Translations under genes and position numbers: made by a program | Shown here: positions 1 through 31,719 of the stretch, piece after piece | How the letters are laid out: every line of letters begins with the position of its first letter | Numbering within the stretch: position 1 is the stretch's first letter | Notes under the pieces: generated by a model | Databases searched by the model: none | What the model was told of the DNA's origin: nothing | The model's input: only the letters and a program-made list of their open reading frames with translations | Virus record (IMG/VR): IMGVR_UViG_3300042939_000222 | Span: 1 to 31,719 of that record | Direction: 5' to 3' (one strand) | Length of the DNA stretch: 31,719 bases | DNA from: a virus

Positions 1-429
1 AATAAAAAATACAATGTACATGATTATAAAGTAAATGGATTTATAGTCGACGGAATTAATTCTTTGGTACTAAGAGAGTCAAGTTTAGATGGAGGCGGTG
101 TTGGTTCAATAGGCGTAGGCGATATTTTAGTTAGTCCAAAGGGGTATCAGGGAAGAGTTGATAGTATTTCCACTACTTTACTGAATGGTTCACTTGTTGG
201 GACTGCAAGCATTTCTATAAGAACAGGAAATTTTGCTGTTAACGAAACAGTTTCAGTTTTAGGCGAAACAACATACGCTGAAGTGCAATCTTATTCAGTT
301 CCAGCCCAATACACCACAACGAGTAATTATGATTATGAATTCGCTTTAAACGAATCGAAACGTAGAATTAAGATTGTTGATCCTCAATTAGTCGAACAAT
401 TAGTTAAAGAGTTTGAAAATATTATATGA
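1..429 (+). CDS. 53: Baseplate wedge protein gp53-like, C-terminal part (5' truncated)
   Basis: The reading frame is open from base 1, so the gene starts upstream of the window; a TTG at 64 is not a convincing start because the frame reads through it. 142 codons are visible. The C-terminus has the pattern YEFALNESKRRIKIVDP followed by a short helix, which I associate with the ends of gp53-like wedge proteins in marine T4-like phages, where a LysM-like/beta part joins the wedge to the hub. The following hub, gp5 and PAAR genes fit this position. Its TGA stop overlaps the next ATG as ATGA, suggesting coupled translation. The identification rests on the C-terminal motif and gene order; another small wedge protein is possible. 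Confidence 0.62.
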   Translation, partial: NKKYNVHDYKVNGFIVDGINSLVLRESSLDGGGVGSIGVGDILVSPKGYQGRVDSISTTLLNGSLVGTASISIRTGNFAVNETVSVLGETTYAEVQSYSVPAQYTTTSNYDYEFALNESKRRIKIVDPQLVEQLVKEFENII

Positions 430-1709
430 ATAAGTTTCCAAACGAGGGAATTCGTTTTGCTGGCGACGTAAGTATACGTAAGCTAGAAATTGTTTCATCT
501 GCGAACTATAAAGTTAATATAACGAATCAACTCATTGGTATTGAAATATACGAAGATTTGTTTGCTCCTTTTACATCAATGATGATTACTGTTCGTGAAT
601 CGCTGGATCTGGTAAATGCTCTTCCACTAAGAGGTGAAGAGATATTAAACTTAGAAATTTCAACTCCAACTTTTAATGATGAGAACACATTCTTTAAAGG
701 GAAGTTTTACATTTACAAGATAAGCGATAGACAGATGCTTACAGATCGCAATGTAGTCTACACAATGAATTGTATTTCCTACGAAGCTTTAACTGATTTA
801 AATATAAAACAATCTAAATCTTATCAGGGAAACATAGGTGAAATTGCGACAAAGATCATAGGATCTGATGGCCTTGGCACAACTAAGAAAAGCAATGTAG
901 AAGCGACAAGAAATTCCATAAAATACATTTCAAACTTCTGGTCACCTATTAAAAATTTAAACTTTTTAGCAGAGTCTGCGGTGAACATTGATGGAAGTGC
1001 ATCTTATTTATTTTACGAAAATAGAAGCGGATTCAATTTCACCAGTTTAGATAAACTATATCAAGGCGATCCATATCAGAAGTTCATAAAAGATAATTAT
1101 GTTAGAGATACTTACGTGAATACTTCTATTCGAAATATAGAACGTGATTATCAAAGAATTTTAGATTTTAAAGTGCGTGTCCCATTTGATGCTATAAAGT
1201 TTACTAATGCAGGTGTCTACTCCTCTAGGCTATATTCGTACGATTTAGTTAAGAAAAAGTATTTAGCAAAAGACTACAACGCTCTTTCAAACTTTTCAAA
1301 AGACGTGCACTTGAACAAAACTGCAGTCTTTACCGACATGAAACCAGTGTCTCCGTTTAATTTCATATTCAACGAGATTAAGCACTATGGTAGTCACACT
1401 GGATACGCAGATACGAGTTCTGTAAATATAGATCAACAGCGTAAATCAAAATTAGGTTTACTGAAATCGTGTGTTGTGGAAATAAACGTATTTGGAAGAA
1501 CTGATTACACTGTAGGTCAAAAGGTGTATTTAGAAATGCCAAAGCCGGTTGTTATAACTGAAAAAGATCAAGCAAATGCAGATCCGCAGAATGGATTTAT
1601 CGATACGATGTATTCCGGATTTTACATAGTTACTGCGATAAATCACGTTATATCTCGTGAAAACCATACATGCATAATGGAACTTTCTAAAGATTCTAAA
1701 TTGGAGTAA
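426..1709 (+). CDS. 27: Baseplate hub protein, gp27-like
   Basis: This 427-residue protein is close in size to T4 gp27 (about 390 residues), which forms the trimeric torus joining the tail tube to gp5. The N-terminal beta region (SANYKVNITNQLIGIEIYED, then a stretch about active or contact segments such as MMITVRESLDLV) and the C-terminus ending VTAINHVISRENHTCIMEL are typical of hub proteins of the VgrG/gp27 D-domain type. It lies directly before gp5, the partner it would bind, whereas in T4 gene 27 is in another cluster, so two T4 clusters appear merged here. The start ATG overlaps the previous stop (ATGA). No enzymatic motif is seen. Hub function is inferred from fold-like pattern and context. 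Confidence 0.7.
   Translation: MNKFPNEGIRFAGDVSIRKLEIVSSANYKVNITNQLIGIEIYEDLFAPFTSMMITVRESLDLVNALPLRGEEILNLEISTPTFNDENTFFKGKFYIYKISDRQMLTDRNVVYTMNCISYEALTDLNIKQSKSYQGNIGEIATKIIGSDGLGTTKKSNVEATRNSIKYISNFWSPIKNLNFLAESAVNIDGSASYLFYENRSGFNFTSLDKLYQGDPYQKFIKDNYVRDTYVNTSIRNIERDYQRILDFKVRVPFDAIKFTNAGVYSSRLYSYDLVKKKYLAKDYNALSNFSKDVHLNKTAVFTDMKPVSPFNFIFNEIKHYGSHTGYADTSSVNIDQQRKSKLGLLKSCVVEINVFGRTDYTVGQKVYLEMPKPVVITEKDQANADPQNGFIDTMYSGFYIVTAINHVISRENHTCIMELSKDSKLE
1703..1706 (+). promoter_or_regulatory. Shine-Dalgarno site of gp5
   Basis: GGAG lies four bases before the ATG at 1711 and inside the last codons and stop of the hub gene. It supports the chosen gp5 start, which also begins exactly with the OB-fold. 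Confidence 0.6.
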
Positions 1710-1710
1710 T

Positions 1711-4206
1711 ATGTTATACGTTGGCGTTATTGAGGATCGCAATGATCCATTGAAACTCGGCAGATGCAAGGTCAGAGTCATAGGTTTGCACACTCACGAT
1801 GCTGCAAAATTACCTACAGTCGACTTACCTTGGGCTATACCAATGCAGCCAATTACTTCAGCGGCTATTTCAGGAATAGGATTTAGTCCATTAGGATTAG
1901 TTGAAGGAACTAGTGTTATCGTAATGTTTAGAGACGATGAAAAGCAATTCCCTATTATACTTGGTTCTATAGCTGGAATTCCTCAAAGCACATCGGCCGA
2001 TATCAATGCAGATGATTCGACTATTAGAATTAAAATTGACGGTGAATTAAAACAAGTTAACGAGCAGTCAAACGTATTACTTGACGGATCTGGAAATGCA
2101 GTAGTCGATAGCTCAGGCAATCCAGTTACAACATCACAAGAACCAGTAACTTTAGAAAACAACAATAAACTTAAGAGAGCTGTTGAATTCACTCCAAGTA
2201 AACAGTGCGTTGAGCTTATAAAGAGATTTGAAGGTTTAAGATTAGAAGCTTATCAAGATTCGGTAGGCATATGGACTATCGGATATGGAACTACACGAAT
2301 TAATGGAGTTCCAGTGCAACCCGGCATGGTCATAACACAAGCACAAGCAGAAGCATTTTTAGCAGAAGACCTTAAAGAATTTGTTCCAATCGTTCAACGT
2401 AATACAAGAGCTCTTATTACACAATCTATGTTTGATGCGCTTTGTTCTTTCACCTATAATCTAGGTGGAGGAAATTTATCTAAATCGACTTTGCTTAAAG
2501 ATTTAAATTCGAGTAAGTATCTCGATGCAGCTGCTGGATTTCTATTGTGGACTAAAGCAGGAGGAAGAGAGTTACTAGGACTCGTTCGAAGAAGATCTGC
2601 TGAAAAAGATTTGTTCTTATTAGAAGGAACACCTAATACTGCTGGTGAATTGCCAGTTCAGGAAACACAATCTGAACAAGCTCAAGTTATAACAAACAGT
2701 GTTGTTACACCTAGTGCAAATTCAAACAGCGAAGCAACACAGTCTGTTTCGAGCGTATTAGGATTTAGAGATCCTAATAGAAAATATCCTCTCTATTATG
2801 ATGAACCTGATACTAACCGATTAGCTCGTCACGAAGAAATTAATAAGACTATTGTATACAAAAAAGAAGCAGCACAGTTAAAAGGTGTTGAAGTTGCTGA
2901 CGGAAGTACTTGGGATCAACCTCCTATCCCATACAATGCGCAGTACCCCTTCAATCACGTGATGCAAACCGAGTCTGGACATATACTTGAATTTGACGAT
3001 ACGCCAAATAGTGAAAGAATCCATCTATATCATAAGTCTGGTACATTCACAGAAATAGACGCTAATGGAACACAGGTTAATCGTATTATCGGTGACGGAT
3101 ACGAAATCTTAGAAAGAAATGGATACGTACAAATAAACGGTTCTTTGAATGTTACCATTGACGGAGCGCATAATGTTCTAGTTAAAAATGCTTTGAACTT
3201 AAATGTTAATGGGCTAACAACAGTTAATATTTTCAATGATGCAATAATGAATGTAAGTGGAGATATGTCGCTGAGTGTAGGCGGAGCGTTTTCACTTAAA
3301 GCCAACTCAATTGCGCTAGAGAGCGATACAGCGATAAACGCACTTGCAGCTGGTGGCAACTTCAATATTGAAGCATCGGCCGAAGCAAGTGTTAAGGCGG
3401 GCGGTAATGCTAAACTAGATGGAAGTCAAGTACACTTGGGAATGGGTGCAAACTCCGCAGAAAATTCAGGCCTGGAAACACCGGCAGCGTCTAAAGAACC
3501 AGAGATGCCTGAATTTGGAAGCTTAACAGTTATAACACGAGGAGCTTCGGCGGGTGGTCAGTACGAAACACCCGAAGAAGGAGATCCAAGTGTGCATATT
3601 CAAAAGCAAATTAATAGTGGTGCCATAAAGAAAGAAGAAATGGATAGCGGTACTCAAGAAGATTCACAAGAGTTAGAGCCACCAGCAGTTTCTCAAGAAG
3701 AAAAGAGCTGTGACGCTATCTTTATGAAGTCTACGTTTGAACCTTCCTTTATCTTGTCTAAGAACTTTACTCTTGGTGCTCTCACTAAGAATGGAAGTCG
3801 ACCAATAATTGCACAGCAGGGTCTGAGTATTCAAGAAATTGTGTGTAACTTAAAAGGATTGTCTGAAAACTGTCTTGAACCTATTAGAAACTTGTATCCT
3901 AATATGGTAATCACTTCTGGATTTAGACGTCCTCAAGACGTAGCCAACTCTTCAAAAACTTCAGATCACTATCTTGGCTGTGCAGCTGACATCGTAATTC
4001 CTAATCTTGGTCGTCAGGGCCACTATGAAGCTATTCAGAAGATTCAACAATTAGTGCCGTATGACCAGTTATTATTAGAATACCAAGGTGCAAGCACTGT
4101 TTGGATACACGTATCGTTTAAATATAGCGGATCAAAAAAGCAGATCTTTACTATGCGTGATCATAGGAGAATCGGTGATTTTGGTCAATTCGTATTGGTA
4201 GCTTAA
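1711..4206 (+). CDS. 5: Baseplate hub/needle protein gp5 with lysozyme and C-terminal M15 peptidase domain
   Basis: This is the central spike that pierces the envelope and cuts peptidoglycan. Residues 1-90 form the OB-fold (MLYVGVIEDRNDPLKLGRC). Residues 166-303 are a T4-type lysozyme; E174, D183 and T189 keep the spacing of the T4 catalytic residues E11, D20 and T26. Residues 470-580 are short V-x-G type beta-helix repeats forming the needle. A polar, Glu/Gln-rich linker (590-668) leads to a domain at 715-810 with SDHYLGCAAD and WIHVSF, matching M15_3 zinc peptidases; H753, D760 and H800 would bind zinc and E790 may be catalytic. At 831 residues it is much longer than T4 gp5 (575). The start has a good ribosome binding site (GGAG, 1703-1706). 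The enzyme assignments are strong; the cleavage specificity of the peptidase is inferred. Confidence 0.92.
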   Translation: MLYVGVIEDRNDPLKLGRCKVRVIGLHTHDAAKLPTVDLPWAIPMQPITSAAISGIGFSPLGLVEGTSVIVMFRDDEKQFPIILGSIAGIPQSTSADINADDSTIRIKIDGELKQVNEQSNVLLDGSGNAVVDSSGNPVTTSQEPVTLENNNKLKRAVEFTPSKQCVELIKRFEGLRLEAYQDSVGIWTIGYGTTRINGVPVQPGMVITQAQAEAFLAEDLKEFVPIVQRNTRALITQSMFDALCSFTYNLGGGNLSKSTLLKDLNSSKYLDAAAGFLLWTKAGGRELLGLVRRRSAEKDLFLLEGTPNTAGELPVQETQSEQAQVITNSVVTPSANSNSEATQSVSSVLGFRDPNRKYPLYYDEPDTNRLARHEEINKTIVYKKEAAQLKGVEVADGSTWDQPPIPYNAQYPFNHVMQTESGHILEFDDTPNSERIHLYHKSGTFTEIDANGTQVNRIIGDGYEILERNGYVQINGSLNVTIDGAHNVLVKNALNLNVNGLTTVNIFNDAIMNVSGDMSLSVGGAFSLKANSIALESDTAINALAAGGNFNIEASAEASVKAGGNAKLDGSQVHLGMGANSAENSGLETPAASKEPEMPEFGSLTVITRGASAGGQYETPEEGDPSVHIQKQINSGAIKKEEMDSGTQEDSQELEPPAVSQEEKSCDAIFMKSTFEPSFILSKNFTLGALTKNGSRPIIAQQGLSIQEIVCNLKGLSENCLEPIRNLYPNMVITSGFRRPQDVANSSKTSDHYLGCAADIVIPNLGRQGHYEAIQKIQQLVPYDQLLLEYQGASTVWIHVSFKYSGSKKQIFTMRDHRRIGDFGQFVLVA

Positions 4207-4207
4207 T

Positions 4208-4522
4208 ATGCCTCAAGTTGCTCGTTCTTCTGGTGTTGATACAGTGTCTTCTCCTCACGGCACTGGTAAAAACTGTCTTTTTCCTACAACACAAGCTACT
4301 GCTGAAGGAGTTTCTAAGGTTTATGTAGAAAGCATACTAGCAATCCATATTGGTAATGCGATGCAAGTACATCCAGCTCCAGGATGTACTCCTCATGCTC
4401 CTGGTTTAGATTCTGCGTCCAACAAAGTCTTGTGTGAAGGATTGGGTATTGCTAGAGTTGGTGATACTTACGGAGGAGAACACATTATAACATCAGGATC
4501 GTCTAAAGTTTTTTCCGGATAA
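4208..4522 (+). CDS. PAAR-domain spike tip protein (gp5.4-like)
   Basis: A 104-residue protein of the PAAR family, which in T4 (gp5.4) and in type VI secretion caps the needle with a sharp, metal-stabilised cone. The sequence is rich in Gly and Pro turns and ends with a typical PAAR close (GDTYGGEHIITSGSSKVFSG). H17, H47, H55, C60, H63 and H92 include the likely zinc ligands; the cluster HPAPGCTPH is notable. It starts one base after the gp5 stop, consistent with joint production of needle and tip. Because gp5 here carries an extra C-terminal domain, how the cap sits on the needle is an open structural question. No effector domain is fused. Confidence 0.85.
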   Translation: MPQVARSSGVDTVSSPHGTGKNCLFPTTQATAEGVSKVYVESILAIHIGNAMQVHPAPGCTPHAPGLDSASNKVLCEGLGIARVGDTYGGEHIITSGSSKVFSG

Positions 4523-4530
4523 GATAAATA
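4523..4530 (+). promoter_or_regulatory. Possible T4-type late promoter box (GATAAATA)
   Basis: GATAAATA differs from the T4 late promoter TATAAATA at one base and lies between the PAAR stop and the gp25 start. The ATG follows after only five bases, so a transcript from this box would have almost no leader for gp25. It may instead serve later genes or be chance. Confidence 0.3.
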
Positions 4531-4535
4531 AACAT

Positions 4536-4928
4536 ATGGCTAAAAATACTCGCACATTTTCAGATATAGACATGGCATTTCTTGCAAATCCCGTGTCTAA
4601 AGACATTTATAAGAAATATGACGAGAATGCTATCAAGCAATCTATAAAAAATTTAATTTTGACTAAAAACTTCGAAAGACCGTTTCGAAGTGACATAGGA
4701 TCTCAAATATCTTCATTATTATTTGAACCGATAACCCCAGTACTTAGAGCTACAATAAAGAAGACGATAACAAACACTATTATATCATACGAACCTAGGG
4801 TAAATTTATTAAGCGTAGAGGTCCTATTGAGTCCGGACAATAATGGAGTTTATGTTACTATAGTTTTTAGTATCGTAAATACGAGTACACCGATAAGTGT
4901 TGACTTATTCTTAGAAAGAACTCGATAA
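4536..4928 (+). CDS. 25: Baseplate wedge protein gp25
   Basis: A 130-residue protein of the GPW/gp25 family, as in T4 (132 residues). The family pattern is clear from about residue 45: RPFRSDIGSQISSLLFEP, followed by a helix (ATIKKTITNTI) and YEPRVNLLSVEV, then a beta strand end. The protein has lysozyme-like fold relatives in other contractile systems but no catalytic role; it helps lock the inner wedge and starts sheath assembly. In T4 gene 25 is far from gene 6, but here it directly precedes it with a TAATG overlap. Confidence 0.92.
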   Translation: MAKNTRTFSDIDMAFLANPVSKDIYKKYDENAIKQSIKNLILTKNFERPFRSDIGSQISSLLFEPITPVLRATIKKTITNTIISYEPRVNLLSVEVLLSPDNNGVYVTIVFSIVNTSTPISVDLFLERTR

Positions 4929-6733
4929 TGGCTAACAATAAAATAAACATTTCAGATTTAGATTTTGATCTAATCAAGACTAATTTAAAAGAGTTTTTGA
5001 AGACTCAAGATCAATTTACTGACTATGATTTTGAGGGTTCGGGTCTAAATGTTCTTTTAGACGTATTAGCGTATAACACGCACTACAATGCGATGTATAC
5101 GAATTTAGCTATAAACGAAATGTTCTTGGATTCAGCAAGTAAGCGTGACAGCGTTGTTTCAATTGCGAATAATTATGGGTATCTTCCAGTATCACGAAAA
5201 GCTTCAAAAGCCACTATTTCGATGACAGTTCCAATTGGAAGTAACACCACTTCTACATTGTCTCTTCCCAAGTTTAGTCCATTTACATCTATAGTGTCAG
5301 GCACAGAATATAATTTCTACACTCTTTCAGAAAACATAGGAATTAGAAATCAATCGTTGCTACGCTATGAGTTTTCTTCAGTCGACATTTACGAAGGCAA
5401 ACCAGTTGTTGAAAAGTTTAGTTATCTTGAAAACACAAAGGTAATTTTACAAAACGAAAACATTGATACTTCGACTATAAGAGTTACAGTAAATGATCCA
5501 AGTTCTCTAAATACTTCAGTCTATAAGTATGTTGAAAAGATTATTGATCTCAATTCTTCAAGTGAAGTTTTCTTTATTCGCGAAATTGAAGATCAACAAT
5601 ATCACATATACTTTGGCAAAAACAATCTTGGCAAAGAACCAGCTGTAGGATCTGTCATAACTGTTGATTATATAGTGACAAATGGTTCTGTTGCAAATGG
5701 AGTGAAGTTATTTAATTACGCTGGAACAAGTTATGGCTCAACTCCAACCATCACTGTTACTGCTACAGCCTCTGGTGGAAGAGAAGCAGAAACAGTCGAT
5801 GAAATTAAGTATAACGTTTCTCACAAATATAAAATTCAAGATAGAGCTGTTACGATTGGCGATTATGTAGATATCATAAAAACAAATTATGCAGATATAG
5901 ATACGATAAGTTGCTGGGGAGGAGACACAATGACTCCTCCAGTGTACGGCAAAGTTTATATTTGTATTAAGCCTCAGTCAAGTTTGTTTTTGACTCAGTC
6001 AGATAAGAACTCTATCATTGAAGATATCGTTAAGCCAAAATCAATCATTGGAATTTCTCCAGTCATGGTTGATCCGATTTACAATACAGTTGAATTACAA
6101 ACTTCGGCGTATTACAATCCAAACTTAACAAACAAATCGTCTTCTCAGATACAGCAAGCTGTTCGTCAGTCAATCATCGATTATAATGAAAACAACTTAC
6201 AAAAGTTTGATGGGATATTGCGTTATTCGCGATTAATAAGAGATATAGACGATGCTGATACGTCTATCATAAATAATATTACGACAGTTACACTTCGTAG
6301 AATAGTAGATGTAGTTTTTAACTTATCAACTTCATATACGATTCAATTAAATAATCCTGTTTATAAGTCAGGTGTTGCTGAAGAATCCGTATTGACAAAT
6401 GGATTCTATGTTACAGGAGATATCATACATTATATAGACGATGATGGTGTGGGAAATCTAAGACTGTTCTATTATAACCCTCTTGATTTTACAAAAGTTT
6501 TTGTAAATAGTAAAATAGGAACAGTGAATTATGACACTGGTGAAATTAAACTTAATTCGTTGTATGTGGGCGGAGTCGTAGAATCAGATTTTGAGTTAAT
6601 CATTAAACCTCAGTCAAACGATATTATTGGTAAGTTTAATCAGATCGTGAACATAAGTGAATCGTTATTGAAGATAAACGTAATTCAAGAAACTAATAGT
6701 ACTAACCACGTAATCTCGTCTAGTAGAACATAA
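4928..6733 (+). CDS. 6: Baseplate wedge protein gp6
   Basis: A 601-residue protein close in length to T4 gp6 (660), which makes the ring that holds the baseplate wedges together. The N-terminus (DLDFDLIKTNLKEFLKTQ, then LDVLAYNTHYNAMYTNLAINE) is characteristic of gp6 in marine T4-like phages. Residues about 215-245 carry the Baseplate_J pattern FIREIEDQQYHIYFGKNNLG. The C-terminal half has the gp6 dimerisation-type region with a long helix-rich stretch (SSSQIQQAVRQSIIDYNENN). The gene starts in a TAATG overlap with gp25 and ends in a TAATG overlap with the next gene. No sign of truncation. Confidence 0.92.
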   Translation: MANNKINISDLDFDLIKTNLKEFLKTQDQFTDYDFEGSGLNVLLDVLAYNTHYNAMYTNLAINEMFLDSASKRDSVVSIANNYGYLPVSRKASKATISMTVPIGSNTTSTLSLPKFSPFTSIVSGTEYNFYTLSENIGIRNQSLLRYEFSSVDIYEGKPVVEKFSYLENTKVILQNENIDTSTIRVTVNDPSSLNTSVYKYVEKIIDLNSSSEVFFIREIEDQQYHIYFGKNNLGKEPAVGSVITVDYIVTNGSVANGVKLFNYAGTSYGSTPTITVTATASGGREAETVDEIKYNVSHKYKIQDRAVTIGDYVDIIKTNYADIDTISCWGGDTMTPPVYGKVYICIKPQSSLFLTQSDKNSIIEDIVKPKSIIGISPVMVDPIYNTVELQTSAYYNPNLTNKSSSQIQQAVRQSIIDYNENNLQKFDGILRYSRLIRDIDDADTSIINNITTVTLRRIVDVVFNLSTSYTIQLNNPVYKSGVAEESVLTNGFYVTGDIIHYIDDDGVGNLRLFYYNPLDFTKVFVNSKIGTVNYDTGEIKLNSLYVGGVVESDFELIIKPQSNDIIGKFNQIVNISESLLKINVIQETNSTNHVISSSRT

Positions 6734-9700
6734 TGCAAAAGACGCCAATAGCAATAGCTTTAGAAAGACAAATCCCTGAGTACATAAGGGGAGAATACGA
6801 GCTATTTGTTGATTTTATCAAAGCGTACTACGAATTTCTCGATCAAACTCAACAGAGAAATCTTGAAGACATACGCTCTATTGAAAATACGCTCGATGAA
6901 TTTATCATTCGATTTAAAAAAGAACTATCGGTTCTATTCCCAACTAATAGTTTAGAAAACGAAAGATTTATACTTCAAAGAATACGTGAATTCTACCAAG
7001 CTAGAGGCTCTAAAGAATCTTTCCAATTCTTATTCAAGATCTTATTCAATAAAGAGTCAGACATTTTCTATCCGTCAACACAAATACTCAGAGCTTCAGA
7101 TGGAAAGTGGATCGAAGAAAAATCAGTATTTGTAAAATCTACGTCGGGTAATTTGTTTGAATTGAGTGGTAAGAATATAACCATTCAGACGAGCAAAAAG
7201 AAAATTAGTGTATTCTGTCCTCGCGTTGTTCTTTATAAAAACGACATATACGAAGTCTTTATTAATCGCTCATACATTCAAGACATCTCTGTTGGAGACA
7301 CTGTTTCTTCAGAAGACGAGTTGAATTATGGTGAAATATTGCCTTGCCCTAACAAGTACACTATCACTACAAAGGGTTCTGGTTTTGAAGTAGGTCAACT
7401 CTATTATTTAAAAACAGAAAGAGGCGATGGGTCGTTAATAAAAATAACAAAAATTGGAACTGGCGGATCTATAGAAAAGGTACAAGTCATTAGCTTTGGA
7501 CTTGACTATGATTCTACTTTCTATGCAAAGCTTAGCAATAAACAAGCAGTTGCATTACCTTACTATCATCCTGTTACTTCTATAAATGGAAGCACGCCAA
7601 CTCCTCCGTATCCAGATGGTAATAACGGATTTATAGATTATGGTTACATAAACAGACAAGATTATTTCTACTTCGATAAGTTTTACACTCCTTCTGTTTC
7701 AAATGATCAAAATGTATTTTATGCAGATGGTACGTATGTCGGTGAGATAATAGGATCGTTCTATACTAATGCATCAAACACTAATGTTATAGATGTAGAT
7801 ACAGCAGAAATAAAAATTCAACTAGGCGCGGTCGCAGTATATCCTGGATATTACGAAACATCAGACGGATTTATTTCTGACGAATCTTATATCCAAGACG
7901 GAAGATATTATCAGCTATTTTCATATGTCATTAAAGTAGAACAGCAAGTAGATTCTTACCGTGATATCGTAAAAGCATTACTGCACCCCGCAGGTATGGA
8001 GTTATTTGCTGAATATACGATTAAAAATAATTATCTAGTTTCAGCAGCGCCTCTGTTAGCTTTTATTCGTCGTCAATTTTTAGATCAGCAGTTTGTCACC
8101 GATGACGATGGAACTAACTCAGTTCTTAAAGTAGTGCCATCGAGTGAATCAACTTCTATAGCAATTCACAATTTCTTAGAAGACATTAAGAATGTACAAC
8201 TGAAGATTCAAAAGTATTCTCCAGAAGGAGATTTAATGGGCGAAACAGATCAACGACGTTGGTCTACTGTCGACCCAATTATCTTTAATCTCTACGATAT
8301 GAGTAAGGGATCAGCACTTGATCCAATTGAGAATAGTATTCCTGTAGCATATCATTCTGGTTCTGAAGACGTAAAAGACTCAATTGTGTTAGTTAGAAGA
8401 TATGATTCAAGTGGTAATCTCACTGCAGAAACAGATCAACGACGTTGGTCTGTTGTTGATCATGAAGCCATTATCACCAATAAAGATAATACACTTTTAA
8501 TTAGACGCTATGATTCTAGTGGCAACTTAACATCAGAAACAGATCAGCGTCGCTGGTCTGTCGTAAACCATACTGATGGAATAACAAATAAAGATAGCAT
8601 TTTATCAATTAGAAAATATGACTCTTCTGGTAATCTAACTGGAGAGACAGACCAGCGCAGATGGTCTACTGTTGATCCAGTAAATGATGCTCACTTTTTC
8701 TCGTTTCAATCTATTGAAAATGGAACTTTTTATAAAATTGTAGTTCCAGTTGAAACTGATTCGAAGTCTACGACAGTGTTTATTAGACGCTATGATTCTG
8801 ATGGTAATTTAACATCAGAAACAGATCAACGTCGTTGGTCATTTGTTATTCCAGTAAATGCAGGTCACGATTTTGCGTTTACTTCTGAAGATGGTGGAGC
8901 GTTTTTCAAAACAACTTCTACTACCGACGCACAGCAGAAAACCACTACAGTATTAATCAGAAAATATGACTCTTCTGGTAATCTAACTAATGAAACTGAT
9001 CAGCGCCGATGGTCAACTGTTAATTCTGTTGATCTTTATGTTCTTGATCCACTGATTACGCCAGAAAAACTAATTACTCTCCCATTAGGACGAAGAAATT
9101 CTACTGACACAGCTAATATAAACGATGGATTGACTACACGTTGGACTATAGCAATATCTACTGATGAAGCAGGCGCAGCGCCTGGCCAAGTTGGATTCGT
9201 TAGAACAGTTACATATGATAGATCGATAATTCCTCTAGTTTCTTTAGATCCAGTTGTTGCGTCAGATACATTTGTTCCAACACCAGAATTCCCGCATGAA
9301 AGAAGTACAGTTTTTTCAATTCCTAACACTACGTCTTTATTTACTGCAGTAGATTCTCTTCCAATAATAGGTACAGAATTTCAGCGCGCTCCAGATTTAA
9401 CTTTTACAGGAAATATTACTGCAGGTAGTAGTTTAGTTACTTTAGTAGGGAAATCCACAGGCGGTATACAAATTGGTAGAATTTTAACAAAAGTATCTGG
9501 TGCTGGTTCACTTGGTGCTGGAACTGTACGTGTTAATTCTGTAGATTCAGAAACGACATTTAGTATGAATATCAATGCTTCTGTAACAGGAAGCATAACA
9601 TTCATAATTATCGGCGAAACGCCCGAGTTAGCTGATGTACTTTCTTCTCCAATCGATTCATTCCCAAATGGATTGTCTCCTACTGAAAGCAATCCTAACG

Positions 9701-9924
9701 CAAAATTTACATTATTTGGAGCTTCTTGGCGCGACACATCAGGCACAAGTGATTCATATAGTCAAGTAAACACATATGATAGACGTCCAGAAGAGTTTAT
9801 AAATAACAGTAATATCGGAACATTGTACTTTAATGTGTACAGTCAAGATACTTCGAATCCACTTAGCTCATATTCATATGAAGCTGAATCATATTCGGAG
9901 CGCATCACTAGATCTCTTTCTTAA
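6733..9924 (+). CDS. 7: Baseplate wedge protein gp7-like with ETDQRRWS repeat array
   Basis: A 1063-residue protein following gp6. Residues 1-120 (YELFVDFIKAYYEFLDQ, then FYQARGSKESFQFLFKILFN) and 409-428 (DIVKALLHPAGMELFAEY) resemble, from memory, the C-terminal part of T4 gp7, which grips gp8 and the wedge core. The N-terminal half of T4 gp7 is absent. From residue 494 to about 763 there are six copies of a unit with pattern R-[RK]-Y-D-S-x-G-N-L-T-x-ETDQRRWS; the first copy is diverged (YSPEGDLMG) but keeps ETDQRRWS. The rest (770-1063) is beta-rich, with a motif LTFTGNITAGSSLVTLVG, and I do not recognise it. Position and N-terminal match support a wedge role; the repeat region likely projects outward and its function is unknown. 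Confidence 0.72.
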   Translation: MQKTPIAIALERQIPEYIRGEYELFVDFIKAYYEFLDQTQQRNLEDIRSIENTLDEFIIRFKKELSVLFPTNSLENERFILQRIREFYQARGSKESFQFLFKILFNKESDIFYPSTQILRASDGKWIEEKSVFVKSTSGNLFELSGKNITIQTSKKKISVFCPRVVLYKNDIYEVFINRSYIQDISVGDTVSSEDELNYGEILPCPNKYTITTKGSGFEVGQLYYLKTERGDGSLIKITKIGTGGSIEKVQVISFGLDYDSTFYAKLSNKQAVALPYYHPVTSINGSTPTPPYPDGNNGFIDYGYINRQDYFYFDKFYTPSVSNDQNVFYADGTYVGEIIGSFYTNASNTNVIDVDTAEIKIQLGAVAVYPGYYETSDGFISDESYIQDGRYYQLFSYVIKVEQQVDSYRDIVKALLHPAGMELFAEYTIKNNYLVSAAPLLAFIRRQFLDQQFVTDDDGTNSVLKVVPSSESTSIAIHNFLEDIKNVQLKIQKYSPEGDLMGETDQRRWSTVDPIIFNLYDMSKGSALDPIENSIPVAYHSGSEDVKDSIVLVRRYDSSGNLTAETDQRRWSVVDHEAIITNKDNTLLIRRYDSSGNLTSETDQRRWSVVNHTDGITNKDSILSIRKYDSSGNLTGETDQRRWSTVDPVNDAHFFSFQSIENGTFYKIVVPVETDSKSTTVFIRRYDSDGNLTSETDQRRWSFVIPVNAGHDFAFTSEDGGAFFKTTSTTDAQQKTTTVLIRKYDSSGNLTNETDQRRWSTVNSVDLYVLDPLITPEKLITLPLGRRNSTDTANINDGLTTRWTIAISTDEAGAAPGQVGFVRTVTYDRSIIPLVSLDPVVASDTFVPTPEFPHERSTVFSIPNTTSLFTAVDSLPIIGTEFQRAPDLTFTGNITAGSSLVTLVGKSTGGIQIGRILTKVSGAGSLGAGTVRVNSVDSETTFSMNINASVTGSITFIIIGETPELADVLSSPIDSFPNGLSPTESNPNAKFTLFGASWRDTSGTSDSYSQVNTYDRRPEEFINNSNIGTLYFNVYSQDTSNPLSSYSYEAESYSERITRSLS
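8212..9021 (+). repeat. Six protein-level repeats with invariant ETDQRRWS in gp7
   Basis: Units begin at about 8212, 8395, 8503, 8611, 8785 and 8959. ETDQRRWS is identical in all six at protein level while codons vary: the Arg-Arg pair reads CGA CGT, CGA CGT, CGT CGC, CGC AGA, CGT CGT and CGC CGA. Units 2 to 4 are spaced by 36 residues and units 4 to 6 by 58 residues, with similar linkers inside each class. Confidence 0.93.
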
Positions 9925-9938
9925 TAAAGGTAAAAAAC

Positions 9939-10448
9939 ATGATTACAATTCCAAAATTCTCTAATTTTATCGAATTAGGCGGAACTCTTTCAATCGCTCA
10001 CTATGGGCTTAATGGCGAGTTGATTGAAGATCGCTTTTATTCTAACATCGTTACTACTGCTGGTAAACAGTGGATTGCACAACGTATGAAAGACGGCGGC
10101 ATCCCAGTTCAAATGACTCACATGGCAATTGGCGGAAATGCAACTGTTGGATCAAATCCTGCAAAGACTACTCCTCAAGTTGGAGACCCTGCTCTTAGCA
10201 CTGGTGGCAGTCCTGCTCTTTCAGAACTAGCACGTGTTGGTTTGACTACAGCTGGTGGCAGTGTTTCTGGTGCTGTTGTTACATATGCAGCAACATTCGC
10301 TGCAGGCACAGGCACTGGATCTCTTGTTGAAGCTGGTATTTTTAACGCAGCTACAGGACCACTTATGCTTTGCAAAACTTCTTTTGATGTTGTTAACAAA
10401 GCGGCTAATGACTCGATTTCCATCACATGGACTGTAACTATTCAGTAA
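9939..10448 (+). CDS. Conserved phage structural protein, baseplate or fiber associated
   Basis: This 169-residue protein lies between gp7 and gp8. It has a pattern common in small tail-associated proteins of many tailed phages: an N-terminal NIVTTAGKQWIAQRM, then MTHMAIGG, a central ELARVGL, and a C-terminal LVEAGIFNAATGPLMLCKTSF followed by a strand ending SITWTVTI. The family is beta-rich and often found next to fiber genes; its molecular role is not established to my knowledge. A clear Shine-Dalgarno (AAAGG, 9926-9930) precedes the ATG by eight bases, so it is probably strongly translated. T4 has no gene at this place, so it appears to be an insertion in the wedge operon. Confidence 0.7.
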   Translation: MITIPKFSNFIELGGTLSIAHYGLNGELIEDRFYSNIVTTAGKQWIAQRMKDGGIPVQMTHMAIGGNATVGSNPAKTTPQVGDPALSTGGSPALSELARVGLTTAGGSVSGAVVTYAATFAAGTGTGSLVEAGIFNAATGPLMLCKTSFDVVNKAANDSISITWTVTIQ

Positions 10449-10454
10449 TTGAAC

Positions 10455-12665
10455 ATGGCAACTTCGCTACTTAAATTTTCTCTAAAGACAAACTTAGTAA
10501 AGTCTGTCATTTCAGAGATTGTATCAAACGTCAGTAGATATTATTATGTCTATTGTCATCCGGGCTCTTGGACGAACGAGAGTTCTCCAGAGCCTGTTTC
10601 AGATTCATTTGAATATGAAAACGAAACTCGCAATGAAGCGATTTTATATAAACAAATAGACTCTAATGATATATGTGCTGTTGTTCCAAGATATGATTGG
10701 ATAGCGGGCTATACGTTTGACATGTATGATGAATATTCGAGTAGCGATCCTGCATTCTCAGGGGCAACAGCTCTTGAGAATGCACAATTTTATTGTTTGA
10801 CTGATGATTTTAATGTATATAAGTGTCTTTATAATAACAACGATAAGCCATCTTCGATAAGGCCTACTGGTACTTCTACGACTCCCATTAAATTAGATGA
10901 TGGATATATTTGGAAGTACATGTACACCGTTCCACTGTCAGTTCGTAATAAGTTTTTAACTGCGACTACAATGCCAGTGGTAACTGCTTTATCAAATCAA
11001 TTTTATTCTAATGGATCGATTGTTTCTTATACTATTGAAAATCCAGGTAAAGAATATCCAGTAACATCTTATAAAATTATAGGATTTAAAATAATTGATC
11101 CTGGATCTGGTTATACATCAAATCCTACAATTACTGTAGCAAATCCTGATCAAGTAGGTGGAACTCCTGCAACCGCAGGCGTAATTACTCGCAGCGGTGG
11201 GCAACTAACATCGGTGTTGGCTGATACACAGGGATCTGGATATTCATATCCTCCTATTATAACTGTTATTGGAGGCGGAGCCTCTCGTCAAGCTTCGCTA
11301 GAGCCAATTGTTGAACGAATTGGCAATGTTTTCACACGATTAGAAGTTACTGGTGATGGATACTTAGAAGAAAATCCGTATGTTGTCGATTCAATTGAAA
11401 TTTTGACTGGTGGAACAGGCTACTCATCTGTGACTTTTTTATTCACAGATCCCGATCTTCCAAATGGTGTTAAAGCGGTTGCTTCTGGCATTGTAACAAA
11501 TGGTGTAGTAACTGGAGCAACTATTACTAATCCAGGATTTGGATACAGCAAGCCATTTTATTCAGTAACTCCAATACAGATGCAAGGCGCAAGTAATGTT
11601 GTGCAAGTTCAAGCTACATCGCTCTCTGGGCAAACAGCGAGTGGATTGACTTTCCGTGTCAACACTAAGAAAAATGAAGCTGAATTAATACCCATTATCA
11701 ACGCAAATGGCGAAATAGAAGCTATACAAATTACAAAACCTGGTGTAGGTTATACGTATGCACTTGTAGATGTAATCACTTCATTAGATCCAGAAGATGA
11801 GCCAAATTTCCAAGAAGCTTCTATATTATTAAACTTTGGAATCGGTGACATCGAATCTCGTCAATCTACTGTTGAATTAACGGCAGTTGACGGAGGCATA
11901 CATGTTATAAAAATTGTTGATGCTGGTTTAGGATACACTTCTGTACCTACTGTAACTATTACTGGCGACGGAACTGGGTGCAGTGCCACTGCGTATTTAA
12001 CATCTACTGGTTCAATAGACAGAATTGAAGTTAATAGCGTTGGTCAAGGATACACAAAAGCAACAGTTAGTATAGTAGGACCATCTGCTTCTCCAGCTGT
12101 TGCTAAGGCAATGATTTCGCCTAAAGGCGGTCACGGAAAAGACGCTGTCAGTGAGTTATATTCAAAGACTATCGTATTCCACGGCAATTTATCCAAAGAA
12201 AAAAATCAAGGATTTATTTCTACTAATGATTATCGACAAGTTTGCATTATTAAAAACCCAAAGATATTTAATAAGCCAAGCAATTTAAGATTATCATTAG
12301 CTTCAACGTGTTTTGTAGCAATAGGTACTTCTTCTCAGACAGGATTTGCATCTATAAACTTAGATGATATACTAACTTGGACTGACACTACTGTAACTCC
12401 TAATAAAGTGTACAGCTTTAGAGTTATTGAAAAGAATGCCTCTTACTCTGCTACAGAATCAGCGCTTCTGTTATCCTATTTAGACAATAGAATTCCAAGT
12501 GCTGGATCTACATTTAGCAAAACAGGTATTACCTTTAGTACCACAAATATAGTTTTGCCAGACGTTAATAAATTTTCAGGAGATTTATTAACGATCGATA
12601 ATAGATTGAAATTTTCTCCATCCACAGAGCAAATTGTAGTAGTAACAAACTCAATTACATTCTAA
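10455..12665 (+). CDS. 8: Baseplate wedge protein gp8 with GxGY repeat expansion
   Basis: The first 200 residues match gp8: RYYYVYCHPGSWTNESSPEP, then YDWIAGYTFDMYDE and DDGYIWKYMYTVPLSVRNKF. Gp8 joins gp7 and gp10 on the outside of the wedge. At 736 residues it is about twice the length of T4 gp8 (334). The middle (residues 215-535) is filled with seven beta-type repeats around G-x-G-Y, for example GSGYTSNPTITV and GLGYTSVPTVTI, likely a chain of small beta domains. The C-terminus returns to a gp8-like region (SKTIVFHGNLSKEKNQGF). I prefer the ATG at 10455 over a TTG at 10449 that overlaps the previous stop; no strong ribosome binding site is visible, so coupling to the upstream gene is likely. 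Confidence 0.85.
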   Translation: MATSLLKFSLKTNLVKSVISEIVSNVSRYYYVYCHPGSWTNESSPEPVSDSFEYENETRNEAILYKQIDSNDICAVVPRYDWIAGYTFDMYDEYSSSDPAFSGATALENAQFYCLTDDFNVYKCLYNNNDKPSSIRPTGTSTTPIKLDDGYIWKYMYTVPLSVRNKFLTATTMPVVTALSNQFYSNGSIVSYTIENPGKEYPVTSYKIIGFKIIDPGSGYTSNPTITVANPDQVGGTPATAGVITRSGGQLTSVLADTQGSGYSYPPIITVIGGGASRQASLEPIVERIGNVFTRLEVTGDGYLEENPYVVDSIEILTGGTGYSSVTFLFTDPDLPNGVKAVASGIVTNGVVTGATITNPGFGYSKPFYSVTPIQMQGASNVVQVQATSLSGQTASGLTFRVNTKKNEAELIPIINANGEIEAIQITKPGVGYTYALVDVITSLDPEDEPNFQEASILLNFGIGDIESRQSTVELTAVDGGIHVIKIVDAGLGYTSVPTVTITGDGTGCSATAYLTSTGSIDRIEVNSVGQGYTKATVSIVGPSASPAVAKAMISPKGGHGKDAVSELYSKTIVFHGNLSKEKNQGFISTNDYRQVCIIKNPKIFNKPSNLRLSLASTCFVAIGTSSQTGFASINLDDILTWTDTTVTPNKVYSFRVIEKNASYSATESALLLSYLDNRIPSAGSTFSKTGITFSTTNIVLPDVNKFSGDLLTIDNRLKFSPSTEQIVVVTNSITF
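11097..12068 (+). repeat. Seven GxGY beta repeats inside gp8
   Basis: The protein pattern [P/A/G]-G-x-G-Y-[ST]-x-x-P-x-[VI]-T-[VI] recurs seven times with differing spacing: GSGYTS, GSGYSY, GTGYSS, GFGYSK, GVGYTY, GLGYTS and GQGYTK. A degenerate NPGKEYPV precedes the first. The DNA copies are well diverged, so these are old repeats. Confidence 0.8.
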
Positions 12666-12669
12666 TCCG

Positions 12670-12677
12670 AATAAATA
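12670..12677 (+). promoter_or_regulatory. Probable late promoter box (AATAAATA) before the DUF4815 gene
   Basis: AATAAATA is one base from the T4 late promoter TATAAATA and lies in a 52-base gap, 40 bases before the ATG at 12718. This leaves room for a normal leader, and the leader would begin near or inside the inverted repeat at 12679-12699. This is the best placed of the five boxes. Confidence 0.5.
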
Positions 12678-12678
12678 T

Positions 12679-12699
12679 ATTAATCTAACTTAGATTAAT
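12679..12699 (+). repeat. Perfect inverted repeat in the leader of the DUF4815 gene
   Basis: ATTAATCTAA and TTAGATTAAT are exact reverse complements separated by a single C; as RNA this gives a nine-pair stem with an ACT loop. No T-run follows, so it is not a standard terminator. It could stabilise the 5' end of the mRNA, be an operator, or stop RNA decay. Confidence 0.65.
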
Positions 12700-12717
12700 T
12701 ACTCAAAAGAGAAAAGT

Positions 12718-15700
12718 ATGGCACTAAATTTCAATATTGAACCGTTTTTCGACGACTATTCTGAAAACAAGAAATTCTATAGAATTTTATTTCGTCCTGG
12801 TTATGCTGTTCAAGCACGAGAGCTAACACAGCTTCAAACAATACTACAGCAACAAATTAAGCGTCATGGCGACCATATGTTCAAAAATGGTGCTATGATT
12901 ATTCCAGGTCAAATCTCATATGATTCAAATACTGCATATGTAAAAGTTGGTGCTACAATTTCTGGATCATCAGTTAGTACGTTTTCGGTACTATCGAACG
13001 TAAATGGAAAAATATATAGAGGTCAGACTTCTAATGTTGAAGCTCTTGTTCTTACTTCCACTCCTCTCGAAGTAATTAATAATACCAGTGAAGCCAATAC
13101 ATTATTTGTCAAATACATACGTGGAACTGGCACATTTAACACAGGTGAAATCATTTCTCCAGTTGATGGATCGACTGGGTTAGACTTAACTGTACAAAGT
13201 ACTGATTCACCTTTAGGTTATGGTACTACAGCTACAATACAAGAAGGCGTTTATTATATCAAAAACCATTTTGTGTTTGTTGAAGCACAGACAATTGTAG
13301 TTGCGAAATATAGTAAAATCCCAAGCGCTAAAGTTGGTCTTCAAGTTAATGAAAGTGTTGTATATCCCGAAGACGACGAAAGTTTATTAGATAATGCTTT
13401 AGGATCTCCAAATTATGCAGCTCCTGGTGCTGCACGTTATTCTATTGAATTGAAACTAACAAGTAAAAGCTATGATTCTACTGTAGATGCAGATGAATTC
13501 ATTACACTTCTTACACTGAAAGAAGGCGATGTACAATTCTTAGTTGATAAAACACAATACGCCGAATTAGAGAAAACTCTTGCTCGAAGAACCTACGATG
13601 AATCGGGTGATTACACTGTACGAGATTTTCCTATAGAATTGCGTGAATATCGCAACAATGATAGAGGCGCTTGGACTGCAGCAAAGTATTATCTCAAAGG
13701 AGATATTGTTACTAATGCGAGTAAGACATACAAAGCTAAGTCATCGCATACGTCTAGCGCAGCGTTTGCCACAGACACGAACAATTGGTTAGAAGATACA
13801 AGTCCTTCATATAACTATGGACTATATCAAGGTCCTACTGCAATTGCAACTGGTGTAACAGCAGAGAACATTTCAGATCTGACCACGAAAGTTTCACTCG
13901 CTATTGAGCCTGGTAAAGCGTATGTTCGTGGATATGAAATCGAAAAAATAGTTACTCAATATTTGACTCTCGATAAAGCACGAACAACTTCAAATTACGA
14001 ATTAAGAAGTGTTGATACTAGTCCTGGCAATTATATTATTATTAAAAACACAAATTATCTACCAGACATTAACACAGACGTCACATTCTATGATAGATAC
14101 GGCAGTGCAGGCCAAGTACCTGCATCTGGTGAAATAGTCGCAACAGCTCGTATAAAACAAATACAATTACACTCGTCTGATACGAGTGGAAATCCTGTAA
14201 GTTACAAAGTATTCCTATTTAGACTTATTGTTAGTTCTGGTAAAGATTTTACTAGAGATGCAAAATACTTATACTCAATTACTGGTAATAGTGCGGCAAA
14301 TAGATTTAGCGGAAGAATAGTTCCAACTCTAATTCAGTTAACTGGATCTCTTGCGGCTTCAAGTACAGGTACAATAACAGGCGTTAATACAACCTTTACA
14401 CAAGATTTAAAAGTTGGAGACTATGTTTCTATAAATTCAACTGAGTATAGAGTAACTACAGTAACTGATAATGATACTATTGTTATCGATGGTACACCAA
14501 CTATTAGTGCAGGCACTTTTATTTACAGAGTAGCTGCAACAATCAATAGTCCAAATAGATTGACGTCTTATTTCGAATTCCCCGCTTATGCCGTAAAAAG
14601 TACTCAGAATGCTAAGTATTCTTTTTATAAGAGATACCAAACATCTAGCGGAGCATCGACAGCAACTCTGACAGAAACCTCATATGTTTTTGGTGTTCAA
14701 ACTGATTCTCGCAATTATATAGTTATCAATAAAGCCGACGGAACACATCAAAAATATATCTCTACTGGAACGCCTAGTGCTGGTGAATATAAAATTTCTG
14801 GTGATGGAACAGCCAATGTTACGTTTACATTTGGTGCTGCGTCTACATACGAAATAATTGCAAATTTACGTAGAACAAACACAGCATCATTACTTAAGCG
14901 TACTAAAACTCTTAAGAATAATACAGAAACAAACAAAGCACTTACAAACGGCGCATTGACTTTAGCGTTTGCGGATGGATTCGAACTAATTTCTGTTACT
15001 ACTGGAACTTTTGCAAATAACACTTGGACAGCTAGTGCTGATGTAACATCAAAATTTAGATTTGACAATGGCGTTCGCAGTTCTCACTACGAATTAGCTT
15101 CAATATCATTACTTCCAGGACAAAGTATTACTGGAAATATTCAAGTCACTTATAGTTATTTTGAACAAGGCACTTCTAATGATTTCTATGTAGTTGACTC
15201 TTATCAAGATATAACTTACGAAGAATTGCCAGCTGATAGAGCGAATATACTTGATTTTCGTCCTGTGATTGATACATCAGGACAATTTTCGTCTATCATA
15301 ACTCCAAAGTTTGGAGAAGAGACCGATATTGAGTATGATTATTATCTCCCACGAATTGATAAACTTTCTATTACAACAACCGGCGATTATATCATTACAA
15401 AAGGTATTCCCGGTGTAAATCCTAAAGTTCCAGAATCTCCAAATGATTCAATGGACCTCTACACGTTTAGTGTAGAACCTTATACATTCAGTGGCAATGC
15501 TTCAAGCGTAATTCCTTCGAAGATAGAAAATAAACGCTACACAATGCGAGATATTGGCAAGTTAGAAAATCGCATTAATAATTTGGAGTACTACGCCACT
15601 CTATCTCTATTAGAGCAAAACACGATTAACTATAAAGCGTATGATGACTTTGGTTTAGAGCGTCCTCAGAATGGTTTTATAGTAGATGACTTCACTGGTC

Positions 15701-18303
15701 AAGGTGTTGGAAATGTTCTATCAGCAGACTGGAGAGCTTCGGTTGATAGTAGATCTGGCGAACTTAGACCATTCTTCAAAACCGCGAATATTGCTCTATT
15801 AGAAAAAACGACTAATTTTAATAGAACAAACTTAAATTACGAAGTTAATGGAGACTTAGCAACTCTTAAAATTGCAAGCAAAGTTCCTTTAGTATCTCAA
15901 CTTCGTGCTTCACATAACGAATCAGTCAATCCATTTAATATATTCGTATTCAATGGAAGCTTAGAAATCATCCCTTGGAACGATGATTGGATCGAAGTTA
16001 ACCGCCGACCAGACATCGTTATAAATGATACTAAACAGTACGATGCTGTAGTGGCAAAAGCAGAAGCTGACGGTGTTCTTGGAACAGTTTATAAATCTTG
16101 GTCTATTAACTGGGGCGGTGAGACTGTAGTGTCTAGTCAAACCCTCTCTGCTGATCGTCGTTTTGGCGACGGAGGATCTGCTCTCGATGCTGAGTTTGGA
16201 ATAGGACCTGAAGCAGAAGGTTGGGCGTTTAGACAGATAGGAGTTGAAACTGTTGCTCGAAATGGTACTAAGACTTACACTGGTGGCACAAGCACGTTTA
16301 TTAAGTCAACTGTTACTGACACGACAATTGGCGATAAAGTAGTTAGTACAGAACTAATTCCGTATATCCGTAAGCGCAAAATCTTATTTAGAGGCGAGAG
16401 TCTAAAACCAAATACCAGAATATATGCTTTCTTTGATGATATAAACGTTGATAGCCACATTACTCCTGCTAAGAAGATGGCTTTTGTTCCACGCGGAACT
16501 ACTGTTGTACCTACGTTTGAAATTGACATTAATGTAGGTTCAAACGTCAATAATGCCGAACGTAAGACTTCAGATGGAAATATTTCAACGGCTTACTTAT
16601 ACGGCGAAGTTTTAAAAGAGTATAGAATTGATGTATCAGTTACTCCGAATATAACAACTGCTACAGGCGCTTCGTGCGTAGTAGTAGGACAAGAGACTTA
16701 CGGTGGCACTAATTATGTTTATATTGACAATTTAAAAGGTCCAGCATTTTCAAGCGATACTACTCAGTATCAATATTATTTGGAAGCTGAATTTAATTCA
16801 GCGCGACAAATTAAAAAAGTTGGAAGTGTAATTACACCTTCTCAGTTAATGACAACTGACACTGGTCAATTACTTGGAACTTTCGATATTCCTAGTACGA
16901 CACAGATGCGCTTTAGAACTGGAACCCGTAATCTTCGCTTTACAGATGATGTTGCTAACATACGTTCAAATTCTTCAACTTCTGCTGAAGCAACATATAC
17001 TGCTAGAGGTGTTTTAGAAACTCGTGAAAGAACTATTCTTTCAACTAAGACAGCTGAAGTTGTTACAGAAAGAATTCCTGATAGAACTGAAGCGATTGTT
17101 GAAACAAGACGCCGCGTTGTTTCTGACACTGGTTGGTATGATCCATTAGCGCAAACATTCTTAGTGGATTTAGAAGGTGGAGCTTTTGTCACTGATGTTG
17201 ATTTATATTTCTCAGCAAAAGATACTAATGTTCCTGTAAAGATACATATTCGAAATGTTGTCAATGGTTATCCAGGACCTTCTATCGTTCCATTCTCTGA
17301 AGTAATATTACAACCAAGCGAAGTAAACACGAGTGCTAATGGCACAGTGGTGACTAAATTTAAATTTAGAAGTCCAGTTTATCTACAAAATGGTAGTGAG
17401 TATGCTTTAGTTATTATCTCTGATTCTGCAAAATATCGTGTTTGGATTGCACAATCCGGTTCTCTCGATATAAATGGATCTGGATTAATTTCTACTCAAC
17501 CATATGCTGGTGTATTGTTTAAATCTCAAAACGCATCAACATGGACAGCTGAGCAAAATCAAGACTTAAAGTTTGTCATCAATAGAGCAGTATTTAATAC
17601 AGGCAGCACTGCAACAATGACACTAGTAAATCAACACGTAAGTGAAGATTTCAATTATGATCTTGCAAACGTTAATGTGAATAGAATAGTTCTTCCTGAT
17701 ACTCAGCTAACTGCAAAACTTTCATATAATAGTTCATCTAGCACTATTAACTTGAATGAAGATGTTCTACTAACTTCACCACGTGTGCTTAAAGACAGTG
17801 TTGAAGAAGCCGGAACTTCATCATTTCAATCCGTTATTGAGTTTTCTTCAAGTAGAAGCAATATCTCTCCAGTGATCGATCTAAGTCGTTGTTCAGCTGT
17901 GTTAGTGGGTAACTCAATAAGTCTAGATGAAACGAATGAAATATATCCTGAAAGAGGAAGTGCACTTGCGAAATACGTGACAAAGCTCATTAGACTGAAT
18001 ACTCCTTCAACAAATCTTCGTATATTGTTCGATGCGAACGTTCCAAACGAAGGCTTCATTGATTTGTACTATAGAACTGGTTTGCAATCGAGCGATTTCT
18101 CTTCATCTAATTACACAAAAATTACTTCAGCTTTCTATGCTAAGCCAGTAAGAAAGACTGATAAATATCGTCAGTTCTTTGAAGTAGAAGCTAAACTAGA
18201 TCTACCACAGTTTGATATTATGCAAGCAAAGATTGTTCTAAGATCGAGCAATACATCTAAAGTTCCACGTGTTAAAGCGCTGAGAGTTATAGCGTATGCA
18301 TAA
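12718..18303 (+). CDS. DUF4815 baseplate/tail structural protein (positional counterpart of gp10)
   Basis: At 1861 residues this is the largest complete protein here. Its start (NFNIEPFFDDY, then FRPGYAVQARELTQLQTILQ and GDHMFKNGAMIIPGQ) is the DUF4815 signature found in marine T4-like phages. Residues about 318-362 resemble a CBM5/12-like module (aromatic-rich YYLKGDIVTNASKTYKAKSS, ending NNWLED). Residues about 540-610 form a small beta domain (GTITGVNTTFTQDLKVGDYV). Residues about 1472-1600 (DPLAQTFLVDLEGGAFVTDV, then VNGYPGPSIVPFSEV and VYLQNGSEYALVI) form a conserved beta sandwich. It follows gp8, where T4 has gp9 and gp10, so it may connect wedges to fibers. The family match is firm; the exact role is inferred. 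A weak AAGAG lies before the ATG. Confidence 0.8.
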   Translation: MALNFNIEPFFDDYSENKKFYRILFRPGYAVQARELTQLQTILQQQIKRHGDHMFKNGAMIIPGQISYDSNTAYVKVGATISGSSVSTFSVLSNVNGKIYRGQTSNVEALVLTSTPLEVINNTSEANTLFVKYIRGTGTFNTGEIISPVDGSTGLDLTVQSTDSPLGYGTTATIQEGVYYIKNHFVFVEAQTIVVAKYSKIPSAKVGLQVNESVVYPEDDESLLDNALGSPNYAAPGAARYSIELKLTSKSYDSTVDADEFITLLTLKEGDVQFLVDKTQYAELEKTLARRTYDESGDYTVRDFPIELREYRNNDRGAWTAAKYYLKGDIVTNASKTYKAKSSHTSSAAFATDTNNWLEDTSPSYNYGLYQGPTAIATGVTAENISDLTTKVSLAIEPGKAYVRGYEIEKIVTQYLTLDKARTTSNYELRSVDTSPGNYIIIKNTNYLPDINTDVTFYDRYGSAGQVPASGEIVATARIKQIQLHSSDTSGNPVSYKVFLFRLIVSSGKDFTRDAKYLYSITGNSAANRFSGRIVPTLIQLTGSLAASSTGTITGVNTTFTQDLKVGDYVSINSTEYRVTTVTDNDTIVIDGTPTISAGTFIYRVAATINSPNRLTSYFEFPAYAVKSTQNAKYSFYKRYQTSSGASTATLTETSYVFGVQTDSRNYIVINKADGTHQKYISTGTPSAGEYKISGDGTANVTFTFGAASTYEIIANLRRTNTASLLKRTKTLKNNTETNKALTNGALTLAFADGFELISVTTGTFANNTWTASADVTSKFRFDNGVRSSHYELASISLLPGQSITGNIQVTYSYFEQGTSNDFYVVDSYQDITYEELPADRANILDFRPVIDTSGQFSSIITPKFGEETDIEYDYYLPRIDKLSITTTGDYIITKGIPGVNPKVPESPNDSMDLYTFSVEPYTFSGNASSVIPSKIENKRYTMRDIGKLENRINNLEYYATLSLLEQNTINYKAYDDFGLERPQNGFIVDDFTGQGVGNVLSADWRASVDSRSGELRPFFKTANIALLEKTTNFNRTNLNYEVNGDLATLKIASKVPLVSQLRASHNESVNPFNIFVFNGSLEIIPWNDDWIEVNRRPDIVINDTKQYDAVVAKAEADGVLGTVYKSWSINWGGETVVSSQTLSADRRFGDGGSALDAEFGIGPEAEGWAFRQIGVETVARNGTKTYTGGTSTFIKSTVTDTTIGDKVVSTELIPYIRKRKILFRGESLKPNTRIYAFFDDINVDSHITPAKKMAFVPRGTTVVPTFEIDINVGSNVNNAERKTSDGNISTAYLYGEVLKEYRIDVSVTPNITTATGASCVVVGQETYGGTNYVYIDNLKGPAFSSDTTQYQYYLEAEFNSARQIKKVGSVITPSQLMTTDTGQLLGTFDIPSTTQMRFRTGTRNLRFTDDVANIRSNSSTSAEATYTARGVLETRERTILSTKTAEVVTERIPDRTEAIVETRRRVVSDTGWYDPLAQTFLVDLEGGAFVTDVDLYFSAKDTNVPVKIHIRNVVNGYPGPSIVPFSEVILQPSEVNTSANGTVVTKFKFRSPVYLQNGSEYALVIISDSAKYRVWIAQSGSLDINGSGLISTQPYAGVLFKSQNASTWTAEQNQDLKFVINRAVFNTGSTATMTLVNQHVSEDFNYDLANVNVNRIVLPDTQLTAKLSYNSSSSTINLNEDVLLTSPRVLKDSVEEAGTSSFQSVIEFSSSRSNISPVIDLSRCSAVLVGNSISLDETNEIYPERGSALAKYVTKLIRLNTPSTNLRILFDANVPNEGFIDLYYRTGLQSSDFSSSNYTKITSAFYAKPVRKTDKYRQFFEVEAKLDLPQFDIMQAKIVLRSSNTSKVPRVKALRVIAYA

Positions 18304-18520
18304 TATTGTGCAGATAGAAGGTAACAATGGCTTGATTAGAGATATGTCAAGCCATGCTATCTTGAATGCATCTTCTGAGCAAATAGATAGCTATAATAGC
18401 AGAAAGAAAGTAGCTCAACTTAGAGAATTAGAATTGTCTAAACAAAAAGAAGAAATTAATTCTTTGAAAGAAGATGTGAAAGAAATAAAAGCAATGCTTG
18501 AAGCACTTTTAAAAAGGTAA
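18296..18520 (+). CDS. Small conserved coiled-coil structural protein
   Basis: A 74-residue protein whose ATG overlaps the last codons of the DUF4815 gene by eight bases. The N-terminal part (LIRDMSSHAILNASSEQIDSY) followed by a charged helix (LRELELSKQKEEINSLKEDV and on to the C-terminus) matches a family of short proteins I associate with T4-like phages, where RD-x-x-S-x-AI-x-N is followed by Lys/Glu-rich coiled coil. Heptad leucines and valines suggest an oligomer. The function is unknown; its constant placement with tail genes suggests a virion part or an assembly helper. Its length and overlap make it real rather than a chance frame. Confidence 0.7.
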   Translation: MHNIVQIEGNNGLIRDMSSHAILNASSEQIDSYNSRKKVAQLRELELSKQKEEINSLKEDVKEIKAMLEALLKR

Positions 18521-18523
18521 GCC

Positions 18524-20074
18524 ATGCCACTAGTTTTTAGAACAGATCAGTCTACACCACTGACAAATGAGCAAGTAGACAATAACTTTAAATTTCTTCG
18601 TGATGAAATAAATTTAAAGTATACTGCTACTGACTTTACTGCTGCGCAGATTTCACTTAAACTCAGAACTACTGCACCAGGTCAAACTAGTATTCAATTG
18701 TCTCAAGCAAATGCATTAAATGCGTGGGTACTTAGAGATCTTGCTCCATCATCTACTTTACCGATTGTCACTGATAAATCATCAGTAGTAACAAGAAATT
18801 CTTCAGGCAATATTGAAGTTGCTAACGTTACTGGTACACTACTTGGAAATGCTACTAGCGCAACATCGGCGACAACTGCTACACAATTAGCTACAGCTCG
18901 TCAAATTAACGGTGTTAATTTTGATGGAACCTCTGATATAACCATAGTTGATGCAACTAAACTCCCGTTGTCAGGTGGATCTCTCGTAGGTAAGTTAAAT
19001 TTACCAGCTGCTATAAATGCTCGAGCTCCGATTAATCTTGGAGTTGGTGTTAATCCAGACGCAGCAAATCTATCAAATGGCGATTTGTGGACAACAGGTG
19101 ATGGTCTATACTATAGAATAGCAGGTCAAACAGATAAAGTTGCACCTGTATTTTCTCCTGAGTTTAGTGGAATTCCAAAAGCACCTGGGTTCGATGGAAC
19201 TAGTTCACAGATAATAACGTTGACTCACTTAAATAATGCTGTAACTACTTTAAATAATTCTATTGCTTTGAAAGCAAATACGGCATCCCCAGCGTTAACC
19301 GGAGTTCCTACAGCACCTACAGCAACAGCTGGTACTAACAGTGCACAAATAGCAACTACCTCATTTGTAACGACTGCAATATCGAATAGTGATGTAAGTG
19401 TAACTAGTGCTTATCAGAGTTATACGAATAACGCTGTTACAACGTTAAGTAATTCAGTCAACGTATTATTAAACGCAAAAGCTAACTTAGCGTCTCCAAA
19501 TCTTACTGGTGTTCCTACAGCACCAACTGCTCCTGTTGGTACTAACAGTGTTCAAATAGCAACTACTGAGTTTACTAAATCTGAAATAGCAGCAGTTAGA
19601 GCACTCATCAATGGCGATCTATCTGTCTTAAGAGATCTAATAAATGCAACTCGTCCAGTTCCTTCGGGATCTGTATTCTTTATAGCTAGTACTGTTGTTC
19701 CATATGGTTACTTAGAGTGCAATGGAGAGTGGGTTGATAAAACCACGTATCAAGACTTATGGGTTGCGTTAGGGTCACCTCCTCTAGGAACAATTGCTAA
19801 TGCTGGTAAATTCAAATTACCTGACTTAAGAGGCGAATTTATTCGTGGATGGGACAACGGAAGAGGAGTTGATCTAGGAAGAGAGATAAGAACTGCTCAA
19901 GCTGATGAACTTAAGAGCCACACACATGCAATTGGATATTATCCTAATTTGAGAGGAGTTGGAGGCGGAGCAAACATATCTGATGGAGATGCTGCCTTTA
20001 AAAATACAACTGCTACAGGAGGAACAGAAACTCGTCCTCGCAATATTGCTCTTATGCCAATCATCAAATGGTAA
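18524..20074 (+). CDS. Tail fiber protein with C-terminal phage collar domain (gp12-like)
   Basis: A 516-residue fiber. It begins with an attachment-type motif (residues 12-22, PLTNEQVDNNF). The middle has fiber spacer repeats including two copies of LTGVPTAPTA followed by GTNSxQIATT (around residues 257-285 and 326-352). Residues about 379-516 are a collar domain: PSGSVFFIASTVVPYGYLEC, FKLPDLRGEFIRGWDNG and KSHTHAI. H466 and H468 form an H-x-H like the zinc-binding pair of T4 gp12, the short tail fiber that locks onto lipopolysaccharide. The final RPRNIALMPIIKW is a typical collar end. A Shine-Dalgarno AAGG (18514-18517) supports the start. Role as short tail fiber is inferred from the domain and position; a long-fiber tip is an alternative. 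Confidence 0.85.
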   Translation: MPLVFRTDQSTPLTNEQVDNNFKFLRDEINLKYTATDFTAAQISLKLRTTAPGQTSIQLSQANALNAWVLRDLAPSSTLPIVTDKSSVVTRNSSGNIEVANVTGTLLGNATSATSATTATQLATARQINGVNFDGTSDITIVDATKLPLSGGSLVGKLNLPAAINARAPINLGVGVNPDAANLSNGDLWTTGDGLYYRIAGQTDKVAPVFSPEFSGIPKAPGFDGTSSQIITLTHLNNAVTTLNNSIALKANTASPALTGVPTAPTATAGTNSAQIATTSFVTTAISNSDVSVTSAYQSYTNNAVTTLSNSVNVLLNAKANLASPNLTGVPTAPTAPVGTNSVQIATTEFTKSEIAAVRALINGDLSVLRDLINATRPVPSGSVFFIASTVVPYGYLECNGEWVDKTTYQDLWVALGSPPLGTIANAGKFKLPDLRGEFIRGWDNGRGVDLGREIRTAQADELKSHTHAIGYYPNLRGVGGGANISDGDAAFKNTTATGGTETRPRNIALMPIIKW

Positions 20075-20080
20075 TAAATA
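20073..20080 (+). promoter_or_regulatory. Probable late promoter box (AATAAATA) before the S74 fiber gene
   Basis: AATAAATA overlaps the stop codon of the collar fiber gene and lies 26 bases before the ATG at 20107. A Shine-Dalgarno AGGA (20097-20100) sits between, so a transcript starting just after the box would have a short usable leader. Confidence 0.45.
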
Positions 20081-20106
20081 ATAGAGATACAGTTCTAGGA
20101 TAAAAC

Positions 20107-23100
20107 ATGGCAAATATAGTTTATCGTGGTTCAGCAGTTCCAAATGCAGTTAATAGTGCAGCTGCTAAAAACGCGCCTTTAACTAACGAAGAAATTGATA
20201 AGAATTTATATGCTCTTGACATTGGTAAGTTAGATAAAAATGATGCAGCGACTCAAACAATATCCGGACCAGTACAATTTAGTAGTGCTGTCACTATCAA
20301 CGGCAATTTAACTGTTTCAGGTTCTGTAACTACTATAAACTCAACCACGTTAAGTGTTGACGATAAAAATATAGAATTAGGAGATGTTGCCACGCCTACA
20401 AATGCTACAGCTGATGGAGGTGGTATTACTCTGTTGGGTGGAAATGATGGCAACAAAACATTTAATTGGCTCAATGCTACATCGTCTTGGACTTCTAGTG
20501 AAAATTTAAATCTTGCTACTGGAAAAACATATAAGATTGCGGGGTCTGATGTATTAACCGCCACCCAAGTATTAGGAAAAACACTTCCTGCAGGCACTGT
20601 CGTTGGTACCTCAGATGCGCAAACTCTCACAAATAAAACTATAACAGGAACATTTACAGGACCATTGACAGGCAATGTTACAGGTAATGCCGATACAGCC
20701 ACTAAGTTACAAACAGCTCGCACAATTAATGGTCAGAGTTTTGACGGTAGCGCAAACATTAGTTTTAGTACAACCGCTGTAAGTGAAGGCACAAACTTAT
20801 ACTATACGGACGCTCGTGCAAGAGCTGCATTAAGTTTTACAGCAGGTTCAGGTGCCTATAATAGTACATCTGGTGTTATCACTATCCCAACAAATACCAA
20901 TCAACTAACTAATGGCGCAGGATTCGCAACAACAGCTTACGTTGACACTGCTGTTGCAGGTAAAGATAATACTGATGAAATCACAGAAGGTTTGGCCAAT
21001 CTTTATTTTACAAATGCTCGTGCAAGAGCTGCACTAAGTTTTACAGCAGGTTCAGGTGCTTATAATAGCACATCTGGTGTTATTACTATTCCAACAAATA
21101 CCAATCAACTAACTAACGGTGCTGGTTATGTTACAAGTTCTGGTGTCACAGATGTAACCGCAACAGCTCCTATAGTCAGTAGTCGTGGAACGACACCGGA
21201 TATATCTATACCTCCGGCCACAGCATCCGCAAATGGCTATATGACTTCTGCATACGCAGCTAAGCTAGATGGTATTGCAGCTGGCGCTCAGGTTAATGTA
21301 GCCACAAACTTAGCACAAGGTACACGCACTGGAACTACAGTTCCAATTACTAGCTCAACTGGAACAACAGCAACGTTAGATGTTGCTACAACATCATTAG
21401 CTGGTGTTATGAGCTCAGCTGATAAGACTAAGTTAGATGGCATTGCAACTGGTGCTACTGCTAATACTGGCACAGTGACTAGTGTTGCAACTGGTACAGG
21501 TCTAACTGGTGGTACAATTACTACCACAGGCACAATTTCTATTGATTCTACTGTAGTAACATTGACTGGCGCACAAACTCTTACGAACAAAACTTTGACT
21601 CTGCCAACAATTGGTGGCACTGGTGCGACATTTAATGGGTCTACTAGTGGTACCACAGTGTTAAAGGCAGCTGCTGCAGCAGGTACGACGACTATCACTA
21701 TGCCAGCAACTACAGGCACAATGGCGCTAACCAGTGATTTGCCAACAGTGAATAGCGGTGCATTAACGCTGAATATTGGCACAGCAGCTGCAACAAATAA
21801 TACTGTAACAGTTATAACTGGTACAGGTTTTAATGCAAACTCTGCTAGTGCTGCTACTTACCAATTAGGTATTGGTCCAGCACTAACCGCTTTAGCTTCT
21901 ACAATGACTGGAGCAGGCACTGGTTTTATTAGAAAAAACGGTGCAGACACTTACTCAATTGACACAAATACGTACTTAACTGGTAATCAATCAATTACGT
22001 TAACTGGTGATGTTACTGGATCTGGTACTACTTCAATTGCTACAACTCTTGCTACAGTTAACAGTAACGTTGGTACTTTCAATAATGTTACTGTTAACGC
22101 TAAAGGTTTAGTAACTAGTGCATCAAACGTTGCGTATGCTACAAGTGCTCACCAAACTCACTATATTGGTACTACTCAAGTACAAGCAAGTTCTGCAAAT
22201 CAAGCAGTAACAGGAATAACTTCTATAACTGGAGAAACTGGATTTGATGGTACCGGTGGATATAAAAGAATAGATATTATTGGAGGTTCACCTTCAGCAA
22301 ACAATACTTCTTGGGCGCAAGGCGCCACTGTAATGTTACAGGGAGGAAATTCAGCGGCTGGTGGAACGGGGGCTTTTCAATATGGAGGAAGTGTTTATAT
22401 TGTTGGAGGCTATTCAGCAAGTACTTCGAATGTGACAAAAGGTGGAGGAAGTGTTTATATAGAAGGTGGTGGCACGCAGTCAACCGGAGGTGGTACGCGC
22501 ACCAATGGTTCAATATACATTGGTACCAGTGCTTTATCTATAAACAATTGCGTTACTGCAGACATTATTTTAGGCAGAAGCACTTCGCATTCTCTTGGAT
22601 CAACTACTACATATATTAACGGTCCGATAAAAGTTAGTGGTTCAATTGCTAATGAAACTGACACTAATAGTTATTTAGATTTAGCTTCAACTACAACAAG
22701 TCTTAACGTCCGAGGCAAATTAGTATCGGGTAAGAATATCTTTGGCGCTGGCACTACTGGTGGATTAATATTATACGGCGCAAATGCTTCACCAGCGGCA
22801 GGAGAGTATAAGTTTGAAATAACACCAACATATTCTGCAAACTTGGGCGGCGGCTTTGGAACAGTATATACTACAACGTTTAACACTGCATCGGGTTCTA
22901 ATAGAACTGGATATTCGTTTAGTGTTGATGGTCTATCAGTATTCGATATACACGGACCTTTTGGATTAAAATATCGTAATTGGGAGAGAACTGGATCATT
23001 TGGACAAGGTCCAGATTTTCAAATAATAGCTGGAGGAGTAGTTAATGGCACATCTATTCCGCACATCATAAATCTTGGATATACTGGAAATTCATTTTCT

Positions 23101-23475
23101 CCCGCTCTTACAATTGCAAGAGAATCTGATAACACAGCATTGCTGCAATTAAGCACTGCAGGTAATCTAACTGCTACAGGCAACGTAACTGCTTATTCTG
23201 ATGCTCGTCTAAAGACTAATGTTCAGACTATAGAGAATTCTTTAGATAAGACTCTTAAGCTTCGTGGCGTATCGTACGAGAGAGATGGCAAAAAGAATAT
23301 CGGTGTCATTGCTCAAGAAATTCGCGAGATACTTCCAGAAGTTGTTTATGAAAACGATGACGAACAAAAGACTCTCTCGGTTTCCTACGGAAATGTTGTT
23401 GGTCTTCTAATCGAAGCTATTAAGGAATTAAATGCTAAAGTTGAAGATCTCCAAAATCAACTTGCAAATAAATAA
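20107..23475 (+). CDS. Tail fiber with C-terminal endosialidase-type chaperone (peptidase S74) domain
   Basis: A 1122-residue fiber. Residues 23-34 carry an attachment-type motif (APLTNEEIDKNL). Then come a TTINST spacer module (about 65-140), two tandem 68-residue units, two KLDGIAxGA units, TLTNKT and AGTTTITMPATTGTMALTSD spacers, and a Gly-rich domain with 20-residue rungs (739-810). Residues 1031-1122 are an intramolecular chaperone: SDARLKTNV, IGVIAQEIREILPEVV, and a C-terminal coiled coil (LLIEAIKELNAKVEDLQNQL). In this family the chaperone trimerises the beta-helical fiber and cuts itself off before the Ser of SDxRLK, here S1031, using a catalytic Ser/Lys pair. This is a good candidate for a receptor-binding fiber; the target is unknown. 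Confidence 0.88.
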   Translation: MANIVYRGSAVPNAVNSAAAKNAPLTNEEIDKNLYALDIGKLDKNDAATQTISGPVQFSSAVTINGNLTVSGSVTTINSTTLSVDDKNIELGDVATPTNATADGGGITLLGGNDGNKTFNWLNATSSWTSSENLNLATGKTYKIAGSDVLTATQVLGKTLPAGTVVGTSDAQTLTNKTITGTFTGPLTGNVTGNADTATKLQTARTINGQSFDGSANISFSTTAVSEGTNLYYTDARARAALSFTAGSGAYNSTSGVITIPTNTNQLTNGAGFATTAYVDTAVAGKDNTDEITEGLANLYFTNARARAALSFTAGSGAYNSTSGVITIPTNTNQLTNGAGYVTSSGVTDVTATAPIVSSRGTTPDISIPPATASANGYMTSAYAAKLDGIAAGAQVNVATNLAQGTRTGTTVPITSSTGTTATLDVATTSLAGVMSSADKTKLDGIATGATANTGTVTSVATGTGLTGGTITTTGTISIDSTVVTLTGAQTLTNKTLTLPTIGGTGATFNGSTSGTTVLKAAAAAGTTTITMPATTGTMALTSDLPTVNSGALTLNIGTAAATNNTVTVITGTGFNANSASAATYQLGIGPALTALASTMTGAGTGFIRKNGADTYSIDTNTYLTGNQSITLTGDVTGSGTTSIATTLATVNSNVGTFNNVTVNAKGLVTSASNVAYATSAHQTHYIGTTQVQASSANQAVTGITSITGETGFDGTGGYKRIDIIGGSPSANNTSWAQGATVMLQGGNSAAGGTGAFQYGGSVYIVGGYSASTSNVTKGGGSVYIEGGGTQSTGGGTRTNGSIYIGTSALSINNCVTADIILGRSTSHSLGSTTTYINGPIKVSGSIANETDTNSYLDLASTTTSLNVRGKLVSGKNIFGAGTTGGLILYGANASPAAGEYKFEITPTYSANLGGGFGTVYTTTFNTASGSNRTGYSFSVDGLSVFDIHGPFGLKYRNWERTGSFGQGPDFQIIAGGVVNGTSIPHIINLGYTGNSFSPALTIARESDNTALLQLSTAGNLTATGNVTAYSDARLKTNVQTIENSLDKTLKLRGVSYERDGKKNIGVIAQEIREILPEVVYENDDEQKTLSVSYGNVVGLLIEAIKELNAKVEDLQNQLANK
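20812..21126 (+). repeat. Tandem 204-bp units in the S74 fiber gene
   Basis: Bases 20812-20922 and 21016-21126 are the same 111-base core at an exact 204-base offset without gaps. The 37 encoded residues (starting ARARAALSFTAGSGAYNSTS) are identical, and all base changes I see are synonymous. Confidence 0.92.
22321..22530 (+). repeat. Glycine-rich 20-residue rung repeats in the S74 fiber
   Basis: The rungs are ATVMLQGG, GSVYIVGG, GSVYIEGG and GSIYIG, starting at residues 740, 761, 781 and 801. The period is 20-21 residues, with Gly-, Ser- and Thr-rich loops between strands. This suggests a beta-helix or glycine-rich receptor-binding domain. Confidence 0.8.
23467..23474 (+). promoter_or_regulatory. 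Possible late promoter box (AATAAATA) before the Ig-like gene
   Basis: AATAAATA overlaps the stop of the S74 fiber gene, 17 bases before the ATG at 23492. The ribosome binding site AAGAGG (23478-23483) follows directly, so the leader would be very short and the box may be partly a by-product of AT-rich stop regions. Confidence 0.3.
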
Positions 23476-23491
23476 GTAAGAGGCACAAAAA

Positions 23492-23833
23492 ATGGCAATG
23501 ACCGCTTACTTAGATGTAGATCAAGGATCTGATTTTTCAGTTATTATCGATTTAGAAAACGACGATGGTTCTCCAATGAATCTTTTTGGGACTCAGATAT
23601 ATTCTCAGTTTAGAAAGAGTTATAATTCTTCGACAGCTTATTCGTTCGTATGTGAAATACTCGATGCAGTAAATGGAAAATTTAGATTGAAACTTTCCGG
23701 ATTAACATCTTCCTCTATTAAGCCAGGTCGATATCTATATGACGTAGAAATTGTAAACCCAGGTAATAACTCTAAGAGTCGCGTTGTTCAAGGCATAGTT
23801 ACAATCAACCCAGAAATAACTAAGATACCATGA
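23492..23833 (+). CDS. Small Ig-like structural protein (BppU N-terminal-like)
   Basis: A 113-residue beta protein. The pattern LDVDQGSDFSVIIDLENDDG, then a hydrophobic strand with IYSQFRKS, then KFRLKLSGLTSSSIKPGRYL and YDVEI, ending VVQGIVTINPEIT, resembles the immunoglobulin-like N-terminal domain of baseplate upper proteins and similar accessory proteins next to fibers in many phages. It probably packs against a fiber base or a baseplate ring. A good ribosome binding site AAGAGG lies eight bases before the ATG. The stop overlaps the next start as ATGA. Fold assignment is by pattern; no specific partner can be shown. Confidence 0.68.
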   Translation: MAMTAYLDVDQGSDFSVIIDLENDDGSPMNLFGTQIYSQFRKSYNSSTAYSFVCEILDAVNGKFRLKLSGLTSSSIKPGRYLYDVEIVNPGNNSKSRVVQGIVTINPEITKIP

Positions 23834-24069
23834 AAATAAAAGTAACTGGTCAAACTTCAAAAGTTGTTTCTGTTAATACGCAGGGAACAACTGAAGTAGT
23901 GGCGGTTGGAGTTCAGGGACCATCTGGTCCTAATTATGTCAATACGGCTGGAGACGTCGATGTTTCCAATCTAGAAAATGGATCGGTTTTAGTATACAAG
24001 AGTAGCTCATTAAAGTGGACAGCTACTAGAACTCTAGAGGGACAAAATCTAGAGGGCGGACACTATTAA
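23830..24069 (+). CDS. Small fiber-associated protein with short collagen-like turn
   Basis: A 79-residue protein, translationally coupled to the Ig-like gene by ATGA. It has an N-terminal beta part (KIKVTGQTSKVVSVNTQGTT), a short GVQGPSGP, and a segment LENGSVLVYKSSSLKWTATR that matches a module in fibers; the 494-residue fiber has a related NGDLLIYNSSTNSWENF. The last ten residues, EGQNLEGGHY, share the pattern [ED]-G-x-x-[LI]-[ED]-G-G-x-Y with the end of the next protein. This suggests a common assembly or attachment signal. Function is otherwise unknown. Too short to be a fiber itself, it may be an adaptor. Confidence 0.62.
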   Translation: MKIKVTGQTSKVVSVNTQGTTEVVAVGVQGPSGPNYVNTAGDVDVSNLENGSVLVYKSSSLKWTATRTLEGQNLEGGHY

Positions 24070-24083
24070 AGGGAAAAAAATAA

Positions 24084-26477
24084 ATGGCATCAATTATTAG
24101 AATAAAACGTTCCGGCACCTCTGGTAATCCGTCAACACTTGGCCAAGGCGAACTAGCGTATTCATCATTAGCCAATAACGACATAAACGGTGGCGATAGG
24201 TTATACATCGGTGTTGGCGCAGAAACTGCTGGTAATGCTAATGAACACGTAGTCATCGGTGGTAAGTACTTCACTGATCTACTAGATCATACGCGTGGTA
24301 CACTTCAGGCTAGTTCGGCACTTATCACTGATTCCAGCAGTAAGTTAGATCAGTTAAAAGTAGATAATCTTGATTTTAATGGCAACAGTATCACGTCAAC
24401 TGATACTAATGGTGACATTAATATTACGCCTGATGGAACTGGTTCTACTCGCGTTAAGAATCTAATTGCATCGAATGTAACTAATTCTGATCTTACTGCC
24501 GGACGTGTTACGTTTGCAGGAACTGCTGGTCTCTTAGATGATGATTCTAATTTCCTTTGGGATGATACCAACAAACAACTTAATATTACCGGTGCTGCTA
24601 AAGTCGATAATATCAAGCTTGATGGCAATACTATCTCGACAACCAACGATAACGGCAACTTAATTCTTCGCCCTCTTCAAGTCAATGCAGATACTACTGC
24701 ATCTCAGGGTGTAGTACAAGTCGATAATGTACGCGGTTTAGTAATTCCAGTCGGTACAACTGCACAGCGTCCATCAGCACCTTTACAAGGTTTAATTCGC
24801 TATAACACTTCAATTTCTCAGTTTGAAGGCTATAACGGCACCAGTTATATTTCAATTGGTGGAGTACGAGATGTAGATGGAAATACCTACATCATTCCAG
24901 AACTCTCACCAGGATCTAACGAGAATACTCTGTATTTCTACACAGATGGTGTAGAAAGAGCGACACTTTCAACTTCACAGTTAAGTGTACACACAAGTAT
25001 TACTACAATCTTTAACGCAACTACAGCATCTACAACTACTACATCTGGTGCTCTTCAAGTTGTTGGTGGTGTTGGTATTGGTGGACAGTTAAATGTAGGT
25101 GGTGCAACTTCTAAGTTTACTGCGAACACAGCATCTACTGATTCAACTACAGGTGCTCTTGTAGTCACAGGTGGTGTAGGTGTCGGTGGAAATGTAAATG
25201 TTGCTGGTAACGCAGCGATTACAGGTACATTTACAGTCGCTTCAAATGCTTCTCCTCAAGCTGTTGACATTGAAGCTTCTACTTTAAATCTGCAATCTCA
25301 ACAGAATGCTTCGATTGGTTTAAGTACAAACAGTGCTTCAACCTATACTCTAACTATCGATGCGCTGAATTCAGGTGTAGGTGGCGCAAATCTTGATGTA
25401 AATGTTGAGAGTGATTTCACTCTTGATGCTACGACTGTAAGCATTGATTCTACAGATTCTAGCAACTTCAGCATGACGGCAAATAGTGCGTCGACTAAGA
25501 CGCTGACTATCGATGCTACAAACACAGGTGCTGGAACTGCTGCTATCGTTATCGGTTCAGTCGACACCGACAACGTAACTGTTAACGCTAATGCTACTAC
25601 CGGTGTTGTTGATGTTAACGCAAGTCAAGTTACAATTGATGTTCCTAATGTAGATGTTAATGCTTCGACAGTTGATATCGTAACTTCAGGTGGTGGCGAT
25701 GCTGTAACGATTACATCTGGAACTACACAGGTAAATTCAAATACTGTCAACATCATCGGTAAGAATGGTACTGCAGATTCTACAGTTACTATCACCGGTA
25801 TTCTAAATGCAGATAATTTACGTTTAGATGGCAACACGATTTCTACGACTGACGGATCAAACACTCTTTATCTTGATCCAGCTCCTGTTAATAATATCGG
25901 TGGTGTAGTTGTTATTAAAGGCGATCTACAAGTTGATGGTACGACAACCACTATTAACTCTACGCAAGTTACGATCGATGATCCAATCTTCCTACTTGGT
26001 GGAGACACAGTTCCTTCTGCAGACGACAATCTAGATCGTGGTATCGAATTTAGATGGCACAATGGAACTGTTGCAAAACTTGGATTCTTTGGTTACGACG
26101 ATTCAGCTGAAGAATTTATCTTTGTTCCAGATGCTACAGACACTAATGGCGTAATTTCTGGAACAAACGGTAATTCGGTATTCGGTAAATTACGTTTAAC
26201 TGATACGACTTCTTCTACTACTACAACAACTGGTGCACTAAAAGTTGCAGGCGGGGTTGGTATCGAAGGTCAGTTGAATGTTGGTGGTGCAACTAATAAA
26301 CTTACCGGCAATACTAATTCTTCATCAACAACCTCGGGTACTCTCGTAGTTAGCGGTGGTGTTGGTATCAGCCAGAGCATATATGTAGGTGATGATATTG
26401 TAGGTTCAGGTGCAGGAACTCTAGCAGCACCAGGTTCAGTAATCGACGGATTTATGATCGACGGTGGAACCTATTAA
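24084..26477 (+). CDS. Tail fiber-like structural protein with Mtd-N-like start
   Basis: A 797-residue modular protein. The N-terminus (IIRIKRSGTSGNPSTLGQGE, then LAYSS) resembles the virion-binding start of the major tropism determinant and similar fibers. It then has three LDGNTIST-type units (about 24380, 24625 and 25830), two pairs of TTTTTGAL-x-V-x-GGVGI-x-G units, a beta-rich middle with repeated SASTxTLTIDAxNxG, and a TTINST module with ADDNLDRGIEFRWHNG. The C-terminal ten residues DGFMIDGGTY match the end of the 79-residue neighbour. There is no S74 or collar domain, so maturation must differ. The start has AAAGGG (24068-24073). A strong terminator follows the gene. Receptor binding is inferred, not shown. 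Confidence 0.75.
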   Translation: MASIIRIKRSGTSGNPSTLGQGELAYSSLANNDINGGDRLYIGVGAETAGNANEHVVIGGKYFTDLLDHTRGTLQASSALITDSSSKLDQLKVDNLDFNGNSITSTDTNGDINITPDGTGSTRVKNLIASNVTNSDLTAGRVTFAGTAGLLDDDSNFLWDDTNKQLNITGAAKVDNIKLDGNTISTTNDNGNLILRPLQVNADTTASQGVVQVDNVRGLVIPVGTTAQRPSAPLQGLIRYNTSISQFEGYNGTSYISIGGVRDVDGNTYIIPELSPGSNENTLYFYTDGVERATLSTSQLSVHTSITTIFNATTASTTTTSGALQVVGGVGIGGQLNVGGATSKFTANTASTDSTTGALVVTGGVGVGGNVNVAGNAAITGTFTVASNASPQAVDIEASTLNLQSQQNASIGLSTNSASTYTLTIDALNSGVGGANLDVNVESDFTLDATTVSIDSTDSSNFSMTANSASTKTLTIDATNTGAGTAAIVIGSVDTDNVTVNANATTGVVDVNASQVTIDVPNVDVNASTVDIVTSGGGDAVTITSGTTQVNSNTVNIIGKNGTADSTVTITGILNADNLRLDGNTISTTDGSNTLYLDPAPVNNIGGVVVIKGDLQVDGTTTTINSTQVTIDDPIFLLGGDTVPSADDNLDRGIEFRWHNGTVAKLGFFGYDDSAEEFIFVPDATDTNGVISGTNGNSVFGKLRLTDTTSSTTTTTGALKVAGGVGIEGQLNVGGATNKLTGNTNSSSTTSGTLVVSGGVGISQSIYVGDDIVGSGAGTLAAPGSVIDGFMIDGGTY
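25018..26385 (+). repeat. Four TGAL-GGVGI units in two pairs
   Basis: Units with pattern S-T-T-T-T-x-GAL-x-V-x-GGVG[IV]-x-G occur at about 25021, 25123, 26203 and 26308. The first and third each continue with QLNVGGAT. The pairs are about 1.18 kb apart, which suggests duplication of a two-unit block. Confidence 0.8.
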
Positions 26478-26490
26478 TTTACAATAAGTT

Positions 26491-26498
26491 GATAAATA
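26491..26498 (+). promoter_or_regulatory. Possible late promoter box (GATAAATA) next to the terminator
   Basis: GATAAATA lies two bases before the terminator stem. If it works, the transcript would start inside the stem, carrying only part of the hairpin, and so could read into the 494-residue fiber gene while upstream RNA stops. The ATG is at 26551 with AGGA at 26540-26543. Confidence 0.4.
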
Positions 26499-26500
26499 AA

Positions 26501-26526
26501 GGGAGAGTTCTTACTCTCCCTTTTTT
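26501..26526 (+). terminator. Strong Rho-independent terminator
   Basis: An eight-pair stem GGGAGAGT / ACTCTCCC with loop TCTT is followed by six T and an AT-rich tail. It stands in a 73-base gap after the 797-residue fiber gene and is the only clear intrinsic terminator in the window. Confidence 0.93.
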
Positions 26527-26550
26527 ATTTCTCCTTTTTAGGATGTCGAC

Positions 26551-28035
26551 ATGGCCAACAAAATTGTTCTCAAGAAGTCCTCTGTTGTAGGACGAGTTCC
26601 CACAACGTCTGATTTAGAATATGGTGAATTAGCGCTTAATTACGCAGACGGCAAACTTTATTATAAGACTTCTGCAAACTCAATAGCGAGTCTTGGTGGG
26701 TCTACAAATCTAACACAGATTGATCGACAATCCTATACTGCGACAGCAGGTCAAACCACATTCGCTATCACATATGGAGTTCCATATGTAGACGTTTATA
26801 TCAACGGTGTACACCTAAGTGATGAAGATTACACCGCAACAAATGGTACTTCAATTGTATTAGCAGAAGCCTGCAGTGCGGGAGATCAAGTTGATTTAGT
26901 TGGTTACAGCGGAGGTGTAATTAGTGCAGCTCCAAAAGCCAACGGAGACCTGCTGATTTATAATTCTAGCACAAATTCGTGGGAGAACTTCCCTCAGGCT
27001 TCAGTCACAGTTGGAAACGCCAATAAGTGGACTACTGCTAGAACTCTTAGTTTCACTGGCGACGCCACTGGATCAATGTCTGTCGATGGATCGGCGAATG
27101 CTTCAGCAGCTCTCACTCTAGCTAACTCAGGTGTAACTGCAGGATCTTATGGATCTGCAAGCGCAGTTCCAGTCATAACAGTAGACGCAAAGGGAAGAGT
27201 AACTTCTCTAAGTACTACGTCTGTTGCAGGTATATCAAACACTGGTTTTAATTCAACGACAGGCACACTATCGATTAGTACTTCAGCTGGTACTACCTAT
27301 GTCGAAGATCTTGGAATAGGTACTTCTGATACTCCAACATTTGCTGGCATTTTCACAACTGGTAATGCAATAATCGGCGGAGTTTTAGCAGTTTCTGGTG
27401 AATTCAATAGTATTGGTATAGACGATAATTCTACACAGACGTCTATCATACTGCAACCAGGTAGTGCCACTAATATAACTTTTAATGCAACTGAGTTCTT
27501 TGGTTCAGCTTCTGCTACAAGTGGGACATTCAATTTATTCAACAGAGCGAGTGACGCCTCTGGAAATTACAATGGTCCTTCGACAGTAAATGCTTTTAGA
27601 GGTGCGACAGCTGTAACCATTGGTGCTGATAACGGAACTTTGACAGCAGCTAATAATTTGACTGTAACTGGTACAACTACATTAAATTCTATCAATCAAA
27701 AATCCGGCGCTAACACTATAGCAAATCAGGCAGTAATTCGAGCAACTGTAGCGACAACTGCTCAGACTGCTGTTGATACTTTCTCAGCAGCAACTTATAG
27801 ATCTGCAAAATACATTGTTCAAATAACACAGGGAACAAACTATCAGTCTTCAGAGATAATGATACTTCATGATGGCACTACAACATCCACTGCAGAATAC
27901 GCAATGATGAATACCGGTGGAACACTTGGAACTTTTAGTAGTGACATCAGTGGAGGAAACGTAAGACTCTTAGTTACGATGGCTTCGGGAACATCAGCAA
28001 CTATAAATATATCAAGAACGACTATCGTCGTATAA
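26551..28035 (+). CDS. Tail fiber-like structural protein with Mtd-N-like start
   Basis: A 494-residue protein that begins a new unit after the terminator. The N-terminus (IVLKKSSVVGRVPTTSDLEY, then GELALNYADGKLYYK) is a well-known start of fibers in marine myoviruses and resembles an Mtd-N virion-binding domain. Residues about 80-110 (VDVYINGVHLSDEDYTATNG) form a small beta domain common in phage fibers. The middle has the TARTLSFTGD module and VPVITVDAKGRV. The C-terminal 80 residues (from about 416: YRSAKYIVQITQGTNYQSSE, and on to NISRTTIVV) look like a conserved compact head domain. Start codon choice is supported by AGGA seven bases before. No chaperone domain is present. Confidence 0.75.
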   Translation: MANKIVLKKSSVVGRVPTTSDLEYGELALNYADGKLYYKTSANSIASLGGSTNLTQIDRQSYTATAGQTTFAITYGVPYVDVYINGVHLSDEDYTATNGTSIVLAEACSAGDQVDLVGYSGGVISAAPKANGDLLIYNSSTNSWENFPQASVTVGNANKWTTARTLSFTGDATGSMSVDGSANASAALTLANSGVTAGSYGSASAVPVITVDAKGRVTSLSTTSVAGISNTGFNSTTGTLSISTSAGTTYVEDLGIGTSDTPTFAGIFTTGNAIIGGVLAVSGEFNSIGIDDNSTQTSIILQPGSATNITFNATEFFGSASATSGTFNLFNRASDASGNYNGPSTVNAFRGATAVTIGADNGTLTAANNLTVTGTTTLNSINQKSGANTIANQAVIRATVATTAQTAVDTFSAATYRSAKYIVQITQGTNYQSSEIMILHDGTTTSTAEYAMMNTGGTLGTFSSDISGGNVRLLVTMASGTSATINISRTTIVV

Positions 28036-28039
28036 TTAA

Positions 28040-28059
28040 CTCGTGGATAGGGAAACGAG
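28040..28059 (+). promoter_or_regulatory. Possible hairpin holding the ribosome binding site of the last fiber gene
   Basis: CTCGT and ACGAG pair around a ten-base loop GGATAGGGAA that holds the likely Shine-Dalgarno; the ATG at 28060 follows the stem directly. The stem is only five pairs, so it may be chance or a mild translation control. Confidence 0.3.
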
Positions 28060-31000
28060 ATGGCCAATGAATTCGTAGTCAAGAATGGGCTGATTACGCC
28101 CACAGTGCAGCTGCCTGGAGCAACTTCAGGCTCAATCACAATATCAGCCCCAGCCGTAGCAGGAACCACCACGATCGCGCTACCAGCGACCGCAGGTACG
28201 ATCGTTACGACTGGTGATACTGGAACCGTCACCAACACAATGTTGGCGGGGTCTATTGCTAATAACAAATTAGTAAATTCGACTATATCGGGTACAGCGC
28301 TTGGATCTACTTTACCAACGCTAACTCTTTCAGTTTCTGGTACTGGATTAGCAGGATCGGCGACCTACAACGCCACCGGTGCTGCAACGTTCACAGTAAC
28401 AAGTAATGCGACAAGTGCAAACACAGCATCTACGATTGTGTCAAGAGACTCGTCAGGTAATTTTGTTGCAGGTACGATCACAGCAGCTTTAGTTGGTAAT
28501 GCTTCGACAGCTACTACACTTCAAACTGCACGAACTATTTCCCTATCAGGCGATGTAGTTGGAAGTGTGTCTTTCGACGGTAGCGGAAATGCAAATATTG
28601 CAACAACTATTCAAGCCGATTCAGTAGCTCTTGGAACAGATACGACTGGTAACTATGTAGCTACTGTTGCTGTTTCAGGCACTGGCTTATCTGTTACTGG
28701 ATCAGGATCTGAGACAGCAGCAGTTACTATCACATCAAATGCGACAAACGCCAATACTGCGTCTACTATCGTTGCTCGCGATGCATCAGGTAATTTCACT
28801 GCAGGAACTATTACAGCAGCACTAAGCGGTAATGCAACTACTGCAAGTGCACTTCAGACAGCACGAACAATAAGTCTAACCGGTGATGTTACAGGAAGTG
28901 TGTCATTTGACGGATCAGGAAATGCTGCGATCTCAACGACTATTCAGCCCGACTCTGTCGCACTAGGCACAGACACCACCGGCAACTACATGGTGAACGT
29001 GACTGGAGGAACAGGTGTTTCTGTATCACACACTCAGGGTGAAGGTTCTACTGCTACGGTTTCTATTGGCCAAGCAGTTGGAACAACCGACAATGTAACT
29101 TTTAACAACGTTACGGTTAATGGCACACTTACTTCAGATGATATCACCAGTGCAAACATTAGTGTTACCGGTAACGCAACGATCACTGGCAACCTTACAG
29201 TAAGTGGGACTACAACTACAGTTAATTCTACGACTGTCGCACTTGCAGATTTAAATTTAGAATTAGCACGCAATGCTGCAAATGCTGCCCAAGCAAATGG
29301 TGCAGGTATTACAGTTACAGGTCCTACGACCGCGGCTACTTTCACGTATACGTCAGCAGATGATCGCTGGAATCTAAATAAGAATCTAAACGTCACTACA
29401 GTGTTTGGTGCACTGAGTGGCAATGCTTCAACTGCTAGCACGCTTCAGACTGCCCGTACTATTGCTCTAAGTGGAGATGTTGCTGGCAGTGTATCCTTCA
29501 ATGGATCTTCTGATGTAACTATAAGCACTACGATTCAGCCGAACAGTGTCGCTCTTGGTACTGACACTACCGGTAACTACATGATAGATGTTACTGCGGG
29601 TGGTGGAATAACTATCTCTCACACTCAAGGTGAGGGTTCTACCGCCACAATATCACACACTGATACAAGTTCAGTTGGTAATTTATCAAGTGATAATTCA
29701 GGTAACACATTTATTCAAGACATCAGCTTTACATTTGATACGTATGGTCACGTAACAGGTGCCTCAGTTGCTACTGGAACAGTCGTTGAAGCTGATACTC
29801 TTGCAACTGTAACTGCACGAGGAAATAGTACAAGCACATCTTTAGCATTGACTGGAACAAATCCTATTTCGCTGCAGGGCAATTCTAATAACGCAACGTA
29901 TACACAAAGTGTAATATACGCAAATCAAAATAATACGTCAGCAAATGATTCGAATGGTATATTCATTGAGCGTGGTAGAATAACAGACAGTGCTTCTGCA
30001 GAAATACGCAATTTTGTTATAGGTGCTCGCGGTGGGCAAATTCAATGGAAATTAGATGGGTCTGGTAATACATCGCAAACAGGATATGCAAGTCTTACTT
30101 CTAACAGTGCACAATTAAGATTATCCCGAACAGATGCTTCTGGCCCAGCGTGGTCATTTTATAGTTGGGCTTCAGGATTAAATATTTTTCCAGCAACTGC
30201 CTCTACAATTTGGATTGGACGAGATGGTGGCAATACTGATATGCAGTTGCATAATGGAAATCTATATGCTCCTATAATGTATGACACTAATAACACTTCT
30301 TATTACGTAGATCCAAATTCGGGTACTAGCGCATATCTCGCCGGTATAGTAAAAACAAATAACGAGCGATTAGTACTTCGTGATGATTCTATTGAAGTAC
30401 ACGCTACTGATAATGATACTGCCGGTATTGCAATGAATTATTATGGTTATGCAAGTGGCACTACGAGATTTCGAAACTTCAATGTATATGATGGAAAAGG
30501 AAATAATAGATTAAATGTTTATGGCCAAAATAATTATACACAAGCGACTGGAAGTTTAAGAGCTCCTTTATTTTATGATTCAGATAACACCGCATACTAC
30601 ACAGATCCAAACACTGCAACATCTGCGAATTTTTATGGATCAGTAAATGCTGCTACGTATAATCTTGCAGGATTATTAGTTAATGCAAGCGGAAGTGCTT
30701 CTACTGGAGGCGCTATCGCTATTCAGCAAGTAACATCTGAAGGTTGGACAGGCATATTTGCAGATTATGAACCATATACTGGATGGGGATTATGGCACGA
30801 CAATCCAAATAATTATTTCTTAATAACTGCTGAAAGCGATACAGGTAATATTGCTTCAAACAGTGTTCCTTCTCGTTCGTCAGGAAATAGAACTGCATAT
30901 ACTAAATTTAGGTTTCAACAAGGAGACGCCATTGGTATTGCTGGAGGATCTTGGCGAGCACCTATATTCTATGATTCTAATGATACAACGTATTACTTAG

Positions 31001-31719
31001 ATCCAAACGGCAAAAGTGAATTAAACTCACTTGATTTGGGGTACACTAGCGGACAAGTATACAACACTGCTGGACAAGGTACACTATTCTTTAATAATCA
31101 CGGCGAAAGTGATATTCAAGGATATTCTATTGGAACTACGCTAGAAAATTATGGTGGTAACTATACAAAACTAACTTTAGATTGGCACACTGGCATTAAA
31201 ATAGGTGCTTGGTATGGTTATGGCGGTATACGGTTCTATAATAATTCTATTAAATATTATGGAGGAAGTGAAGTATTTTCTATTGCTAAAGGTGACAATC
31301 ATGTAAGAGTAGAAAACAATCTATATGCACCGATACTTTATGATTTGAATAATACTGGTTATTATGTAGATCCAGCAAGTACGGATTACTCTGCTAGATT
31401 GGCAGGAAATCTTTATTTCACTAGTTACCCAAAAATTGGTATTGAAGATGCCGGAATGGATTGTTATCTGTATATAACAGATCAGAATCCTACTATCGAT
31501 GGCATAGGGTATGGTGGTGAATTTTATTTTTATGGTGATAAATCTATTTCGTCATCGTATTTAAATTTTGGAGGGGCAATAGTTGAAAATATACTAAGAG
31601 CAAATAGTTCTTTACGAGCACCAATATTCTATGATTCAAATAATACGAATTATTATGTAGATCCAGCAAGTACTAGTATAACAAATGTTTTCAAAGCTAA
31701 TTATTTTTGTGGATTAGAT
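28060..31719 (+). CDS. Very long tail fiber, 3' truncated by the window
   Basis: The frame is open without a stop from ATG 28060 to the end (1220 codons), so the protein is longer than this. It starts MANEFVVKNGLITPTVQL, followed by an AGTTTIALPATAGTIVTTGD spacer. Two tandem 111-residue units (28402-29067) and a third partial copy (29419-29658) contain TLQTARTI, GSVSFDGS and SVALGTDTTGNY. A TTTVNST module lies near 29188-29400. The distal part (30268-31665) has five 16-residue modules like APIFYDSNNTNYYVDP, separated by variable beta domains rich in Gly and aromatic residues. This looks like a shaft followed by a receptor-binding region; an S74 chaperone downstream is likely but cannot be seen. 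The first 180 bases are GC-rich compared with the rest. Confidence 0.85.
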   Translation, partial: MANEFVVKNGLITPTVQLPGATSGSITISAPAVAGTTTIALPATAGTIVTTGDTGTVTNTMLAGSIANNKLVNSTISGTALGSTLPTLTLSVSGTGLAGSATYNATGAATFTVTSNATSANTASTIVSRDSSGNFVAGTITAALVGNASTATTLQTARTISLSGDVVGSVSFDGSGNANIATTIQADSVALGTDTTGNYVATVAVSGTGLSVTGSGSETAAVTITSNATNANTASTIVARDASGNFTAGTITAALSGNATTASALQTARTISLTGDVTGSVSFDGSGNAAISTTIQPDSVALGTDTTGNYMVNVTGGTGVSVSHTQGEGSTATVSIGQAVGTTDNVTFNNVTVNGTLTSDDITSANISVTGNATITGNLTVSGTTTTVNSTTVALADLNLELARNAANAAQANGAGITVTGPTTAATFTYTSADDRWNLNKNLNVTTVFGALSGNASTASTLQTARTIALSGDVAGSVSFNGSSDVTISTTIQPNSVALGTDTTGNYMIDVTAGGGITISHTQGEGSTATISHTDTSSVGNLSSDNSGNTFIQDISFTFDTYGHVTGASVATGTVVEADTLATVTARGNSTSTSLALTGTNPISLQGNSNNATYTQSVIYANQNNTSANDSNGIFIERGRITDSASAEIRNFVIGARGGQIQWKLDGSGNTSQTGYASLTSNSAQLRLSRTDASGPAWSFYSWASGLNIFPATASTIWIGRDGGNTDMQLHNGNLYAPIMYDTNNTSYYVDPNSGTSAYLAGIVKTNNERLVLRDDSIEVHATDNDTAGIAMNYYGYASGTTRFRNFNVYDGKGNNRLNVYGQNNYTQATGSLRAPLFYDSDNTAYYTDPNTATSANFYGSVNAATYNLAGLLVNASGSASTGGAIAIQQVTSEGWTGIFADYEPYTGWGLWHDNPNNYFLITAESDTGNIASNSVPSRSSGNRTAYTKFRFQQGDAIGIAGGSWRAPIFYDSNDTTYYLDPNGKSELNSLDLGYTSGQVYNTAGQGTLFFNNHGESDIQGYSIGTTLENYGGNYTKLTLDWHTGIKIGAWYGYGGIRFYNNSIKYYGGSEVFSIAKGDNHVRVENNLYAPILYDLNNTGYYVDPASTDYSARLAGNLYFTSYPKIGIEDAGMDCYLYITDQNPTIDGIGYGGEFYFYGDKSISSSYLNFGGAIVENILRANSSLRAPIFYDSNNTNYYVDPASTSITNVFKANYFCGLD
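28402..29658 (+). repeat. Tandem 333-bp units plus one partial copy in the last fiber gene
   Basis: Units 28402-28734 and 28735-29067 encode the same 111-residue pattern, starting SNATxANTASTIV. A third copy of the second part is at 29419-29658. Units 2 and 3 share HTQGEGSTAT at their ends. Confidence 0.88.
30268..31665 (+). repeat. Five dispersed YYxDP modules in the last fiber gene
   Basis: Modules at 30268-30315, 30562-30609, 30958-31005, 31327-31374 and 31618-31665 are each exactly 16 codons, pattern A-P-[IL]-x-[FY]-Y-D-x-[ND]-[ND]-T-x-Y-Y-x-D-P. The inserts between them differ in length and sequence. Confidence 0.9.

Follow-up and report, generated by a model that had tools for sequence, protein, structure and literature searches.

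Organisation of the gp5 locus

The window analysed in this study is the entire virus record IMGVR_UViG_3300042939_000222 (31,719 bases), and the record is a fragment. The gene of the baseplate hub and needle protein gp5 is located between an upstream tail protein gene and the genes of a PAAR tip protein and a gp25-like baseplate wedge subunit (Table 1). The order of domains along gp5 is OB fold, GH24 muramidase, β-helix, linker and M15 peptidase. The protein matched the T4 gp5 entry 1pdl at E = 5.5e-46 (phmmer), and it shares with T4 gp5 the Gp5 OB domain and a GH24 domain with the E/D/T catalytic triad. The β-helical needle was recognised from phrog_430 and from an alignment to the first part of the T4 gp5 needle (E about 3e-14); the Pfam family Gp5_trimer_C remained below its cut-off. 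By homology to T4 gp5, the protein would form a trimeric needle. The PAAR protein is encoded by a separate gene whose ORF starts one base past the gp5 stop codon, and its PAAR repeat was recognised via phrog_281, with Pfam PAAR_motif at 16.2 bits and below its cut-off. The gp27-like reading of the upstream gene is based on its position and on the annotation of phage phiM12.

The initial annotation had placed both a muramidase and a C-terminal M15 zinc peptidase on gp5, and the sequence and the models agree with it. All of the residues it listed (E174, D183, T189, H753, D760 and H800) were at the exact positions when checked on ORF 1711-4206. The location of the peptidase after the β-helix and a linker was also retained; the linker length was revised from 80 to about 89 residues, with the helix ending near residue 577 and the M15 domain starting at C667.

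Two further ORFs were noted. A 1861-aa ORF at 12718-18303, which matches phrog_358 (unknown function), lies inside the baseplate and tail fibre cluster. Many relatives (L013:2412-2960, and also L020, L023, L028, L031, L071, L073, L086 and L090) have an ORF of approximately 175-200 aa that separates gp5-M15 from PAAR; this ORF is absent from the window.

Table 1. Features of the spike locus in the window (positions on the 31,719-base record)
Feature	Position	Strand	Evidence
Upstream tail protein, at the position of a gp27-like hub protein	426..1709	+	phrog_350 tail protein, E=1.1e-74
gp5 (831 aa), hub and needle protein of the baseplate	1711..4206	+	phrog_430, E=1.1e-98
OB domain, N-terminal, residues 1-105	1711..2025	+	Gp5_OB, E=4.1e-25
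GH24 muramidase, residues 161-303 (E174, D183, T189)	2191..2619	+	Phage_lysozyme (Pfam), E=2.3e-42
Triple β-helix needle, residues 393-577 (approximate end)	2887..3441	+	T4 gp5 needle alignment; domain survey
Acidic and polar linker, residues 578-666, with predicted disorder	3442..3708	+	pLDDT; dN
Linker motif LTVITRG..YETPEEGD, residues 605-625	3523..3585	+	39 full-length gp5
M15 zinc peptidase domain, residues 667-831	3709..4203	+	phrog_894, E=1.2e-17; fold match to 1lbu
R739, SGFR motif	3925..3927	+	Invariant, 64/64 relatives
Zinc ligand motif H753-x6-D760	3967..3990	+	64/64 relatives
E790, proposed general base	4078..4080	+	64/64 relatives; aligned with Glu177 of Sonic hedgehog
H800, third zinc ligand	4108..4110	+	63/64 relatives; missing only in L030 (M15 end deleted)
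PAAR tip protein, 104 aa	4208..4522	+	phrog_281, E=9.4e-16; NF033420, E=1.9e-6, below cut-off
gp25-like baseplate wedge subunit	4536..4928	+	phrog_261, E=2.7e-48

Detection and active site of the M15 domain

The Pfam family Peptidase_M15_3 scored 15.5 bits on gp5 against a cut-off of 23.2, and Pfam alone would therefore miss the domain. This cut-off is a threshold rather than a structural feature, and 17 of 28 relatives matched Peptidase_M15_3 at E ≤ 0.01. The domain was detected by phrog_894, a family annotated as 'endolysin', and an AlphaFold model of residues 614-831 reached pLDDT >90 across most of it. The best solved match of this model was 1lbu, the Zn DD-carboxypeptidase of Streptomyces albus G (VIA Z 13.1, rmsd 2.6 Å over 126 residues), which is an M15 fold. 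Because the PHROG match (E = 1e-17) and the model converge, we regard the M15 assignment as secure despite the sub-threshold Pfam score. The enzyme 1lbu is a secreted bacterial protein with 18% identity over the aligned part and is not phage-borne. Searching the M15 sequence alone against solved structures returned chance matches only.

The zinc ligand arrangement H-x6-D ... H is present in the domain as H753, D760 and H800. Loss of these ligands, which the initial annotation had named as evidence against a peptidase, was looked for in the alignment, where the full set is kept in 63 of 64 relatives. R739 and E790 had not been listed there and are also invariant, and G756 and A758 are likewise unchanged in each of the 64 distinct relatives. 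The one exception at H800 (L030:3519-6446) carries an in-frame deletion after VPYD that removes the M15 end and fuses gp5 with the ORF that follows; its M15 domain is 93% identical up to the break, and the deletion may be an assembly error. C667 (3709-3711), or a nearby cysteine, and C712 (3844-3846) are found together in 61 of the 64 sequences, and two sequences lack both; this joint presence or absence suggests a C667-C712 disulfide.

The completeness of the active site also bears on whether the domain is an enzyme at all. Hedgehog proteins share the M15 fold and are usually assumed to be non-catalytic, and by analogy the domain could be a zinc-stabilised binding or structural module that binds the wall or a host protein and guides the needle. 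Hedgehogs were the first hits when the M15 profile was compared with solved structures, and they were the second-best fold matches (Z about 7, well behind 1lbu). Such a module is nevertheless unlikely, given that the entire R/H/D/E/H set is invariant, which mere binding does not need, that the closest fold is a hydrolase and that the sister clade consists of phage endolysins. In the profile alignment, E790 is aligned with Glu177 of Sonic hedgehog, a residue proposed as proton acceptor (PMC4102407), and E790 may on this basis serve as the general base of a catalytic M15 domain.

Linker and tethering of the M15 domains

The linker had pLDDT <50 at residues 614-660 in the domain model and at residues 566-623 in the full-length gp5 model, in which a weak helix was predicted at residues 626-636. 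Its dN was the highest of the five gp5 parts in most pairwise comparisons. Since the linker is predicted to be disordered and, in most comparisons, changes faster than the domains do, the three M15 domains of the predicted trimer probably hang on tethers at the tip instead of packing there. We estimate that the fully extended 89-residue linker spans roughly 30 nm, and with such a reach there would be no need for the three M15 domains to be packed next to PAAR.

Part of the linker is conserved. Among 39 full-length gp5 proteins, residues L605, R610, E619, T620, P621 and G624 of the motif in Table 1 were invariant or kept in ≥90% of sequences. The motif gained no confidence in either monomer model, and a docking partner, if any, would thus be located elsewhere.

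Muramidase loss and constraint on the M15 domain

The N-terminal lobe of GH24, which carries E, D and T, is deleted and the C-terminal lobe is left in seven contigs (L040, L043/L044, L048/L049, L141 and L147), representing five distinct sequences and near-copies. A strict motif search had flagged 12 GH24 domains without the triad, of which L143, L145, L151 and L161 on inspection keep E and D. The GH24 of L148 is changed at D and T and does not belong to the lobe deletions. Monophyly of the lobe-deleted sequences was rejected both for 24 rows (p=0.001) and for 53 rows (p=0.024, three changes), which points to at least two loss events, or to one loss followed by regain.

Measured in two pairs, dN/dS of the GH24 remnant was 0.39-0.57 and its dN 0.50-0.75; for the M15 domain, dN was 0.14-0.20 and dN/dS about 0.07 where dS was estimable. 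The M15 dN/dS was 0.04 relative to the nearest diverged relative, and M15 had the lowest dN among the gp5 domains in five of six pairs. A second GH24 was not seen on the L040, L043, L044, L048 and L049 contigs, which are fragments of 11-33 kb. Because the remnant drifts while M15 stays under strong purifying selection, and no other GH24 is found on these contigs, the M15 domain is retained on needles that have no active muramidase. Judging from the relatives, it would be the tip enzyme that persists when the other enzyme is lost or swapped.

Distribution and descent of spike M15 domains

In a tblastn search, 119 phage records matched M15 at E ≤ 1e-5, most of them not gp5, and 4034 phage records matched gp5; most of the related phages examined are without M15. 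Two viral-contig scans returned about 80 loci each, and one pattern yielded 230 related stretches in IMG/VR. The initial annotation had proposed a survey of gp5 relatives for M15, and among 97 distinct M15-bearing ORFs in the fetched loci, 40 had the full OB-GH24-needle-M15 order and 8 were PAAR-M15 fusions. The slot between the OB fold and the needle was occupied by GH24, GH19, Phage_lysozyme2, VanY or unidentified domains, or by none. The slot domains of L071, L077 and L088 (approximately 330-500 aa) had PHROG matches only to families of unknown function or, weakly, to endolysins. A spike-like M15 ORF (L095:3659-4540) was also observed in a 735-kb uncultured phage genome. A related copy in a host genome was searched for in genome contigs, and none was found. 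A cyanobacterial host was considered and is not supported, as no psbA/psbD family match was found in 13 related records.

A tree built from 39 M15 domains separated the endolysin-type M15s from the spike M15s with support of 100/99. The free-standing M15 relatives are endolysin-type peptidases, two of which adjoin holins. The PAAR-fused M15s formed one clade (100/100) nested in the gp5-fused M15s, next to pf16, Melnitz and Cr30, and a single clade of gp5-fused M15s was rejected (p=0.03). The simplest reading of this tree is one move of M15 from the needle end to the cap; because the PAAR-M15s nest inside the gp5-M15s, the tip position was kept while the carrier changed.

Entry, lysis or maturation

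Six related contigs of 118-169 kb were examined for other wall enzymes. Each of them had one GH24, that in gp5. No M15_3 was found outside the gp5 frame in the six contigs, with no Pfam hit at all in two of them, and M15_4 and Amidase_2 had no match in any of the six. A separate GH19 frame of 208-216 aa was present in five of the six contigs (one below the cut-off). This frame is the likelier endolysin, and gp5 is therefore left for entry, the process in which T4 gp5 acts (PMC7650644).

The same frames argue against gp5 with its two enzymes being the endolysin of the phage, either for lysis at the end of infection or for lysis from without. The 'endolysin' name of the PHROG family and the ability of overexpressed free T4 gp5 to lyse cells (PMC7650644) would fit such a role, which is very unlikely given the small GH19 frame of endolysin size in five of the six contigs, and given that nearly all spike relatives have M15 fused to the needle or to the PAAR cap. 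This distribution of carriers is likewise difficult to reconcile with the M15 domain being a maturation protease that processes gp5, a role we consider extremely improbable, since M15 domains are found on PAAR as well, apart from gp5. Moreover, the typical substrates of M15 enzymes are wall peptides containing D-amino acids. T4 gp5 is indeed cleaved in the linker between lysozyme and needle (PMC7650644), yet this occurs without an M15 domain.

Discussion

The spike described here resembles that of T4, in which gp5 and the gp5.4 PAAR tip also provide the OB fold, GH24, β-helix needle and a separate PAAR protein. T4 gp5 ends at the needle, whereas the window gp5 adds the linker of about 89 residues and the M15 domain. 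A C-terminal M15 behind needle and linker, with all catalytic residues kept, is also present in gp5 of Methylophilales phage Melnitz, Caulobacter phage Cr30, Pseudomonas phage pf16 and Synechococcus phage BUCT-ZZ01. Instead of GH24, their OB-needle slot holds VanY (Melnitz), Phage_lysozyme2 (Cr30), nothing (pf16) or GH19 (BUCT-ZZ01). In Melnitz phages, gp5 is split into two ORFs, OB-VanY and needle-M15 (L002:1922-4965), and their spike may be served by two peptidases of the wider M15 group. The deposited product names of these four phages do not mention M15. Proteins of the gp5-M15 type are already deposited, some under gp5 names, and no papers on M15 in T4 gp5 were found in the literature searched, the coverage of which was incomplete.

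The PAAR-M15 fusions of Pseudomonas phages PA5oct, Milchi and Voja-6 and Vibrio phage 1.244.A belong to the same spike M15 clade and have the same place, with M15 behind a long linker that is proline-rich in several. With the PAAR cap as carrier, one M15 copy per needle is expected, in contrast to three here. The PA5oct record notes a muramoyl-pentapeptidase and its detection by mass spectrometry. In Sinorhizobium phage phiM12, a peptidase M15 ORF is found beside gp5 in the baseplate cluster as a separate ORF of 520 aa, and its gp5 (L091:4057-7235) has a muramidase-like domain, annotated COG4678, after the needle in the place of M15 here. The diffocin hub-hydrolase CD1368 likewise unites glycan-cutting and peptide-cutting enzymes at the tip of a contractile tail (PMC10996793), but these are a lytic transglycosylase and NlpC/P60, borne on the hub and directed at a Gram-positive wall. 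The diffocin tip is a structural precedent for two blades, built from unrelated enzymes.

Taken together, we consider it quite probable that gp5 is a needle with two peptidoglycan hydrolases, GH24 beside the needle and tethered M15 domains at the tip, acting in entry. The M15 domain is probably the tip endopeptidase that cuts peptide crosslinks, and glycan and peptide cutting at one place, as the initial annotation had proposed, is the likeliest outcome indicated by sequence and models. In the proposed mechanism, the muramidase would sit beside the needle, and three M15 domains would hang from the tip on disordered linkers, next to the PAAR cap. Sheath contraction would drive the needle across the outer membrane. 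The M15 domains would be the first to meet the wall, where they would cleave peptide crosslinks; as the needle follows, glycan strands would be cut by the muramidase, producing a hole for the tube. The domain order, the catalytic residues, the fold, the selection and the retained position among relatives are shown by the data above; enzymatic activity, bound zinc and the timing of M15 action are predicted components of this mechanism. By similarity to 1lbu only, the bond cut would most likely be the D-Ala-mDAP crosslink, with L-Ala-D-Glu as a possible target.

A further proposal, which we put forward tentatively and hold to be rather doubtful, is that the tip M15 is the main wall opener. It would represent a spike-specific lineage kept at the tip through the carrier change from gp5 to PAAR, with the second slot freely swapped or lost, and YETPEEGD would hold M15 docked while the baseplate is at rest and free it upon contraction.

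Strong gp5 divergence has been described in pelagimyophages and tied to host walls (PMC7029224). Descriptions of the enzymes at the tail tip of T4-like phages usually mention a single lysozyme, and the two-enzyme needle, hidden from Pfam by its cut-off, is widespread in uncultured phages. The exchanges in both enzyme slots and the natural losses of the muramidase provide comparisons for determining which bond must be cut for DNA passage through the Gram-negative wall, and the tethered tip domain may be a source of wall-active peptidases.

Follow-up and report, generated by a model that had tools for sequence, protein, structure and literature searches.

In T4, gp7 is a monomer of the baseplate wedge that touches gp6, gp8, gp9 and gp10 (PMC3004832). 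In Vibrio phage XM1, tail spikes have been shown to attach to flexible regions of gp17, the gp7 orthologue, among them a C-terminus of ~40 residues beyond the core (PMC10457771). In AlgoCIS, the peripheral gp7-like part of Alg12 is exposed, binds tail fibres and has been termed an evolutionary hotspot (PMC8894135). It was already known that gp7 is highly divergent among T4-like phages (PMC3037559), and the gp7 of phage P-HM1 is annotated with 4446 aa, with an HPAG motif at residue 2639; large variable extensions of gp7 are therefore familiar. Pelagimyophages and cyanomyophages have been said to lack T4 gp7, with VrlC apparently in its stead (PMC7029224).

Here we consider a 31,719-nt window, the whole of a 31.7-kb record of an uncultured T4-like phage, whose nearest named relatives by gp6 include Pelagibacter phage Mosig and the Methylophilales Melnitz phages, both placed under Kyanoviridae. 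What is new in this locus is an array of short modules on gp7. We know of no repeat array in T4 gp7 itself.

A gp7 counterpart with a conserved core and a variable tail

The protein that bears the array is a 1063-aa ORF with the following parts:

6733..9924, + strand: T4 gp7-like baseplate wedge protein, 1063 aa (PHROG 17744, Pfam PF23786, core profile against PDB, gene order)
6733..8022, + strand: conserved wedge core, residues 1-430, ending just past the HPAG motif (identity, dN/dS)
8023..9921, + strand: hypervariable, module-built C-terminal tail (tail length, module content, raised dN)
9397..9609, + strand: beta-rich domain, ~residues 889-959 (AlphaFold strands, block-mean pLDDT 36-71)
9799..9921, + strand: conserved C-terminal end, INNxNxGTLYxNxYxQ...YSYEAETYS (sequence conservation)

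Both PHROGs and Pfam label the ORF a baseplate wedge protein. A core profile built from 11 orthologues found two T4-type gp7 sequences as its two best matches in PDB (E 0.0012 and 0.0039), bearing out the initial annotation, which had taken the ORF for gp7. Annotation gives the gene order as gp25, gp6, the 1063-aa ORF, a small ORF and gp8. The ORF thus shares with T4 gp7 (PDB 5HX2, 5IV5; Klebsiella phage gp7, 9F4A) its place between gp6 and gp8, and the core profile matches residues 725-764 of gp7, after which the HPxG region comes in the same order in both. The two differ in that ~140 aa follow HPxG in T4 gp7, as against 640 aa of variable modules here. The best Foldseek match, obtained with a poor model (E 0.0096), came from 9f4a, which contains Klebsiella phage gp7, and was a chain of 1031 residues. 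Taken together, sequence profile and gene order identify the ORF as the predicted counterpart of T4 gp7.

Several neighbouring ORFs are of interest in their own right. The small ORF that separates the gp7-like and gp8-like ORFs (9939-10448, 169 aa) weakly resembles the N-terminal domain of a tail-collar fibre protein (PF12571, below cut-off); it also follows gp7 in L013, and it might be an adaptor. A PAAR-motif protein (4208-4522, PHROG 281) adjoins the gp5-like lysozyme ORF and is likely the spike tip. The ORF at 12718-18303 resembles the baseplate protein VrlC of P-SSM7. Given that a gp7-profile ORF and a VrlC-like ORF occur in one genome, the two coexist at least in this group, in contrast to the statement that VrlC appears to replace gp7 (PMC7029224). 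ARAGORN found no tRNA in the loci of five relatives.

Tail modules among relatives

Scans of IMG/VR yielded about 15 distinct orthologues of the gp7-like ORF. They have the core in common (71-100% identical in 11 orthologues), but their tails, of 276-701 aa, contain different modules in different numbers. The variable region is wider than the initial annotation had it, taking in everything past ~residue 430 (nt ~8020-9921). Different lineages have amplified different modules from a common vocabulary. The array of the studied protein recurs in L001 (a 95% relative) and L002, and a similar one with a sequence of its own is found in L003 and L004. This second array reads mostly RKYDxNQVDTGETDxxRWS; it retains YD and ETDxxRWS but has mostly lost G-N-L. 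L005 and L013 have unit 1 only. L025, L026, L027 and L029 are without the ETDxxRWS unit and instead have the repeat modules YHxxxxDIKD and KGSAxDPIENSL, of which the studied protein has two copies and one copy, respectively. The tail is just 276 aa in L018 and L019. A segment related to the beta-rich domain is present in the tails of L003, L013, L027 and L030 and missing from L029. In the six records searched, tail modules are confined to the gp7 ORF.

Two further observations concern individual relatives. In L020, L021, L023 and L024, an inserted segment of ~150 aa resembling NAGSFVIGRSYKIVSVGTTDFISIGATSN...FVATGVGSGTGTA splits the place of unit 1, and a similar insertion lies in the core of L005; the segment looks like a mobile domain. 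The gp7 frame of L004 is broken near its N-terminus (~2732-2820) and that of the near-identical L003 is intact; the break could be an assembly error.

The array is not a general trait of gp7, given that two or more ETDxxRWS units occur only in the studied virus, L001, L002, L003 and L004. Among annotated phages (GenBank phage records) the array had no match below E 0.2, nor was the L026-type array found there. The remark that no described T4-like gp7 carries such an array thus agrees with the collection searched, in which named phages lack it. A scan of genome contigs for a bacterial source of the unit returned one match, in a 41-codon frame, which is probably due to chance.

A parallel is UTS51997.1 of Synechococcus phage BUCT-ZZ01 (L047:2989-4812), where a tandem array likewise begins right after HPAG in the ORF following gp6. 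Its ~20-aa repeat, FTKxRSDTQGLSDDKDY, has no detectable relation to the ETDQRRWS array and no match in other phage records of the collection. The presence of an unrelated array at the same place suggests that post-HPAG arrays probably arose more than once.

The repeat array

The array proved real as first described, with six copies of ETDQRRWS in the ORF, five of them inside R[RK]YDSxGNLT. The copies begin at residues 504, 566, 602, 638, 696 and 754 (nt 8242 to 9015). The units are as follows, with units 2-6 assigned by DNA repeat family, motif and codon comparison:

8200..8274, + strand: unit 1 (ancestral), LKIQKYSPEGDLMGETDQRRWSTVD, 72-76% identical to the sole unit of L005 and L013
8386..8460, + strand: unit 2, VLVRRYDSSGNLTAETDQRRWSVVD, with RRYDSSGNLT
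8494..8568, + strand: unit 3, LLIRRYDSSGNLTSETDQRRWSVVN, with RRYDSSGNLT
8602..8676, + strand: unit 4, LSIRKYDSSGNLTGETDQRRWSTVD, with RKYDSSGNLT
8776..8850, + strand: unit 5, VFIRRYDSDGNLTSETDQRRWSFVI, with RRYDSDGNLT
8950..9024, + strand: unit 6, VLIRKYDSSGNLTNETDQRRWSTVN, with RKYDSSGNLT

At the DNA level they are six 79-nt copies of one direct repeat (8201-9029), with start-to-start distances of 186, 108, 108, 174 and 174 nt. In the protein, unit starts are 36-62 aa apart and the linkers between them are unrelated. None of 500 shuffles of the protein repeated any 8-mer, as against six copies in the real protein, which rules out a chance origin.

Unit 1 is shared with L005 and L013, which have no array, and it is without YD. 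This makes amplification of a segment native to gp7 the most likely origin of the array. Units 2-6 cluster by genome and unit 1 by position (identity within genomes 72%, between genomes 57%; permutation P 0.004). The core tree leaves both a single origin and separate origins of the studied and L003 arrays compatible with the data.

Rates of change and exchange between units

The tail changes its amino acids faster than the core. In five close pairs, dN/dS is 0.01-0.04 in the core and 0.16-0.41 in the tail, and in four of the five silent divergence (dS) is similar in the two parts. In the fifth pair, L025/L026, the cores do not differ at all and the first differences coincide with the start of the modules, which points to recombination there. 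A tail dN/dS below 1 fits both relaxed constraint and adaptation.

Codons differ among the copies, and the initial annotation took this to mean that the peptide is under selection rather than newly copied. The first part holds. Among units 2-6, pS is 0.35-0.87 and dN 0.11-0.29, and across three lineages seven unit positions (Y, E, T, D, R, W and S) are invariant despite near-saturated silent sites, which argues that the unit itself is under selection. The contrast with recent copying fares less well, because comparison with L001 suggests continuing exchange between units. Of 23 unit differences between the studied virus and L001, 19 match a base present in another unit, in a test whose null ignores amino-acid constraint and whose P value overstates exchange. 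Better evidence comes from two codons that have been replaced at all three bases by the codon of a sister unit. The copies are therefore old, and yet appear to trade sequence.

Structure prediction adds little detail. Mean AlphaFold pLDDT was 35.0 for the whole protein and 37.2 for units 2-4, and these poor models were used for secondary structure only. Strand pairs are seen at most units in both low-confidence models, which fits a hairpin fold. The conserved core was itself modelled unevenly, with N-terminal helices also below pLDDT 50, so that low confidence does not show disorder; it stems at least partly from a shallow alignment.

These rates and models bear on the idea that the tail acts as a flexible spacer under little constraint: recombination would duplicate and delete modules almost neutrally, and function would lie in the core and the C-terminal end alone. 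The raised tail dN/dS agrees with relaxed constraint, and both the spread of tail lengths and low model confidence throughout the tail are in keeping with a spacer. However, invariance of ETDxxRWS and the Y in all units of three lineages is hard to reconcile with near-neutrality, and the low confidence shared by the conserved core takes away the sign of disorder. We consider a spacer possible but unlikely.

Resemblance to Rhs/YD repeats

The array had been interpreted initially as an Rhs/YD array grafted onto gp7, an idea that we reject after comparison with Pfam, NCBIfam, control genomes, PDB sequences and the L003 array. Units 2-6 do share the YDxxGNL turn motif with Rhs/YD repeats (PF05593, TIGR01643), and the studied protein exceeds the cut-offs of both RHS_repeat (total 23.9 bits, cut-off 22) and YD_repeat_2x (29.6 bits, cut-off 15.8), as does that of L001. 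If these totals were taken at face value, a true Rhs/YD-repeat segment could have been acquired and then fused to gp7. However, no single stretch reaches either cut-off alone, and the totals sum several partial matches below threshold. Each unit matches 12-17 of the 38 positions of the RHS_repeat model, and the match to YD_repeat_2x covers 14 of 42, with no full-length match to the Rhs repeat model. The homologous L003 array matches neither model. Rhs repeats are closely packed, whereas the units here start 36-62 aa apart with unrelated linkers. A permissive RHS_repeat search also gave matches in 8 of 14 control genomes, two of them above cut-off. No Rhs core family matched, and a sequence search of PDB found no Rhs structure; it did return two entries named 'Toxin', 7y79 (E 0.023) and 7y78 (E 0.068), which we take as chance matches of a repetitive query.

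Acquisition of a true Rhs segment is thus highly improbable. The best explanation for the likeness is that a tight-turn hairpin motif, of a common kind, arose within gp7. More generally, a protein with a short array of YD-turn units can exceed the cut-offs of Rhs families and yet not be an Rhs protein.

A putative attachment surface at the baseplate rim

Because XM1 gp17 and the gp7-like part of Alg12 offer precedents and the tail here is variable, we infer a docking surface for adhesins, and the suggestion that the array could be a docking site for fibres is the best supported of the functions first proposed, chiefly by analogy. The first ~430 residues are the conserved wedge core and the remainder a fast-evolving tail of short modules, which in this scenario would lie on the outside. 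One ancestral module of ~25 aa, probably a beta-hairpin, has multiplied in this lineage to give the array, and exchange between copies appears to keep the units partly alike. The tail would project from the baseplate rim and give tail fibres or spikes a place to attach, and the type and number of modules would shift as the adhesins change. We give this combination of a conserved core and an adhesin-attaching tail about an even chance of being right.

The analogies have their limits. Like the studied protein, XM1 gp17 is a gp7-type wedge protein whose flexible C-terminus extends past the core, but that C-terminus is short, as against more than 600 residues of putative docking surface here. Alg12 belongs to a different injection system, and its gp7-like part is built of domains rather than short amplified modules. 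Several fibre-like ORFs lie downstream of the gp7-like ORF. Comparison of the adjoining small ORF and gp8 identified no co-varying partner, both varying less than the tail.

Alternatively, the array itself might touch the surface of the host, perhaps through a sugar-binding patch, and change in step with host receptors. No part of the protein varies more than the tail, as would be expected of a receptor-facing surface, and an identical motif repeated several times would suit multivalent weak binding. On the other hand, the repeated motif is the conserved part rather than the variable part, family profile searches found no carbohydrate-binding family, and the fibre-like ORFs in the window could serve for host contact instead. 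Direct contact is therefore rather improbable in our judgement. A more specific form of adhesin attachment, which we regard as slightly more doubtful still, is a ladder of interchangeable docking hairpins, in which each ETDxxRWS unit would hold one putative adhesin and recombination between units would set the number and type of fibres on each wedge.

From the perspective of baseplate evolution, gp7 is a wedge protein usually deemed structural, and here its tail changes by module duplication and exchange, with the core nearly fixed. If the tail holds fibres, as we suspect, aquatic T4-like phages could retool adhesin attachment while leaving the wedge untouched.

Follow-up and report, generated by a model that had tools for sequence, protein, structure and literature searches.

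A C-terminal tag that follows the socket class of the next tail-fibre protein: a probable end-to-end joint in phage fibres

Why should two neighbouring phage proteins that otherwise differ end in nearly the same residues? The question is raised by an IMG/VR virus contig of 31.7 kb with T4-like baseplate and tail-fibre genes (31,719 nucleotides, here called the window), in which a first-pass annotation had noticed a common ten-residue ending on a 79-amino-acid (aa) and a 797-aa protein and proposed an assembly, capping or partner-recognition signal. Both endings, EGQNLEGGHY and DGFMIDGGTY, were recovered exactly (Table 1). End-to-end joining of fibre segments is known in tailed phages, and we assessed the endings across IMG/VR loci, named phages and published fibre joints.

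Table 1 Features of the fibre locus, with positions in the window.
Feature	Position	Strand	Basis
1122-aa fibre	20107..23475		
113-aa protein, conserved gene 5' of the tagged small protein	23492..23833	+	PHROG matches
79-aa starter protein, tag without socket	23830..24069	+	ORF and relatives
Ending EGQNLEGGHY of the 79-aa ORF	24037..24066		
C-terminal tag LEGGHY, joint-1 type	24049..24066	+	translation, relatives, joint-type counts
797-aa middle fibre, N-terminal socket and C-terminal tag	24084..26477	+	ORF
N-terminal socket, GELAY type, ~50 residues, extent approximate	24084..24233	+	
Ending DGFMIDGGTY of the 797-aa ORF	26445..26474		
C-terminal tag IDGGTY, joint-2 type	26457..26474	+	translation
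494-aa terminal fibre, N-terminal socket without tag	26551..28035	+	ORF
N-terminal socket of the 494-aa fibre, GELALN type	26551..26700	+	sequence, AF2 model

Residues and conservation of the tag

The shared C-terminal tag held up but its proposed ten-residue length did not, as relatives vary outside a core of five to six residues. Among relatives of the 79-aa protein (L002-L006, DC31, P-HM2, S-CAM9 and S-T4), endings range from EEQNLEGGHY and EQQNLEGGHY (L003 and L004) to IESGQY (DC31), INGGSF (P-HM2), LDGGAF (S-CAM9) and IDGGTY (S-T4), and the next fibre ends in IDGGTY (DC31), IDGGTF (P-HM2) or IDCGTY (S-CAM9). Across 35 clusters of proteins encoded upstream of the socket domain described below (a profile from which IDGGTY endings of tag-selected loci were excluded), positions -5, -4, -3 and -1 alone (D, G, G and F/Y) exceeded 1.2 bits, and positions -6 to -30 had no comparable conservation. 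Among 968 proteins (261,636 residues) from socket-selected loci and the window, the pattern [ILVM][DNE]GG.[YF] fell at 63 C-terminal and 9 internal sites (binomial P about 1e-142, relatedness ignored), which is the C-terminal enrichment on which the first-pass annotation had staked its reading.

In a scan of the whole IMG/VR collection, IDGGTY followed by a TAA stop occurred in at least 120 stretches, and all 122 of the matches listed end an open frame, nearly all of them fibre-like by eye; the tag also terminates small proteins of 66-97 aa. IDGGTY followed by lysine was found in 74 stretches (full scan), with 27 of 78 matches in frames of at least 100 aa. Most of these IDGGTYK matches (L136, L138, L144 and others) lie in tiny frames with identical flanks and seem to be the complement of one abundant coding stretch (reading approximately RxVPPSIS), and L179 holds a 27-residue repeat with IDGGTYK in tandem at both contig ends.

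Gene order and class pairing

In tag-selected loci, the protein encoded after a tagged one opens with a domain of approximately 50 residues (MANxIxIKRSxxxGxxPTTSDLxxGELAxN), here termed the socket, which was found within the first 15 residues in all 156 proteins carrying it. The order per locus is tag, then socket plus tag, then socket; in the window, these are the 79-aa, 797-aa and 494-aa genes, respectively. After 29 members of a small-protein class (MSNYTK) and 14 ORFs within 450 nt of a contig end were removed from 117 ORFs ending in IDGGTY, 63 of the remaining 74 had a socket start no more than 300 nt downstream (60 IKRS-type and 3 Mtd-type), compared with 49 of 893 untagged ORFs. None of the 29 MSNYTK proteins had an adjacent socket; sockets were present on 7 of 20 of their contigs (one each, none adjacent), which are mostly fragments, and the MSNYTK-class protein had no match in phages. 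MSNYTK proteins (66-84 aa; L024, L026, L030, L044, L111 and others) sit after a protein of approximately 505 aa (MAQxLQSI.. or similar), and the following gene often starts with a one-base overlap of the tag gene's stop.

An independent test used 80 loci fetched by an IKRS-type socket and 80 fetched by Mtd-type sockets, not by the tag, with the longest open frame whose end lay close to the start of the socket taken as the upstream gene and scored with fixed patterns; rows with identical last 60 residues and ten IKRS sockets without upstream sequence were dropped before counting. The strict tag was found upstream of 71 of 100 non-redundant IKRS sockets (76 strict or loose) and of 2 of 96 Mtd-type sockets (65 strict or loose). 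Among 562 other ORFs in the socket-selected loci, the background was 5 for the strict, 15 for the loose and 3 for the Mtd-type tag, and some of the five strict-tag ORFs were socket fibres themselves.

Tag class followed socket class, with DGGx[YF] endings preceding IKRS-type sockets and D[FYWL]Gx[ILV] endings preceding Mtd-type sockets. When upstream proteins were grouped into clusters of 40% identity, leaving out the tag, strict tags ended 11 of 21 IKRS-upstream and 1 of 44 Mtd-upstream clusters, and Mtd-type tags ended 0 of 21 and 30 of 44, respectively (Fisher tests on these counts are uncorrected for ancestry beyond the clustering). Within the IKRS class, threonine occupied position -2 in 47 of the 52 tags that precede joint-2 (GELA-hydrophobic) sockets, compared with 3 of the 34 that precede joint-1 (GELA-[YF]) sockets (three were unclassified), a rule that both joints of the window obey. 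The two window tags, initially taken as one signal, belong instead to two joint types (x[ED]GG[EQNH][YF] and IDGGT[YF]). Partner recognition, one of the roles first proposed, gained support, in that the presence of a tag predicts an N-terminal socket in the protein that follows, with tag and socket corresponding in class. The pairing is not absolute, because a few loci have a DGGxY-type tag ahead of an Mtd-type socket (2 of 96 socket-selected and 3 of 63 tag-selected).

A proposed plug-and-socket joint

We consider it likely, on these sequence patterns, that the tag is a C-terminal plug that fits an N-terminal socket, in orthogonal classes through which trimeric fibre segments would be chained in a defined order. 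One (presumably trimeric) segment would insert its final five to six residues into the approximately 50-residue socket of the next, with all three copies of the C-terminal tail in a trimer entering the trimeric socket of the following one in a putative 3:3 geometry. A starter would carry a plug only, a middle segment a socket and a plug, and a terminal segment a socket only, which in the window would give a chain of 79-aa adaptor, 797-aa fibre and 494-aa fibre. Segment order would be set by plug and socket classes that do not mix, which may prevent mis-ordering: xEGG[HEQN][YF] is predicted to enter GELAY-type sockets, IDGGT[YF] GELAIN-type sockets, D[FYWL]Gx[ILV] Mtd-type sockets and DFGYY T4-type gp37.

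Further endings were observed in these loci. In L029, L032 and L107, the gene before an Mtd-type protein (VQFRRGT..FTGA) encodes a short IKRS-socket protein with the ending EDLGSV or EDLGAFS, as if to convert one joint class to another, and similar endings (IDYGSI and VDYGSL) occur in L099, L106 and L126. A family of approximately 953-1059 aa ending in NLFWSEAQA (L218, L221, L241 and relatives; 25 rows in 2 clusters upstream of Mtd sockets) directly precedes Mtd-type socket proteins, and its ending may break the tag rule or represent a different type of plug. Recurrent C-termini of terminal socket proteins without a DGG tag (..AIALG and ..YSIIFGF/AYSIVFGG in L017, L018, L028, L035, L058, L101, L113, L114 and L131; ..VTVGSGETLTIV in L014, L020 and L075) could be further docking or capping classes. 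The 1122-aa fibre that adjoins the tag-ended chain in the window has a C-terminal Peptidase_S74 intramolecular chaperone domain, a different way of finishing a fibre.

A motif that caps the trimer or terminates folding in beta-structured fibres, acting on its own without a partner, would suit trimers, which need capped ends, and the position of the tag, by eye, at the end of beta-rich fibre modules. Nevertheless, this explanation, and with it the capping role first suggested, appears improbable: the tag is absent from terminal fibres, where a cap would be needed too, proteins of 66-97 aa end in it as well, and its residues track the socket class of the next protein. We hold it just as doubtful that a common assembly chaperone or baseplate protein binds the tag and that sockets are merely frequent neighbours. 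Consistent with such a binder, MSNYTK proteins are tagged without an adjacent socket, and many starter genes have a conserved 113-aa 'assembly' gene upstream, which is the same neighbour in P-HM2, S-CAM9 and S-T4 and whose product in the window matches phrog_1084 (E = 5.7e-24) and phrog_3304 ('L-shaped tail fiber protein assembly', E = 3.1e-19), with a weak, sub-threshold match to BppU_N. However, tag class tracks socket class rather than a chaperone, and the relation extends to BPP-1, T4-type and Vibrio phages, where no 113-aa-type gene was noted beside the tagged gene. Docking of plug into socket is the reading that we favour.

Named phages and known fibre joints

In named phages, a loose tag ends the gene just upstream at 21 of 37 sockets. 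These endings are DLGGIA in bbp9 before mtd (BPP-1), FDFGSI (CRP-3), IDFGTL (S-TIP37), VNLGGLA (AH02), VDLGSVA (HTVC008M), LDYGSVA (1.021.A), FDDGGLS (D69), DFGYY in gp36 before gp37 (T2, SP18, VR25 and CLBP2), IDGGAF and IDGGSF (Vibrio 1.208.B), FDRGTF and LDEGTY (Motura) and DGGTFE (RB11-B), and genes upstream of sockets are also tagged in DC31, P-HM2, S-CAM9 and Mosig. The 16 sockets without a tag immediately upstream are those of Phosso (2), K437b (2), ACG-2014f, S-SCSM1, S-SSM7, S-CAM3, Syn33, DCP80, S-CAM9 (920), S-T4 (847), Motura (2), P-HM2 (2423) and Mosig (126), and in the last two cases the tag lies one small ORF further up. Tag and socket numbers were equal in 8 of 11 genomes (2/2 in S-CAM9, P-HM2, DC31 and Mosig; 1/1 in S-T4, BPP-1, HTVC008M and T2, the last scanned around gp36/gp37 only) and unequal in 1.208.B (3/2), Motura (2/4, tags beside sockets only) and Syn33 (0/1, tags within 40.6 kb only); left out of these tallies are an 80-aa tag ORF on the antisense strand of S-CAM9 and, in each of S-T4, P-HM2 and 1.208.B, one Mtd-type ending attributed to chance. 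In S-T4 and S-CAM9, tag and socket partners lie tens of kilobases apart, so that the match between them calls for more than adjacency to explain it. Shared descent or DNA constraint (a remnant of a common C-terminal domain, a site of recombination or a ribosome-binding site embedded in the gene) is a very remote explanation of the tag, for although phage fibres are mosaics and the glycine codons can contain GGAGG (39 of the 122 TAA-terminated matches), every synonymous codon was seen and GGAGG was absent from the other 83, so that the protein and not the DNA is conserved there, and both the lack of comparable conservation at -6 to -30 and the distances between tag and socket argue against it.

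By profile comparison, the socket is related to the N-terminus of T4-type gp37 and apparently also to the Mtd_N domain of Mtd from Bordetella phage. At E <= 1, the Mtd_N model (PF18454) matched 8 of the 23 socket sequences (best 5.3e-12) and not the 494-aa socket of the window, and a socket profile found mtd in the BPP-1 genome (E = 3.1e-6), matched Mtd chains in the PDB weakly (E = 0.014) and matched the gp37 N-terminus in the T2 record (E = 6.4e-15); tblastn with a socket query matched N-termini annotated as gp37. An AF2 monomer model of the window's 494-aa socket was confident over residues 1-50 (block pLDDT 86-94), with four short strands, and had no significant match among PDB folds (Foldseek best E 0.55; VIA-align best Z 3.2), the weak rows including N-terminal parts of streptococcal phage hyaluronidase and Geobacillus virus E2 ORF18. 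The AF2 model of the 79-aa protein had a mean pLDDT of 38.5, neither its family nor the 797-aa fibre had a match in the PDB, and a further socket variant had none in phages. SU10 gp13, considered as a further socket case, was rejected, as its N-terminus is by eye not a socket.

The T4-type joint resembles those of the window in that gp37 begins with the same socket domain and gp36, encoded just upstream, ends in DFGYY in 4 of 4 phages checked, a short match (D-F-G-Y-Y); trimeric gp36 is described as binding the N-terminal region of gp37 (PMC3004832, available text). The window's pair is not itself gp36/gp37: its plugs are EGGHY and DGGTY, its two joints are in series and none of the searches run linked its 79-aa starter to gp36 (the PHROGs matched by the 79- and 797-aa proteins are others, none of them named gp36, and these proteins share with gp36 only a terminal D-x-G-x-Y). 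A sequence search for a solved gp36/gp37 joint found none, and T2 gp36 searched against the PDB returned only unrelated enzymes and a transporter (E 0.16 or worse). Mtd of BPP-1 appears to belong to the socket family and follows a tagged fibre, bbp9, and its N-terminal beta-prism is the part by which it 'presumably attaches' to the fibre (PMC10743442, available text); unlike the window proteins, Mtd is a terminal C-type lectin adhesin, and Mtd-type sockets mostly go with D[FYWL]Gx[ILV] rather than DGGx[YF] endings. In the neck fibre of cyanophage A-1(L), compared by published description alone, gp82, gp81 repeats and gp80 correspond to starter, head-to-tail middle trimers and terminal piece, and N-terminal hairpins of gp81 are reported to contact the previous trimer as neck fibres chain head to tail (PMC10966104, available text). 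Judged from sequence, the joints of the window probably work like those of gp36/gp37 and bbp9/Mtd, uniting both.

Joints between fibre segments are known, and a sequence code for them is apparently unreported in the literature searched: searches on IDGGTY, a cyanophage C-terminal motif and the Mtd fibre C-terminus (subscription journals and preprints lying mostly outside their range) returned no description of the tag, and the available text of PMC3004832, PMC10743442 and PMC10966104 does not mention C-terminal tag residues. In the accessible parts of two further reports, contacts at the gp34 knee were left to future work (PMC5537660) and the SU10 long fibre was not resolved beyond 90 residues (PMC9509320). 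The class pairing suggests that Mtd_N is a docking domain, as against its interpretation, in the available text of PMC9206674, as involved in receptor specificity. We see evenly balanced prospects for a wider claim, that a general orthogonal code would set fibre composition and order across T4-like phages, cyanophages, pelagiphages, BPP-1-like phages and Vibrio phages, with some segments acting as adaptors between classes. Under that wider code, the order of joints, and pairs that lie tens of kilobases apart, could be readable from sequence alone; a six-residue code would predict which hypothetical genes of metagenomic phages form one fibre, and in which order, and with its class pairing would offer a directly testable joint.
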